From NCBI RefSeq assembly GCF_000828635.1, contig NZ_AP012547.1, positions 1,364,001 to 1,428,000 on the forward strand: a stretch of 64,000 nt of DNA. The letters are read 5' to 3'. This DNA comes from Sulfuritalea hydrogenivorans sk43H. GTDB taxonomy: Bacteria; Pseudomonadota; Gammaproteobacteria; Burkholderiales; Rhodocyclaceae. The notes under the pieces were generated by a model, which had not been told where the DNA came from, made no database searches, and was given only the letters and a program-made list of their open reading frames with translations. The translations under genes and the position numbers were made by a program. Below, in pieces: positions 1 through 64,000 of the stretch (the first letter of the stretch is position 1; each line of letters begins with the position of its first letter).

Positions 1-361
1 CGCTGGCCATGACCTGCTGCTCGATGGCATCCAGCGCGCCAGCGTCCTTGGCAGTGCCCGGCCCGAAAATCTTGCTGACGTTGTCGCCGCGGATGACCTT
101 GAGGTCGCGGATGATGGCGAGTTGCTTGATCTGGTCCAGAAAGACCTCGCGTTGCCCGACGGTGCCGGTGATCATCATGCCCGTGAGCCCGGCCATCGTC
201 GCTTCATGCATGGAGTTGGAAAACTCGCGCGCCTGATCGATGGCGGTTTGCCGGTTGACGTGGCTTTCCCAGAAAATCATGCCGGACCACACTACCAGCA
301 GCATCAGCCAGATGGCACCCGTCAAGCGAATCCAGATTTTCAAGTCAGAAATGCGCGCCAT
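1..361 (-). CDS. N-terminal part of a membrane sensory receptor (methyl-accepting chemotaxis-like), cut by the window edge
   Basis: The reading frame opens at an ATG at 361 and runs off the left edge without a stop, giving 120 residues. It has a short cytoplasmic start, one hydrophobic helix (about residues 12-31) and then a periplasmic stretch rich in helix-forming residues, with the phrase [18 protein letters not shown] around residue 60. This is the layout of the sensor half of methyl-accepting chemotaxis proteins in betaproteobacteria. The HAMP and signalling domains lie outside the window, so a receptor histidine kinase or cyclase cannot be excluded. It is divergent from the next gene; 362-540 should hold both promoters, but no clear elements were seen there. 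Confidence 0.6.
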
Positions 362-540
362 CGAGTTGCTCCGTCAATCCGTGTCCATTGAAACAGTCTA
401 ACCCGGGGAGACCCTGGGTTATCCGCGCAAACTGGCGGCATGCTCCCGCCGGGCGCCATGTTTGCACGATTTTTGTGAAGTGTACCTGTCCCAAGTCAAT
501 TAATGGGTATAAGGATGGGAATACACTGGAAAGCTTATGC

Positions 541-3297
541 ATGGCGAAAGCGCCACCTGCAGGAGGCGCCGCTTCAAAGATGAATAGCCCGTTTTCGCAA
601 GCCGCGTCCGCCCGCCTCGTCAAGCACCACTCGTTGTGGCTGCTTGCGGCTTTTTTCATTGTGTTGTCGTTTTTCTCCGCGCGCAACATCTACGAGAAAC
701 GCGCGGACGAAGTCCGTGCCGGATTCGTCTATCAATGGGCCGAGACAAACACGGGCATCAGCGCCCTGATCCATCATCTGCAGCTCGAACGCGGGCTTTC
801 AAGCGGCTACATTGCATCCGGGGGGCGGTTCTTTGCCGACATCCTGGTGGCGCAGGGAAAGCAGACCGATCAGGCCCTGACGGTCGTGACGCCGATCCTG
901 TTCTCGGATGTGCATCCGCACCTGGCGAACGACAAGGGCCACATTTCGGCATTGAGCGATCTGCAGCAGATCAGGAACCTTCGGCAACTCGTCAGCGAAC
1001 TGGTGGTTTCGCGCGACGTGACGGTAGATCGCTACTCGGCCATGATCGAAATGCTGTTTGACGAGATGAATGCGAGCCTTGTCACCGACAACGGAACGCT
1101 GCGCCCGCAACTGGCCTTCATGGCCTTTTTGCAGGCAAAGGAGATGGCCGGCCAGGAACGGGCCCTGCTTACCGCCATTCTCTCCTCGGGGGACTTCGGT
1201 TCCTTTTCCCGCATGGCGGCCCTGCATCGAATTCGCGCCATCGAGGAGTTGGCCGTCAAGCGTTTCCTGCAATTTGCCGAGGACGATGCCAAGGCGGGTT
1301 TCGAGGCCATCCTGGCCAAGCCTTTCATCCGGGAGGGCGATGCAATCCGCCGTCGCGTGATCGCTGCCGGCCACAGCACCGCGGCGTCGGTGGAGAACTT
1401 GCCGAGTCCGGAAAGGTGGTTTCAGGTTTCTTCGCAGAAAATCGACGCCATGAAGGAGTTGGAGCACGTCATCAGCGGTTCGGTCAAGCATAGCGCCAGC
1501 GAATTGAAGCAGGGTGCAAGTGCCGGCCTGGTTGTCAGCGCCCTGTCGGCCCTGGCTTCCTTCCTGCTTGGTGGAATGTTGCTGCTGCAGGTGCGTCGCG
1601 GCAGGAAGGTCGCGGAAAAAGACCTGCATCTGGCCGCCACCGTATTCGGTAACAGCGTCGAATCGATTGTCATTACGGATGCGCAATCGAACATTGTTGA
1701 TGTGAACCGGTCGTTTACGCGGATTTCGGGCTATACGAGGGAAGATGTCGTCGGCAAGCATGCCAGATTGCTCAGATCGTCGATCAACGACGAGAAGATG
1801 TATGCCGATATGTGGCAGAAGCTGCTGGAGTCCGGAAGTTGGGAAGGCGAACTCTGGAACCGGCGCAAGACTGGCGAGAACTATCCGGTCTTGCTGTCGA
1901 TTGTCGCGGTGAAGGACCTGAAAGGCGTAACCACCAACTACGTTGGCATGATCGTCGATATCAGCAAGCGAAAACGTGCTGAAAAACAGGTAGAACAATT
2001 GCGCACCTTCGATTCCCTGACCGGCCTGCTCAGCCGCAATGCCTGGCTGGCTTCCCTGGAGCATGCGGTTGCGGATGCGCAGGTACGGCCGCGGCAGTTC
2101 GCCCTGCTCGAAGTGGGCCTTGATCGCTTCAAGGTGATCAACGATTCTCTCAGTCATGCCATCGGTGACATGGTGCTGGTGGAGGCCGCGGATCGCATTC
2201 GAAATGTCTTGCGCCGTCAGGATGCGGCCTCTCGACCCGGCGGTGATCGCTTCTCGATACTGCTCGATCATGTGCCGTCGCCGCGCAGCATGGAGATTAT
2301 TTGCGAGAAGTTGCTGAACGCATTCGTGATGCCATTCATGGTCGACGGGCATGAGCTGCATGTCTCGATCAGCATCGGTGTGGCGCTTCATCCGGACAAC
2401 GGCAAGGACGTCGGAACGCTGCAAAGCAACGCGGAAGCGGCAATGTTTCGCGCCAAGCAGGATGGCAGGGGGTGTTACAAGTTCTACTCGGAGGGCATGA
2501 ACGCGGACGGCGTTCAGTTGTTGACACTGGAGCGCATGCTGCGCCTTGCGCTGGAGCGAAACGAGTTCGAGCTGCATTACCAGCCCCAGGTGGATGCCGT
2601 TGACGGACGTCTGGTTGGAGTCGAAGCCTTGCTGCGCTGGAACAGTTCCGATCGCGGACCGGTGTCTCCATCAGAGTTCATTTCCGTGGCCGAAGAGACG
2701 GGGCTGATCATGCCGATCGGCGAGTGGGTCATGCGCCAGGCCTGCCGGGATGCGCAGGAATGGCGACGTAGCCTGGGCCGGGACGTGCCCGTCTCCATCA
2801 ACCTGTCGGCACGCCAGTTCCGCAGCAGGGATCTGCTGGCTGCCGTGCAACTGATCCTCGACGAAACCGGTCTGCCCAGTGCCCTGCTGGAGCTTGAGAT
2901 TACCGAGGGTTTGCTGATCGTGGACCCGGAAGAGGCAGTGGATGTCCTGCGCGGGTTGCGGGCAATGGGCACTCGTACCGCGCTCGACGATTTCGGGACA
3001 GGGTACTCATCGTTGGCCTACCTGAAGACTTTTCCGCTCGATCGCCTGAAGATAGACCAGGCATTTGTGCGTGGTTTGCCCGAGGACGAAAGCGACAAGG
3101 CGATTTCCCGGGCGGTGGTGGCGCTCGGACTCAATCTGAACATGGAAGTCCTGGCCGAGGGCGTCGAAACGGAAGCGCAAAGGGATTTTCTGGAAACGGC
3201 GGGTTGTCAGGTGTTCCAGGGCTACTTGCATGGCCGGCCGATGCCGGCCGCCGATCTTATGCAGTTGATTCGCTCCGGCGCCCTGCGCTTGGAATAA
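541..3297 (+). CDS. NIT-PAS-GGDEF-EAL c-di-GMP signalling protein with degenerate GGDEF
   Basis: A predicted inner-membrane protein of 918 residues. Domains in order: transmembrane helix (31-48), a periplasmic helical region resembling nitrate/nitrite-sensing NIT domains (about 60-300), a second helix (about 325-348), PAS (about 363-475), GGDEF (about 488-655) and EAL (about 667-915). The EAL side keeps its catalytic signatures ([36 protein letters not shown]), so it should hydrolyse c-di-GMP. The GGDEF signature is GGDRF (567-571), which should not support cyclase activity, yet the inhibitory-site RxxD (RRQD) is kept. The start is uncertain: ATG 541 is used here, but ATG 580 follows an AGGAGG at 561-566 with a long 13-nt gap. 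The ligand is unknown. Confidence 0.88.
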
Positions 3298-3399
3298 TTC
3301 CGTTTCCAGATCATCCGTGACTTTGCCAACTTCGCCTTGCCGTGCGATTTGCACTGTCTGCGGCTCGTTTTCGCGTCACAAATGATCTGGAAACGGAAT
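3297..3399. repeat. Long inverted repeat between convergent genes
   Basis: The left arm 3297-3321 and right arm 3375-3399 are inverted copies: 18 identical bases (ATTCCGTTTCCAGATCAT), two mismatches, then five more matching bases. The 53-nt loop holds a smaller GTGC/GCAC hairpin at 3342-3354. The element starts on the last base of the upstream stop codon and fills the gap to the convergent gene ending at 3422. There is no U-tract, so it is not a classical terminator, but it could fold on either strand. Confidence 0.75.
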
Positions 3400-3421
3400 A
3401 AGTCGAGGCAGCAGGGAGCAA

Positions 3422-4519
3422 TCAGACGGTCAGGAGCACTTCCTGGACGCTGCCGGCGCGGCCGTCTTCGGTGAGATAGATGCCGCTTGCCGAGATTGCA
3501 CCGAGATTGCCGTTACCGGCGCCGCGCAACTCGAAGGGGCTGGCGACATGATCCACGGCCAGGGCGCCTACCTTGCGTTGGGCGAGAGTTTCCAGCATGC
3601 CGTTACCCTGCGCGTCCGGTGTCCAGATGCGCAAGGCGCCGAAAGCACTGTCGTTGTCGTCGATCCAGCGATTGCCGTCGCTGTCGAGCGCGGCCAGTTC
3701 GCCAAAGCCTGAATTCGTAGCGGGGCCGAACAACTCGAGACCCGAGTCGATCTTGCCGTTGCCGTTGCGATCGATGGCCAGGTAACCGCTGCCGCCGGCC
3801 AGCATGGCGAGATTCTCCGTGCGACCGTTGCCATCGAGGTCGAAGCTGAAGCGGCGATCGGAAAGCTGCGCCGCGGTGCCGTTGAAGTTCAGCACGAGAG
3901 GATCCTTGCGTACCGCGTCGCCGGCGCGGAAGCTGACGGAGGTTTCCTCGCGATGGCTGCGCGCCATGGACAGCTCGACCCTGAAGCTGATTTCCTTGCC
4001 ATCGGCCGTCTTGACCTTGCCTTCGGCCGAAACCCGGGTCTGTTCGAATTCTTCATGTACCGCGTGATACTCGTATTCGATGCCGAAGCCGGCGCGTCGG
4101 GCAGGTGCCTGGGTGGCTGCAGTGGGAGTGGCGATGGGCGGCGGCACGTCGAGGTGGCGCATCTGCCTGGCCGACACACTCTTGACCGGCTCGCCGGTCA
4201 TCATTTCCACCATGAATTTGATCAGTTGGAGATAAGGATCGTTGTCGACCGCGTCGACGGCTTCTTCGACGGCTGACGCAGCCGGTGCCGGCTGCGCGGC
4301 TTGCGAGGCGGACTGTGCGGCCGTTGCGCGCTGGATTTCCGCGGCGAGAGAAGCGCGGGCGGCGGAAGACAGGGCGACGATGGACGTCGGAGTGCTTTCG
4401 CGCGCTGTAATGTCGGGTCGCCGGTCACCTCGCCAGAAAAGCAGGGACTCCTGCTCTTCGTCGCGGGTAAAGGCCAGGTGGCTGGAACTCAGGGAAAAAC
4501 TCGCGCTGTCGATTTTCAT
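3422..4519 (-). CDS. EF-hand-like calcium-binding repeat protein, function unknown
   Basis: A 365-residue protein. The start is ATG 4519, preceded by a strong GGAGGG Shine-Dalgarno; a longer frame to 4564 lacks this. No signal peptide or transmembrane segment is visible. The N-terminal 90 residues are Ala/Ser/Gln-rich and probably flexible. The C-terminal half carries three DxDGNG-type loops (DLDGNGRTE 227-235, DRNGNGKID 250-258, DSDGNRWID 279-287), as in EF-hand or dockerin-like calcium sites and VCBS/FG-GAP-type annotations. The family occurs as an uncharacterised protein in many gamma- and betaproteobacteria. Calcium binding is inferred from the loops alone. Confidence 0.8.
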   Translation of the reverse strand: MKIDSASFSLSSSHLAFTRDEEQESLLFWRGDRRPDITARESTPTSIVALSSAARASLAAEIQRATAAQSASQAAQPAPAASAVEEAVDAVDNDPYLQLIKFMVEMMTGEPVKSVSARQMRHLDVPPPIATPTAATQAPARRAGFGIEYEYHAVHEEFEQTRVSAEGKVKTADGKEISFRVELSMARSHREETSVSFRAGDAVRKDPLVLNFNGTAAQLSDRRFSFDLDGNGRTENLAMLAGGSGYLAIDRNGNGKIDSGLELFGPATNSGFGELAALDSDGNRWIDDNDSAFGALRIWTPDAQGNGMLETLAQRKVGALAVDHVASPFELRGAGNGNLGAISASGIYLTEDGRAGSVQEVLLTV

Positions 4520-4591
4520 GATGGGTGCCCTCCGGAGCCCATCGAAATGACGGCGCCGACCCATGGGTTAACGACAGCGGCATGTTTAAAT

Positions 4592-5026
4592 TTAGCGCTG
4601 GTTGCGCACCCAGCGCATCAGGCTGGCAGCATCCATCGCGCCGGCCTGGCGCGCGACTTCGCGACCATTCCTGAACAGGGCCAGTGTCGGAATCGAGCGA
4701 ATGCCGAAGCGCGCCGCGAGCTGCTGTTCTTCCTCGGTATTCACTTTCGCCAAGCGGAACTCGGGTTCGAGCTGTTTTGCCGCCTGTGCGAAGGCCGGCG
4801 CCATGGCGCGACAGGGGCCGCACCACGGCGCCCAGAAATCGACCAGCAACGGAATGTCGGAACGGCCGGCGTGGATATCGAAGCTTGATGCATCGAGTGC
4901 AAGCGGTTCGCTGGCGAACAGGCGCGCCTTGCACTTGCCGCAAGTGCCGCCGTCGGCAAGGCGTTGTGCAGGCACGCGATTGGCGGCATGGCAGTGGGGG
5001 CAGACGACGATCAAGGGTTCGGACAC
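4592..5026 (-). CDS. trxC: Thioredoxin 2 (TrxC)
   Basis: A cytoplasmic disulfide reductase of 144 residues. The N-terminal zinc ribbon has C9/C12 and C29/C32 (CPHC, CGKC). The thioredoxin domain follows, with active site WCGPC at 68-72 and the cis-Pro loop SIPT. This zinc module separates TrxC from TrxA. The start chosen is GTG 5026, giving MSEPLIVVCPHC, because GGAG lies 6 nt upstream. The alternative ATG at 5038 has no Shine-Dalgarno and lies inside a palindrome. In other bacteria trxC is often oxidative-stress induced. It follows hemH on the same strand after a 60-bp gap. Confidence 0.93.
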   Translation of the reverse strand: MSEPLIVVCPHCHAANRVPAQRLADGGTCGKCKARLFASEPLALDASSFDIHAGRSDIPLLVDFWAPWCGPCRAMAPAFAQAAKQLEPEFRLAKVNTEEEQQLAARFGIRSIPTLALFRNGREVARQAGAMDAASLMRWVRNQR

Positions 5027-5033
5027 GGTGCGC

Positions 5034-5063
5034 TCCATATATCAGATATCACTGATATATGGA
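5034..5063. promoter_or_regulatory. Perfect palindrome at the trxC ribosome-binding site
   Basis: Arms TCCATATATCAG (5034-5045) and CTGATATATGGA (5052-5063) are perfect inverted copies around a 6-nt AT-rich centre. One arm overlaps the GGAG Shine-Dalgarno (5033-5036) of trxC. As DNA it looks like an operator for a dimeric regulator; as RNA it would form a 12-bp hairpin sequestering the ribosome-binding site. Confidence 0.7.
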
Positions 5064-5088
5064 TGCTGCCGACAAATTCAAGGGAGGG

Positions 5089-6174
5089 CTACTGTCTGGC
5101 GCCCAAAGCTTTTGCGCGTTCAGTTGCAGCCGTATCGGCCTGGGCCGATGCCGGCCAGCCGGCGAGATGGGTCGAGACCAGGTCGCGCAGTGCGGCGATC
5201 CAGTCGGGCCGCTCGTTCAGGCAGGGAATGTAGTGAAACTCCTTGCCGCCGGACGACAGGAACGCCGCCTTGCATTCCAGCGCGATTTCTTCCAGGGTTT
5301 CCAGGCAATCGGCGACGAAGCCGGGGCAGATCACGTCGACCCGCGCCGTGCCGCCAGCGCCGACTTTCTCCAGCGTCGGCTGGGTGTAGGGCTGCAGCCA
5401 CTCGGCCTTGCCGAAGCGCGACTGAAAGGTGATCAGATAATCGTCCGCGCGCAGTTGCAAGGCTTCGGCCAGCAGGCGTCCCGTCTTCTGGCACTCGCAA
5501 TAATAGGGGTCGCCCAGGTCGAGCGAGCGGCGCGGCAGGCCGTGAAAGCTCATGACCAGTTTGTCGGGCCGGCCATTGGCCTGCCAGTGCTCGCGCACGC
5601 TGGCAGCCAGCGCGCCGATGTAGCCGGGATCGTCGTGGAAGTGCTTGATGAAGCGCAGTTCCGGCGGGTTGCGGCTGCGTTTCATCCAGTCGGCGACGTC
5701 GTCCATCACGCTGGCGCTGGTGCTCGCGGCGTACTGCGGATACAGCGGCACGACCAGAACGCGCTCGACGCCATCGCGTTTGAACTGGTCGAGAACGCTG
5801 CCGATCGAGGGTTGGCCGTAGCGCATGGCCCAGGCCACCACAAGCTCCGGCTTGCCGGCCTGACCCAGCCAGCCCTTGAGCAGCTTTGCCTGACGCTCCG
5901 TGTAAACCTTCAGCGGCGAGCCGTCCTTCATCCAGATCTGCGCGTACTTGGCAGCCGATTTCGCCGGGCGCAGGTTGAGGATGATGCCGTTGAGGATCAG
6001 CCACCAGACCGGGCGCGGGATTTCGACCACGCGCGGGTCCCAGAGAAACTGCTTGAGATAGCGGCGCAGCGCCGACGCCGTGGGCGCCTCCGGCGTGCCG
6101 AGATTGACCAGCAGGACGGCGGTGCGGCGCGGTGCGCCGTGCTGCTGCGCGGGTTCGGGAGCGTAGCGGGACAT
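5089..6174 (-). CDS. hemH: Ferrochelatase
   Basis: Inserts ferrous iron into protoporphyrin IX, the last step of protohaem synthesis, at the inner face of the membrane. The 361 residues match the family: [13 protein letters not shown] near the N-terminus, the FSFHGLP-like [10 protein letters not shown] segment with the metal-binding His, and the conserved [15 protein letters not shown] region. It starts at ATG 6174, which overlaps the TGA of hrcA as ATGA, so translation is probably coupled. A longer upstream frame is only overlap with hrcA. Confidence 0.96.
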
Positions 6175-7193
6175 CAGGGGGTCGAGAGGGCCGAGGACAG
6201 CAGCTTGGCCGTAATGTCCACGATGGGGATCACGCGCTCGTAGGCCATGCGGGTCGGGCCGATGACACCGATGGTGCCGACGATCTGGCCGTCGACCTCG
6301 TAGGGCGCGGCGACCACGCTGCATTCGTCGAGCGGCGCAATGCCCGATTCGCCGCCGATGAATACCTGCACGCCTTCGGCGCGGCTGGAAAGCTCCAGCA
6401 ACTGGGCCAGCCCGGTGCGCTGTTCGAATAGATCGAACAGGCGGCGCAGGCGGGTCATGTTGGACGACAAGTCCTCGACGCCGAGCAGGTTCTTCTCGCC
6501 GCTGATCACGTATTGCGTCGAGGTGTCGGCGATGGCCTGGTTGCCGGCGTCAAGCGCCGCCGTCATCAGGTCCGACATGTCGGCACGCAACTGGCGCAGT
6601 TCTTCCACCACGCGCGCGCGCACCTGGTCGAAATCGAGGCCGAGGCAGTTCTGGTTCAGGTAGTTGGCGGCTTCGATCAGCTCGGTCGGGCTGTAGTTGC
6701 GCTGGGTGAACAGAATGCGGTTCTGCACGTCGCCGTCGGCGGTGACGATGATCAGCAGGACGCGCTTGTCCGACAGGCTGAGGAACTCGATCTGGCGGAT
6801 GCGTGGCTGCTGCCGGCGCGGCGCCACCACCACGCCGGCGAAGGCGGTGAGCTGCGAAAGCAGTTGCGAGGCATGGCTGATCACCAGTTGCGGCTGGTCG
6901 GGCTGGATGGCTTCCTTGATCTCGGACAGCTCGCTGCCTTGCAACGGCCTTACAGTCAGCAGGGAATCGACGAACAGCCGGTAGCCCAAGGGCGTCGGCA
7001 CGCGCCCGGCCGAGGTGTGCGGGCTGGCGATGAAACCCATTTCTTCCAGATCCGACATGACATTGCGGATCGTCGCCGGCGACAGTTCCAGGCCGGAATA
7101 TTTCGACAGCGTGCGCGAGCCGACCGGCTGACCTTCGGCGATGTAGCGTTCGATCAGGGTTCGGAGCAGGGTTTGCGCGCGATAGTCGAGCAT
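6174..7193 (-). CDS. hrcA: Heat-inducible transcription repressor HrcA
   Basis: A 339-residue repressor that binds CIRCE operators of chaperone genes; GroEL assists its activity in known systems. The N-terminal winged helix-turn-helix reads [20 protein letters not shown]. The central and C-terminal GAF-like and dimerisation regions follow, including [14 protein letters not shown] near the end. No CIRCE element (TTAGCACTC-N9-GAGTGCTAA) was seen in its own upstream region, so autoregulation is not supported here. It forms an operon with hemH and is divergent from nadK. Confidence 0.96.
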
Positions 7194-7218
7194 GGGCCGA
7201 TTTTAGAGCGAAATTCGA

Positions 7219-7248
7219 TGAATACGCCGCCAAAAAACGCCAGCGCAA
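7219..7248 (-). promoter_or_regulatory. Possible sigma-70 promoter for hrcA
   Basis: On the minus strand TTGCGC (7243-7248) and TATTCA (7219-7224) are separated by 18 bp, and the -10 lies about 25 bp before the hrcA ATG. The match is moderate. Confidence 0.35.
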
Positions 7249-7268
7249 ATTGTGGTCTAATCGATCCG

Positions 7269-8147
7269 ATGAACCCTGCATTTCGCACCGTCGCCCTGAT
7301 CGGCAAGTACCAGAGCCGGGAGATCGCCGCATCGTTGCTGTCGCTCGTCGCCTTCCTGCGCGAACGCGGCGTCGAAGTGCTGGTGGAGGAGGGTACGGCG
7401 ACGGCGGTCGGGGTCGGCGGTTATGCGGTGGCCAGCTATGAAGCGATCGGCGCCCGCGCCGACCTGGCGGTGATTCTCGGCGGCGACGGCACCATGCTCA
7501 ACGCCGCGCGGCACCTGGCCCGCTACGAAGTGCCGCTGGTCGGCATCAACCAGGGCCGGCTCGGCTTCATGACCGACATTGCGCTGGGGGCGATGATCGA
7601 AAGCGTCACGGCGCTGCTCGACGGAAAGTTTTCGCGCGAGCAGAGATTTCTGCTCAACGCCGAAGTTCTGCGCGACGGTGAGGTGGCTTTCCAGACGCTG
7701 GCGCTGAACGACGTGGTGGTCAACAAGGGCGACATCGGCCGCATGATCGAACTGGAAGTCAAGGTCAATGGCGAACTGATCCACGTCCTGCGCGCCGACG
7801 GCATGATCGTGGCGACGCCGACCGGGTCCACCGCCTACGCGCTTTCCGCCAACGGGCCGATCCTGCATCCGTCGGTGCCCGGCATCGCCATCGTGCCGCT
7901 GTGTCCGCATGCCCTCACCAACCGGCCGATTACCGTCAGCGACAGCAGCATGATAGACATCGCCCTGCTGCCGCCGCACGATGCGCGCGTGCATTTCGAC
8001 GGCCAGACGCGCTTCGATGCCCGCGCCGGAGACGTGGTGCGCATCATGCGTTCGCGCTACAACCTTACCTTGCTGCATCCGCCGGGCTACAGCTACTTCG
8101 CCATGCTGCGCGAGAAGCTGCACTGGAGCTCGACTCCCCGTCATTAA
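7269..8147 (+). CDS. nadK: NAD kinase
   Basis: Phosphorylates NAD to NADP in the cytosol. The 292-residue length is typical. It shows the [11 protein letters not shown] nucleotide motif, [10 protein letters not shown], the [10 protein letters not shown] region and the [15 protein letters not shown] substrate-binding segment of the family. The ATG at 7269 is chosen because [16 protein letters not shown] matches the usual N-terminus; an in-frame ATG at 7218 would add residues unlike the family. Confidence 0.96.
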
Positions 8148-8210
8148 CGTTCATGCTGCAGTAGCGACGCGCCCCTGATGATGAAACACACGAAAGGCGA
8201 ATTGAAAGCC

Positions 8211-8341
8211 CGCCCCCCCACCGCTACGCGGCCCGCGGCTGGCTTTGCACAGCCAGCCGGCTGCGGCGGCACAACGCATGCGTTGCGAATTCCCGCCTCG
8301 CCCCCTCACGGGGGGCTATTGCTCGGCTCGCTTCGCTCGAC
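8211..8341. repeat. GC-rich intergenic hairpin cluster (REP-like)
   Basis: This non-coding stretch between nadK and recN packs several perfect hairpins: CGGCTGGCT/AGCCAGCCG (8236-8259), the palindrome CAACGCATGCGTTG (8272-8285) and GCCCCC/GGGGGC (8300-8316), followed by CGCTTCGCTCG. The C-run/CACG/G-run core recurs at 52670-52686 inside the nuo operon. Such elements are common in betaproteobacterial genomes. The small frame 8178-8378 across it is not a credible gene. Confidence 0.6.
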
Positions 8342-8380
8342 TATCACCCGTCACTCCGAACAAGTTATTTCACTCTAACG

Positions 8381-10033
8381 ATGCTGCTGCGCCTGATCGT
8401 CCGTGATTTTGTCATTGTCGACCGTCTGGAACTCGAGTTCGACGGCGGTTTCGGCGCCCTGACCGGCGAGACCGGCGCCGGCAAATCGATTCTGGTCGAT
8501 GCGCTGTCGCTGGCGCTGGGCGAACGCGCCGATGCAACCGTGGTGCGCAGCGGCGCGGAGCGCGCCGAGATTTCCGCCGAGTTCGACGTGACGCCGGCCG
8601 GTGCGCTCGAGGCCTGGCTGCGGGCCAACGACTACGATACCGATGCCTGCCTGCTGCGCCGCGTGATCGATAGCGCCGGCCGTTCCCGCGCCTACATCAA
8701 CGGCGCGGCGGCGACATTGGGACAGATGCGCGAAGTAGCCGACTTTCTTGCCGACATTCACGGCCAGAACGCGCACCATTCCCTGCTGCGTGCCGATGCC
8801 CAGCGCGACTTGCTCGACACCCATGCCGGGGCGCAGGTGCTGGCGCGCGACGTGGCCGCGGCCCATGGCGCATGGCGCACGGCGCGCGAGGCGCGCGAGG
8901 CTGCCGAGAAGGATGTCGAAGCCACCGTGCGCGAACGCGAACTGCTCGAATGGCAGGTGAAGGAACTGGTCGCCCTTGGTTTCGATGCCGTTGCATGGCA
9001 GGAAGCCGAACAGGAACACCGCCGCCTCGGTAATGCCAGCGAACTGCTGGAAGCGGCCGGTGCCACGCTGGCGACGCTGGAGGAAGGCGAAGCGGCCAGT
9101 CTGCCGCTGCTGCAGCACGCCGGAGCGCGGCTGTCCGAATTGACCGGCGTTGATCCGGCGTTGACCGATGCCGCCCAGTTGTTCGAGACCGCCCTGATTC
9201 AACTTGAAGAGTCGGCGCTGGCGCTACGGCGATATCAGGATCGGCTGGAGCTCGACCCGGCGCGACTGAGCGAACTCGACAGCCGCATCGACGCCGTGAC
9301 CCAGATGTCGCGCAAGCATCGCGTCATGCCCGAGGAATTACCTGACTTGTTGCTGGGTTTGCAGAACCGTCTGGCCGAGCTTGTGCTGCGCGCCGACCCG
9401 GCCGCGCTGGCCGAGCGGGAACGCAAGGCCGAAGCGGCGTTCCGCGACGTCGCGAAGAAACTTTCCGCCGTGCGGACGAAGACCGCCAAGGCCTTGTCCG
9501 CCGCCGTGACGGCCGGCATGCAGGAGCTGGCGATGGCGGGAGGGCGCTTCGAGATCGCGCTGGAAGCCTTGCCCGAAGGCGCTTCCTGCGGGCTGGAGGC
9601 CGTTGAATTTCGCGTTTCGGCCAATGCCGGCCAGCCGCTGCGGCCATTGGCCAAAGTGGCCTCGGGCGGCGAACTGTCGCGCATCGGTCTGGCCTTGCAG
9701 GTCATCGCCAGCCAGGCAAATCCGGCGGGCACGCTGATTTTCGACGAGGTCGATGTCGGCATCGGCGGCCGTGTCGCCGAAATCGTCGGCCGCATGCTGC
9801 GCCAACTGGGCAAAAGCCGGCAGGTGCTGTGCGTCACGCATCTGCCGCAAGTGGCGGCGCAGGCTGACTGGCAATGGTCGATCGCCAAGGAAACCCGTGG
9901 CGGCGCGACAACTTCGTCGGTCAGCGTACTGGATGCGGAAGCACGTATCGGCGAGATCGCCCGCATGCTCGGCGGCGAGAAGATCACCGAAACCACCCGC
10001 CGCCATGCGGCGGAAATGCTGGGCCTAAGCTAA
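8381..10033 (+). CDS. recN: DNA repair protein RecN
   Basis: An SMC-like ATPase acting early in double-strand break repair, of typical length (550 residues). The Walker A GETGAGKS is at 29-36. A central region rich in heptads (about 150-370) is consistent with the coiled coil. The C-terminal ABC half carries LASGGELSR-type signature (VASGGELSRIG) and Walker B LIFDEVDVGIGG, then VTHLPQVAAQAD. Its 3' end overlaps the convergent transporter gene by 9 bp. Confidence 0.96.
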   Translation: MLLRLIVRDFVIVDRLELEFDGGFGALTGETGAGKSILVDALSLALGERADATVVRSGAERAEISAEFDVTPAGALEAWLRANDYDTDACLLRRVIDSAGRSRAYINGAAATLGQMREVADFLADIHGQNAHHSLLRADAQRDLLDTHAGAQVLARDVAAAHGAWRTAREAREAAEKDVEATVRERELLEWQVKELVALGFDAVAWQEAEQEHRRLGNASELLEAAGATLATLEEGEAASLPLLQHAGARLSELTGVDPALTDAAQLFETALIQLEESALALRRYQDRLELDPARLSELDSRIDAVTQMSRKHRVMPEELPDLLLGLQNRLAELVLRADPAALAERERKAEAAFRDVAKKLSAVRTKTAKALSAAVTAGMQELAMAGGRFEIALEALPEGASCGLEAVEFRVSANAGQPLRPLAKVASGGELSRIGLALQVIASQANPAGTLIFDEVDVGIGGRVAEIVGRMLRQLGKSRQVLCVTHLPQVAAQADWQWSIAKETRGGATTSSVSVLDAEARIGEIARMLGGEKITETTRRHAAEMLGLS

Positions 10034-10594
10034 CGCAGGCGCGCCGAGCATGGTCACCACGCCGGTGGCGATGAACACGGCGGCGGCAATCCAGCGGATC
10101 ATGTTCAGCGGCAGCCGCTTCGCCAGTTTTTCGCCGACGATGACGGCCGGCACGTTGGCCAGCATCATGCCCAGAGTGGTGCCGAGCACTACGGCAACCA
10201 GCGCGCCCTGAAACTGCGCCGCCAGCGCCACAGTCGCAAATTGAGTCTTGTCGCCCATCTCGGCGATGAAGAAGGCAATCGTGGTGGTGACGAAGGCGCC
10301 CGCGGGGTGAATCTTCGGGTCCTCGTCGAGCGAGTCCGGGTGCAGCGCCCACAGGCCGAAAGCCACGAACACTCCGCCGGTGATCCACGGCAGCCAGTGC
10401 GGCGCGATCAGTTGCGCGAGCCAGACGCCGATCGAGCCGGCCAGGGCGTGGTTGAGTATCGTGGCGATGAAGATGCCGGCGATGATCGCCATCGGTTTGC
10501 GCAGCCGGGCGGCGAGAACGAAGGACAACAGCTGGGTTTTGTCGCCGATTTCGGCGATGGCGACCAGGGTGGTCGCGGTCAGGAAAGCTTCCAC
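10025..10594 (-). CDS. TMEM165/GDT1 (UPF0016) family cation exporter, probably Mn2+
   Basis: A 189-residue integral membrane protein with six predicted helices in two homologous halves. Each half carries the family hallmark ExGDKTQ (AEIGDKTQ near residue 15, AEMGDKTQ near 112). Characterised bacterial members export manganese, so a role in Mn homeostasis is likely. It starts at GTG 10594 just after fur on the same strand, suggesting co-transcription with the iron regulator. The Shine-Dalgarno is weak. Confidence 0.9.
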   Translation of the reverse strand: MEAFLTATTLVAIAEIGDKTQLLSFVLAARLRKPMAIIAGIFIATILNHALAGSIGVWLAQLIAPHWLPWITGGVFVAFGLWALHPDSLDEDPKIHPAGAFVTTTIAFFIAEMGDKTQFATVALAAQFQGALVAVVLGTTLGMMLANVPAVIVGEKLAKRLPLNMIRWIAAAVFIATGVVTMLGAPALA

Positions 10595-10602
10595 TCAGAA
10601 GT

Positions 10603-11049
10603 TCAATTCGACGCTTTGCGATGCGGACAGTGGGCTCTGTTGCACTCGACGTAGAGATAAAGGGCGTGTTCGCGAACCGTGAAGCCGCGTTCTTCGGCGA
10701 TCTTGTTTTGCCGTTTTTCGATGGCTGCATCAAAGAATTCTTCCACGCGACCGCATTCCACGCAGACCAGATGATCGTGGTGTTGCCCTTCGTTCAGTTC
10801 GAAAATGGCTTTGCCGGATTCGAAATGGTGGCGCTGCAGCAGGCCAGCCTGCTCGAACTGGGTCAGCACGCGGTAGACGGTGGCCAGTCCGATATCCATG
10901 CCATCGGCCAGCAGGTGGCGATAGACATCTTCCGCCGTGACATGGCGCGGCGAGCCCTCATCCTGCAACTTGTGGAAGAGGTCGAGAATCTTCAGCCGGG
11001 GATAGGTTGCCTTGAGGCCGATGCTCTTGAGGTCGTCGGGGTGGGTCAT
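10603..11049 (-). CDS. fur: Ferric uptake regulator Fur
   Basis: An iron-responsive dimeric repressor of 148 residues. The N-terminal winged helix includes [13 protein letters not shown]. The C-terminal metal-binding and dimerisation half carries [10 protein letters not shown] at 90-99, and a second Cys pair (CNRAHC) sits near the C-terminus. It is divergent from bamE, as in many proteobacteria, and sits upstream of a manganese exporter-like gene. Confidence 0.96.
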
Positions 11050-11114
11050 GGAGCGTTGTCCGAAGGCTCGGGGCCGCGCAGGGGTGGGGGCCGGCTATGA
11101 TATAGTTTTCGCGG

Positions 11115-11138
11115 CCCGATTGGGATAATGCAATCGGG
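11115..11138. promoter_or_regulatory. Perfect inverted repeat in the fur-bamE intergenic region
   Basis: CCCGATTG (11115-11122) and CAATCGGG (11131-11138) flank GGATAATG. The centre contains GATAAT, a possible -10 or half of a Fur-box hexamer. The element lies 63 bp upstream of bamE and 66 bp upstream of fur. It is too far from both starts to be a terminator of either gene; an operator is more likely. Confidence 0.5.
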
Positions 11139-11201
11139 AAAAGACGAGGCCTGCCGGAATCGGCGGCCATGACCGAATGGTGGTTTTCCCGGAATTTCCC
11201 G

Positions 11202-11624
11202 ATGAAGCGATTCCTGTTGTTCCTGCCGTTTCTGGCAGCCTGTTCCAATACACCGCAGATCACCAGCTATCTCTCGCCCTATCGCATCGATGTGAGGCAG
11301 GGCAACTTCGTTACACAGGAAATGGTGGCACAGTTGAAGCCTGGGCTGACCCGCGAACAGGTGCGTTTCATCCTTGGTTCGCCGCTGGTGGCCGACATGT
11401 TCCACGTTGATCGCTGGGACTATGTCTATCGCTTCCAGCCTGGAAAAGGCGAGGCTCAGCAGCGTCGGCTGGTGGTGTTCTTCCAGGACAACAAGCTGAC
11501 GCGCGTCGCCGGCGATGTGGTGGCGGAAGACGGCACCAAGGCGGATGCGCCCAAACCTGCCGCACAGGTGATCGATATTCCGGCACCGGCCGCCGCCGGC
11601 GCCGCCACTCCAGAAAAGAAGTAA
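11202..11624 (+). CDS. bamE: Outer membrane protein assembly factor BamE (SmpA/OmlA)
   Basis: A small outer-membrane lipoprotein of the BAM complex that inserts beta-barrel proteins. It has 140 residues from ATG 11202, with a lipobox FLAAC (Cys14) after a short signal peptide. The family core is visible: QGNFVTQEMVAQLKPGLTREQV and FILGSPLVADMFHVDRWDYVYR. The C-terminal 30 residues are Ala/Pro-rich and probably disordered. A longer frame from 11169 would place residues before the signal peptide and is rejected. Confidence 0.94.
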   Translation: MKRFLLFLPFLAACSNTPQITSYLSPYRIDVRQGNFVTQEMVAQLKPGLTREQVRFILGSPLVADMFHVDRWDYVYRFQPGKGEAQQRRLVVFFQDNKLTRVAGDVVAEDGTKADAPKPAAQVIDIPAPAAAGAATPEKK

Positions 11625-12434
<810 letters not shown>

Positions 12435-12475
12435 CTTCGCTGTCGCCGCCGGAAGGCGCCGCGCAGCACGCGGGT

Positions 12476-12504
12476 TTGCGATCGGTGACCTGACAGGATA
12501 TAAT
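12476..12504 (+). promoter_or_regulatory. Sigma-70 promoter for carA
   Basis: TTGCGA (12476-12481) and a perfect TATAAT (12499-12504) are separated by 17 bp. The -10 lies 80 bp upstream of the carA start. It is one of the best promoter matches in the window. Confidence 0.75.
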
Positions 12505-12584
12505 TCAAAGGTTTGCCGGGCGCTATGTGATTCAAGCGGTGTCCGGTTCCGATTGCCGAATATTCTTGTTCCGGGAGCTCCATC

Positions 12585-13715
12585 GTGCCGCACTTTCCGC
12601 CCGCCCTTCTTGCCCTGGCCGACGGAACGGTGTTCAGAGGCAAAGGTATCGGCGCCAACGGCAGCAGCGTGGGCGAGGTAGTGTTCAACACCGCGCTTTC
12701 CGGCTACCAGGAAATCCTGACGGATCCGTCCTACTGCCGGCAGATCGTCACCCTCACGTATCCCCACATCGGCAGCTACGGTGTCAATCGCGAAGACTGC
12801 GAATCTGCGCGCATCCATGCCGCCGGCCTCGTTATCCGCGACCTGCCGCTGCTGGCCTCGAATTTCCGCAGCGAGCAGACGCTCGATGCCTACCTGCGCG
12901 CCGAGAACGTGCTGGGGCTGGCCGACATCGACACCCGCAAGCTGACCCGCGTCCTGCGCGAAAAGGGCGCCCAGGCCGGCTGCCTGATGGCGGGCGAGCA
13001 TTTGAACGCCGACGACGCCGTGGCTAAGGCGCGCGCTTTCCCCGGTCTGGCCGGGATGGATCTGGCGCAGGTGGTCAGCGCGCGGCAGTCCTATGCCTGG
13101 AGCGAAGGTGAATGGAAACTCGGCGCGGGTTTCGTGCAGCCGGACAACTTCCGTTTCCACGTGGTCGCCTACGATTTCGGCGTCAAGCGCAACATCCTGC
13201 GCATGCTCGCCTCGCGCGGCTGCCGGCTCACCGTGGTCCCCGCCAAAACACCCGCGGCAGAAGTGCTGGCGCTGAATCCCGATGGCGTCTTCCTGTCCAA
13301 CGGACCCGGCGATCCGGAACCCTGCGATTACGCCGTCGCGGCGATCCGCGAATTTCTCGACCGCCGGTTGCCGCTCTTCGGCATCTGCCTCGGCCATCAG
13401 CTGATGGCGCTTGCGTCGGGCGGCAAGACCCTGAAGATGAAGTTCGGTCATCACGGCGCCAATCATCCGGTCAAGGATCTGGAGACCGGGCAGGTGCTGA
13501 TCACCAGCCAGAACCACGGCTTCGCGGCCGATCCCGCAACCCTGCCGGCCAACGTCAAGGTGACCCACGTCTCGCTGTTCGACGGCAGCCTGCAGGGCAT
13601 GGCCTGGACCGATCGACCGGCCTTCTGCTTTCAAGGGCACCCCGAAGCCAGCCCGGGGCCGCACGATGTGGCTTACCTCTTTGACCGTTTCATCCAGTCC
13701 ATGGCGGCGAAGTAG
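12585..13715 (+). CDS. carA: Carbamoyl-phosphate synthase small subunit (glutamine amidotransferase)
   Basis: Hydrolyses glutamine and passes ammonia to CarB for arginine and pyrimidine synthesis. It has 376 residues. The N-terminal CarA domain ([14 protein letters not shown]) is followed by a class I amidotransferase domain with nucleophile Cys268 in FGICLGHQ and the His/Glu pair in [11 protein letters not shown]. The start is GTG 12585 with GGGAG upstream. No pyrimidine attenuator hairpin is obvious in the 80-nt leader. Confidence 0.97.
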
Positions 13716-13718
13716 CTC

Positions 13719-14366
13719 ATGGTCTACGGCATTACCGACCTGACGACCTATGTGCTGGGCACGATTTTCATCGTGCTGCTGCCGGGGCCGAACTCGCTCT
13801 ATGTGCTGTCGGTGGCGTCCCAGCGCGGAGTTCGCGCGGGCTACCTCGGCGCCTGTGGAATCTTTGTCGGCGATGCGATCCTGATGGTGCTCTCGGCGAC
13901 CGGCGTGGCCTCGTTGTTGCAGGCCAGCCCGGCACTGTTCATGGTGCTCAAGTACGTCGGTGCAGCGTATCTGGCGTGGCTGGGCATCGGTTTGCTGCGC
14001 GCGGCCTGGGCGATGTGGCAGGTTCGGCAGCAGGCGACCGCGTCGGAGTCGCGGGTGGACGCGACACGGCCTTTCCATGCCGCGCTGGTGATCAGCCTGA
14101 TGAACCCCAAGGCCATCATGTTCTTCGTTTCCTTCTTCATCCAGTTTGTCGATCCGGGCTACGCCTATCCGGCGCTGTCCTTCGCCATTCTCGGACTGAT
14201 CTGCCAGATCATCAGCGGGGTGTACCTGTCCGTGCTGATTCTGGGGGGCGCCCATCTGGCGCAGCAGTTCCGCAGCAGGCGCAGGCTGGCCGCCGGTGCA
14301 ACCGGCGGGGTCGGCGCAATGTTTATCGGTTTCGGCGCCAGACTCGCCGATTCGACCCTGAATTGA
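13719..14366 (+). CDS. LysE/RhtB-family amino-acid exporter (LeuE-like)
   Basis: A 215-residue membrane protein with about six hydrophobic helices. It shows the LysE-family N-terminal signature ([14 protein letters not shown]), an AYLAWLGI segment after helix 3, and the loop [15 protein letters not shown]. It resembles the LeuE branch, which exports leucine-type amino acids; the actual substrate cannot be read from sequence. It lies 3 bp after carA and 22 bp before carB, so it interrupts the two carbamoyl-phosphate synthase genes but should be transcribed with them. Confidence 0.9.
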
Positions 14367-14388
14367 CAGGCACACCAGGCAAAACGTC

Positions 14389-17300
14389 ATGCCCAAGCGT
14401 AGCGACATACACAGCATCCTGATCATCGGCGCAGGCCCGATCATCATCGGCCAGGCCTGCGAGTTCGACTATTCCGGCGCCCAGGCCTGCAAGGCCCTGC
14501 GCGAAGAGGGCTACCGCGTCATCCTGGTGAACTCCAATCCGGCGACGATCATGACCGATCCCGGCACCGCCGACGTCACCTACATCGAGCCGATTACCTG
14601 GCGCGTACTGGAAAACATCATTGCCAAGGAACGGCCCGACGCCGTGCTGCCGACCATGGGCGGGCAGACCGCGCTCAATTGCGCGCTCGACCTGGCCAAG
14701 CATGGCGTGCTGGAGAAATACGGCGTCGAAATGATCGGCGCCTCGCGTGAGGCCATCGACATGGCCGAGGACCGCGAAAAGTTCAAGCAGGCGATGACCC
14801 GCATCGGACTCGGTTCGGCGCGTTCGGGCATCGCCCACAGCATGGAGGAAGCGCAGCAGGTGCAGGGCGCCATGGGCTTTCCGACCATCATCCGGCCGTC
14901 CTTCACCATGGGTGGTTCGGGCGGCGGCATCGCCTACAACCAGGAAGAGTTCGCCGAAATCTGCAAGCGCGGCCTCGAAGCCTCGCCGACCAAGGAACTG
15001 CTGATCGAAGAGTCGCTGCTCGGCTGGAAAGAGTACGAGATGGAGGTGGTGCGCGACCGCAAGGACAACTGCATCATCGTTTGCTCGATCGAGAACCTCG
15101 ATCCGATGGGCGTCCATACCGGCGACTCGATCACCGTCGCGCCGGCGCAGACGCTGACCGACCGCGAATACCAGATCATGCGCAACGCCAGCATTGCCGT
15201 GCTGCGCGAGATCGGTGTGGACACCGGCGGCTCCAACGTACAGTTCGCCATCAACCCGAAGACCGGCGCAATGGTGGTGATCGAGATGAATCCGCGCGTC
15301 TCGCGTTCCTCGGCGCTGGCCTCGAAGGCCACCGGCTTCCCGATCGCCAAGGTGGCGGCCAAGCTCGCCGTCGGCTACACGCTGGACGAACTGAAGAACG
15401 ACATCACCGGCGGCGCGACGCCGGCCTCCTTCGAGCCCTCGATCGACTACGTGGTGACCAAGGTGCCGCGCTTCGCCTTCGAGAAATTCCCGCAAGCCAA
15501 CGACCGCCTGACGACGCAGATGAAGTCGGTGGGCGAAGTCATGGCCATCGGCCGCAGCTTCCAGGAGTCGATGCAGAAGGCGCTGCGCGGGCTGGAAGTC
15601 AGCGTTTATGGCTTCGACGAGATCGAAGCCGATCGCGAGGAAATCAACCGCGAACTGGCCAGCCCCGGTCCGCAGCGCATCTGGTACCTGGCCCAGGCCT
15701 TCCGCGAGGGCTACACGCTGCAACAGGCCTTCGACCTGACAAAAATCGATCCGTGGTTCCTGGTGCAGATCGAAGACATCATCACCACCGAAGGCTGGAT
15801 GCGATCGCAGAACCTGGCCGACCTCGATGCCGCCACGCTGCGCAATCTCAAGCGCAAGGGCTTTTCGGATCGGCGCATCGGCACCCTGGTCAGCGCCACT
15901 CACGATCCGGCGGCGGGCGCCAGCGGCGAGACGGCGGTGCGCGAACTGCGCCATGCACTCGGCATCCGTCCGGTGTACAAGCGCGTCGACACCTGCGCGG
16001 CGGAATTCTCGACTTCGACCGCCTATATGTATTCGACCTACGAGGAAGAATGCGAGGCGCGGCCGACCGCGAAGAAGAAGATCATGGTGTTGGGCGGCGG
16101 CCCCAACCGAATAGGCCAGGGCATCGAATTCGATTACTGTTGCGTGCATGCGGCGCTGGCGATGCGCGAGGACGGTTACGAGACCATCATGGTCAATTGC
16201 AACCCCGAGACCGTGTCCACCGACTACGACACCTCGGATCGCCTGTATTTCGAACCGGTGACGCTGGAAGACATCCTCGAAATCGTGCACGTCGAGCAGC
16301 CGACCGGCGTCATCGTCCAGTTCGGGGGCCAGACGCCCTTGAAGCGGGCGCGCGAACTCGAAGCCAACGGCGTGCCGATCATCGGCACCAGCCCCGACAT
16401 GATCGACGCCGCCGAGGACCGCGAGCGCTTCCAGAAGCTGCTGCACGACCTCGGCCTCAAGCAGCCGCCGAATCGCACGGCGCGCACCGAGCCCGACGCG
16501 ATTCGCCTCGCGGCCGAGATCGGCTACCCGCTGGTGGTGCGGCCTTCCTACGTGCTGGGCGGCCGCGCCATGGAAATCGTCCATGAGCAGAAGGACCTCG
16601 AACGCTACATGCGCGATGCGATCAAGGTGTCCTTCGCATCTCCGGTACTGCTCGACCGCTTCCTCAACGATGCCACCGAGGTCGATGTCGATGCCCTGAG
16701 CGACGGTACGCAGGTGCTGATCGGCGGCATCATGGAACACATCGAGCAGGCAGGCGTGCATTCGGGCGATTCCGCCTGTTCGCTGCCGCCATTCACCCTG
16801 TCGCGGGAAATCCAGGACGAACTGCGGCGCCAGACCGAAATGATGGCCAAGGGCCTCAATGTCGTCGGCCTGATGAACGTGCAGTTCGCCATTCAAGGCA
16901 GCGGCGCCGATGCGGTGGTCTATGTGCTGGAAGTCAATCCGCGCGCATCGCGTACCGTTCCTTTCGTTTCCAAGGCCACCAGTCTGCCGCTGGCCAAGAT
17001 CGCGGCGCGCTGCATGGCCGGGCGCAGCCTGGCCGATCAGGGCGTGACCGGCGAAATCATCCCGCCGTATTTTTCGGTGAAGGAAGCCGTCTTCCCTTTC
17101 ATCAAGTTCCCCGGTGTCGATACCATCCTCGGGCCCGAGATGAAGTCCACGGGCGAGGTGATGGGCGTCGGCCGCACGTTCGGCGAAGCCTTTGTCAAGT
17201 CGCAGCTCGCGGCAGGAACGCGTTTGCCCAAATCCGGAAAAGTCTTCATCAGCGTCAAGCCGGCCGACCGCGCGAAAGCCGTCGATGTTGCGCGCGAGCT

Positions 17301-17634
17301 GCATGAACTCGGTTTTTCCCTGGTTGCCACGCGCGGTACCGGCGGTGCAATCGAGGCGGCCGGCATCCCGGTCGGCATGGTGAACAAGGTGACCGAAGGC
17401 CGGCCGCATATCGTGGACATGATCAAGAACGGCGAGATCGTGCTGATCGTGAATACGGTCGAGGAAAAGCGCACGGCGATCGCCGATTCGCGTTCGATCC
17501 GTACCTCCGCGCTGGGCGCCAAGGTAACGCTGTTCACCACCATCGAAGGCGCCCGCGCCGCCTGCGCAGGCATGCGCCACGATGGGCTCGAAACTTATTC
17601 GTTGCAGGCCTTGCATGCCGAGCTAAAAGTATGA
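14389..17634 (+). CDS. carB: Carbamoyl-phosphate synthase large subunit
   Basis: Makes carbamoyl phosphate from bicarbonate, ammonia and two ATP. It has 1081 residues in the usual duplicated form: two ATP-grasp halves ([19 protein letters not shown] near the N-terminus; [19 protein letters not shown] near 570), each followed by its carbamate/carboxyphosphate region, an oligomerisation segment, and a C-terminal MGS-like allosteric domain (about 950-1081). Its TGA overlaps the greA ATG as ATGA. Confidence 0.98.
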
Positions 17635-18110
17635 GCGGAAAATTTCCCATCACCCTGCGCGGCGCCGAACTACTGCGCAAGGAACTGCAACGCCTGAAGG
17701 CCGTCGATCGTCCGGCGGTGATCGCAGCCATCGCCGAGGCGCGTTCGCACGGCGACCTGTCGGAGAACGCCGAGTACGATGCCGCCAAGGAACGCCAGGG
17801 CTTCATCGAAGGCCGCATCAAGGAAGTCGAGGGCAAGCTCGGCAACGCCCAGATCATCGATCCGGCATCACTGGATGCGGACGGCCGCGTGGTGTTCGGC
17901 GCCACGGTCGAACTGGAAGACATGGACAGCGGCACTACCGTGACCTACCAGATCGTCGGCGATGACGAAGCCGACATCAAGGCCGGCATGCTTTCGCTGA
18001 ACTCCCCGGTGGCGCGCGCGCTGATCGGCAAGTTCGCCGGCGACGTCGCCGAGGTGCAGACGCCCGGCGGACGGCGGGAATACGAGATTCTCGACGTCAA
18101 GTACATCTGA
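17631..18110 (+). CDS. greA: Transcription elongation factor GreA
   Basis: Rescues backtracked RNA polymerase by stimulating transcript cleavage through the secondary channel. It has 159 residues. The N-terminal coiled-coil hairpin carries the acidic tip in the segment [18 protein letters not shown], and the C-terminal FKBP-like domain ends with [13 protein letters not shown]. It is coupled to carB by a 4-bp overlap. Confidence 0.97.
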
Positions 18111-18575
18111 ATGAGGAAGCTGGCTTCCGCGCTCTACAGCATCGCGGTTGCTGCCTGGGTCGGCGGCCTGCTGGCAATCGGCTTCATCGCCGCGCCCGTG
18201 CTGTTTACCCAGCTGGCGGATCGCAGCGTGGCCGGCAACCTGGCCGGCGCGATGTTCACCGTCACGGCGTGGGTCGGCCTCGGTTGTGGCGCTTACCTGA
18301 TCCTGTTCGTGCTGTTTGTCAAAGGCTGGCGGGCGCTGCAGTCCGGCGTGTTCTGGATCGTGCTGCTGATGGTCGGCCTGACGGTCGCCGGGCACTTTGG
18401 CGTGCAGCCGATACTAGCCCAGTTGCAGGCGGACGCCTTGCCGCGCCGGGTCATGGAAAGCGCCTTGCGGGATCGTTTCACCACCTGGCACGGCGTGTCG
18501 AGCGCGCTCTACCTGGTGCAAACCCTGCTGGGAATCTGGCTCGTGATCGTGCAGGAACGTGGCAGGGCGCGCTAG
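18111..18575 (+). CDS. DUF4149 family membrane protein
   Basis: A 154-residue protein with four predicted transmembrane helices. It starts immediately after the greA stop (the codons abut), so it is translated from the same message. It keeps the family features: an AAWVGGLLAIGFIAAPVLF N-terminal helix and a conserved TWHGVSSALYL segment before the last helix. The family's function is unknown; the constant greA neighbourhood is shared across betaproteobacteria. Confidence 0.85.
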   Translation: MRKLASALYSIAVAAWVGGLLAIGFIAAPVLFTQLADRSVAGNLAGAMFTVTAWVGLGCGAYLILFVLFVKGWRALQSGVFWIVLLMVGLTVAGHFGVQPILAQLQADALPRRVMESALRDRFTTWHGVSSALYLVQTLLGIWLVIVQERGRAR

Positions 18576-18578
18576 ACG

Positions 18579-18971
18579 CTAGCGCTTGCGGTTACGGGCT
18601 TCGGTGCGGGCAGCGGCCTGCTTCTTGGTGATGGCCGGCTCGGATTTTCGCCGTCCCGCCAGCGCCGACTCCTGAGCCGCGGCATCCTTGGGATTCTCGC
18701 GCCAGAGCACCAGCAGGTTGCCGATGTGCTGCACCTCGGCGCACTTGAGCGCAGTGCAGATTTCAATGAACAGGGCCTCGCGCACTTCCCGTTCAATGCC
18801 GTAAAGTCGCAGCTTGATCAGTTCGTGGGCCTTGAGGCAACGGTCGATTTCGGCCAGGACGGAAGGTGTCAGGCCCTTCTGGCTGATGGATACGACAGGA
18901 TTCAGATGATGCGCGGCGGCCCGCAGGGCGCGACGCTGGGTGGGGCTCAGTTGAGCAGTATTTTCAGTCAT
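18579..18971 (-). CDS. yhbY: YhbY-type CRM-domain RNA-binding protein
   Basis: A 130-residue protein with a CRM fold, known in E. coli to associate with pre-50S ribosomal subunits. The family pattern [21 protein letters not shown] is followed by the GKRE-like and [11 protein letters not shown] end of the domain. A basic Arg/Lys-rich tail of about 35 residues extends past the domain. It is divergent from rlmE by only 14 bp, the usual arrangement for these two ribosome-assembly genes. Confidence 0.92.
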
Positions 18972-18985
18972 GGCGGGATTGTAAC

Positions 18986-19636
18986 GTGAGCGGCAAGATC
19001 GAGAGCAACAAGAAGGTCAAGAAGAACAAGACCACCAAGGCCTGGATCACCGAGCACGTCAATGACGCCTACGTGCAGCGGGCCAGGGCCGAGGGCTGGC
19101 GTTCGCGCGCGGCATTCAAACTCATCGAAATCGACGACAAGGACAAGCTGCTGAAGCCCGGCATGACCGTGGTCGACCTCGGTTCCGCGCCGGGTAGCTG
19201 GTCGCAGGTCGCCGCCAGGCGCATCGCCCCCGGCGGACGGTTGATTGCGCTCGACCTGCTGCCGATGGAGCCGGTACATGGCGTCCAGTTCATCCAGGGC
19301 GATTTCCACGACGACTCCGTCCTGAAGGCGCTGTCCGATGCCCTCGATGGCCGCCAGGTAGACCTTGTATTGTCGGACATGGCCCCCAATATGTCGGGTA
19401 TCGGCATGGTCGATCAGGCGCGGGTGATGGTTCTGGCGGAGCTGACCCTGGAGTTTTGCGCGCTGCACTTGAAACCCGGGGGCGACATGCTGGTCAAAGT
19501 CTTCCAGGGTGATGGTTTCATGGAGTTGCGCAAGGCGTTGCAGTTGCAGTTCGACAGCCTGCAGATGAGGAAGCCGGCCGCCTCGCGCAATCGCAGCGCC
19601 GAGATATACCTGCTGGCACGGGGTAAAAAGGCCTGA
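18986..19636 (+). CDS. rlmE: 23S rRNA 2'-O-methyltransferase RlmE (FtsJ/RrmJ)
   Basis: Methylates the ribose of U2552 in the 23S A loop during 50S maturation. It has 216 residues. The catalytic tetrad K45, D131, K171, E206 is in place (RAAFKL, SDMAPN, VKVFQG, NRSAEIY), with the SAM motif [11 protein letters not shown] at 63-73. It starts at GTG 18986. The N-terminal 20 residues are very basic, suiting rRNA binding. In the heat-shock context it usually precedes ftsH, as here. Confidence 0.95.
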
Positions 19637-19665
19637 TCGAGGCATGGATGACCGGCCGCTGCGGT

Positions 19666-19694
19666 TTGCAGGGCTTGGGAATCGGCATTAGAAT
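19666..19694 (+). promoter_or_regulatory. Sigma-70 promoter for ftsH
   Basis: TTGCAG (19666-19671) and TAGAAT (19689-19694) are separated by 17 bp, 43 bp upstream of the ftsH start. No heat-shock (sigma-32) pattern was recognised nearby. Confidence 0.6.
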
Positions 19695-19736
19695 GAACTG
19701 ATATGTAATCCCGACCGAGGGAAGAGAGGCTCCACC

Positions 19737-21617
<1,881 letters not shown>

Positions 21618-21636
21618 TTCCTATCACAGCCCGGAC

Positions 21637-21677
21637 GGGCCGCCGAAGCAGAACCGGTTCGGCGGCCCCGGTTTTTT
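21637..21677 (+). terminator. Rho-independent terminator after ftsH
   Basis: A perfect 11-bp stem (GGGCCGCCGAA 21637-21647 with TTCGGCGGCCC 21658-21668) is followed by CGG and six T residues ending at 21677. It ends one base before the folP ATG (21679), leaving no room for a folP leader on a transcript starting downstream. Confidence 0.85.
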
Positions 21678-21678
21678 C

Positions 21679-22509
21679 ATGACACAGAATTTCCACTGCG
21701 GCCGTTTCGTACTCAACGCCGGGCGCCCGTTGATCATGGGCATCGTCAACCTGTCCGACGATTCCTTTTCCGGCGACGGGCTGCAGGGCAATACCGATGC
21801 CGCCATTGCCCAGGGCCTGCGCCTGATCGAAGAGGGGGCGCACATCCTCGATTTCGGCGCCGAGTCATCGCGCCCCGGGGCGGCGCCAGTGCCGGCACAG
21901 CAGGAAATCGACCGCCTGCTGCCGGTGCTCGAAGCCCTGCGCGATTGTGGCACACCCCTGTCGATCGACACCGTCAAGCCGGAAGTGATGCGGCTTGCGC
22001 TGGCGGCCGGCGCCGACATGATCAACGACATCAATGCCCTGCGCGCGCCGGGAGCGCTGGAAACAGTCGCAGCGAGCAAGGCTGGAATCTGCGTGATGCA
22101 CATGCAGGGCGATCCGGGCACCATGCAGGACGATCCGCATTACAGCGATGTCGTCGTCGAGGTGGCTGAGTTTCTTGGCGAGCGCGTGGCCGCAGCCGAA
22201 GCGGCCGGCATTACCCTGAACCGGATCGCGGTTGATCCGGGCTTCGGCTTCGGCAAGACGCTGGAGCACAACATCGAACTGCTGCGCCGCCTGGATGAAC
22301 TGGTGGTGCCGGGCCTGCCGCTGCTGGTCGGCATGTCGCGCAAGTCGATGCTCGGCCTGCTGACTGGGCGCGCGGCGCCCGATCGGATTTTTGCCGGAAT
22401 CGCGGCGCATGTCCTGGCGGTCGAACGCGGTGCGCGCATCGTACGCGTGCATGATGTCGCGGCGACGCGCGATGCGCTGGCGGTATTGCAGGCGGTGGAG
22501 GATTATTAA
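21679..22509 (+). CDS. folP: Dihydropteroate synthase
   Basis: Condenses the pterin diphosphate with p-aminobenzoate in folate synthesis. It has 276 residues. The pterin loop reads [15 protein letters not shown] (canonical families have VTPDSFSDGG), then [43 protein letters not shown] and SRKS follow in order. The ATG at 21679 is the only good start before these motifs, but it has no Shine-Dalgarno and abuts the terminator T-tract. It is 1 bp from glmM and is the standard folP-glmM pair. Confidence 0.93.
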
Positions 22510-22510
22510 A

Positions 22511-23866
22511 ATGGCAAGAAAGTATTTCGGCACCGACGGTGTCCGCGGGCGCGTCGGCCAGGCGCCGATCACGCCGGATTTCATCATGCGCCTGGGCTAC
22601 GCGGCGGGTTCCGCGCTGGTGGCGCGCGATGGGCTGCCGGCCAACGAGCATCCGGCGGTGCTGATCGGCAAGGACACGCGCATTTCCGGCTACATGCTGG
22701 AGGCCGCGCTGGAGGCCGGATTTTCCGCGGCGGGTGTCGATGTGATGCTCTGCGGGCCGATGCCGACGCCGGCCGTGGCCTACCTCACCCGCGCCCTGCG
22801 CCTGCAGGCCGGCGTGGTGATTTCCGCCTCGCACAACCCCTACGACGACAACGGCATCAAGTTCTTCTCGGCGCAGGGCACCAAGCTGCCGGATGCGGTG
22901 GAACTCGACATCGAGGCGCGACTCGACCAGCCGATGACATGCATGCCTTCCGCCAGACTCGGCAAGGCGCGTCGCGTCGATGACGCCGCCGGGCGCTACA
23001 TCGAATTCTGCAAGAGCACCTTTCCCAACGACCTCGACCTGCGCGGCATGAAGATCGTGGTGGACAGCGCCCACGGCGCGGCCTATCACGTCGCCCCCAG
23101 CGTGTTCCACGAACTCGGCGCCGAGACAGTCGGCGTTGGCGATACGCCGAATGGCCTCAACATCAACCACGAAGTCGGCGCCACGGCACCCGAAGCGCTG
23201 CGCCGCGCCGTGCTGGAACATCGCGCCGACTGCGGCATCGCGCTGGACGGCGACGGCGACCGTCTGGTGATGGTCGACGCGGCGGGCCGGCTCTACGACG
23301 GCGACCAGTTGCTCTACGTGATTGCCCGCCACAGGGCGCGCAGCCAGTCCGTGCCTGGCGTTGCCGGCACGCTGATGAGCAACCTCGGTTTCGAGCATGC
23401 GCTGGGCCGGCTGGGCATCGCTGTCGGACGCGCCAAGGTCGGCGATCGCTATGTGCTGGAAATGATGCAGCAGAAGGGCTGGCAGCTTGGCGGCGAAAAC
23501 TCAGGCCACATCATCTGCCTGGACCGCCATACCACCGGCGACGGCATCATCGCGGCGCTGCAGGTGCTGGCTGCGCTGCGCGCCACCAGCGAGACTCTGG
23601 GCGAAGCCTGCGCCGATCTGAGCTTGTATCCGCAGAAGCTCATCAACGTCAGGATGCCCGCCGGTTTCGACTGGGCCGCCGCCGACGGCATCACGTCAGC
23701 GGTGAAATCCGCCGAGGCGATGCTCGACGGCAGCGGCCGCGTGCTGTTGCGCCCCTCCGGCACCGAGCCCCTGCTGCGGGTGATGGTCGAGGGACGCGAA
23801 GAAGCGCTGGTGCTCGGTCAGGCCGAGGCCATCGCAGGAGCAGTACGCCAGGCCTTCGGCCAGTAG
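22511..23866 (+). CDS. glmM: Phosphoglucosamine mutase
   Basis: Interconverts glucosamine-6-phosphate and glucosamine-1-phosphate for peptidoglycan and LPS precursors. It has 451 residues, typical of the family. It starts [13 protein letters not shown], has the phosphoserine loop [12 protein letters not shown] with catalytic Ser107, the metal loop DGDGDR, the sugar-binding GGENSGH and the C-terminal [12 protein letters not shown] phosphate site. ATG 22511 follows folP by one base. Confidence 0.97.
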
Positions 23867-23873
23867 AGCTGCA

Positions 23874-23891
23874 AGCCGGCAGACGCCGGCT
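23874..23891. terminator. Hairpin between convergent glmM and EAL-CBS-GGDEF genes
   Basis: AGCCGGC (23874-23880) and GCCGGCT (23885-23891) form a perfect 7-bp stem with an AGAC loop. It sits in the 23-bp convergent gap and reaches into the minus-strand stop codon. There is no T-tract on either side, so it is a weak bidirectional terminator at most. Confidence 0.45.
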
Positions 23892-25773
23892 ACATGGCAA
23901 AGCAGGGCATACCCGCAAGAAGATTCGGCGCTGGCAACACGGCGTCCATGCCGGGGCCTGCATCCGCCGTGCCGGCGCTGCCGCGATATTGGCGGCGTTC
24001 GATGAACAGCACGCTGCCCGGCAGGCGTTTGGCTTCCTTCTTTGCTTCGCTGAGGGCCGCCGATACATCGTGGTGGTTGGCGAAGGCGCCTGGCGGTACG
24101 ATCACGCAGCCGATCGACAGCGCCGGCAGCGCGTGGAAAATCGGCTGTCCGCGTCTGTCCTCGCCATAGTAGCCGCCCGCCGAAAGATGCTCGGCATTCG
24201 TCACATATTTTGGCAGCGTGGCGTCGAACTGCTCGATGACGCGTCGCAGCCGCGCTTCCCAGTCGCGACTTTGCATCAGTACGATGAAGTCGTCGCCGCC
24301 GACGTGGCCGACGAAGTCCTGGTGATCGGCGGTTGTTTCGCTAAGCAGCGCACCCACCTGCTGGATCATCTGGTCGCCGCGCCGGTAGCCATAGGTGTCG
24401 TTGTAGGGTTTGAAATGGTCAAGATCGCAGTAGGCGGCGACAAAGCCGTGCTCCGTCTCGATCAGTCGATCCATCTGTTCGTTGATGGGAACGTTGCCGG
24501 GAAGCTGGGTCAGGGGGTTGGCGTAGCGGGCGGCGCGAATCTGCATGTCGGTGATGATCGCCATCAGTTCCCGGAGGAAGCCGATGCCGCGATAGCGGCC
24601 CTGCCGTGTAATGATGATGGCATCACAGGCTTCGGTGCTGCGCAAGCTGCCGATAAGCTGCGCGACTTCCTGCGCGCTTTGCGCTTCATCGAACACCAGT
24701 GGCGGATCCATGACCATGGTGCAAGGCCGCTTGCCATGGAGTTCGCGGTGAAACGGACGGGCAAAGCGGTCGATCAGCGAATAGCGTGAAATGATCCCCA
24801 CCGGCTGGCCGTTGGCAACCACCGGTACGACATTGAGCCCCGGTTGATGCTCGAAGATGCGGTAGACGGCATCGTTGTCGGTTTCCGGAGAGACCGACCT
24901 CACCTCGTGCAGTATCTGGTCGATGCGTGGCGTCCGTCGGCCTGCTTGCGGGCGCAGCGGCAGCAGCAGAATGCTGTTGTTCATCGGTTGGTCGACGTTG
25001 GGCATGGTGGCAATGGCGCGCTGCGGACGGGCGATGCCGAAGCCCTGCAGGTAAGGAATGCCGATGTCGCGCAGCACCGCCAGTTGGCCTTCCGTTTCCA
25101 CGCCTTCGGCGATCAGGGCGCTGCCGCAAGCGTCGGCGATCTCGTGCATGGCGCGAACAAAATGCAGCTTGAGCGGATCGGTGTCGATGCCGGTGACAAA
25201 GTGGCGGTCGATCTTGACGAACTCCGGGCGCACCTCGGACCACATGCGCAGATTGGAAAAGCCTTCGCCCATGTCGTCCATGGCGATCTGGATGCCGATC
25301 CGGCGAAAGTCCTGCAAGGTTTCCTGCAGATCGGAGAAATCGGTCACCGATTCGTTTTCGGTCAGTTCGATGACGATTCTGGACGGCGGCACGCCAAGTC
25401 GAAGCAGCTCCTGGCGAATCGCAACCAGGCGTTTGCGGCTGGCGTGCAGGCAACTGATGCTCATGTTCAGAAAGAGCCGCAGCGCACACTGCTGCGCGGC
25501 GAACTGCACGATGGCGGTTTCCACCGCCAGCCATTCGAGTTCATGCGTGCAGTCGGCCGCGGCGGCGGCGGCGAACAAGGCACCCGGCGCATGCAGTTCC
25601 GAGCCTTCCGGGCCGCGAATCAGCGCCTCGCAGGCAAGGTAGTTTCCCTTGCGGACATCCAGGATGGGCTGGTACACGGAATGCAGGCCGCGATCACTCA
25701 TCAGGCGCCGCAGCGCGCCACCGTGGGGACTTGCGTCCTCGGTCATCTTGTTGCTTCGATTGTGCATGTTCAT
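23890..25773 (-). CDS. EAL-CBS-GGDEF c-di-GMP enzyme, output of a Sia-like module
   Basis: A soluble 627-residue protein. The EAL domain (about 24-255) keeps E49 (CEALIRG), LNMS (102-105), E136 in ELTENE, DD 166-167 and E223 in AEGVET. A CBS-like pair follows (about 290-405), containing FARPFHRELHGKRPC (337-351). The C-terminal GGDEF domain (about 415-600) has the plausible active motif GGDDF (492-496) but DHQD instead of the inhibitory RxxD. Both halves could be active. ATG 25773 (GAGAGG upstream) is preferred over 25860, which would overlap the preceding gene. In Pseudomonas the fourth Sia gene is a diguanylate cyclase, SiaD, with different domains. Confidence 0.88.
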   Translation of the reverse strand: MNMHNRSNKMTEDASPHGGALRRLMSDRGLHSVYQPILDVRKGNYLACEALIRGPEGSELHAPGALFAAAAAADCTHELEWLAVETAIVQFAAQQCALRLFLNMSISCLHASRKRLVAIRQELLRLGVPPSRIVIELTENESVTDFSDLQETLQDFRRIGIQIAMDDMGEGFSNLRMWSEVRPEFVKIDRHFVTGIDTDPLKLHFVRAMHEIADACGSALIAEGVETEGQLAVLRDIGIPYLQGFGIARPQRAIATMPNVDQPMNNSILLLPLRPQAGRRTPRIDQILHEVRSVSPETDNDAVYRIFEHQPGLNVVPVVANGQPVGIISRYSLIDRFARPFHRELHGKRPCTMVMDPPLVFDEAQSAQEVAQLIGSLRSTEACDAIIITRQGRYRGIGFLRELMAIITDMQIRAARYANPLTQLPGNVPINEQMDRLIETEHGFVAAYCDLDHFKPYNDTYGYRRGDQMIQQVGALLSETTADHQDFVGHVGGDDFIVLMQSRDWEARLRRVIEQFDATLPKYVTNAEHLSAGGYYGEDRRGQPIFHALPALSIGCVIVPPGAFANHHDVSAALSEAKKEAKRLPGSVLFIERRQYRGSAGTADAGPGMDAVLPAPNLLAGMPCFAM

Positions 25774-25840
25774 GCTGTCTTGACCTCTCTTTGGGGCTTT
25801 CGCCGATTCCGGTCTTGCCTCGGGTCCTGCACGGTTGATG

Positions 25841-26233
25841 TCAGGCCGGTTCGACAACAACCGTGCTGAACTTCAGCGAGCGGTGTTCTTCCTTCAGGTC
25901 GATGCCGAACTCCAGCATCATGTCGTCGTCTTCGTCATGCAGCCAGTCGACCGAGATCGAAGGCCCGTTTTCAGCCGCCTTGTCGAGCATGCCGACAAGG
26001 GCGCGAATCAGCTTGGTGCTGGAACTGTTGAAGTAGCGCAGGCCGATGCCGACCTCGATCCGGCTGTCGGCGGGAACCTGGTCCAGGTAGCTCTGGAGGC
26101 TCGCCCGGACCGGGCCGTAGAAGCTCATCGCATTCTCCGGATAGGACTCGCCATGCATGCTGAGGCGATGGCGGGAAAACTCGAACCTGATTTCCGGCGT
26201 TTCATTGCTGGCAGGGATATGCAGATCTTCCAT
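25841..26233 (-). CDS. SiaC-family regulatory phosphoprotein (DUF1987)
   Basis: A 130-residue protein of the DUF1987 family. In Pseudomonas SiaC is phosphorylated by SiaB, dephosphorylated by SiaA, and activates the cyclase SiaD when unphosphorylated. The family phrases are visible: TPEIRFEF, MHGESYPENAMSFYGP and LRYFNSSSTKLI. The residue in the position of the known phospho-threonine of the NTSS motif is Ser70 here. It lies 67 bp upstream of the EAL-CBS-GGDEF gene and 43 bp downstream of the kinase gene. Confidence 0.85.
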   Translation of the reverse strand: MEDLHIPASNETPEIRFEFSRHRLSMHGESYPENAMSFYGPVRASLQSYLDQVPADSRIEVGIGLRYFNSSSTKLIRALVGMLDKAAENGPSISVDWLHDEDDDMMLEFGIDLKEEHRSLKFSTVVVEPA

Positions 26234-26276
26234 GGCTCATTTCTCCTGTGGTGCGGTTATTCGTTGCGGACGCGGA

Positions 26277-26846
26277 TCAGATGGTGGCGCGCAGGTAAAG
26301 ATCGGCGCGGCCGTTTTCGGCCTTGCTGGCATAGGCAATGCTGTATTCGATCGGCTCGGTGGCATCGCGCGCCATGGTCAGGAAGCCGAGGCCGGCGCCC
26401 TTGCTTGATGTATCGCCGGCGTGGCCATCGTTGCGCAGTTGTTCCCGGTAGGCGGCTTTGATTTCCTCGATGCTCATCTGGCGCAAGGGCTCAAGCTTCT
26501 CGTGCAGCCGCGAAACATCCTCCATGCGCACCGGATTGCCGCAGACGACAAAGAACTTTTCGTTGTCATTGCGGCCGACGGCGAGGGCGCCATAGCCGGC
26601 CGGACAGCCGGCGCCGCCGGTTTCCGGGGTTTCCGGGGCGTAGTGCAGGATGTTCTGCGCCATTTCGATGAAGGTGGAAAACACCTTGCGGCGCGCGGTG
26701 CCGCTCGCGTTGACGCTGTCGAGGCGCTGCCTGAGCGTATCGCCGATGGCGGCGACGATATTCTGCGAGAACATGCCGGTGTAGTAGAAGATCACGCCAT
26801 TCTCGGTGGCGGTGGTGCGAAAGGCATTGAACAGATCGAGTTTCAT
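26277..26846 (-). CDS. SiaB-family (DUF6272) protein kinase
   Basis: A 189-residue protein resembling SiaB, the kinase that phosphorylates SiaC. It shows a GHKL-like layout: FIEMAQNILHYAPE (N-box-like, with the Asn near residue 65) and SSKGAGLGFLTMARD (G-box GxGLG near 152). The central region ends with SIAYASKAENGRADLYL. It sits between the phosphatase (14 bp) and the phosphoprotein gene, as in siaABCD operons. The substrate is inferred from context. Confidence 0.83.
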   Translation of the reverse strand: MKLDLFNAFRTTATENGVIFYYTGMFSQNIVAAIGDTLRQRLDSVNASGTARRKVFSTFIEMAQNILHYAPETPETGGAGCPAGYGALAVGRNDNEKFFVVCGNPVRMEDVSRLHEKLEPLRQMSIEEIKAAYREQLRNDGHAGDTSSKGAGLGFLTMARDATEPIEYSIAYASKAENGRADLYLRATI

Positions 26847-26860
26847 GATCGATGCCGCGC

Positions 26861-28135
26861 TTAGAGGCGAAAGCCGATAAGGCCGACGTCGTCGCGACGC
26901 GTTTCGGTGCCTTGATAGTCCTCAAGAGCCTTGAGGACTACCGCGCGCAAAGGCGCCAGGGCCGAGGCATTGCGGTGCTCGGCCAGCAGGGCGCACAAGC
27001 GCTTTTTGCCGAAGGCAATGCGCTTCGGGCCGCCGGGCTGATCGACCAGTCCGTCCGTGGCGAGGAACACCGCCGTACCCGGTGGTACCGGATGGCAATG
27101 GTTTTGCCAGGTCTGGTCCATCGGCGTCGAGGCGTAGCCGACTCCGGCTCGATCGCCTTCGATCAGCTCGATGTCCTCGCCGGGACGCAGCAGGATCAGC
27201 GGCGAATGGGCGCCTGCGTAGATGATCCTGCGCTCGGCCGTCGCCACCCAGCAGAAGGCCGCGTCCATGCCGTCGTCCGAGCGGTGTTCGAGTTCGTCAT
27301 TGCTCGCCGCGCTCTTGTGGCTATGATCGATTTGTCCGAGGGCGCTCTTGACGCGCTGGTTTACCTCGGCCATCACCGCCGCCGGATCATGCCGGTTCTC
27401 GTTGGTGAGGGCGTGGTCGATGAAGGAAGCCATGATCAGCGTCATGAAGGCGCCGGGGACGCCGTGGCCGGTGCAGTCGAACAGGGTCAGGAAGAAACCG
27501 TCGTCGAAGCGGCGGCAATAGAAGTAGTCGCCGCCCACCAGGTCGCGCGGCTCCCACAGCAGGAGGTGATCCGGCAGTTGCGAACGCAATGCCTCGCGCG
27601 ACGGCCGCAGGAAGGAGCGCTGGATGACGCTGGCGTAGTCAATGCTTTCCATCACGATGCGGTTCTTCTCCGCCTGCAGTCCGGCGATGGCGCGGACCAG
27701 ATCCTGCCCGGTGCCCATGCCGGCGTAACGGCCGTCGATCGTGATCACGAAGCCGTCATTGAGTGTCTTGCCACCCTTTTCCACGACGCGGAAGCTCAGG
27801 TCCTGGATGCTCATCCCGCCATCGACGATCAGCGGCTGCTTGTCCATGAAGGCAATGCAGCTCTTGCGTCCGTATACCTCGCGATGAAACGGTCGGGCAA
27901 AGGAATCCATGAAAATGTTGCGGTTGATCAGGCCGATAGGCCTGTCGTCTTCCGTCACCGGCAGCGCCGACAGATTCGGTGCCGAGTCGAAGATGCCGAA
28001 TACCTCGTCGTTGGTCTGGTTCGGCGACGCAGCAGGAAGGGGAAGCAGCAGACTGGCCGTCAGGGCGTTCTGACGGGATGACGCCGCGTTTGCGGTTGAT
28101 GCGGGATGCAAGGCGGCCAAGGCGAGCGCGGACAT
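26861..28135 (-). CDS. CBS-PP2C (SpoIIE-type) serine/threonine phosphatase
   Basis: A soluble 424-residue protein. The N-terminal CBS-like segment (about 43-150) contains FARPFHREVYGRKSC (79-93), closely matching the same segment in the EAL-CBS-GGDEF protein of this operon. A SpoIIE-type phosphatase domain follows (about 160-424), with metal-binding GGDYF (201-205), DCTGHGVPGA (220-229), the ATDGL and RRDDVGL motifs. Known SiaA phosphatases carry a membrane HAMP sensor instead. ATG 28135 has a CCGGAG Shine-Dalgarno. It is the first large gene of the operon. Confidence 0.87.
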   Translation of the reverse strand: MSALALAALHPASTANAASSRQNALTASLLLPLPAASPNQTNDEVFGIFDSAPNLSALPVTEDDRPIGLINRNIFMDSFARPFHREVYGRKSCIAFMDKQPLIVDGGMSIQDLSFRVVEKGGKTLNDGFVITIDGRYAGMGTGQDLVRAIAGLQAEKNRIVMESIDYASVIQRSFLRPSREALRSQLPDHLLLWEPRDLVGGDYFYCRRFDDGFFLTLFDCTGHGVPGAFMTLIMASFIDHALTNENRHDPAAVMAEVNQRVKSALGQIDHSHKSAASNDELEHRSDDGMDAAFCWVATAERRIIYAGAHSPLILLRPGEDIELIEGDRAGVGYASTPMDQTWQNHCHPVPPGTAVFLATDGLVDQPGGPKRIAFGKKRLCALLAEHRNASALAPLRAVVLKALEDYQGTETRRDDVGLIGFRL

Positions 28136-28267
28136 GGGGAACTCCGGAGGAATGTTGATGCGAACGTCTAGCCTAGGGTTCGATTGTTACGCTTCGATCA
28201 CCGAATTGTTGCGTCGCAATGGCTGCATGGCGACGTTGTTGTCCGTCGTCGATGCGCCGCGTGCTGG

Positions 28268-28402
28268 CTACGCCGCCGATCGCGGGCGTGAACTCGATCG
28301 GCGGGCCCGATGCAGGGCGATCAACTCGACGATGCCCCAGAGCAGGGCGCTGCCGATGGCCATTGCCGGATGTGCAATCGTCCTGCGCAAGGTCGGATCC
28401 AT
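28268..28402 (-). CDS. Possible small membrane protein (44 aa)
   Basis: ATG 28402 to TAG 28268 encodes 44 residues. It has a charged start (MDPTLRRTIAHP), one hydrophobic helix (AMAIGSALLWGIVELIAL, about 13-30) and a basic tail (RARRSSSRPR). Third codon positions are strongly GC, like real genes here, and a GGGA lies 9 nt upstream. It reads in the same direction as the Sia-like operon, 132 bp upstream of its first gene. No function is known. Confidence 0.5.
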   Translation of the reverse strand: MDPTLRRTIAHPAMAIGSALLWGIVELIALHRARRSSSRPRSAA

Positions 28403-28417
28403 GGAAATTCCCGTGAG

Positions 28418-28534
28418 TCAGAGGCCGTCGGGCAGCCACAGGCTTATCAAGCCGTTCTCGAAGAGCCTGTTGATCGCGCTCTGCAGGTCAAGCAGATTCA
28501 GTGCAAATGCCCTCGGTACTGGTGTCAGCGTCAT
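28418..28534 (-). CDS. Possible small protein (38 aa)
   Basis: ATG 28534 to TGA 28418 encodes 38 residues ending in an amphipathic-looking stretch (LDLQSAINRLFENGLISLWL) and the tail PDGL. It lies 15 bp upstream of the 44-residue frame, in the same direction. Its Shine-Dalgarno (GGATGG, 3 nt away) is poor. The protein-like composition and tandem placement are the only support. Confidence 0.35.
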   Translation of the reverse strand: MTLTPVPRAFALNLLDLQSAINRLFENGLISLWLPDGL

Positions 28535-28689
28535 GGTCCATCCGGTTTCGGCAGGGAATTCGGGCAGCCTAGCAGCGCGAGGTTAAGAATCCGTTGCAGG
28601 TTTGCGACAGTTGCGTGCGCGCAGTGTCATGCATTTGTCACATTGGCGGACGCCCGGCCGGGGTATCCTTGGCGCTGCCCGGGTTTTGA

Positions 28690-29721
28690 ATGAATGCCGT
28701 GTCCACACACAAACTGGCCGAACTGAACGAACTGGAAAGCATCATCGAGGAGGGCGCCCCCTATCTCGCGGCACGTGTAGTTTGCGAGGTGGCGAGCGAC
28801 GCACGACGCTTCCCCGTTTATGCCATCTGCCTCGGCAATCCGGACCCCGGGGTACCCGCCGTCGGCTTTTTCGGCGGGGTGCATGGCCTCGAACGCATCG
28901 GCGCCGAAGTTGTGCTGGCCTATTTGCGCAGCCTGGTGGCGCGCCTGCGCTGGGACAGCGTACTGCACCGCGAACTGGAATCGGTGCGCCTCGTTTTCAT
29001 GCCCATCGTCAATCCGGGCGGCATGTGGCGCGGCACGCGCGCCAATCCGAACGGTGTTGACCTGATGCGCAATGCGCCGCTGGAGTCGACCGAACGCGTG
29101 CCCTTCCTGATCGGCGGCCAGCGCATCAGCTCCGGCCTGCCCTGGTACCAGGGACCGCGCGGCGGGCCGATGGAGGCCGAAAGCCAGGCGGTGTGCCGCA
29201 TCGTCGAAGAGGAACTGCTGCTACGCCAGTTCAGCCTTGCCCTCGACTGCCATTCCGGTTTCGGCCTGCACGATCGCCTCTGGTTTCCCCATGCCCACAC
29301 CATGCTGCCGATCGAGCACTTGCCCGAAATGCATGCCCTGATGGAAATCTTCGATCAGACCTATGCCAACCACAGTTATCTGTTCGAGCCGCAAAGCCGC
29401 CAATACCTGACTCATGGTGACCTCTGGGACTACCTGTACCTGCAGGCAGAGCATTCCGGCCGCGTCTTTCTCCCGCTCACCCTGGAAATGGGTTCGTGGC
29501 TCTGGGTGAAGAAGAATCCGCGCCAGCTGTTTTCGCGTCACGGCATTTTCAATCCCCTGATCGTGCATCGCCAGCAGCGCGTGCTGCGGCGGCATCTGTC
29601 GTGGCTCGAGTTTCTCGCCCGCGCCGCCAGCGGCTATCAGCGCTGGCTTCCCTCCGGCGCGGCGCGCATGCAGCATCGCGAGCAAGCCCTGTCACTCTGG
29701 TACCGCAGCAGCGGCGCATGA
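28690..29721 (+). CDS. M14-family zinc carboxypeptidase/deacylase
   Basis: A 343-residue cytoplasmic hydrolase of the carboxypeptidase A/succinylglutamate-desuccinylase fold. The zinc ligands are visible: H65 and E68 (GGVHGLERIG) and H188 (DCHSGFGLHD). The catalytic Glu is E266 (LTLEMGSW). NPGGMWRGTRANPNGVDLMRN is the substrate-side region. No signal peptide is seen. The substrate is unknown. The stop overlaps the next ATG as ATGA, so the two proteins are likely made together. Confidence 0.85.
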   Translation: MNAVSTHKLAELNELESIIEEGAPYLAARVVCEVASDARRFPVYAICLGNPDPGVPAVGFFGGVHGLERIGAEVVLAYLRSLVARLRWDSVLHRELESVRLVFMPIVNPGGMWRGTRANPNGVDLMRNAPLESTERVPFLIGGQRISSGLPWYQGPRGGPMEAESQAVCRIVEEELLLRQFSLALDCHSGFGLHDRLWFPHAHTMLPIEHLPEMHALMEIFDQTYANHSYLFEPQSRQYLTHGDLWDYLYLQAEHSGRVFLPLTLEMGSWLWVKKNPRQLFSRHGIFNPLIVHRQQRVLRRHLSWLEFLARAASGYQRWLPSGAARMQHREQALSLWYRSSGA

Positions 29722-30479
29722 GCACCTGGATCTTCCTGCGCGGACTGACACGCGAAAGTCGCCACTGGGGAGACTTTCCGGAAGTCTTTCGCCGGGCCAT
29801 CGCCGATGCCGACATCGTCACGCTGGATCTGCCCGGCAACGGCCGCCTGAACCAAATGGAAAGCCCCCTGCGCGTCGATCTGATGGCCGACCATTGTCGC
29901 GCCGAGATGCATGCGCGCGGCATCAAGCCGCCGTACTTTTTGTTGGCAATGTCGCTTGGGGCGATGGTGGCACTGGCCTGGGGGCGGCGCCATGCCGAAG
30001 AAATATCCGGCTGCGTGCTGATCAATACCAGCGTGCGTCCTGTCAGCCATTTTCATCAGCGCTTGCGGCCCCGGAATTATCCAGTCTTGCTCAAGCGCGC
30101 CTTGTTTGGCGGCAGTCCGGACGAATTGGAGGCCACGATCCTGGAACTCACCAGCAATCTTGCCGGCAATCGCGCATCGATACTCGATGCCTGGATCGCA
30201 TTGCGAGGCGAATCCCCGGTCTCGCGCCGCAATGCATTGAGGCAGCTGTGGGCGGCAAGTCGCTACCGGATTGATGCCCGGCCCGCGACGCGCTTGCTGA
30301 TCCTCGCCAGCACGCGGGATCGTCTTGTCGATCCGTGCTGTTCGCGACGGCTGGCCCGGTGCTGGGAATCCGGCTTTGCCGAACATCCGGATGCCGGCCA
30401 TGACTTGCCGCTCGATGACGGCCCCTGGGTGGCACGGCAGGTGCGGTATTGGCTTGCTACGGCGCCGTCGTCCGGGTAA
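29718..30479 (+). CDS. Alpha/beta-fold hydrolase
   Basis: A 253-residue hydrolase. The nucleophile elbow is AMSLG with Ser79, the oxyanion region near LRGLTRESRHWGDF, the acid Asp in STRDRLVDP and the catalytic His in DAGHDLPLDD. The start ATG 29718 overlaps the M14 peptidase stop (ATGA). An upstream in-frame extension to 29496 is only overlap with that gene. Esterase, lipase or peptidase activity cannot be separated. Its last 23 bp overlap the convergent phosphoesterase gene. Confidence 0.85.
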   Translation: MSTWIFLRGLTRESRHWGDFPEVFRRAIADADIVTLDLPGNGRLNQMESPLRVDLMADHCRAEMHARGIKPPYFLLAMSLGAMVALAWGRRHAEEISGCVLINTSVRPVSHFHQRLRPRNYPVLLKRALFGGSPDELEATILELTSNLAGNRASILDAWIALRGESPVSRRNALRQLWAASRYRIDARPATRLLILASTRDRLVDPCCSRRLARCWESGFAEHPDAGHDLPLDDGPWVARQVRYWLATAPSSG

Positions 30480-31317
30480 GGATGATGGGGCAGGGGAGGT
30501 CATCGAAACTTCCCGGAGGGATGCGCGGCGCTGGCACCGGCGATACGGCACCGGGGAGTGCTTCGGTCGCTGCGGCGGCGGCAGCAGGTTGCCAGGCGCG
30601 CACCAGTTCCAGGCGGCCGTCATGGTGTTCGACGATGGCGGTGCAGCTATCCACCCAGTCGCCGCAGTTGACATACACGACGCCCTCGACCGGGCGGATT
30701 GCCGCGCAGTGGATGTGGCCGCAGATCACGCCGTCCAGTCCGCGTTCGCGCACGGCGTGGATCAGTGAATCCTCGAAGTCGAAGACGAAGGACACGGCGC
30801 GCTTGACGCGGCTCTTGGCGTAGCCGGCGAGCGACCAGTAGCCGGGGCGGCGCAGCAGGCGGCGCAGCCGCGAGAGCGTGGCGTTCACGCGCACCAGCAG
30901 GTTGTAGCCGATGTCGCCGATCACCGCCAGCCAGCGGTGGTAGCGCGTCACCTGGTCGAACTCGTCGCCGTGCAGCAGCAAGTAGCGGCGGCCGTCAGCG
31001 GCGACGTGGATATGTTCGAGCCTGACCTCGATGTCGCCGAAGGAGACGCCGTCGTACTCGCGCATTGCCTCATCGTGGTTGCCAGGGATCAGCATCACGC
31101 GCTGGCCGTGGCGGGCGCGGCGCAGGATCTTCTGCACCACGGTGTTCTGCGCCGGGGTCCAGTGGATGCCGCGGTTCATCGACCAGAAATCGATGATGTC
31201 GCCGATCAGGAACAGGTTGTCGCTTTCGTGGTCGCGCAGGAAGTCGAGCAGACGTTCGGCCTGGCAGCCGCGGGTGCCGAGATGGACGTCGGAAATGAAG
31301 ATCGAGCGAACGTGCAT
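30457..31317 (-). CDS. Calcineurin-like phosphoesterase, PlcP/LpxH-related
   Basis: A 286-residue metallophosphoesterase. Metal-site motifs: SDVHLG (D10, H12), LIGDIIDFW (D40), IPGNHDE (N80, H81), LLHGDEFD and CGHIH. Databases usually label such proteins UDP-2,3-diacylglucosamine diphosphatase. The closest characterised homologues in a setting like this are PlcP enzymes, which cleave phospholipid head groups to diacylglycerol under phosphate starvation. Next to glycosyltransferase, diacylglycerol kinase, ornithine-lipid and pst genes, PlcP is the better guess. The C-terminal 30 residues are Ala/Pro-rich. Confidence 0.82.
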   Translation of the reverse strand: MHVRSIFISDVHLGTRGCQAERLLDFLRDHESDNLFLIGDIIDFWSMNRGIHWTPAQNTVVQKILRRARHGQRVMLIPGNHDEAMREYDGVSFGDIEVRLEHIHVAADGRRYLLLHGDEFDQVTRYHRWLAVIGDIGYNLLVRVNATLSRLRRLLRRPGYWSLAGYAKSRVKRAVSFVFDFEDSLIHAVRERGLDGVICGHIHCAAIRPVEGVVYVNCGDWVDSCTAIVEHHDGRLELVRAWQPAAAAAATEALPGAVSPVPAPRIPPGSFDDLPCPIILTRTTAP

Positions 31318-31326
31318 GGCCTGTGC

Positions 31327-32514
31327 CTAGTCGGGAAGGAAGCGGTAGGTCGGTTCGTTCGCCGCGGGAAGCGCGGGTCGGCCAATGGCCTCGCGCAGCG
31401 CATCCACCAGGCGGTCGTGAATGCGTTCCCAGTCGAGCGCCGCCACGCTCCGTGGCGCGGCTTCGGCGGCTCGCTGGCGAACGCCGGGACGGGTGACGAG
31501 ATCGAGCGCGGCGCGCACGAACTGGTCGCTGGCGCCGGGATCGGCCAGTATGCCGTTGTCGCCATGGCGTATCAGTTCGGCGGCGGCCGCCATGCGGTAG
31601 GCCACGACCGGCAGGCCGCTGGCCAGCGCTTCGAGGGTGACGTTGCCGTAGGTTTCGGTCATGCTCGGAAACAGGAACAGGTCGGCCGAGGCGTAGTGGG
31701 CGGCGAGATCCTCGTCGTGGCGCATCCCGGCGAAGATGTGCTCGGGATGCCGTTTCTCCAGTTGCCGGCGCGACGGCCCGTCGCCGACCAGCAGCAGGCG
31801 CGCCGACGGGGCGTAGCCACGGATCGCGGCGAAGGTCGCGAGCAGCAGCGGCAGGTTTTTTTCCGGCGCCAGGCGACCGACATGGGCGACGACCAGATCG
31901 TCGTCCCCGACGTTCCAGGCCTTGCGCAGGGTGGGGTTGCGGCGCGCGGGATTGAACAGCGCGGTGTCGACGCCGCGGGCGACGACGCGAATGCCGCGGT
32001 AGCCCCGGCGCATCAGGTCGGTGCCCAACTGGTGTGAAGGGACCAGCGTCATTGCGCTGCGGTTGTGCAGACGGCGCAAGTGGGTGGCAACGATGCCTTC
32101 CAGCCAGCCGAAGCCGTAGTGCCGGCTGTAGGCGTGGAAGTTGGTGTGGAACTCCGAAACCACGGGGATGTCCAGTTCGCGCGCCGCCGCGATGGCCGAA
32201 GCGCCCAGTGGGCCCTCGGTGACGACCTGCACCACGTCCGGGCGGTCGGCGCGCCACTGGCGGCGGAACAGCCGCGGTGCCGGCAGGCCGAAACGGAGAC
32301 CGGCATAGCCGGGAATCGGCAGGCCGCGCACCAATGTCGTCGCGGGCGACCCCGCTGTCGGCGCAGCTTCGCCAATCTGGCGCGGCCGCGTCAGGCTGAC
32401 GCGATGTCCGCGCGCCAGCAGGCCCTGCACCATGCGGCCGAGCGTCATGGCGACGCCATTGACTTCCGGCGGCCAGGTTTCCGTGACGACCGCGACATGG
32501 AGCGCGGCACCCAT
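31327..32514 (-). CDS. GT4-family glycosyltransferase, probably glycolipid synthesis
   Basis: A 395-residue GT-B fold enzyme. The acceptor side shows TETWPPEVNGVA and SEFHTNFHAYSRHYG. The donor side shows VGRLAPEKNLPLLL and the EX7E pair in SMTETYGNVTLEALASGLP. It resembles alpha-glucosyl or mannosyl transferases acting on diacylglycerol, though the sugar is unknown. ATG 32514 is preferred because an upstream ATG at 32541 would overlap dgkA. It lies 9 bp upstream of the phosphoesterase gene. Confidence 0.85.
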   Translation of the reverse strand: MGAALHVAVVTETWPPEVNGVAMTLGRMVQGLLARGHRVSLTRPRQIGEAAPTAGSPATTLVRGLPIPGYAGLRFGLPAPRLFRRQWRADRPDVVQVVTEGPLGASAIAAARELDIPVVSEFHTNFHAYSRHYGFGWLEGIVATHLRRLHNRSAMTLVPSHQLGTDLMRRGYRGIRVVARGVDTALFNPARRNPTLRKAWNVGDDDLVVAHVGRLAPEKNLPLLLATFAAIRGYAPSARLLLVGDGPSRRQLEKRHPEHIFAGMRHDEDLAAHYASADLFLFPSMTETYGNVTLEALASGLPVVAYRMAAAAELIRHGDNGILADPGASDQFVRAALDLVTRPGVRQRAAEAAPRSVAALDWERIHDRLVDALREAIGRPALPAANEPTYRFLPD

Positions 32515-32516
32515 GC

Positions 32517-32906
32517 TCAAGCCAGCAACACCAGCGACCACGTCGCCAGGACGTTGATCAGGGCGATCAGCACCGCCGCACTGCCGATGTCCTTGGCGCG
32601 TTTGGAGAGCCGGTGTCGATCCAGCGAAATGCGGTCGATGGCGGCCTCGATGGCGGAATTCAGCAGTTCGACGACGAGCACCAGCAGCACGCTGGCTATC
32701 ATCAGCGCCTTGCCGACGCCGGGAAGCGGCAGTGCCAAGGCGACGGGAATCATGATCGCCGCCAGCAGGCTTTCCTGGCGAAAGGCGTCTTCGTTAAGGT
32801 AGGCGGCGTGGAGGCCGGACAGTGAATAGCTGAAGGCATTCCAGATGCGGCGCAGGCCGGTCTGGCCCTTGAAGGGGCTTTCTTCGATGGCGGGTTCGCT
32901 GTTCAT
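32517..32906 (-). CDS. dgkA: Diacylglycerol kinase DgkA
   Basis: Phosphorylates diacylglycerol to phosphatidate at the inner membrane. It has 129 residues and three transmembrane helices. The catalytic motif VVELLNSAIEAAIDR (E80 and following) and an amphipathic N-terminal helix (GLRRIWNAFSYSLSGL) are present. ATG 32906 overlaps the TGA of the upstream glycosyltransferase (ATGA). In this cluster it could recycle diacylglycerol released by the phosphoesterase. Confidence 0.95.
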   Translation of the reverse strand: MNSEPAIEESPFKGQTGLRRIWNAFSYSLSGLHAAYLNEDAFRQESLLAAIMIPVALALPLPGVGKALMIASVLLVLVVELLNSAIEAAIDRISLDRHRLSKRAKDIGSAAVLIALINVLATWSLVLLA

Positions 32907-34183
32907 GGGCTGGTGGCGAGGGGAAGAATGCAGTCGGCGGTCATCGGTGCGCGTACCAGTTCGCGGTAGAGCGCGGCAAGCCGTGCGCCTTGCGTCGCGG
33001 CATCCCACTCGCGGGCAAAGGCGATCGCCGCATCGGCCAGCGTGGCCAGTTCGGCGGGATGCTGGAACAGTGCCACCAGTTGCGCGGCAAACGCGTCCGG
33101 TGTGGTGGCGGCAGCAACGGCGCCGCGCCGGGGGAGAATGATTTCCGCCGCCCCCAGTGCCGGAATCGCCAGCACCGGCAAGCCGATCGCCATGGCTTCG
33201 AGCAGCACCAGGCCCTGGGTCTCGGTCTGCGAGGCAAAAGTGAACACATCGGCGGCCGCGTAGCAGTCGCGCAAGCCGCCTTCGCGCGGCAGGTAGCCGA
33301 CGAAACGGACGTGGTCGTCGAGCTGCAGGGCGGCGGCCTGGCGGCGCAAGGCCGGCAGGGCAGGGCCTTCGCCGGCAATCACCAGCATCAGCTGCGGCTG
33401 CTGCCAGCTCGCCAGCGCCGCCATTTCAAGCAGGAAGCCGATGTTCTTTTCGAACGCGGCGCGACCGACGAAGAGCGCGACCTTGCGTTCCGGGCTGATG
33501 CCCCAGGCCTGGCGAAAGTGTTGGCCGTCGCCGCGCACGAACTGGCTTTTCGGCAGGCCGGTGGGAATCACGTGCAGCGGCGTGTCGACGCCATAGTCGC
33601 GCAAGGTGGCGGCCATCGGCTGCGACGGCACCACGACGGCATCGAGCGCATTGCACTGATGGCCGGCGAGCCAGCGCGCAGCGGCGCGCAGCGCGCTTCC
33701 GGGCAGGAAGCGGATGTAGTGGAACAGGTATTCCTCGAAGTGCGTGTGATAGGTGGCGACGCAGGGAATGCCGCGCGAGCGCGCCAGGCGCAGGCCGGCA
33801 TAGTGCGCGGCGAAGGGAGTCTGGACGTGGACCAGGTCAAAGTCGGCGCTGGCGAGACGGCGATCCAGGCCGGCCAGGTGCCGCCACTGCATCAGCCGGT
33901 CTTCCGGGTCCAGTGGCACGGCGTGCGAGGGCAGGCGGACAATGCCCGTCGCAGCATCGGCGATGCCGTCCGTGCCTGCATATGCGGGCGCAACCACGGT
34001 GACCCGGATGCCGAGCGCGGCAAGTGTGGCGCGGAAGGTTTGAATCGAAGTCGAAACGCCGTTGATGCGGGGGAAGTAGACGTCGCTCAGCATCAGCACA
34101 TGCAGCGGTCGGCCGGCACGCGGCGTCAAGGCGCGCGTTTCGCCCCGAGGGCGGGAGAGCGGTGCCAGCGGGCTCTCGCTCAT
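32903..34183 (-). CDS. GT4-family glycosyltransferase
   Basis: A second 426-residue GT-B enzyme, 2 genes upstream of the first and clearly a different branch. It shows SDVYFPRINGVSTSIQTF, YHTHFEEYLFHY, VGRAAFEKNIGFLLE and the EX7E region SQTETQGLVLLEAMAIGLP. It resembles mannosyl- or glucosyl-transferases acting on lipid acceptors. Both ends overlap neighbours by 4 bp, so olsB, this gene and dgkA form a tightly coupled translational chain. Confidence 0.85.
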   Translation of the reverse strand: MSESPLAPLSRPRGETRALTPRAGRPLHVLMLSDVYFPRINGVSTSIQTFRATLAALGIRVTVVAPAYAGTDGIADAATGIVRLPSHAVPLDPEDRLMQWRHLAGLDRRLASADFDLVHVQTPFAAHYAGLRLARSRGIPCVATYHTHFEEYLFHYIRFLPGSALRAAARWLAGHQCNALDAVVVPSQPMAATLRDYGVDTPLHVIPTGLPKSQFVRGDGQHFRQAWGISPERKVALFVGRAAFEKNIGFLLEMAALASWQQPQLMLVIAGEGPALPALRRQAAALQLDDHVRFVGYLPREGGLRDCYAAADVFTFASQTETQGLVLLEAMAIGLPVLAIPALGAAEIILPRRGAVAAATTPDAFAAQLVALFQHPAELATLADAAIAFAREWDAATQGARLAALYRELVRAPMTADCILPLATSP

Positions 34184-34956
34184 GCGGCGATCGGAGCGGC
34201 CGGCTTGACGAAGTGCCGCAGGTAGCGCTTGTCCATGCGCGACATGGGCAGCAGCATGAGCAGGTCGGCGGTATTGAAGTCGGGATCCCAGGCCGGTTCG
34301 CCGCAGATCCAGGCGCCGACGCGCAGGTAGCCCTTGATCAGCGGCGGCATCAGTGCCGGCTGGTTGTTGGCGAGGCGCTCGAAGGGAAGGCCAAGATGGG
34401 GGCAGACCCGGTATTCCGCCGGCGCCATGTGCACCGGATCGAGTTGGGAGAACAGGTTGGCGGCATTGTGGCCGCCGTCCGCCATGCCGATCGAGGCGCA
34501 GCCCATCAGGTACTCGTGGTTGTTGCGTACCATGTAGTCGGCCAGCCCGGCCCAGAGCAGGGTGATCACCGCGCCGCTGCGATAGTCTGGATCGATGCAG
34601 GAGCGGCCGACTTCCACCATGCGTTCGCGCAGGTTCTGCAGCCGGTTGATGTGGAACTCGTTTTCGGAGTAATAGTTGCCGACCCGGCGCGAGGCTTCCG
34701 GCGACAGGATGCGGTAGGTGCCGACGATGCGGTCGGCGCGGCTTTCGCGCACGATCAGGTGCTCGCAGAAGGCATCGTAGTGGTCGATGTCATGTTGGGG
34801 GATGCGGGTCTGGATGTGGGCGCCCAGTTCTTCGACGAATACCCGGTAGCGCAGGCGCTGCGCCTCGCGGACTTCTTCTTCGCTGCGCGCCAGAGCCACG
34901 GTGAAGCTGAGCTTCTGGCCGAAGGCGGCGTTGGTTTCGGTGTGATGTTGTTGCAT
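34180..34956 (-). CDS. olsB: L-ornithine N(alpha)-acyltransferase (OlsB-like GNAT)
   Basis: Transfers a 3-hydroxyacyl chain to ornithine, the first step of phosphorus-free ornithine lipids. It has 258 residues. Family features: AQRLRYRVFVEELGA at the start, RIVGTYRIL, MVEVGRSCIDPDYRSGAVITLLW and GCASIGMADGG. ATG 34956 is chosen for its AGGAGA; a longer frame to 35001 lacks one. Similar proteins are sometimes named hemolysin-like or PEP-CTERM acyltransferases. The olsA gene immediately upstream supports the ornithine-lipid call. Confidence 0.85.
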   Translation of the reverse strand: MQQHHTETNAAFGQKLSFTVALARSEEEVREAQRLRYRVFVEELGAHIQTRIPQHDIDHYDAFCEHLIVRESRADRIVGTYRILSPEASRRVGNYYSENEFHINRLQNLRERMVEVGRSCIDPDYRSGAVITLLWAGLADYMVRNNHEYLMGCASIGMADGGHNAANLFSQLDPVHMAPAEYRVCPHLGLPFERLANNQPALMPPLIKGYLRVGAWICGEPAWDPDFNTADLLMLLPMSRMDKRYLRHFVKPAAPIAA

Positions 34957-35009
34957 GGCGTTCTCCTGTGCTTTCTCTTGGGGTTCGCCGGCATTCTCCA
35001 AATCAGGCG

Positions 35010-35819
35010 TTACCGCGTGATTTCCGCTTCGTTACCGGGAGGTTGCGCATTGCTTCGGCTTTCCGCATGCGCCAGCGCTGCCGCAATCGTGCCGTGGCAG
35101 CGATGGGCGAGATGCCTGCGATCGGGCGGCGGCGGATCAAAGCTGGCGGCCAGGCTGAGGTGCGCCACCAGCCTGTCGGCTTGCAGCACGGTCAGCAGGC
35201 AGTCCGCCAGGCTCATGTCGTCGATATAGGCCGGGGCGGTCGAGCGTGCGCCGTTGGCGGCGCGGTAGCTCAGCGCAATCGCATGCACTGGCACCGCGGC
35301 ATCGATGGCGCTCTGGAACAGCGCGGCGTGAAAGGGCAGCAGGCGATCGCCGGCGGTCGTGGTGCCTTCGGGGAAGATCGCCAGGCGCCGGCCGGCGAGC
35401 AGCGCTTCGACCATCTGCCGGTGGGCCTGATGCGCAGCCTTGCGGCTGCCGCGCTGGATGAATATCGTGTCGGCGCGGCCAGCCAGCCAGCCGATCAGCG
35501 GCCACCGGGCCACCTCGCTCTTGGCAACGAACGCGGAGGGAAGCACGGCGTTGATCACCGCGATGTCGATGAAGGATATGTGGTTGGCGACCAGCAGCCC
35601 GTGTTCGAGACCTGACAGAACGTCGTCCGCCGCGGCGAGGCGAATCCCGAGCACGGCCAGAAGCTGCCGCGACCAACGGCGCTTCAGTCTTTGCCTGAAT
35701 GCCGCGCCGCCAAAAGGAAACAGCAGTGCCACCTGCAATGCGCCGTACAGCAGAAGCAGCCCGACCGGCAGCAGGCGCAGTCGGGGAAACCGGGAAATGT
35801 GCAATGGAGCGGTCCGCAT
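35010..35819 (-). CDS. olsA: 1-acylglycerol-3-phosphate acyltransferase family, OlsA-like
   Basis: A 269-residue PlsC-family acyltransferase with an N-terminal transmembrane helix (about 17-36). The catalytic HX4D is NHISFID (H80, D85) and the substrate motif FPEGTT is at 149-154. With olsB next door it most likely adds the second acyl chain to lyso-ornithine lipid; a general phosphatidate-forming PlsC cannot be excluded. ATG 35819 has GGTGG upstream; a longer frame reaches 35945 but would run into the pstS promoter. Confidence 0.83.
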   Translation of the reverse strand: MRTAPLHISRFPRLRLLPVGLLLLYGALQVALLFPFGGAAFRQRLKRRWSRQLLAVLGIRLAAADDVLSGLEHGLLVANHISFIDIAVINAVLPSAFVAKSEVARWPLIGWLAGRADTIFIQRGSRKAAHQAHRQMVEALLAGRRLAIFPEGTTTAGDRLLPFHAALFQSAIDAAVPVHAIALSYRAANGARSTAPAYIDDMSLADCLLTVLQADRLVAHLSLAASFDPPPPDRRHLAHRCHGTIAAALAHAESRSNAQPPGNEAEITR

Positions 35820-35841
35820 ATGCCCACCATGGACCAGCGAC

Positions 35842-35859
35842 ATTACAGATGCGTGACTC
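35842..35859 (-). promoter_or_regulatory. Weak candidate Pho box facing olsA
   Basis: On the minus strand GAGTCAC (35853-35859) and CTGTAAT (35842-35848) are spaced 11 bp apart like PhoB half-sites (5/7 and 6/7 to CTGTCAC/T). It lies only 23 bp from the olsA start, so a transcript from it would have almost no leader. This is the weaker of two candidates. Confidence 0.3.
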
Positions 35860-35896
35860 GGCGATGCGGAAAACGATTTCGGCATCGGCCGGGCCG

Positions 35897-35930
35897 ATTT
35901 CACGGCTTTGTAACATTCGCTCCCTAGACT
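35897..35930 (+). promoter_or_regulatory. Candidate Pho box and -10 element of pstS
   Basis: ATTTCAC (35897-35903) and TTGTAAC (35908-35914) are spaced exactly 11 bp, as PhoB half-sites (consensus CTGTCAC-type). The -10 TAGACT follows at 35925-35930, 10 bp downstream, the spacing expected when PhoB replaces a -35. Transcription would begin near 35937, giving a leader of about 28 nt before pstS. Confidence 0.55.
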
Positions 35931-35964
35931 GCGGTTTTCTCGCACCGCACAAAGGAGTCTATTG

Positions 35965-36951
35965 ATGAAATCCCTGAAAATTGCTGCTGTCGTCGCCGGC
36001 GTATTCGTCTCGGCAACCGTTTACGCCCAGGTCCTGGTCAAGATCGACGGCTCCTCGACCGTGTATCCGATCACCGAAGCCGTGGCTGAAGAATTCCAGA
36101 AAATGAAGAAGAACGCCGTCAAGGTCACCGTGGGCATTTCCGGGACCGGCGGCGGCTTCAAGAAGTTCTGCCGCGGCGAGACCGATATCTCCGATGCGTC
36201 GCGCCCGATCCTGAAGAAGGAAATGGAAGACTGCGCCAAGGCCGGCATCAAGTATGTCGAACTGCCGATCGCCTTCGATGCGCTGACCGTGGTGGTGAAT
36301 CCGAAGAACACCTTCATCAACCAGCTCACCGTCGCTGAACTCAAGAAGATGTGGGAGCCGTCTGCCCAGGGCAAGATCACCAAGTGGAACCAGGTCAATC
36401 CGGCCTGGCCCGATGCGCCGCTCAAGCTCTTCGGCCCGGGCGCCGATTCGGGCACCTTCGACTACTTCACCGAGGCCGTCAACGGCAAGTCCAAGTCCAG
36501 CCGCGGCGATTTCACCGCCTCGGAAGACGACAACGTGCTGGTGCAGGGCGTCTCGCGCGACAACAATGCGCTGGGCTTTTTCGGCTTCGCCTACTACGAC
36601 GAAAACAAGGGCAAGCTGAAGGCCGTGCCGATCGTCAACCCCAAGGGCAAGGCCGTCATGCCGTCGATCGATGCCGTGATGGCCGGCGAATACGAGCCGC
36701 TGGCGCGTCCGATCTTCATCTACGTCAGCGCCAAGTCCATGGATAGGCCCGAGGTCAAGGAATTCGTCGAGTTCTACCTCAAGCACGGCGGCAAGCTGGC
36801 CAAGGAAGTAAAGTATGTTCCCCTGGGCGATGCCGACTACAAGCACGCAATGGATAACTTCAGCAAGAAGAAGACCGGTACGGGCTTTGGCGGTGAGGCC
36901 GAAGTCGGCGTCAAGGTTTCCGACCTGCTGAAGCGCAACCCGAAGGAGTAA
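35965..36951 (+). CDS. pstS: Phosphate ABC transporter, periplasmic binding protein PstS
   Basis: Captures phosphate in the periplasm and delivers it to PstCA. It has 328 residues with a Sec signal (MKSLKIAAVV..., cleavage after about VYA, residue 21). Phosphate-binding loops are visible: KIDGSSTVYPI, GISGTGGGF, DISDASRPI and GPGADSGTFDYF. ATG 35965 follows AAAGGAG by 7 nt; a TTG one codon earlier is disregarded. It is the first gene of pstSCAB and divergent from the lipid genes. Confidence 0.97.
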   Translation: MKSLKIAAVVAGVFVSATVYAQVLVKIDGSSTVYPITEAVAEEFQKMKKNAVKVTVGISGTGGGFKKFCRGETDISDASRPILKKEMEDCAKAGIKYVELPIAFDALTVVVNPKNTFINQLTVAELKKMWEPSAQGKITKWNQVNPAWPDAPLKLFGPGADSGTFDYFTEAVNGKSKSSRGDFTASEDDNVLVQGVSRDNNALGFFGFAYYDENKGKLKAVPIVNPKGKAVMPSIDAVMAGEYEPLARPIFIYVSAKSMDRPEVKEFVEFYLKHGGKLAKEVKYVPLGDADYKHAMDNFSKKKTGTGFGGEAEVGVKVSDLLKRNPKE

Positions 36952-36965
36952 GGTTTCTTTCCTGT

Positions 36966-37003
36966 CAGGACGGTCGGTCGCCGGATTGCGCCCGACTGTC
37001 CTG
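36966..37003 (+). promoter_or_regulatory. Intercistronic stem-loop between pstS and pstC
   Basis: CAGGACGGTCGG (36966-36977) pairs with CCGACTGTCCTG (36992-37003) over 12 bp with one G-U pair and a 14-nt loop. There is no T-tract. It probably protects the pstS message or partly attenuates, giving more binding protein than permease. Confidence 0.55.
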
Positions 37004-37064
37004 CGGATTGAATGTATGTGATAGTCAACATCGGCACTGATTTGAAAATTTCCGGATCCCAGCA

Positions 37065-38018
37065 ATGAGTGCAAGCGCATCGGCGCCCTCTTTCTCCTCG
37101 CCCATCGGTAGCGGTGTCAGCGACCGGCTGAGCAAGAAGGCCTCGCGTCACGTCAAGGAGCGCATCATCGAGGCGCTGCTGTTCAGTGCCGCGGCGTTCT
37201 CGGTGTTCGTCACCCTTGCCATCGTCTATGTGCTGGTCAAGGAATCCTGGGTTTTCTTCGAGACGGTGCCGCTGTCCGATTTCCTGTTCGACACGCAATG
37301 GACGCCGCTGTTCGACGACGCGCACTACGGCATCATGGTGCTGCTCTCGGGCACCCTGACCAGCTCGGCCGTGGCCCTGATGGTGGCGATTCCGCTGGGC
37401 ACCATCATTGCGCTTTACCTGTCCGAATTCGCCGGCTTCAAGGTGCGCGAAATCGCCAAACCTTTCCTTGAACTGCTGGGTGGCGTCCCGACCATCGTCT
37501 ATGGCTACTTCGCCCTGACTTTCCTCACGCCCATCCTGCAAAAGATCTACCCCGACCTGCCGGGCTTCAACCTGCTGTCGGCCGGCCTGGTGATGGGCAT
37601 CATGATCATTCCCTACGTTGCTTCGCTCTCCGAAGATGCCATGCGCGCGGTGCCGATGGCGCTGCGCGAGGGTTCCTATGCGATGGGCGCGACACGCCTG
37701 CAAACCGCCTTGTGGGTGGTGACGCCGGCGGCGACCTCGGGCATTGCCTCGGCCTACATCCTCGGCATCTCCCGCGCGGTGGGCGAGACGATGATTCTCG
37801 CCGTGGCGGCAGGCATGCAGCCGAACCTGACCTTCAATCCGACCGAACCGGGTGCGACCATCACCTCCTACATCGTGCAGGTGGCGCTGGGCGACTTGCC
37901 GCACGGCTCGATCGGCTACCAGACCATTTTTGCCGCCGGCCTCACCCTGCTGCTGATGACGCTGGCCTTCAACCTGCTCGGCTACTGGCTGCGCAAGCGC
38001 TTCCGCGAGGTGTATTGA
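37065..38018 (+). CDS. pstC: Phosphate ABC transporter permease PstC
   Basis: An inner-membrane permease of 317 residues with six predicted helices and the ABC permease coupling region (MRAVPMALREGSYAMGATR...). A further conserved segment is ISRAVGETMI. The N-terminal 35 residues are Ser/Ala-rich and cytoplasmic. It starts at ATG 37065, 113 bp after pstS, behind the stem-loop. It overlaps no gene and is followed by pstA after 1 bp. Confidence 0.96.
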   Translation: MSASASAPSFSSPIGSGVSDRLSKKASRHVKERIIEALLFSAAAFSVFVTLAIVYVLVKESWVFFETVPLSDFLFDTQWTPLFDDAHYGIMVLLSGTLTSSAVALMVAIPLGTIIALYLSEFAGFKVREIAKPFLELLGGVPTIVYGYFALTFLTPILQKIYPDLPGFNLLSAGLVMGIMIIPYVASLSEDAMRAVPMALREGSYAMGATRLQTALWVVTPAATSGIASAYILGISRAVGETMILAVAAGMQPNLTFNPTEPGATITSYIVQVALGDLPHGSIGYQTIFAAGLTLLLMTLAFNLLGYWLRKRFREVY

Positions 38019-38019
38019 A

Positions 38020-38946
38020 ATGATGAAAGCCGCCGACCTCGCCGCCATTCGCGCCATCATCACGCGGGCCAAGCGCTGGGACCTGTTCTTCTCCCTGCTC
38101 GGCATCCTTTCGCTGATGGTGGGCGTGCTCACCTTCACCGTGCTCTTCGTCGATATGGCGATCCAGGGCGTGCCGCGACTGGACCTGGATTTCTTCACCT
38201 CCTTTCCGTCGCGCAAGGCCGCCAACGCCGGCATTCTTTCGGCCTGGGTCGGTACCGTGCTGGTGATGCTGCTGACCGCGCTGGCGGCCGTGCCGTTGGG
38301 CGTCGCCGCCGGCGTCTACCTCGAAGAATATGCGCCGAAGAACTGGATGACGGACATCATCGAGATCAACATCAGCAACCTGGCCGGCATACCGTCGATC
38401 GTCTATGGCCTGCTGGCGCTCGGCCTGTTCGTGTATTACTTCGGTTTCGGCCAGAGCATCCTCTCGGCCGGCCTGACGCTGGCGCTGCTGATCCTGCCGG
38501 TGATCATCGTCGCCACGCGGGAAGCCATTCGCGCCATTCCGCAGTCGATCCACGAGGGCTCCTATGCCTGCGGCGCGACGACCTGGCAGACCGTCAGCGA
38601 CCACATCCTGCCGTATTCGAGTGCCGGCATCCTCACCGGCGTGATTATCGGCATGGCGCGCGCCATCGGCGAAACGGCGCCGATCATCACCATCGGCGCG
38701 CTGACCTTCATCGCCTTCCTGCCGCCGGCACCCTTCAGCGGTGAACCGCCGGCCGGCCTGTTCGACTGGATTTTCGCGCCCTTTACGGTGATGCCGATCC
38801 AGATGTTCAACTGGACCTCGCGGCCCGAGGCAGCCTTTACCATCAATGCGGCGGCGGCAGGTTTCGTCCTCGTTTTCATGACCCTGGCCATGAACGGCCT
38901 GGCCATCTACGTGCGCTATCGTCTGCGCAAAAACATCAAGTGGTGA
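38020..38946 (+). CDS. pstA: Phosphate ABC transporter permease PstA
   Basis: The partner permease of PstC, with 308 residues and six predicted helices. It shows the permease loop [20 protein letters not shown] and [11 protein letters not shown]. It begins at ATG 38020 (ATGATG; the second codon is equally usable). It ends 5 bp before the likely pstB start. Confidence 0.96.
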
Positions 38947-38951
38947 GTCCC

Positions 38952-39755
38952 ATGCAAATTCCAACTGGTTTCGAGGCGGGCGTCGAGGGCGCTACCCTCA
39001 AGGCGGACGTGCGCGACCTCGACTTCCATTACGGCGCCTTCCATGCGCTGAAGCGGGTTTCCATGCCGATCCATGACCACAAGGTCACGGCACTGATCGG
39101 CCCTTCCGGTTGCGGAAAATCCACGCTGCTGCGCTGCTTCAACCGCATGCACGACCTGTATCCGGGCAACCGCTATGCCGGCGGCGGCATCGTGCTGTAT
39201 CCGGACAACACCAACCTGCTTTCGCCCGACGTCGATCCGATCGAAGTGCGGATGCGCATCAGCATGGTGTTCCAGAAGCCGAATCCCTTCCCCAAGTCGA
39301 TCTTCGAGAACGTCGCCTATTCCCTTCGCGTGCGCGGCATGACCAACAAGAACGAGCTCGCCGACCGCGTCGAGGCCGCGCTGAAGGGCGCCGCGCTGTG
39401 GAACGAAGTCAGCAACCGGCTCAAGGAACTCGGCGCCAACCTTTCCGGCGGCCAGCAGCAGCGCCTGTGCATCGCCCGCGCCCTGGCCTCCGACCCCGAA
39501 ATCATCCTGTTCGACGAGCCGACTTCCGCGCTCGATCCGATCGCCACGGCCAGCATCGAGGAACTGATCATCGAGCTGAAGGAAAAGGTCACCATCCTCA
39601 TTGTCACCCACAACATGCAGCAGGCGGCGCGCATTTCCGATTACACCGCCTACATGTACCTGGGCGAGATGGTCGAGTTCGGCGTCACCGATCAGATCTT
39701 CATCAAGCCGCAGAAGAAGGCCACCGAGGACTACATCACCGGCCGCTTCGGCTAG
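38952..39755 (+). CDS. pstB: Phosphate ABC transporter ATP-binding protein PstB
   Basis: The cytoplasmic ATPase driving phosphate import, with 267 residues. Walker A is GPSGCGKST (50-58), the signature is [15 protein letters not shown], Walker [12 protein letters not shown] and the switch His in [11 protein letters not shown] 38952 with GGTGAG is used; GTG 38940 is an alternative overlapping pstA. No phoU follows: the gene overlaps a convergent peroxidase gene by 20 bp. Confidence 0.97.
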
Positions 39756-40992
39756 GAGTCGGCGCTGGCGCTACGGCGATTATTCGGCCGCCGCAGACTG
39801 CAGGCGGGGCGACTGGTGTCGGCAATGCCTCGCTCGGCGACAGCGACTCCAGAAACGCCAGCAGATCATCCGTTTCCTCGGCGCTGAGCTTCAGCGGCTT
39901 GAGGATGCGCTCGCCGTCGGCATGCAGGCGGTCCTCATCCAGATCCGAGTAATGCCGCACCACCTCGCGCAGCGTGGCGAGGCTGCCGTTGTGCATGTAG
40001 GGCGCGGTGAGCGTCAGGTTGCGCAGGCTCGGCACCTTGAACTCGCCGAAATTGCGATGCTCGGGCCGCAGGTGCTGGGTGCCGGTCGCGTTGTTGCGCG
40101 CCGCATCGTCGTTGTACGTGCCGAGCAGGTTCCAGGGGCTGGCCAGCAGGCGCTTGATGCCGCCCTGGCGGCCGGGATCGACGCCGGTCGGTTTGATGAA
40201 AAACGGTATGCCGATGTCGCCGAATTCGCCGTTGCTGAACAGCGGCCCGGCGTGGCAGGTCGCGCACTGCCCGCGACCGAGGAACAGGCGCAGGCCGCGC
40301 TTCGCCGCTGCCGGGTAGGCTGCGATGGCCCGCGCATCCTTGCGTTCGAGCGCATCGCGGAACGTGTCGAATGCGCTGGGCGGCGAGACCAGCGTCTCCT
40401 GCCAGGCGGCAATCGCCTTGGCGATGTTGACCAGCAGTTCCGGATCGCTCGCGTGGGGTGGCTTGCCGAAGGCCAGCCGGTAATGGCAATCCAGCGCGGC
40501 CTTGTCGCGCAGCACGCGTGCCGCGCGCGCCGCGTTGCCGCCCATCTCGCGCGCATCGAGGATGGGACGCAGGCTCGCCGACCACAGGCTGTCGTGGCCG
40601 CCGTCCCAGCCAAACCAGCGCTGGTGTCGCACATTGAGCAGGCTGGGCGTGTTGCGCACGTCGTCGACCAGGCCGCGAGCCACGGCGCGGCCGTCCTGAA
40701 AGCCCCGCTCCGGTTGGTGACAGGTGGCGCAGGCGACGCGCCGGTTGGCCGACAGGCGCGGCTCGAAGAACAGGTCGCGGCCCAACCGGATCGCCGCGGC
40801 ATTGCCCGAAACGCGGTTGCCGGGGTCGCCGGTCCACGGCAGCGGCCAGGGGCCGTGGGCGGCGATGCGGCCGAGTTCAGCGGAGGTGAACTCAGTGATC
40901 TCTTCGGTGGCGGATACAAGCGTTGCCAGCGCAAACAGCACGACGGCGAGGCTCAGACGCCGCGGCACGCGCTCATTCAATCTGCACGTCAT
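39736..40992 (-). CDS. Di-haem cytochrome c peroxidase family (MauG/CcpA-like)
   Basis: A periplasmic protein of 418 residues with a signal peptide ([15 protein letters not shown]). It has two c-type haem sites, CATCH (C88, C91, H92) and QCATCHAG (about 243), and the family segments RNTPSLLN and [16 protein letters not shown]. Its partner substrate is unknown. The start is uncertain: ATG 40992 overlaps the upstream gene by 20 bp; GTG 40968 would give a cleaner signal peptide. It is the last gene of a three-gene periplasmic operon. Confidence 0.88.
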
Positions 40993-41434
40993 GGGTCAGG
41001 CGCACGAGTTCCTTGCCGCTTTGCACTTCGAAGGCGAGTTCCCAGCGTCCAGCCATGTGGAACATCATGCCCTCGACGCGGAAGCGGCCGTCGCCCAGCG
41101 GCGTGATTGCCGGGCGATAGTTCATGCCGTGCCGGTGCTCGGGCATCGTGGCGTCGGCCTTGTGCAGGCGTGCGGCGGAGATGCCGCTTTTGTCGCACAG
41201 TTGCACGTCCAGCGCGAAATGCTTCGCCATCGGTATCCGGCCGGTCTTTCCGAGCGGCTGATAGGCGAGCAGCAGGCCGTCCTTCCTGAGCACCGTACCA
41301 TCGGCCGCTATCGGACAGGCGGCATTCACTGCGCCTGCCATCAAGCAAAAGGCCAACGTGCCGAGCTGGTAATCGCCGTACCGCCAGCGCCGTCCCACCA
41401 GGGGATACCGCTTCGCATAACTTCTGTCCTTCAT
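40973..41434 (-). CDS. YtkA-like domain protein, exported
   Basis: A 153-residue protein with a basic N-terminus and a hydrophobic segment (LGTLAFCLMAGAVNA) followed by ACPIA, consistent with export. The C-terminal domain contains EHRHGMNYRP and FHMAGRWELAFEV, the pattern of YtkA/FixH-like beta-sandwich domains that often sit near copper or cytochrome proteins. ATG 41434 overlaps the amidohydrolase stop (ATGA). The first 22 residues overlap a dispersed DNA repeat and may not be native. Confidence 0.7.
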   Translation of the reverse strand: MKDRSYAKRYPLVGRRWRYGDYQLGTLAFCLMAGAVNAACPIAADGTVLRKDGLLLAYQPLGKTGRIPMAKHFALDVQLCDKSGISAARLHKADATMPEHRHGMNYRPAITPLGDGRFRVEGMMFHMAGRWELAFEVQSGKELVRLTHDVQIE

Positions 41435-42303
41435 TGCTTCGTCGCCATCATCGCGGCGAACAAAGCTTCGCCATTGCGCCAGCCGATCTTCTCGGCAATC
41501 TCGCGCGGCAAGTCGGCCAGCCAGGCGCGCGACCAGTCGGCGTGCTCGGCAATGTAGTACCAGCGCTCCGGCGTAAAGGTATCGGTGCCGACCAGGAAGC
41601 GGTCGGGAAATTCGACGAAGGCCTCGCGCCAGGCCGGGTCGAGCTTGCCGCCGCTGGCGTGATCGTTGCGGTAGGCCAGGTCGGCATGCAGCTTGCGGTG
41701 CTTCCTCAGCATCGCGCGCACCGCCTCGGGCCGGTCGAAGCCGGAATGCGCCCAGAGGATGCGCGCCTCGGGGTCCTGCGCCAGCACCCGCTCGATCGCG
41801 TCGCTGTCGCCGTGCAGGTGCAGCCAGAGCTTGTGCTGCTTCGCCAGTTGCACCGTACGCCGCACCACCGGCAGGTCGGCGTCGGCGCCATAGACGTGGA
41901 ACTCGCCGATCGCCGCGTAGCGATACTGCTTCAGCCGCGCTTCGAGGTGGGGGATGATGGTCTCGTCGCGCACCCAGCTCGAAAGCTCGCCGCGCTTGCG
42001 ATAGGGCCGCAGGGACGGCACGACCAGGTCCGGCGCTTCGGCGTAAAGCTTCTGCGTGCCCTCGTCGCTGGAACTGGACACCATCGCCCGCTTGAGGCCC
42101 GCCTTGCGCAGGATGGCGATGGCCGCCTTGGGCGGGGTGCTTTCCCAGGCGTCATGGCTGTAGTGGATGTGGGCGTCGAAGATCGGCAGCTTCGGCTCGG
42201 CGGCGGAGGCGAGCGGCAGCGCCAGCATGGCGCCGCACAGCCAGCGCAGGAAAAGCGTCCGGGGCAGGGAAGGCGTCGCCGCGATCTGCTTGTGTGCTTT
42301 CAT
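41431..42303 (-). CDS. Exported amidohydrolase (TIM-barrel metal-dependent hydrolase)
   Basis: A 290-residue protein with a signal peptide (LRWLCGAMLALPLASAA). The mature part opens with FDAHIHYSHD (HxH at 45-47), then GEFHVYG, LHLHGDSDA, WAHSGFDRPE and VGTDTFTPERWY, which are the metal-ligand strands of the amidohydrolase 2 family. ATG 42303 has GGAG. It heads the operon with the YtkA-like and peroxidase genes. The substrate is unknown. Confidence 0.83.
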   Translation of the reverse strand: MKAHKQIAATPSLPRTLFLRWLCGAMLALPLASAAEPKLPIFDAHIHYSHDAWESTPPKAAIAILRKAGLKRAMVSSSSDEGTQKLYAEAPDLVVPSLRPYRKRGELSSWVRDETIIPHLEARLKQYRYAAIGEFHVYGADADLPVVRRTVQLAKQHKLWLHLHGDSDAIERVLAQDPEARILWAHSGFDRPEAVRAMLRKHRKLHADLAYRNDHASGGKLDPAWREAFVEFPDRFLVGTDTFTPERWYYIAEHADWSRAWLADLPREIAEKIGWRNGEALFAAMMATKQ

Positions 42304-42392
42304 GGGCTTCTCCGATCGGGATTCATGAAGCCTCAACAATACCACCGCAAGCTATCTGGCCCGGCGTTGTCCGACGTCCGGCATGTGCAGGC

Positions 42393-43073
42393 TCAGGCGT
42401 CGATTTCGGCGCTCGAAAGCGAATAGCTCAGTCGGTACAAGCCGTAATTCAGCCCGCTGACCGCATGGTTCAAGTGACTGCCGGGTCCGACCATCTCCTG
42501 CGCAAAGGCGGCGACTGCGCCGCTGTCGTAGCCGGTGATGACCAGCGCGGAGTCGACCCCGCGATCCGCGCCGCGGATGCGCTGTTCAGCCGTCATTGCC
42601 GCCGTCTGCGCTGCTTGCAGAAGATGGGCGCTGCCAAGTCCAGTTGTACCGGGAACGCCGGGCAGAGCCTGCTCCAGCAACCAGCGCTGCAGCTCCGCGG
42701 CACGTGATTTCTCCGGCGAGAACCTGATGAGAGCGGCTTCGCCGCCCTGCCCATAGCCGAAGCTTCCCAGAACCGAGCAAAGCCCGCGGCTCATTGCCCG
42801 GTAGTGGGGCATGATCCTCGAAGTCCATGGCGTCGGATTGTTCAGCCTTTCCAGGTAGGCGTCCGATGCAAGGGTCGCAAGGCTCGCCACCTCGTAGAGC
42901 ACCATGTACCGGGGCGCACCCGCAACGGCAGTCCATCGTGTGCCGCGATGAAAGCCCGGAATCGACATGCGCTCCGGCAGATGCTCATGCGTGTGCCAGC
43001 GGTCGTGTTCGTCGATGGCCCCGGCGTCCACATCGAAGGCCAGGAGCATTGCGGCTGAACCTAGCAGGGGCAT
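42393..43073 (-). CDS. Conserved hypothetical, tandem ferredoxin-like (EthD/Dabb-type) domains
   Basis: A 226-residue soluble protein. The start contains HTHEHLPERMSIPGFHRGTRW, a pattern typical of EthD/Dabb-like alpha-beta barrel domains, and a second similar half may lie after residue 110. No catalytic motif stands out. The Shine-Dalgarno for ATG 43073 is weak, so the start could be further in (Met9). Its neighbours give no firm clue. Confidence 0.6.
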   Translation of the reverse strand: MPLLGSAAMLLAFDVDAGAIDEHDRWHTHEHLPERMSIPGFHRGTRWTAVAGAPRYMVLYEVASLATLASDAYLERLNNPTPWTSRIMPHYRAMSRGLCSVLGSFGYGQGGEAALIRFSPEKSRAAELQRWLLEQALPGVPGTTGLGSAHLLQAAQTAAMTAEQRIRGADRGVDSALVITGYDSGAVAAFAQEMVGPGSHLNHAVSGLNYGLYRLSYSLSSAEIDA

Positions 43074-43226
43074 GATTTTCTTGTGAGAGTCAGCGCGGGA
43101 AGTGGTTTCGGCTGCTGACGTTCGGATTCACCGGTGCTGCGCGGCTTCATCGAGCAAGGACTGTGATCACCGGAGGGGGCGGGCGGCACTTGCGGACCTG
43201 TTGAACGAAGCGCTTGACGCTCAGCG

Positions 43227-43622
43227 TTACACTTTGGGCCGGTGAAGCGCACAAAGCTTGTTGCCGTCGGGGTCTCGCACATAGGCCAGATACATCGCAC
43301 CCATCTTGCCCTCACGAAGGCCGGGAGGATTTTCGATCGAGGTGCCACCGTGCGCCACGGCCGCGTCGTGAAACTCGCGCACCTGCTCGGGTGAAATGCA
43401 CTTGAAGCCTATGGTTCCACCGTTGGCGAACGTTGCTGCCTCGCCGTTGATCGGTTCGCTGACGCAGAAGGTACTGCCCTCGTGCCGATAGAAGAGCCGG
43501 TTGTGTCCGGTGCTCGCCTCGTTTCTCAGCGGTTCTCCCGCTCCAAGCGCGGCGAGCACCGCGTCATAGAACCGTTTCGAACGCTCGATGTCATTCGATC
43601 CGACCATCACGTGACTAAACAT
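43227..43622 (-). CDS. VOC-family protein (glyoxalase/bleomycin-resistance fold)
   Basis: A 131-residue single-domain VOC protein. Features: HVMVGSNDIERSKRFYDAVL at the start, FHDAAVAHGG, and the closing strand YVRDPDGNKLCAL carrying a typical metal-ligand region. ATG 43622 follows AGGAGG by 7 nt, so the longer in-frame extension to 43946 is rejected. The substrate is unknown. Confidence 0.85.
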   Translation of the reverse strand: MFSHVMVGSNDIERSKRFYDAVLAALGAGEPLRNEASTGHNRLFYRHEGSTFCVSEPINGEAATFANGGTIGFKCISPEQVREFHDAAVAHGGTSIENPPGLREGKMGAMYLAYVRDPDGNKLCALHRPKV

Positions 43623-43854
43623 GTCTTGCCTCCTGAGTTTTCTGTTTCGTTCCCAACGTACGTCTACCGAGTTATCTCGCATTTGTGTCGCCGAACCTGG
43701 AATGCACGTCAAACAAACTCCATCTTGTTCCAAGGCCTGGGCGACTCGATCGTTTGCCGTGCCCACCAAAATTTTCCTGAAACCCAGCAAGGCGAAATTC
43801 CGATTCGCATGGTACTCCAGGCCGAGCGAATGCCTGGCAGGGCACCGCCGTCCG
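43623..43854. other. Gene-free stretch, possibly a decayed coding remnant
   Basis: No convincing gene. On the minus strand an open frame continues upstream of the VOC start to 43946 with some protein-like phrases (FALLGFRKILVGTANDRVAQALEQ), but without its own start signal. It is noticeably less GC-rich than its neighbours. It may be a relic. Confidence 0.3.
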
Positions 43855-44514
43855 CTACATTGGCTTGTGCGCGCCCGGTGCAAGCGGATGAAGGGTCCTG
43901 TCGGCGATCTCCTCCGCCAGCGGCCGGGCCACACGCAGCATGACATTCAGCAGCTCCTGCGCAATAAGTTCGCGCAGCAGTGCCAGCGGGCCGGGCAGGC
44001 GTACCGAACGGCTGAGTGATCGAGTTTCCTCGGCGTAGAGGCGGAACAACTCATGCAGCAGTTGCGCGAACTCGTCGCGCGAGAAGCTGGCGTGCATGGC
44101 CTCGCGCAGGCGGCGGTCGGCGTCGCGTGCCGCCAGGATTTTCCGTGCGGCATCGTGCAGCAGCTTGATGCGCCGGGTGCGGATCGGGGTGATCTCTTCG
44201 TAGCGAATCACGATGTCGACAGGGAATCTGCCGACACTGCTGAGAAATCCGCGGTCGATTTCCTTGGTGGCTTGCAGCAGCTGGGGCAGGATTTCATCCC
44301 AGTCCGTGGCAGATGCCAGCGCCGGTTCGCGGGCACGCAGGATCACCAGCGAGTCCTTCTTCACTTCCTTGGCGACGTTCATTGCCAGTACCGGTTCCAG
44401 GTGCGGCAGGGCAAGGCGCAGGGGCAGGGCGGCGCGCAGCGCGGTGGTGGTGCGCTGGCTGAAGGCATGCAGAATCCGGCCGTTGAGTCTGGCCAGCGAA
44501 CGCGCCCGCTTCAC
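43855..44514 (-). CDS. Unrecognised protein, distal gene of the frd operon
   Basis: A 219-residue, Arg/Leu-rich, mostly helical protein. No motif I recognise. It starts at GTG 44514, 13 bp after frdD, so it should be co-transcribed with fumarate reductase. Met45 (44382) is an alternative start. Repeated Arg clusters (DADRRLREAMHASFSRDEFA) suggest a soluble, charged protein that might help assembly or bind RNA/membranes, but nothing specific supports a function. Confidence 0.55.
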   Translation of the reverse strand: MKRARSLARLNGRILHAFSQRTTTALRAALPLRLALPHLEPVLAMNVAKEVKKDSLVILRAREPALASATDWDEILPQLLQATKEIDRGFLSSVGRFPVDIVIRYEEITPIRTRRIKLLHDAARKILAARDADRRLREAMHASFSRDEFAQLLHELFRLYAEETRSLSRSVRLPGPLALLRELIAQELLNVMLRVARPLAEEIADRTLHPLAPGAHKPM

Positions 44515-44527
44515 TATGCGGCGATCC

Positions 44528-44869
44528 CTATATGCGCAACAGGTAGATCGCCGACAGGAGGCTGCCGACTATCGCCGCGACATACAGGACAGTCGCGACC
44601 AGCGTGTCCGCGCGCAGGCCGAAGTCGTAGCAGGTGCAGCGCAGGCGGTGCGCCGAACTCCACAGTGAGAGTGCGACGACGCCGAAGAGGATCAGCTTGC
44701 CGAGGCCGCTGCCGGCGAAGGCATGCAGCTTCTCGTAGCTGAGTCCGGCCGGCACGTGGCCGAGCGCGGCGAGGAAGGTGAGGACGACGATCACCGGAAT
44801 GCAGAAGGCGATCACCGTGCCGCCGGCGGCGAAGGGGAACCAGACCACGGGTTTGTGCGATTTGGCCAT
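44528..44869 (-). CDS. frdD: Fumarate reductase membrane anchor subunit D
   Basis: A 113-residue membrane protein with three predicted helices (PFAAGGTVIAFCIPVIVVLTF, LGKLILFGVVALSLW, VLYVAAIVGSLLSAIYLL). Together with FrdC it anchors FrdAB and binds quinol. SSAHRLRCTCYDFG between helices resembles FrdD loops. ATG 44869 lies 1 bp after the frdC stop. Confidence 0.85.
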   Translation of the reverse strand: MAKSHKPVVWFPFAAGGTVIAFCIPVIVVLTFLAALGHVPAGLSYEKLHAFAGSGLGKLILFGVVALSLWSSAHRLRCTCYDFGLRADTLVATVLYVAAIVGSLLSAIYLLRI

Positions 44870-44870
44870 G

Positions 44871-45263
44871 TCAGAACACTCCCGCAAGATAGAGCACGAC
44901 GACCGACAGCGCCGCCCACGCCACGTAGTGCGCGCCGGAAATCACGTTGCCGGGCACGAAGTCTTCGCCGATCTGCAAGGGCATGGCCTTCTGCGTCGCG
45001 TTGAACCAGGTCGCGGCGTGATAGAGGGCGGCGGCCAGGGCCAGCAGGTGGAAGACGATCGAATCGGCGCTCTGCAAAGCCAGCAGGAAGCCTTCCCATG
45101 CGGCGGGGCCGGCGGAGAGGCGCTGCAGGCCAACCACCAGCAGCACGCAGTAGGCGCCGACGAAGATGCTGGTGATCTCGCGCGACATGTAGCGCAAATA
45201 GCGTGGCTGCCGGAAATACCAGGTAGTCGGCGGGCATTCGCGAACCAGGGGTCTGCGGCTCAT
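44871..45263 (-). CDS. frdC: Fumarate reductase membrane anchor subunit C
   Basis: A 130-residue membrane protein with three predicted helices. The N-terminus has the conserved RRPLVRECPPTTWYFRQPRY segment of FrdC, followed by YLRYMSREITSIFVG. ATG 45263 has AGGAGA and overlaps the frdB TGA (ATGA). The longer upstream frame is overlap with frdB. Confidence 0.88.
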   Translation of the reverse strand: MSRRPLVRECPPTTWYFRQPRYLRYMSREITSIFVGAYCVLLVVGLQRLSAGPAAWEGFLLALQSADSIVFHLLALAAALYHAATWFNATQKAMPLQIGEDFVPGNVISGAHYVAWAALSVVVLYLAGVF

Positions 45264-46054
45264 GATATGTCTCCTGCGTCCTCGCGGGAGACGGTATCCC
45301 TTGCGGATTTTCCTCCCGGAATCAGGTGTTCGACGATCCAGTCGATCGAACTGGTGATCTTCATCTGCTGCAAGGCGCTGGCCGGATCGACGTGGGCCGG
45401 GCAGACCTCGGAACAGGCACCGACAAAGGTGCATTCCCAGACCCCTTCGTGGGTGGCGACCACTTCCTGCCGCTCCTTGCGGCCGCCATCGCGCGAATCG
45501 AGGTTGTAGCGGTGGGCCAGGGTCAGCGCCGCCGGGCCGATGAATTTCGGCGTCAGCCCGTACTGCGGGCAGGCGGCGTAGCACAGCATGCAGTTGATGC
45601 ACATGGAATACTGGCGGAACTTCATGAGTTGCGCCGGTGTCTGTTTGTATTCGCCCTCGCTGATCGGCTTCTGCTCTTTCGGGATGACGTAGGGCTTGAC
45701 GCGCTTGAGCTTCTCCATGAAGTCGTCGGGCGCCGTCACCAGATCGCGCTCGACCGGGAAGTGCGCCAGCGGCTCGACGCGGATCACGCCTTCGTAGTCG
45801 CGCAGGAAAGCGTGGCAGGACAGCTTGGGCTCGCCGTTGATCATCATGCCGCAACTGCCGCAGACGGCCATGTGGCAGGACCAGCGGTAGTTGAGCGTCG
45901 GATCGATGTCGGCCTTGACCTTGTTGAGGGCGTCGAGCACCACCCATTCTTCCTGGCAAACCACTTCATAGCGCTGGAAGTGCGCTTCGGTGTCGGTGTC
46001 CGGGTTGTAGCGCAGGACTTCCAGCTGGACGAGTCGTTCTTTCAGTGGCGTCAT
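45260..46054 (-). CDS. frdB: Fumarate reductase iron-sulfur subunit
   Basis: Carries electrons from quinol to FrdA. It has 264 residues. The [2Fe-2S] site is C60, C65, C68, C80. The [4Fe-4S]/[3Fe-4S] motifs are CINCMLCYAACP and CTFVGACSEVCP further on. It is 4 bp coupled to both frdA and frdC. Confidence 0.95.
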   Translation of the reverse strand: MTPLKERLVQLEVLRYNPDTDTEAHFQRYEVVCQEEWVVLDALNKVKADIDPTLNYRWSCHMAVCGSCGMMINGEPKLSCHAFLRDYEGVIRVEPLAHFPVERDLVTAPDDFMEKLKRVKPYVIPKEQKPISEGEYKQTPAQLMKFRQYSMCINCMLCYAACPQYGLTPKFIGPAALTLAHRYNLDSRDGGRKERQEVVATHEGVWECTFVGACSEVCPAHVDPASALQQMKITSSIDWIVEHLIPGGKSARDTVSREDAGDIS

Positions 46055-47808
46055 TTGTGGTCTCCCGAGTAATCGCGCACGCCCGGCGGCGATTTGGTGA
46101 TGACCACGTCGAGGTAATCGACGCGCGGCATGTCCATGCCCTGGTGATGGACCATGGTGTGGCAGAGGAATTTCTTGTCGTCGCGCTCGACGTAATCGAG
46201 GCGCTGGTGCGCACCGCGCGATTCCTTGCGCGCCAGTGCGCCGACGGTGACGGCTTCGGCGCAGTCGAGCATCGAGCCGAGTTCCAGCACCTGGAACAGG
46301 TCGGTGTTGAAGACGCTGCTCTTGTCGGTGAGCTTGACGCGGCGGTAGCGCTGGCGCAACTCGTGGATCTTGTTCACGCCCTCCTGCAGTCCTGCCTCGC
46401 TGCGGTAGATGCCGACGTTCTTTTCCATGGTCTCCTGCATTTCCTTGCGCAGGCCGGACATGGATTCGGTGCCGTCGCTGCGCGAGAAGAGTTCGCTGAT
46501 GCGTTTCGCCGTGGCGTCAGCGCCGACTTTCAGCGCCGCGGCATTCGGCGCCGGCAGGCCCTGCACATGTTCGATGGCGGATAGCGCGGCGCGACGGCCG
46601 AACACCAGCAATTCGACCAGCGAATTCGAACCCAGCCGGTTGGCGCCGTTGAGACTGACGCAGGCGCATTCGCCCGCGGCGAAGAGGCCGGGCAGGGGAG
46701 TGGCGGCCGCCGTATTGGTGGAGATGCCGCCCATCATGTAATGCACCACGGGACGGATCGGCACGGCTTCCTTGACGATGTCGACGCCGAGGTAGGCCTC
46801 GGCCAGTTCGCGCACCAGCGGCAGGCGTTCGTTGATTTTCTTTTCGCCGAGGTGGCGCATGTCGAGCAGCACGCATTCGCCCCATTGCGTGGTCACCGTA
46901 TTACCCTTTTGCAGTTCATGCCAGTAGGCCTGGCTGACGCGGTCGCGCGGTCCGAGTTCCATGGTCTTGAGTTGCGGCTGGCCGACCGGCGTTTCCGGGC
47001 CCATGCCGTAGTCGGCCAGGTAGCGGCGGCCGTGCTTGTTCACCAGGATGCCGCCTTCGCCGCGGCAGGCTTCGGTCAGCAGGCTGCCGGTGTTGGGCAG
47101 GCCGGTCGGGTGGTACTGGACGAACTCCATGTCCTTCAAGGGTGCTCCGGCACGGTAGGCCATGGCCATGCCGTCGCCGGTTTTGATGGCGCCGTTGGTG
47201 GAGAAGGGGAACATGCGGCCGGCGCCGCCGCCGGCGATGATCACCGCCTTGGCGTGGAACTGGCGCAGTTCGCCACTGCGCATTTCCATCGCGGTGAGGC
47301 CCTGGCAACGGCCGTCGTCGACCAGCAGGTCGAGCGCGTAGTACTCGTCGTAGCGCGTGATGGTCGGAAACTGAAGGGAAGTCTGGAACAGGGTGTGCAG
47401 GATGTGGAAACCGGATTTGTCGGCGGCGAACCAGGTGCGTTTCTTCTTCATGCCGCCGAAGGGCCGCACCGCTACCGAACCGTCGGCCTCGCGATTCCAC
47501 GGGCAACCCCAGTGTTCGAGTTGCAGCAGTTCCTTGGGCGCTTCGTGGATGAAGTATTCGACGCAGTCCTGGTCGGAGAGCCAGTCGCCGCCGCCGACGG
47601 TGTCGTCGAAGTGCATGTCGAAGCTGTCGTCCGGCTTGATTACGCCGGCGGCGCCGCCTTCCGCGGCGCAGGTGTGGCTGCGCATCGGATAGACCTTGGA
47701 GATCAGCGCGATGCGCAGATTGGGGGCGGTTTCGGCGAGGGCGATGGCGGCACGCAGGCCGGCACCTCCGGCACCTATGATTGCAACATCGGTCGAGATG
47801 GTTTCCAT
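46051..47808 (-). CDS. frdA: Fumarate reductase flavoprotein subunit
   Basis: Reduces fumarate to succinate with covalently bound FAD. It has 585 residues. The FAD fold GAGGAG (12-17), the flavinylation His45 (RSHTCAAEGG), DMEFVQYHPTGL, the active-site TEACRGEGG and the LFAAGEC segment are in order. ATG 47808 begins METISTDVAIIGAG; a longer frame to 47952 would cover the promoter. The FrdABCD subunit set and FNR-type control favour fumarate reductase over succinate dehydrogenase. Confidence 0.94.
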   Translation of the reverse strand: METISTDVAIIGAGGAGLRAAIALAETAPNLRIALISKVYPMRSHTCAAEGGAAGVIKPDDSFDMHFDDTVGGGDWLSDQDCVEYFIHEAPKELLQLEHWGCPWNREADGSVAVRPFGGMKKKRTWFAADKSGFHILHTLFQTSLQFPTITRYDEYYALDLLVDDGRCQGLTAMEMRSGELRQFHAKAVIIAGGGAGRMFPFSTNGAIKTGDGMAMAYRAGAPLKDMEFVQYHPTGLPNTGSLLTEACRGEGGILVNKHGRRYLADYGMGPETPVGQPQLKTMELGPRDRVSQAYWHELQKGNTVTTQWGECVLLDMRHLGEKKINERLPLVRELAEAYLGVDIVKEAVPIRPVVHYMMGGISTNTAAATPLPGLFAAGECACVSLNGANRLGSNSLVELLVFGRRAALSAIEHVQGLPAPNAAALKVGADATAKRISELFSRSDGTESMSGLRKEMQETMEKNVGIYRSEAGLQEGVNKIHELRQRYRRVKLTDKSSVFNTDLFQVLELGSMLDCAEAVTVGALARKESRGAHQRLDYVERDDKKFLCHTMVHHQGMDMPRVDYLDVVITKSPPGVRDYSGDHK

Positions 47809-47847
47809 TGGGGCCGTCCATGGGTTATTTGTTGTTCTTGGGGCGTC

Positions 47848-47888
47848 AGTATCGGCGCTTTGCAGGCTTTCTTGTTGATTTGTGTCAA
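47848..47888 (-). promoter_or_regulatory. FNR-type box and -10 of frdABCD
   Basis: TTGAC-N4-ATCAA (47875-47888 on the minus strand, forward TTGAT/GTCAA) is a near-perfect FNR/ANR site. A -10-like GATACT lies at 47848-47853, placing the site near -41, the classical activating position. Transcription would start about 33 bp before frdA. Confidence 0.7.
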
Positions 47889-47945
47889 GTCGGGCAGGCG
47901 AGGCACGGCGATGGCGTCGTGGGCCTTCCGCGGGCGTCGGGCAAT

Positions 47946-47975
47946 CTGGCATTCATCGGGCGCTGCCGCTATAAT
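47946..47975 (+). promoter_or_regulatory. Sigma-70 promoter for tpiA
   Basis: CTGGCA (47946-47951) and a perfect TATAAT (47970-47975) with an 18-bp spacer, 32 bp upstream of tpiA. It is divergent from the frd promoter. Confidence 0.55.
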
Positions 47976-48007
47976 GGCGGGCTTCGTGTATACGCTCCTG
48001 AGTCATC

Positions 48008-48757
48008 ATGCGCACTAAACTTGTTGCCGGAAACTGGAAAATGCATGGCAGCCTCGCCACCAACCTGGGGCTGCTGCATGCCGTACGTGATGGCGTAAAG
48101 GGTCCGGCGGAGGTCGCCGTCTGCGTGCCTTACCCCTATCTCGCCCAGGCGCGTGCGGTGCTCGACGGCAGCGGCGTCGCGTGGGGTGCCCAGGATGTCT
48201 CCGAACATGCGCAAGGCGCATGGACGGGCGAGGTGAGCGCAGCGATGCTGGCTGATTTCGGCTGCCGCTATGCCTTGGTAGGCCATTCCGAGCGCCGCTC
48301 CTTTTTCGGCGACACCGATGCAGTGGTCGCCGCCAAGTTTGCCGCGGCGCTCAAGGCCGGGCTGACGCCGGTGCTATGCGTCGGCGAATCCCTGGCCGAA
48401 CGCGAAGCCGGTGTTACCGGTGAAGTGGTGACGCGCCAGATCGATGCCGTGCTTGCCAACTCCGGCGTTGCTGCCTTTGCCAATGCCGTGGTGGCATATG
48501 AGCCGGTATGGGCGATCGGCACCGGGCGTACCGCTTCTCCGGCGCAGGCGCAGGAAGTTCACGCCCTGATCCGTGCCCGTTTTGCACGCGACAGCGCCGA
48601 TGTTGCAGCCGGGCTGCGCATTCTGTACGGCGGTAGCGTCAAGGCGAACAATGCGGCCGAGCTTTTCGGCCAGATCGACATCGATGGCGGTCTCATCGGT
48701 GGCGCCTCGTTGGTGGCGGCGGACTTTCTCGCCATCTGCAGCGCTGCTTCAACATAA
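48008..48757 (+). CDS. tpiA: Triosephosphate isomerase
   Basis: Interconverts dihydroxyacetone phosphate and glyceraldehyde-3-phosphate. It has 249 residues. Catalytic Lys11 (AGNWKM), His in VGHSERR (about 94), Glu in AYEPVWAIGTG (about 164) and the phosphate loop YGGSVKANNA are all present. ATG 48008 is the first codon. It is followed by secG, a common betaproteobacterial arrangement. Confidence 0.97.
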   Translation: MRTKLVAGNWKMHGSLATNLGLLHAVRDGVKGPAEVAVCVPYPYLAQARAVLDGSGVAWGAQDVSEHAQGAWTGEVSAAMLADFGCRYALVGHSERRSFFGDTDAVVAAKFAAALKAGLTPVLCVGESLAEREAGVTGEVVTRQIDAVLANSGVAAFANAVVAYEPVWAIGTGRTASPAQAQEVHALIRARFARDSADVAAGLRILYGGSVKANNAAELFGQIDIDGGLIGGASLVAADFLAICSAAST

Positions 48758-48772
48758 TTTCAAGAGGTTCTC

Positions 48773-49123
48773 ATGGAACTGTTGCATACAATCATTCTGA
48801 CCGTGCACATCATTGCCGGTCTCAGCGTAATCGGCTTCGTCCTGATTCAGCATGGCAAGGGCGCGGACATGGGCGCGGCCTTCGGCAGCGGAGCCTCGGG
48901 CAGCCTGTTCGGCGCGACCGGCTCCGCCAATTTCCTGTCGCGCGTGACGGCGGTGCTTGCCGCCGTGTTCTTCGTGACCAGCCTCGGGCTTTCCTATATC
49001 GCCACGTCGCGTCCCAAGGTATCGGGCAGCGTGATGGATTCGGCTCCCGTGCAGGCGGTTCCCGCTGCTCCGGTGCAGACGCCGGCAGCGCCTGACTCGA
49101 AGGCCAAGGACATTCCGAAATAA
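48773..49123 (+). CDS. secG: Protein-export membrane protein SecG
   Basis: An accessory subunit of the SecYEG translocon. It has 116 residues and two transmembrane helices (about 5-25 and 55-73) joined by the conserved HGKGADMGAAFGSGASGSLFG loop. The C-terminal 40 residues are Pro/Ala/Val-rich. It is 15 bp after tpiA. A T-run at 49148-49154 beyond it follows only a weak hairpin. Confidence 0.95.
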   Translation: MELLHTIILTVHIIAGLSVIGFVLIQHGKGADMGAAFGSGASGSLFGATGSANFLSRVTAVLAAVFFVTSLGLSYIATSRPKVSGSVMDSAPVQAVPAAPVQTPAAPDSKAKDIPK

Positions 49124-49165
49124 TTCAGTCAAGCTTCGATCGATAGATTTTTTTGTTGCGGCGCA

Positions 49166-49193
49166 TTAATGAGTCAATGGCTTGTTATATAAT
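49166..49193 (+). promoter_or_regulatory. Promoter for tRNA-Leu
   Basis: TTAATG (49166-49171) and TATAAT (49188-49193) with a 16-bp spacer, followed by a GC-rich GTCGCTCCCGC discriminator that would suit stringent control of a tRNA gene. The mature tRNA begins 27 bp after the -10. Transcription could continue into nuoA. Confidence 0.55.
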
Positions 49194-49219
49194 TTGCGTC
49201 GCTCCCGCAGTAACGAATT

Positions 49220-49304
49220 GCCGACGTGGTGAAATTGGTAGACACGCTATCTTGAGGGGGTAGTGGCGCAAGCTGTGTGAGTTCGAGTCTCACCGTCGGC
49301 ACCA
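49220..49304 (+). tRNA. tRNA-Leu (anticodon GAG)
   Basis: An 85-nt class II tRNA with an encoded CCA end. The acceptor stem GCCGACG pairs with CGTCGGC, the D-arm contains TGGTAGACAC, the anticodon GAG is at 49254-49256 in the loop TTGAGGG, a long variable arm follows and the T-loop is GTTCGAGTC. It reads CUC/CUU leucine codons. Confidence 0.97.
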
Positions 49305-49413
49305 GGAATTTGGGCAGTAGCAGAGCAGCAAATAGTAGTCGAGCGTCGGTTGTCTTGCGGAGCATTGCGGGCTGGCCGGTCAACCGAAACGAGTGTAGTG
49401 GCTTGCCACCAAA

Positions 49414-49788
49414 ATGCTGGATAATTACTTCCCGATCCTCGTCTTTGTTCTAGTGGGCCTCGCCTTCGGGTGCGCACCCATTCTTCTGGGTTGGTTGGTA
49501 GCACCCAATCATCCCGACAGCGAAAAGCTGTCTGCCTTCGAATGCGGTTTTGCTCCCTTCGAAGACGCGCGCATGAAGTTCGATGTGCGCTACTACCTGA
49601 TTGCAATCCTCTTCATCCTGTTCGATCTTGAAATCGCGTTCCTTTTCCCGTGGGCGACGATCTTCAAGGAGATCGTCAATACCGACGCGGTGAAGATGTT
49701 CGGTTTCGTCGAGATGTTCGTGTTTATCGGCATCCTCGTCATTGGCTACGTGTATGCGTGGGCCAAGGGCGCGCTGGACTGGGAGTGA
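49414..49788 (+). CDS. nuoA: NADH-quinone oxidoreductase subunit A
   Basis: A membrane subunit of complex I. It has 124 residues, three predicted helices, and the conserved loop [22 protein letters not shown] followed by [14 protein letters not shown]. The Shine-Dalgarno before ATG 49414 is weak, and a small GTGGC/GCCAC hairpin precedes it. It is the first gene of the nuo operon. Confidence 0.97.
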
Positions 49789-49795
49789 GCGGCGC

Positions 49796-50272
49796 ATGAG
49801 CATCGAAGGCATCCTGCAGGAAGGCTTCGTCACCACGTCGCTGGACAAGATCATCAACTGGACGCGCACCGGTTCGATGTGGCCGATGACCTTCGGCCTC
49901 GCCTGTTGCGCCATCGAAATGATCCACGCCGGCTGCTCGCGCTATGACCTCGACCGCTTCGGCATCGTTTTCCGCCCCAGCCCGAGGCAAAGCGACGTGA
50001 TGATCGTCGCCGGAACGCTGACCAACAAGATGGCGCCGGCCCTGCGCAAGGTTTATGACCAGATGGCCGAGCCGCGCTGGGTGCTGTCCATGGGCTCCTG
50101 CGCCAACGGAGGCGGTTATTACCACTACTCGTATTCGGTGGTGCGCGGCGTTGATCGTATCGTTCCCGTCGATGTCTATGTGCCGGGATGCCCGCCCACA
50201 GCGGAAGCGCTGCTGTATGGCCTGATCCAGCTGCAGAGCAAGATTCGTCGCACCACCACCATCGCCCGCTGA
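49796..50272 (+). CDS. nuoB: NADH-quinone oxidoreductase subunit B
   Basis: Holds the N2 [4Fe-4S] cluster, the last one before quinone. It has 158 residues. Cluster cysteines lie in LACCAIEM (37-38), [10 protein letters not shown] and VPGCPP. ATG 49796 begins [11 protein letters not shown], the usual N-terminus; a longer frame would overlap nuoA. Confidence 0.97.
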
Positions 50273-50289
50273 CCTGATCGCCCCATCCC

Positions 50290-50892
50290 ATGAGCGCCAA
50301 ACTGGAACGTCTTTGCAGGCAACTGAAGGAAAGCTTTGGTGATCGCATCGGAGAGCCGGTCCTCTCACTGGGCGAATTGACCGTCGCAATCCCCGCTGAA
50401 AACTATCTCGACGTAATGCGTCAGCTGCGTGACGATCCTGCTTTTCGTTTCGAGCAGTTGATGGACCTCAGCGGCATCGATTACTCCGAATTCACGGGCT
50501 ATCAGGGCAAGCGCTTTGCGGCCGTCAGCCAGTTGCTGTCGCTCACCCACAACTGGCGTTTGCGCGTCAAGGTTTTCGCCGTGGATGACGAGTTTCCGAT
50601 AGTGGCTTCGGTGATGGACATCTGGAACGTGGCCAACTGGTACGAACGCGAGGCTTTTGACCTGTTCGGCATTCATTTCGAAGGTCATGTCGATCTGCGC
50701 CGCATCCTGACCGACTACGGCTTCGTTGGCCATCCCTTCCGCAAGGATTTTCCGATTTCGGGTTATGTCGAGATGCGCTACGACCCCGAGCAGGCGCGGG
50801 TGATCTACCAGCCCGTGACCATCGAGCCGCGCGAAGTCACGCCGCGCATCGTGCGCGAAGAAACCTACGCAAAGGGCGGCGGCCGTGGCTGA
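50290..50892 (+). CDS. nuoC: NADH-quinone oxidoreductase subunit C
   Basis: A peripheral-arm subunit of 200 residues. It has the family motif [16 protein letters not shown]-like region ([21 protein letters not shown]) and GHPFRKDFP. Separate from nuoD here, unlike the fused nuoCD of enterics. It overlaps nuoD by 8 bp. Confidence 0.97.
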
Positions 50893-52138
50893 CATCAAGA
50901 ACTACACCATCAATTTCGGTCCGCAGCATCCGGCGGCGCATGGCGTCTTGCGCCTGGTGCTGGAACTGGATGGCGAAGTCATTGTCCGCGCCGATCCGCA
51001 CATCGGCCTGCTGCATCGCGGTACCGAGAAGCTTGCCGAGACGCGCACCTGGCTGCAGACGCTGCCTTACATGGATCGCCTCGACTACACGTCGATGATT
51101 CCCAGCGAGCACGCCTACTGCCTCGCCGTGGAGCGTCTGCTGGGCGTCGAGGTGCCGATCCGCGCCCAGTACATTCGCGTCATGATGGACGAAGTGACGC
51201 GCATCAAGAATCACCTGCTCAACATCGGCACCCACGCGCTGGACATCGGTGCCATGACCATGGTGCTCTATACCTTCCGCGAACGCGAGGATCTGTTCGA
51301 CGTGCTCGAGGCGATCACCGGCATCCGCATGCACGGCGCCTACTATCGTCCCGGTGGCGTCTATCGCGATCTGCCCGGCCAGATGCCGAAGTACCAGGAA
51401 AACCGCTTCAAGAACGCGCAGACGGTGAAGGAACTCAACGAGCCGCGCAACGGGTCGCTGCTGGACTTCCTGGAAGACTTCACCGAGCGTTTCCCGGTAT
51501 ATCTGAGCGAGTACCACACCCTGCTGACCGACAACCGGATATGGAAGCAGCGTACCGTCGGCATCGGCGTCGTCAGCCCGGAACGCGCCCTGCAACTCGG
51601 CTTCAGCGGTGCGATGCTGCGCGGTTCCGGCGTTGAGTGGGATCTTCGCAAGAAGCAGCCTTATGAGGTTTATGACCGCCTCGATTTTGATATTCCGGTC
51701 GGCGTCAATGGCGACACCTACGACCGCTATCTGGTGCGCATGGAAGAGATGGCGCAGGCCAACCGCATCATCAAGCAATGCATCGATTGGCTGCGCAAGA
51801 ATCCGGGCCCCGTCATCACCGACGATCACAAGGTCGCGCCGCCGCGCCGCGAAAAGATGAAGGGCAGCATGGAAGAGTTGATCCATCATTTCAAGCTCTT
51901 CTCCGAGGGCATGCACGTCCCGGCCGGCGAAGCCTATGTCGCCATCGAGCATCCCAAGGGCGAGATGGGCGTCTGGGCGGTATCGGACGGCGCCAACAAG
52001 CCTTACCGCATCAAGCTGCATACCGCAGGAATTCCGCATCTGGCCGCCACCGATGAAATGTGTCGTGGCCACATGCTGGCCGATGCCACCGCCGTGATCG
52101 GTACCATCGATCTGGTGCTTGGCGACGTTGACAGATAG
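50885..52138 (+). CDS. nuoD: NADH-quinone oxidoreductase subunit D
   Basis: A 417-residue peripheral subunit that forms the quinone pocket with NuoB. Its N-terminus has [21 protein letters not shown], and HRGTEKLAE follows. It starts at GTG 50885 inside the nuoC end. ATG is absent at the expected place, so the GTG start is supported by alignment to the conserved N-terminus. Confidence 0.97.
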
Positions 52139-52146
52139 ACCGCCGC

Positions 52147-52638
52147 ATGAATATCGATTACGACACGTTGAGCCCCGAAGCCCTGGCAAAGATCGACCGC
52201 GAGGTTGCCAAGTATCCGGCCGATCAGAAGCAGTCCGCGGTGATGGCGGCGCTGGTGATCGCCCAGGACGAAAAAGGCTGGCTGCCCAAGGAAACCATCG
52301 CCGCGGTGGCTGAATACCTCGGCATGGCGCCGATGGCCGCCTACGAAGTGGCGAGTTTCTACAACATGTACGACCTGCACCCGGTCGGCAAGTACAAGGT
52401 CACGGTCTGCACCAATCTGCCCTGCGCCCTGTCCGGTGGCGTGCATGCCGCCGATTACGTCAAGGAAAAGCTCGGCATCGATTTCAACGAGACCACCCCT
52501 GACGGCAAGTTCACCCTGAAGGAAGGCGAGTGCATGGGCGCCTGCGGCGACGCACCCGTCATGCTGGTGAACAACAAGCGCATGTGCAGCTTCATGCTGC
52601 CCGAGCAGATCGACGCGCTGTTGGCGGAGTGCAAATGA
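52147..52638 (+). CDS. nuoE: NADH-quinone oxidoreductase subunit E
   Basis: Carries the N1a [2Fe-2S] cluster. It has 163 residues, with the thioredoxin-like domain cysteines in VCTNLPCAL and [10 protein letters not shown]. It lies 8 bp after nuoD. Confidence 0.96.
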
Positions 52639-52642
52639 ATAT

Positions 52643-52713
52643 GGCCCCCCACGCTCACATTCGTTCGCTGCCCCCCACGGGGGGGCGCACTTCTCCTTGG
52701 GGCGGCCCGGCGG
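52643..52713. repeat. REP-like GC hairpin inside the nuo operon
   Basis: The 82-bp gap between nuoE and nuoF is filled by a C-run/G-run element: CCCCCCACG, TTCGTTCGC, then GCCCCCC-AC-GGGGGGGC (52670-52686) and CTTGGGGCGGCCCGGCGG. Its core matches the repeat at 8300-8316. Its end supplies the nuoF Shine-Dalgarno (GGAGG). Confidence 0.65.
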
Positions 52714-52720
52714 AGGCGTC

Positions 52721-54052
52721 ATGGCTCTGATCGACACCATCAATCCGCTGCTGACCACTGGCTGGGCCAAGGGTGACGCCGGCTGGAGCCTCAAGGATTA
52801 CGAAGCGCGCGGCGGTTATGCACAATTGAAGCGCGTGCTTTCCAGCAAGATGACCCAAGACGACCTGATTGCCGAGGTCAAGAAGTCGGTGCTGCGCGGC
52901 CGCGGTGGCGCCGGCTTCCCGACCGGCCTCAAGTGGAGCTTCATGCCCAAGGCAGCCCCGGTGAAGTACGTCGTCTGCAATACCGACGAAGGCGAGCCGG
53001 GAACCTTCAAGGATCGCGACCTGATGCGCTTCGATCCGCATTCGGTGATCGAAGGCATGATCATTGCCGGCTATGCGGTCGGCGCCAAAACTGGCTACAA
53101 CTATATCCACGGCGAGATCTTCGAAATCTACCAGCGTTTCGAAGAGGCCCTCGACCAGGCCCGCGCCGCCGGCTATCTGGGCAACAACATCCTCGGCTCC
53201 GACTTCAGCTTCGACCTGTTCGCGCATCACGGCTGGGGCGCCTACATCTGCGGCGAGGAAACCGGCCTGCTCGAATCCATCGAGGGCAAGAAGGGCCAGC
53301 CGCGCTACAAGCCGCCCTTCCCGGCGAACTTCGGCCTCTACGGCAAGCCGACCACGATAAACAACACCGAAACCTTTGCCGCGATTCCCTTCATCCTCGG
53401 CATGGGCGGCGAGGCCTACCTCAACCTGGGCAAGCCCAACAACGGCGGCACCAAGCTGTTCTCGGTGTCCGGCCACGTCAATCGTCCCGGCAACTACGAA
53501 GTCCCGATGGGTACGCCCTTCGCCAAGCTGCTGGAAATGGCCGGCGGCATGCGCGGCGGCCGCAAGCTCAAGGCGGTGATTCCCGGTGGCTCCTCGGCTC
53601 CGGTATTACCCGCGGACATCATGATGGATTGCACCATGGACTACGACTCGATCGCCAAGGCCGGTTCCATGCTCGGTTCCGGCGCGGTGATCGTGATGGA
53701 CGAGACTGTGTGCATGGTCAAGGCGCTGGAGCGCCTGTCCTACTTTTACTACGAAGAATCCTGCGGCCAATGCACGCCATGCCGCGAGGGCAGCGGCTGG
53801 CTGTACCGCGTCGTGCATCGCATCGAGCACGGCGAGGGCCGTCCGGAAGACCTCGACCTCCTGAATCGCGTCACCGACAACATGATGGGCAAAACCATTT
53901 GTGCGCTGGCCGATGCTGCCGCGTTTCCGGTGCGCAGTTTCATCAAGCATTTCAAGAGCGAATTCGAATATCACATCGAGAACAAGAAGTGTCTCGTCGA
54001 TCCCGCCGTGCAGCGCGCGGGTAGCGGCTTCTTCAAGGCAGGGGCGGCGTAA
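52721..54052 (+). CDS. nuoF: NADH-quinone oxidoreductase subunit F
   Basis: The NADH- and FMN-binding subunit with the N3 [4Fe-4S] cluster. It has 443 residues. The NADH-binding loop is [13 protein letters not shown], the FMN loop [15 protein letters not shown], and the cluster site [14 protein letters not shown] 52721 is preceded by GGAGG. It overlaps nuoG by 1 bp. Confidence 0.97.
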
Positions 54053-56403
54053 TGGTCGAGATCGAGATCGACGGCAAGACGCTGCAGGTCGCTGACGGCA
54101 GCACCATCATCGAGGCGGCCCACCAGTTGGGTACCTACATTCCGCACTTCTGCTATCACAAGAAGCTGTCCATCGCGGCCAACTGCCGCATGTGCCTGGT
54201 CCAGGTGGAAAAGGCGCCGAAGCCGATGCCGGCCTGCGCCACGCCCGTGACCAACGGCATGAAGGTATTCACCCATTCGGAACTGGCGGTCAAGGCACAG
54301 AAGGCCGTGATGGAGTTCCTGCTGATCAACCACCCGCTGGATTGCCCGATCTGCGATCAGGGCGGCGAGTGCCAGTTGCAGGATCTCGCGGTCGGCTACG
54401 GCGAATCCGCGTCAAAGTACGAAGAGGAAAAGCGCGTCGTGCCGGACAAGGATCTCGGTCCGCTGGTGTCGACCGACATGACCCGCTGCATCAACTGCAC
54501 GCGGTGCATCCGGTTCACCGCCGAGATTGCCGGCTTCATGGAACTCGGCCAGTCCTACCGCGGCGAGCGCGCCGAAGTCATGCCCTTCATCGGCAAGACG
54601 GTGGATACCGAACTCTCCGGCAACATCATCGACCTGTGCCCGGTCGGTGCGCTGACTTCCAAGCCCTTCCGCTTCTCCGCCCGTACCTGGGAGCTGTCCC
54701 GGCGCAAGTCGGTGAGCCCGCATGACGGCCTCGGCAGCAACCTGATCGTGCAGACCAAGCACGACAAGGTGATGCGCGTGCTGCCGCTGGAAAATGAGGA
54801 TATCAACGAGTGCTGGCTGACCGACAAGGAGCGCTTCTCCTATCAGGGCCTCAACTCCCAAGGTGACAATGGGCGGCTGACGAAGCCGATGGTGAAGCAG
54901 GGCGGCGAATGGAAAGAGGTCGACTGGAGCGCCGCCCTCGATTACGCCGCGCACGCGCTGCGTGATGTGGCCAAGACCCACGGCGCGGCCGCGATCGGCG
55001 GGCTGGTGAGCCCCCACGCGACGCTGGAAGAAATGTACCTCGCACAGAAGCTGCTGCGCGGCCTTGGCAGCGAGAACATCGACTTCCGTTTGCGCCAGAG
55101 CGATTTTTCCGCCGACGGGCACCGCCGCGGCACACCCTGGCTGGGCATGAAGATCGCCGACATCAGCCGCCTCGATCGCGTGCTGGTGGTGGGCTCCTTC
55201 CTGCGCAAGGATCATCCGCTGATTGCCCAGCGTCTGCGCCAGTCGGCCAAGCGCGGCGCGCAGGTCAGCGTCCTGCACAGTGCTGATGACGACCTGCTGA
55301 TCAAGCTGGCGGCGCGCGCCATTGCCGCGCCGTCACACCTGCCCGCCGTGCTGGCGCAAGTGGTCAAGGCCGTGTGCCAGATCAAGGGCGTCGCGGCCGA
55401 CGCGGCCCTCGCTGGCGTCACGATATCGGCCGAGGCGCAAGCCATCGCCCAGAGCCTGGCTTCCGGCAGTAATACGGGAGTGCTCCTCGGCAACTTTGCC
55501 CAGCAGCATCCGCAGGCGGCCACGCTGCAGTCTCTCGGCCAGCAACTGGCGTCTGCTCTCGGCGGCAGCGTCGGTTTCCTTGGCGAAGCGGCCAACAGCG
55601 TTGGTGGCTATGTCGCCAAGGCAGTGCCCGGCGTCTCCGGATTGAACGCCTCGGCAATGCTGAAAGACCTGCGCCAGGCCTATGTGGTGGTCGGCGCCGA
55701 AGCGGAACTCGATTGCGCCGACGGCGCACAGGCGCTGGCGGCACTGGGCAAGGCTGCCGTGACCGTGGTGCTGACGCCCTTCAAGTCGCAGGCCATGCTC
55801 GACTATGCGGCGGTACTGCTGCCGGTATCGCCGTTCACCGAAACCTCGGGCACTTTCGTCAATACCGAAGGTCGCGTGCAGAGTTTCTATGCTGCCACCA
55901 AGCCGCTGGGCGATGCCCGTCCGGCGTGGAAGGTGTTGCGTGTGCTCGGCAACCTGCTCCAGGTGGCCGGTTTCGAATACAACAGCAGCGAAGAGGTACG
56001 TGCCGAAGCGCTGGGCGGACAGCCCGTGTTCGTTTCCGGCCTGGACAACGGCATCGATGGCATTGCGCTGAACCTGACGGCAACGGTCAATGGTCTGGAA
56101 CGCATTGCCGATGTGCCGATCCATTTTGCCGATGCGCTGGTGCGGCGTGCTCCGGCCCTGCAGCAGGCAGCCGATTCCGCGGCGCCGAGCGCGCGCATGA
56201 ATGCCGCGACGCTGAACAAGCTGGGTGTCGCTGCGGGCGACAAGCTGAAAGTGAAAGTCGGCGCTGGCGGCACGGCGACCGTGACGCTGGCCGCCGAGCT
56301 CGATGCCGGCCTGCCTGATGGCACCGTGCGTGTCGCCGCGGCTCACGCCGACACGCTGGCGCTGGGTGCGATGTCTGCCGTTCTGAGCGTGGAGAAGGCG
56401 TGA
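54052..56403 (+). CDS. nuoG: NADH-quinone oxidoreductase subunit G
   Basis: The largest subunit of the NADH module (783 residues). The N-terminal [2Fe-2S] cysteines ([17 protein letters not shown]), [14 protein letters not shown] and [11 protein letters not shown] motifs carry further clusters. The C-terminal molybdopterin-oxidoreductase-like domain follows. It overlaps nuoH by 1 bp. Confidence 0.97.
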
Positions 56404-57476
56404 TGGAAGCGATGATCGTTCCCTTCCTCGAAAGCTCGCTGGGCTCCCTGTGGCCGCTGGTCAAGCCGGTGTGGCCGCTGATCTGGACCCTCGCCAAGAT
56501 CGTCCTGATCCTCGCCCCGTTGATGCTGTCCGTCGCCTACCTGACTTTCTGGGAACGCAAGGTCATCGGCTGGATGCAGGTTCGCATCGGCCCCAACCGT
56601 GTCGGTCCGTGGGGCTTGCTGCAACCGATCGCCGACGGCCTGAAACTGTTCTTCAAGGAAGTGCTGTTCCCGACCGCCGCCGACAAGAAGCTGTTCGTGC
56701 TCGGCCCGATCATGGCCATCGCGCCGGCCCTGGCCTTGTGGGCGGTGATTCCGTTCTCGCCCGGATGGGTGCTGGCCAACGTCGATGCCGGCGTGCTGTA
56801 TCTGCTGGCCGTCAGTTCGGTCGGCGTCTACGGCATCATCATCGCCGGATGGGCGTCGAACTCGAAATACCCGTTCTTCGGCGCCATGCGCGCGACGGCG
56901 CAGATGATTTCCTATGAAGTCTCGATGGGACTGGCCCTGATCACCGTGCTGATGGTGTCGAGCAGCCTCAACCTGACGGACATCGTCAATGCCCAGGGCA
57001 AGGGCCAGTTTGCCGGCTACGGCCTCGGCGTGCTTTCCTGGAACTGGCTGCCGCTGCTGCCGATGTTCGCGGTCTACCTGATTTCCGGCGTGGCCGAAAC
57101 CAACCGCGCACCGTTCGACGTGGTCGAAGGTGAATCGGAAATCGTCGCCGGCCACATGGTCGAATATTCGGGCATGGCCTTCGCGATGTTCTTCCTCGCC
57201 GAATACGCCAACATGATCCTGATCTCGGCGATGGTCTCGATCTTCTTCCTCGGCGGCTGGTTGTCCCCGCTCGGCTTCCTGCCCGACGGCTTCCACTGGA
57301 TGGCGGCCAAGATGGCGGCGATCCTGTTCTTCTTCCTCTGGATTCGTGCCACCTTCCCGCGCTATCGCTATGACCAGATCATGCGCCTGGGCTGGAAGGT
57401 GTTCGTGCCGCTGACGCTGGTGTGGATTCTGGTGGTGGGCGTCTGGATGATGTCGCCGCTGACCATCTGGAAATAG
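56403..57476 (+). CDS. nuoH: NADH-quinone oxidoreductase subunit H
   Basis: A membrane subunit at the quinone entry site. It has 357 residues and about eight helices. The conserved [21 protein letters not shown] and the EXXXE-type loop [16 protein letters not shown] are present. ATG 56403 overlaps the nuoG stop; a GTG one codon earlier is disregarded. Confidence 0.97.
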
Positions 57477-57491
57477 GACCGGGAGATCACC

Positions 57492-57977
57492 ATGGGTGCA
57501 AGAGATTTCATTGGTAGCCTGTTCCTCAAGGAACTGTTCAAGGGCATGGCGGTCACCGGCCGCTACATGTTCGCGCGCAAGATCACAGTACAGTATCCGG
57601 AAGAGAAGACCCCGCAAAGCAACCGTTTCCGCGGCCTGCATGCGTTGCGCCGCTATCCCAACGGCGAGGAGCGCTGCATTGCCTGCAAGCTGTGCGAGGC
57701 GGTGTGCCCGGCGATGGCGATCACCATCGAATCCGCCGAGCGCGACGATGGCAGTCGTCGCACCACGCGCTACGACATCGACCTGACCAAGTGCATCTTC
57801 TGCGGTTTCTGCGAGGAAGCCTGTCCGGTCGACGCCATTGTCCAGACCCGCATTTTCGAATATCACGGCGAAGCGCGCGGCGACCTTTACTACACCAAGC
57901 AGATGCTGCTGGCCGTGGGCGACAAGAACGAAGCGCAGATCGCCGCCGATCGTGCGCAGGATGCCCCTTACCGCTGA
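57492..57977 (+). CDS. nuoI: NADH-quinone oxidoreductase subunit I
   Basis: Bears the N6a and N6b [4Fe-4S] clusters. It has 161 residues with two 4-Cys motifs: [12 protein letters not shown] and [12 protein letters not shown]. The N-terminal amphipathic helix docks to the membrane arm. The stop overlaps the nuoJ start. Confidence 0.97.
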
Positions 57978-58624
57978 TGCCTGCCGACCCAGCCATGGAA
58001 TTCAAGACCATTCTTTTCTACATCTTCTCCGCAGTGACGGTATTTGCCGCGCTGCGGGTGATCACCGCGCGCAACCCGGTGCACGCCGCACTGTTCCTGG
58101 TGCTGGCCTTCTTCAACGTGGCGGGACTGTGGATGCTGCTGCAGGCCGAGTTTCTGGCGCTGGTGCTGATCATGGTCTATGTCGGCGCGGTGATGGTGCT
58201 GTTCCTCTTCGTGGTGATGATGCTCGACATCAACATCGAGCGCATGCGCCAGGGATTCTGGCGCAACCTGCCGATCGGCGGGCTGGTCGGCTTGCTGATG
58301 GTGGGCGAAATGGCCGTGGTGCTCTCCGGCCGCTATTTCGGCCTGGCGAATCTGCCGCCGCAGAACCTGCCGGCGAACTACAGCAACACCAAGGAACTGG
58401 CGCGGGTACTGTTCACCGATTACGCCTATCCCTTCGAAGTCGCCTCGGTCATCCTGCTGGTGGCCATCATCGCCGCGGTGATGCTGACGTTGCGGAGCCG
58501 CAAGGACAACAAGGCGATGCATCCGTCCGATCAGATCGCCGTCAAGGCCAGGGATCGCCTGCGCATCGTCAAGATGGCGCCCGAAGTCGAACTGCCCGTC
58601 CCGGCGGCGAAGGAAGGGGAGTAA
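57977..58624 (+). CDS. nuoJ: NADH-quinone oxidoreductase subunit J
   Basis: A membrane subunit of 215 residues with five predicted helices. The conserved region is LVLIMVYVGAVMVLFLFVVMM. The start is either ATG 57977, coupled to the nuoI stop as TGATG, or ATG 57995 (MEFKTILFY), which is closer to the family N-terminus; the first is used here. Confidence 0.94.
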   Translation: MPADPAMEFKTILFYIFSAVTVFAALRVITARNPVHAALFLVLAFFNVAGLWMLLQAEFLALVLIMVYVGAVMVLFLFVVMMLDINIERMRQGFWRNLPIGGLVGLLMVGEMAVVLSGRYFGLANLPPQNLPANYSNTKELARVLFTDYAYPFEVASVILLVAIIAAVMLTLRSRKDNKAMHPSDQIAVKARDRLRIVKMAPEVELPVPAAKEGE

Positions 58625-58627
58625 GCC

Positions 58628-58933
58628 ATGATCTCGCTTTCGCATTACCTGATCCTCGCCGCAATCCTGTTCTCGATCGGCATGGTCGGCATCTTCCTCA
58701 ACCGCAAGAACCTGATCGTGCTGCTGATGGCCATCGAACTGATGCTGCTGGCGGTGAATATCAATTTCGTCGCCTTCTCGCACTATCTCAACGACCTTTC
58801 GGGCCAGCTCTTCGTCTTTTTCATCCTCGTGGTTGCCGCCGCGGAGTCCGGCATCGGCCTCGCCATCCTGGTGGTGCTGTTCCGCAATCTGTCTTCCATC
58901 GATGTCGAAGACCTCGACACACTGAAGGGCTAG
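58628..58933 (+). CDS. nuoK: NADH-quinone oxidoreductase subunit K
   Basis: A 101-residue membrane subunit with three helices, containing the conserved Glu-bearing segment [20 protein letters not shown] and [16 protein letters not shown]. It is the family standard length. It is 3 bp after nuoJ. Confidence 0.97.
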
Positions 58934-58940
58934 CCGGACC

Positions 58941-60941
58941 ATGAGCATGAAATCCCTCTATCTGCTGGTTCCGCTGGCTCCCCTGGCCGGAGCCATCCTC
59001 GCCGGCTTCTTCGGCAAGATCCTTGGCCGTACCGGTTCGCACATCGTCACCATCCTCGGCGTGGCGATCTCCTTCATGCTTTCGGTGCTGATCTTCCAGG
59101 ACGTGCAGGCGGGCAATGTCTTCAACGGGCCGGTTTACACCTGGATGGAGTCCGGCGGCCTCAAGCTGCAAGTCGGTTTCCTGATCGATCCGCTGACCGT
59201 GCTGATGATGCTGGTGGTGACCTTCGTCTCGCTCATGGTGCACATCTACACCATCGGCTACATGGCCGATGATCCCGGCTACCAGCGCTTCTTCAGCTAC
59301 ATCTCGCTGTTCACCTTCTCGATGCTGATGCTGGTGATGTCGAACAACTTCGTCCAGCTGTTTTTCGGCTGGGAAGCGGTGGGCCTGGTCTCCTACCTGC
59401 TGATCGGCTTCTGGTACACGCGGCCGACGGCGATCTACGCCAACCTCAAGGCCTTCCTGGTCAACCGCGTCGGCGACTTCGGCTTCCTGCTCGGCATCGG
59501 CCTGATCGCCGCCTACGCCGGCAGCCTCGACTACGCCGAGGTGTTCGCCAAGAGAAACGATCTGGCAGCGATGACCGAAGCCGTCACCGGCTGGCCGCTG
59601 ATAACCGCCGTCTGCATTTGTCTCTTCATCGGCGCCATGGGCAAGTCGGCGCAGTTCCCGCTGCATGTCTGGCTGCCCGACTCGATGGAAGGCCCGACGC
59701 CTATCTCCGCCCTGATCCATGCCGCGACCATGGTCACGGCCGGCATCTTCATGGTCTCGCGCATGTCGCCGCTGTTCGAGCTGTCGGACACGGCGCTGTC
59801 CTTCGTCCTGATCATCGGCGCCATCACGACGCTGTTCATGGCGCTGATCGCCATCGTGCAGACCGACATCAAGCGCGTCGTCGCCTACTCGACGCTGTCG
59901 CAGCTCGGCTACATGACCATGGCGCTGGGCGCCTCGGCCTACTCGGTGGCGATTTTCCACCTGATGACGCATGCCTTCTTCAAGGCCGTGCTGTTCCTCG
60001 GCGCCGGCTCGGTGATCATCGCCATGCACCACGAACAGGACATGCGGCGCATGGGCGGCCTGCGCAAGTACATGCCGATCACCTATGCCACCATGCTGAT
60101 CGGTGCCATTGCCAATGCCGGCCTGCCGCCCTTCGCCGGTTTCTTCTCCAAGGATTCGATCATCGAGGCGGTGCATCTGGCCCAGGTGCCTGGCGCCGGC
60201 TTTGCCTACTTCTGCGCGCTGGCGGCGGTCTTCGTCGGCGGTTTGTATTCCTTCCGCCTGATCTTCTTCACCTTCCACGGCAAGGAGCGTTTCCGCGAGC
60301 CCGCGCATGATGCCCACGGCCACGATGCCGCCCACCACGATGCGCACGATGACCACGGCCACCATGGCCCGGTCGAACCGCACGAGACGCCCAAGGTGGT
60401 CACCGTGCCGCTGATCCTGCTCTCGATACCGGCGATTGCCTCGGGCTGGCTGATCGGCACCGTTCTCTACGGCAACTGGTTCGGCGGTTCGATCACCATC
60501 GCCGCCGCGCACAAGGGCATGGCGACCATGGCGCACGAGTTCCATGGCGTGTTCGGCATGATGCTGCATGGCGTCACCACGCTGCCGTTCTGGCTGGCGA
60601 TTTCCGGTGCGGCCACCGCCTGGTTCCTCTACATCAAGCGTCCGGACCTGCCCGCGGTGATCAAGCAGAAGTCGGGCGTGCTGGCCACCATCCTCGAAGA
60701 GAAATACGGCTTCGACCGCTTCAACGACTGGTTCTTCGCCGGCGGCGCGCGCATGCTCGGCCGCGGCCTGTGGAAGGGCGGCGACCAGGTGCTGATCGAC
60801 GGCGTGATGGTGAATGGTTCGGCCGGCACCGTGGGCTGGATATCCGGGCTGGTGCGCCTGATCCAGTCGGGCCGCATCTACCAGTACGCTTTCGGCATGA
60901 TCTTCGGCCTCGTTACGCTGCTGACGTTTTGGAGGGCCTGA
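58941..60941 (+). CDS. nuoL: NADH-quinone oxidoreductase subunit L
   Basis: An antiporter-like proton-pumping subunit of 666 residues with about 16 helices. Signatures: LFFGWEAVGLVSYLLIGFW, MGKSAQFPLHVWLPDSMEGPT, DIKRVVAYSTLSQLGYM and KDSIIEAVH. A His/Asp-rich loop spans about residues 454-478 before GPVEPHETP. Confidence 0.97.
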   Translation: MSMKSLYLLVPLAPLAGAILAGFFGKILGRTGSHIVTILGVAISFMLSVLIFQDVQAGNVFNGPVYTWMESGGLKLQVGFLIDPLTVLMMLVVTFVSLMVHIYTIGYMADDPGYQRFFSYISLFTFSMLMLVMSNNFVQLFFGWEAVGLVSYLLIGFWYTRPTAIYANLKAFLVNRVGDFGFLLGIGLIAAYAGSLDYAEVFAKRNDLAAMTEAVTGWPLITAVCICLFIGAMGKSAQFPLHVWLPDSMEGPTPISALIHAATMVTAGIFMVSRMSPLFELSDTALSFVLIIGAITTLFMALIAIVQTDIKRVVAYSTLSQLGYMTMALGASAYSVAIFHLMTHAFFKAVLFLGAGSVIIAMHHEQDMRRMGGLRKYMPITYATMLIGAIANAGLPPFAGFFSKDSIIEAVHLAQVPGAGFAYFCALAAVFVGGLYSFRLIFFTFHGKERFREPAHDAHGHDAAHHDAHDDHGHHGPVEPHETPKVVTVPLILLSIPAIASGWLIGTVLYGNWFGGSITIAAAHKGMATMAHEFHGVFGMMLHGVTTLPFWLAISGAATAWFLYIKRPDLPAVIKQKSGVLATILEEKYGFDRFNDWFFAGGARMLGRGLWKGGDQVLIDGVMVNGSAGTVGWISGLVRLIQSGRIYQYAFGMIFGLVTLLTFWRA

Positions 60942-60987
60942 TGCAAGCACGCGCTGATGCACACCGGCCTGATGGAATAAAAATCCG

Positions 60988-62463
60988 ATGAATTCGCAAC
61001 TCTTGAGTCTTGCTATCTGGGTCCCGATCCTCGGCGCCCTGCCGGTGTTCTGGGTCGGCTCCGAGCGCCGCTCGCTGGTGCGCTGGCTGTCACTGGCGGT
61101 CGCCATCGCCGGCTTCCTCGTGACCATTCCGCTATACACCGGCTTCGACGTGAGGCAGGCCGGCATGCAGTTCGTCGAACAGACGCCCTGGATCACGCGC
61201 TTCAATGTCCAGTACTTCCTCGGGGTTGACGGCATTTCGATGCCCTTCATCCTGCTCAACAGCTTCATCACCGTGCTGGTGGTACTGGCCGGCTGGGAAG
61301 TCATCGAAGAGAAGCAGGCCCAGTACATGGGTGCCTTCCTGGTCATGTCCGGCCTCATGAACGGCATTTTCAGCGCACTCGATGGCGTGCTGTTCTATGT
61401 CTTCTTCGAGGCTTCGCTGATCCCGATGTACATCATCATCGGCGCCTGGGGCGGACCGAACCGCGTCTATGCGGCGTTCAAGTTCTTCCTCTACACACTG
61501 CTCGGCTCGCTGCTGATGCTGGTTGCGCTGATCTGGCTGTTCCTCGAATCCGGCGGCAGCTTCAACATCCTCGAATGGCACGAGATGCGCATCGGCATGG
61601 CGCCGCAGATATTGATCTTCATCGCCTTCCTCGTCTCGTTTGCCGTCAAGGTGCCGATGTGGCCGGTGCATACCTGGTTGCCGGATGCCCACGTCGAGGC
61701 GCCGACCGGCGGCTCGGTGGTGCTCGCCGCCATCGCCCTGAAGCTGGGCGCCTACGGCTTCGTGCGATTCTCGCTGCCGATCGTGCCTGATGCCAGCCAT
61801 CACCTCGCGCCGTTCATCATCACGCTCTCCCTGATTGCGGTGGTCTATATCGGCTTCGTGGCGCTGGTGCAGACCGACATGAAGAAGCTGATCGCCTATT
61901 CGTCGATTTCGCACATGGGCTTCGTCACCCTCGGCTTCTTCATCTTCAACCAGATCGGCATCGAGGGCGCGCTGGTGCAGATGATCTCGCACGGCTTCAT
62001 CTCCGCCGCGATGTTCCTGTGCGTCGGCGTCATGTACGACCGCATGCATTCGCGGCAGATCGCCGATTACGGCGGCGTGGTGAATACCATGCCGAAGTTC
62101 GCCGCGCTGTTCGTCTTCTTTGCCATGTCCAATTCCGGCCTGCCGGCCACCTCCGGCTTCGTCGGCGAATTCATGGTGATCCTCGGCGCCATCAAATTCA
62201 ATTTCTGGGTCGGCTTCGCCGCCGCCACCACGCTGATCCTCGGCGCTGCCTACACCCTGTGGATGGTCAAGCGCGTGGTGTTCGGCGAGGTGGCCAACGA
62301 TCACGTCGCCGCCCTGAAAGACATCAACAACCGCGAGTTCCTGGTGCTCGGACTGCTGGCCGTCAGCGTTCTGGCGATGGGCCTCTACCCCTTCCCGTTC
62401 ACCGAAGTGATGCACGCCTCGGTGGATAACCTGCTCAAGCATGTTGCGGTGAGCAAGCTTTGA
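60988..62463 (+). CDS. nuoM: NADH-quinone oxidoreductase subunit M
   Basis: The second antiporter-like pump subunit, 491 residues and about 14 helices. It shows FFEASLIPMYIIIGAWGG, KVPMWPVHTWLPDAHVEAPT, DMKKLIAYSSISHMGFV and FVGEFMVILG. A 46-bp gap follows nuoL. Confidence 0.97.
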   Translation: MNSQLLSLAIWVPILGALPVFWVGSERRSLVRWLSLAVAIAGFLVTIPLYTGFDVRQAGMQFVEQTPWITRFNVQYFLGVDGISMPFILLNSFITVLVVLAGWEVIEEKQAQYMGAFLVMSGLMNGIFSALDGVLFYVFFEASLIPMYIIIGAWGGPNRVYAAFKFFLYTLLGSLLMLVALIWLFLESGGSFNILEWHEMRIGMAPQILIFIAFLVSFAVKVPMWPVHTWLPDAHVEAPTGGSVVLAAIALKLGAYGFVRFSLPIVPDASHHLAPFIITLSLIAVVYIGFVALVQTDMKKLIAYSSISHMGFVTLGFFIFNQIGIEGALVQMISHGFISAAMFLCVGVMYDRMHSRQIADYGGVVNTMPKFAALFVFFAMSNSGLPATSGFVGEFMVILGAIKFNFWVGFAAATTLILGAAYTLWMVKRVVFGEVANDHVAALKDINNREFLVLGLLAVSVLAMGLYPFPFTEVMHASVDNLLKHVAVSKL

Positions 62464-62500
62464 GCCCAAGGCACACGACTAGAAAGACACGAGAGAAGCG

Positions 62501-63982
62501 ATGCTGAACAATTTCGTGATGCCCGACCTGTACCCGGCGGCACCGGAGATCTTTCTCCTGCTGATGTCCTTCCTGGTGCTGTTCGTCGACCTGATTTTCG
62601 GCGCCACGCACCGCTGGATGACGGCGATGCTGACCGTGATCACTCTGCTTGGCTGCGCCGCGATCACCTTGGTCACCTCCGACGGCCAGACCACGCTGAC
62701 CTTCGCCAACATGTTCGTCGACGATCTGCTGTCGGATTTCCTCAAGCTCATGACCTACCTTGCGGTGATCATGATGCTGGTCTATAGCCGGCAGTACCTG
62801 GCCGACCGCGGCCTGGACAAGGGCGAGTTCTACCTGCTGGTGCTCTACGCCACGCTGGGCATGATGGTGATGATCTCGGCGGCGAACTTCCTCACCATGT
62901 ACCTCGGTCTGGAACTGATGTCGCTCTCGCTCTACGGCCTGGTCGCCATCGATCGCGATTCGAAGCGCGCGACGGAAGCCGCGATGAAGTACTTCACGCT
63001 TGGCGCGCTGGCCTCGGGCCTGCTGCTCTACGGCATGTCGATGATCTACGGCGCCACCGGCAGCCTCGAAATCGAGGGCGTGGCGCAGGCGCTGTATCAC
63101 GGCCAGTCGGAAAAGACCGTGCTGGTGTTCGGCCTGGTCTTCCTGGTCGCCGGCATTGCCTTCAAGCTGGGCCTGGTGCCCTTCCACATGTGGATTCCCG
63201 ATGTCTATCACGGCGCGCCGACGGCCGTGACCATGTTCATCGGTTCCGCGCCGAAGTTCGCCGCCTTCGCCATGGCACTGCGCCTGCTGGTCTATGCGCT
63301 GCTCGGGCTGGCCGTCGATTGGCAGAAGATGCTGCTGATCATGGCCGTGCTCTCCATCGGCCTCGGCAATCTCGCCGCCATCGCGCAGACCAACATCAAG
63401 CGCATGCTGGCGTATTCGGCAATTTCGCACATGGGCTACATGGTGCTCGGCCTGATGTCCGGCGTGGTCGGCGGGCAGATCGATGCCTTCACCGCGATCA
63501 ACGCCTACAGCTCCGCGCTGTACTACACCGTCGCCTATGTCCTGATGTCGCTCGGCGCCTTCGGCATGGTGTTGCTGCTGTCGCGTGCCGGTTACGAAGC
63601 CGAGAACCTGGAAGACTTCAAGGGCCTCAACAAGCGCAGCCCGTGGTTCGCCGCGATGATGCTGATCATCATGTTCTCCATGGCCGGCATCCCGTTCTTC
63701 ATCGGCTTCTTCGCCAAGTTCGCGGTGCTGCTGGCCGCCATCAAGGCCGGTTACACGGCGGTGGCCGTGATCGCCGTGATGTTCTCGCTGGTCGGCGCCT
63801 TCTTCTACCTGCGCGTCGTCAAGCTGATGTACTTCGATACCCCGGTCGATTCCGCGCCGATTACCGCCGGCCTCGACCTGCGCGTGCTGCTCTCGCTCAA
63901 CGGCCTTGCCGTTGCAGGCTTCGGCCTGTTTCCCGATGCGGTCATGATGGTCTGCACCACGACCCTGATGCGCTCGCTCTGA
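62501..63982 (+). CDS. nuoN: NADH-quinone oxidoreductase subunit N
   Basis: The third antiporter-like subunit, 493 residues and about 14 helices. It shows [36 protein letters not shown] and [17 protein letters not shown]. It is the last nuo gene; its stop is 18 bp from the right edge, so any downstream terminator is outside the window. Confidence 0.97.
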
Positions 63983-64000
63983 GTCGCATCCCGGTCCAGC

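Follow-up and report, generated by a model that had tools for sequence, protein, structure and literature searches.

The window is the whole 64,000-nucleotide stretch of DNA that was analysed. At positions 23,890–28,135 it contains four open reading frames, all on the minus strand, designated A, B, C and D; a check of the reading frames confirmed their coordinates. The intergenic gaps are 14 bp (A–B), 43 bp (B–C) and 67 bp (C–D), and the four genes are probably co-transcribed. Promoter and terminator scans of positions 23,600–29,000 gave counts similar to those of shuffled sequences (2 vs 1.0 and 5 vs 4.6, respectively). The features are as follows.

26861–28135, minus strand: A, CBS-PP2C phosphatase of the SiaA type, 424 aa
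27659–28081, minus strand: CBS (Bateman) segment of A, residues 19–159
27578–27709, minus strand: long predicted helix of A, residues 143–186, joining CBS to PP2C (AlphaFold2, block pLDDT 74–90)
26277–26846, minus strand: B, SiaB-family kinase, 189 aa
25841–26233, minus strand: C, SiaC phosphoprotein, 130 aa
26024–26026, minus strand: codon of SiaC Ser70, aligned with the P. aeruginosa SiaC phosphosite Thr68
23890–25773, minus strand: D, EAL-CBS-GGDEF protein counted from the probable ATG start (the reading frame opens at 25860)
24526–24945, minus strand: CBS (Bateman) segment of D, residues 306–445 counted from 25860
25795–28300, minus strand: approximate A-B-C block, which congeners with D lack at the corresponding position
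28268–28402, minus strand: short open reading frame upstream of A, 44 aa, read by eye

Pfam searches detected CBS (32.9 bits, cut-off 24) and SpoIIE/PP2C (78 bits, cut-off 25) in A. In a sequence alignment with the PP2C domain of P. aeruginosa SiaA, the metal-binding residues D203, D220, D361 and D415 were kept, as in a SiaA-type PP2C phosphatase. The AlphaFold2 model of A comprised a CBS-pair pattern, helix 143–186 and the PP2C domain; the matches in a structural comparison of A were taken up by PP2C and do not bear on the CBS half. In P. aeruginosa, SiaA receives its input through a membrane region. This region was not found in A, which scored 198.2 against the full-length equivalog NF038263 (cut-off 700) and matched only profile positions 395–657. 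Neither A nor D contained a transmembrane-like stretch (highest 19-residue Kyte–Doolittle means 1.3 and 1.6, respectively). The sequence-only reading had proposed a CBS-like cytosolic segment in place of the membrane input of SiaA, and the Pfam CBS match together with the lack of a transmembrane-like stretch bears this out.

B matched DUF6272 in Pfam and the NCBIfam model SiaB_fam_kinase NF038262 (176.3, cut-off 85), and scored 108.2 against the narrower kinase_SiaB model, under its cut-off of 225. Its FIEM at residues 59–62 aligned with YIEM of SiaB (6kko_A), so that the SiaB glutamate is kept. C was similarly recognized by the SiaC family PF09345 (125.7, cut-off 24.5), and its score against the narrow phos_prot_SiaC model was 76.8, under the cut-off of 150. 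N69-S70 of C aligned with N67-T68 of P. aeruginosa SiaC, placing a serine at the predicted phosphosite, as in each of the 55 different SiaC frames among the retrieved loci. The assignment of A-B-C as a partner switch of the Sia type, with its CBS input in the cytosol, is supported.

D has the domain order EAL-CBS-GGDEF of RapA and PA3258 (Pfam scores 163.2, 30.7 against a cut-off of 24, and 65.2, respectively). The EAL positions that we take to be catalytic are intact, and the GGDEF motif reads GGDDF, as across the whole D family. In the available text of two papers, published EAL-CBS-GGDEF proteins include PA3258 and the homologous phosphodiesterase RapA (PMC12900916, PMC3032545). Conserved residues and these family members suggest that D is a RapA-type c-di-GMP phosphodiesterase. 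The ATG at 25773 is its likely start and fits the N-termini of relatives. The three congeners whose loci were examined (G300, G362 and G533) carry FtsH, FolP, GlmM, D and a peptidase in this order and no A-B-C; their D orthologues adjoin glmM and are 76–81% identical in CBS. Comparison of the boundaries with these genomes delimits a block of ~2.5 kb that is absent there, and the short reading frame upstream of A has its counterpart directly upstream of D in the congeners. At L035, movement of the four-gene block to a new place was considered and dropped, as glmM lies on the same contig ~7 kb from D and only the nearer neighbours differ.

The SiaC-binding stalk motif was found in no EAL-CBS-GGDEF frame examined, D included. 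Judged by this missing stalk and by close orthologues in genomes without A-B-C, D is not a SiaD. The siaABCD order claimed for the four genes stands for the first three, but not for the fourth, and the proposed EAL-CBS-GGDEF output enzyme is right in its domain architecture but is not SiaD.

We compared the CBS segments of the two proteins. BLASTP of A residues 19–159 against D residues 306–445 gave 47/141 identical (33%) and 77/141 positive positions with one gap (E = 2e-24). Because the alignment spans 141 aa, the homology reaches well beyond the FARPFHRE phrase, as the sequence-only reading had supposed. The histidine of that phrase in D occurred in none of seven close D proteins, which read FARPFRRE or FALPFRRE, and a RELYGKK-like stretch is characteristic of this CBS family as a whole, its histidine-kinase copies included. 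Up to E = 1, a search of the own genome matched this family only in these two segments. At 29 alignment columns, the same residue occurs at ≥70% in both the A and D families; these columns include a near-invariant Cys, Cys93 in A and Cys380 in D (55/55 A, 66/68 D).

In a tree of 133 CBS segments, 56 of the 58 phosphatase segments formed one group (support 98), and all 68 EAL-CBS-GGDEF segments plus one CBS-GGDEF-EAL formed another (90). Of the two phosphatase segments outside their group, L081 has a very long branch and L102 clusters among kinase copies. These separate groups led us to reject a recent duplication of the segment between the A and D genes. The window pair was 34.8% identical, and most of the other D proteins were more similar to A (mean 40.8%). 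Across eight linked pairs, identity was 34.1–41.0%, and other D proteins matched A equally well or better in 43–96% of comparisons (L075, L081 and L102 were left out of the A rows). Linked pairs being no more alike than unlinked ones, there was no sign of co-tuning of linked sensors.

The canonical adenylate-binding (ribose) motif of CBS domains is [ST]xxD. In CBS2, 20 of the 55 A segments and 29 of the 68 D segments carried it, the A of the window among them but not its D (T142/D145 vs F428/E431); CBS1 lacked it in both proteins of the window. As the motif is patchy in CBS2 and absent from CBS1, the ligand may not be adenylate. The CBS profile and fold were found in both proteins, and the CBS model of D best fitted AcuB solved with AMP, ADP, ATP or Ap4A (E = 2.1e-9, TM by query 0.57, 17% identity). 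The earlier suggestion of one ligand for both proteins found no support, given the separate CBS groups, the low identity of the pair and the differing adenylate positions. A functional pairing of A and D is plausible, but a common ligand and SiaC control over D are unproven. The soluble CBS-SiaA offers a purifiable phosphatase for direct ligand screening, which is harder with membrane-bound SiaA.

CBS-SiaABC is a widespread Sia variant, present in 29 of 300 genomes of the order, mostly beside a SiaD of the usual stalked kind or with no enzyme of c-di-GMP next to it. A further CBS-family protein occurred in 23 of the 29 genomes with CBS-SiaA versus at most 90 of the 271 without, and A and D were repeatedly linked; their homologues do co-occur. 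Both genes were present in 34 of the sampled genomes. In five of these, from two or three lineages, A and D lay ≤5 kb apart, versus 0.12 expected under random placement; in the remaining 29, D was not seen this close to A in the stretch examined. One of these, G380, probably has D across a contig end. The two CBS segments were 2.4 kb apart on the same strand in Novimethylophilus, and 8 kb apart on opposite strands in Methylobacillus. A–D linkage is seen in three or more lineages, in excess of chance. In the A-B-C tree, the three loci with D directly downstream formed one clade (98). A Pseudomonas genome with CBS-SiaA (L050, G547) had a CBS-family frame of 617 aa that was not linked. A search of plasmids for closely similar DNA gave no match; a protein search gave 127 plasmid records with a match, 10 of them covering ≥80% of A.

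No SiaD diguanylate cyclase with a SiaC-binding stalk was found here: a profile search of the own genome for the stalk gave a best match of E = 0.58. The four other genomes with D directly beside A-B-C (G187, G333, G387 and G540) had no strong match either, G333 giving weak ones (3.6e-5 and 5.2e-4). Since 25 of the 43 CBS-SiaABC genomes searched, plus the own genome, lacked a strong match, SiaC probably has further partners. As SiaC must have a partner and the stalk profile found none here, there is room for D in that role. Genome-wide replacement of SiaD by D was unsupported, with a further CBS-family match in 19 of the 25 genomes without a strong stalk match vs 14 or 15 of the 18 with one. 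Nor was there another fixed partner in loci without SiaD, as no neighbour family occurred in most of them; an HD-domain family was present in the four A-C-B loci and a chemotaxis-receptor family in six loci (both assigned by Pfam on one example). Enzymes beside the switch are the first candidates for partners of SiaC.

We favour, with roughly even confidence, a cytosolic-input Sia switch formed by A-B-C, coupled through shared expression to D as a RapA-type phosphodiesterase with its own CBS sensor. The CBS pair of A would bind a ligand, for which an adenine nucleotide or a similar metabolite is most likely, and the signal would run along the long helix to set the PP2C domain. The state of this domain would determine the share of SiaC phosphorylated on Ser70, with SiaB restoring the phosphate. 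D would use its anciently diverged sensor and be able to act without A-B-C. Shared expression would tie two CBS-gated inputs to c-di-GMP, D being probably co-transcribed with A-B-C. Alternatively, D may have long resided in the ftsH-folP-glmM neighbourhood, with A-B-C merely adjoining it, the two acting separately and their adjacency having no regulatory meaning. The three congeners that keep this neighbourhood but lack the ~2.5 kb block fit such a bystander, as do the 29 genomes without a close D and the lack of extra CBS similarity in linked pairs. However, the excess of close pairs over random placement in two or three lineages, the additional cases in Novimethylophilus and Methylobacillus, and the single clade with D directly downstream make this somewhat unlikely.

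D might instead be the output of the switch, bound by SiaC depending on phosphorylation, with the same cytosolic ligand setting A and D in a two-armed circuit. The lack of a strong stalk match in the own genome and the four genomes with adjacent D, the homology of the CBS pairs and their 29 shared columns, including the near-invariant Cys, speak for this circuit, but we consider it unlikely: the stalk motif is missing from the EAL-CBS-GGDEF frames, close D orthologues occur without A-B-C, and the CBS pairs fall into separate groups with different adenylate positions. Moreover, 21 of 43 other CBS-SiaABC genomes had neither a strong stalk match nor a D within 5 kb of A, and CBS-family matches were similarly common with and without the stalk. 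It is improbable that SiaC in CBS-type modules was rewired from stalked SiaD to RapA-type EAL-CBS-GGDEF proteins, an HD-domain phosphodiesterase in the A-C-B loci and a class III nucleotide cyclase in L081, with sister sensors for one metabolite forming the two-armed circuit here. The favoured reading remains coupling of an independent D to the switch by shared expression.

The locus shares with SiaABCD of P. aeruginosa (PMC7647112, PMC8457831) the order PP2C, SiaB, SiaC and a c-di-GMP enzyme as the fourth gene; catalytic residues align with 6k4e and 6kko. It differs in that a CBS pair replaces the membrane input in A, Ser stands in C in place of Thr68, and the fourth gene encodes EAL-CBS-GGDEF with no SiaC-binding stalk. 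By domain architecture, D is likened to RapA (P. fluorescens), PA3258 (P. aeruginosa) and DdpB (Bordetella), which the available text of the literature does not describe beside SiaABC. According to the available text on DdpB (PMC12805831), that protein also has GGDDF but reads ESL, whereas the EAL motif of D is intact. The claim that no described Sia module is built this way agrees with our literature searches, but CBS-SiaA is common in genomes and its CBS family occurs on other outputs too. AcuB and other CBS-pair proteins solved with adenine nucleotides have the same fold as the CBS segment of D, but D lacks the canonical ribose motif and A has it in just one half of its pair. CBS-histidine kinases (L080, L082, L100, L101, L139 and L153) and one CBS-GGDEF-EAL protein (L108) carry the same CBS family with its RELYGKK-like signature on other outputs, the signature Cys being replaced in the kinases L080, L082 and L100.

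The four ORFs that the sequence-only reading had proposed were found where it placed them, and Pfam and NCBIfam profiles identified A as CBS plus PP2C, B as a SiaB-family kinase, C as SiaC and D as EAL plus CBS plus GGDEF.

23890-28135, minus strand: the A-B-C-D cluster, with intergenic gaps of 14, 43 and 67 bp
25773, minus strand: ATG, very likely the start of D (D residues are numbered from the ORF opening at 25860)
28268-28402, minus strand: short ORF upstream of A (44 aa, hydrophobic core)

The CBS segments of A and D proved homologous, as had been suggested: A19-159 and D306-445 align with 33% identity (E 2e-24). The own genome, a single contig of 3.80 Mb, has no match to this CBS family at E up to 1 other than A and D, and one SiaC lies above the family cut-off. 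The cluster is a real, orderly variant of a known system, the CBS-input SiaABC. This variant is apparently undescribed; searches in the accessible portion of the open-licence PubMed Central literature turned up no account of a Sia module of the CBS type. The same genome has 46 matches to the SiaD/GGDEF profile at E up to 1e-5, and its c-di-GMP repertoire is large for 3.8 Mb.

An order-wide sample of 300 genomes gave CBS-family matches in 119, and stretches around matches with frames of suitable length yielded CBS-PP2C in at least 29 of the 300. In the family sample, 121 of 249 genomes had a CBS-family match and 17, including the own genome, had CBS-PP2C with SiaB. Seventeen loci came from a scan of genome contigs; they include Methylobacillus, Methylotenera, Leeia, Novimethylophilus, Thauera and Pelomonas, as well as Pantoea dispersa, Pseudomonas, a Halothiobacillus and a Methylococcaceae MAG. 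Among the 57 loci of the A-B-C tree (L081, L102 and four duplicate loci left out), a SiaD-like GGDEF gene lay downstream in 17 and upstream in 4, D directly downstream in 3 and upstream in 4, and an HD-domain gene downstream in 4, with none of these neighbours in 25, some of which are truncated at a contig edge; L087 was counted as a SiaD locus, though D probably lies beyond its glmM as well.

One study reports that SiaC binds two stalk motifs of SiaD, around S50/Q54 and S82/Q86 (PMC8457831). The SiaD-like neighbours of CBS-SiaABC have this SiaC-binding stalk, one aligning with SiaD 7e6g through ISDR; R, LI and SDR do not vary across the 14 rows of the stalk alignment. A profile built from 20 SiaD-like stalks and run over all frames then collected gave 22 rows at E ≤2e-26, of which 20 were training rows and one a duplicate locus. 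No EAL-CBS-GGDEF protein among the collected frames matched it at E up to 10, and the best match in the own genome had E 0.58. Taking E below 1e-20 as strong, we found a strong match in 18 of 43 other CBS-SiaABC genomes and in none of 23 control genomes without A-B-C; weak matches (6e-8 to 9e-4) occurred in both groups, one of them being the class III cyclase next to SiaC in L081. Eight more genomes, taken from named loci, included three with a strong match; one of the eight, Leeia, repeats G061. By these searches, 25 of the 43 genomes, some of them incomplete assemblies, and the own genome encode SiaC but show no strong match to its known target.

At locus L081, a class III adenylate/guanylate cyclase gene (L081:7562-8617) lies between SiaC and a divergent CBS-PP2C; part of the SiaC-binding stalk motif is present in its product (E 2e-8), a possible Sia-controlled nucleotide cyclase. 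Loci L076-L079 share the order CBS-SiaA, SiaC, SiaB (A-C-B), an HD_5-domain protein (L076:10987-12120, with family members in L077, L078 and L079) and a release-factor-3-like gene. HD_5 is the Pfam family of HD-GYP phosphodiesterases. These four A-C-B genomes showed neither a strong SiaD stalk match nor a second CBS-family match. A methyl-accepting chemotaxis gene family was seen near CBS-SiaABC in six loci, including L036:10505-12181 (the only copy run against Pfam), L041 and L059.

That one ligand sets both A and D, as the sequence-only reading proposed, is possible, though without specific support and with some evidence against it. A-type and D-type segments fall apart in the CBS tree, which was built from 133 segments over 135 columns and has many weak forks, and linked A-D pairs are no more alike in CBS identity than unlinked ones. 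The window pair is 34.8% identical, and 96% of other D proteins match A equally or better. The His of D's copy of the FARPFHRE phrase is missing in all seven close D proteins. Because the same CBS family also occurs on histidine kinases (outputs judged by eye) and on one CBS-GGDEF-EAL protein, the phrase identifies a sensor family that is found on various proteins, not an exclusive A-D bond. When 58 phosphatase segments are aligned with 68 EAL-CBS-GGDEF segments, both groups share one residue at ≥70% in 29 columns, and a Cys is almost invariant at A93/D380. Histidine kinases with this CBS were seen at L080, L082, L100, L101, L139 and L153; the signature Cys is replaced in L080, L082 and L100.

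Of the 34 genomes that have both A and D, 5 carry them within 5 kb of each other (expected, 0.12); as these five represent two or three lineages, the simulated tails, 0.006 for two and 0.0003 for three, are the fairer figure. A further CBS-family match was present in 23 of 29 A-bearing genomes (one, G158, by match count only) versus at most 90 of 271 other order genomes (Fisher p 1.9e-6, a statistic that ignores kinship).

CBS-SiaA was found in none of the eight other same-genus genomes of the family sample, five of which have some CBS-family match. At the three congeneric D loci examined (G300, G362 and G533), the order FtsH, FolP, GlmM, D, peptidase is kept without A-B-C. By DNA comparison, the missing block spans about 25795 to 28300, just ahead of the D start, and a counterpart of the short ORF lies directly upstream of D there (blastn shows it in two of the three, translation in all three). 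The own genome, L035 and G187 form one clade in the A-B-C tree (98), whereas the CBS segment of the own D groups with those of the A-B-C-less congeners and L035 in the CBS tree (99). A-B-C was either gained in the own genome or lost in the congeners. Genome G187 has the A-B-C-D order of the window, adjoining GlmM; in G454, A-B-C is flanked by FolP and FtsH, and D lies on the far side of GlmM. G380 seems to be arranged like G454 with a SiaD-like gene added before A, provided that its two contigs join within D, which the contig ends suggest. In G333 and G387, D is directly upstream of A, and the stretch examined around them matches none of these neighbours; in Novimethylophilus, D is 3.6 kb upstream of A.

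The predicted model of the D CBS segment (pLDDT 82.1) has as its best PDB matches AcuB with AMP, ADP, ATP or Ap4A. Within A, the canonical ribose motif is found only in the second CBS (T142, D145), where D has F428 and E431; across the families, 20 of the 55 A proteins and 29 of the 68 D proteins have it. A review places the CBS domains of c-di-GMP proteins with those whose roles have yet to be validated, and names AMP, ATP or S-adenosylmethionine as their supposed ligands (PMC8846402).

D conserves every EAL catalytic position that was checked, the GGDEF motif reads GGDDF in all 66 D proteins with letters at the site, and the inhibitory-site Arg of D is absent. Published EAL-CBS-GGDEF members include PA3258 and its homologue RapA, which depletes c-di-GMP (PMC12900916, PMC3032545), and DdpB, which has GGDDF (PMC12805831). 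These residues, together with the published members, lead us to expect D to be a phosphodiesterase. The D orthologue of G300 (L137) has two in-frame deletions in its GGDEF domain and keeps EAL and CBS. The CBS-input SiaABC of the window adjoins a RapA-type enzyme with a related sensor; if D is a phosphodiesterase, it would act on c-di-GMP with the opposite sign to the usual Sia output.
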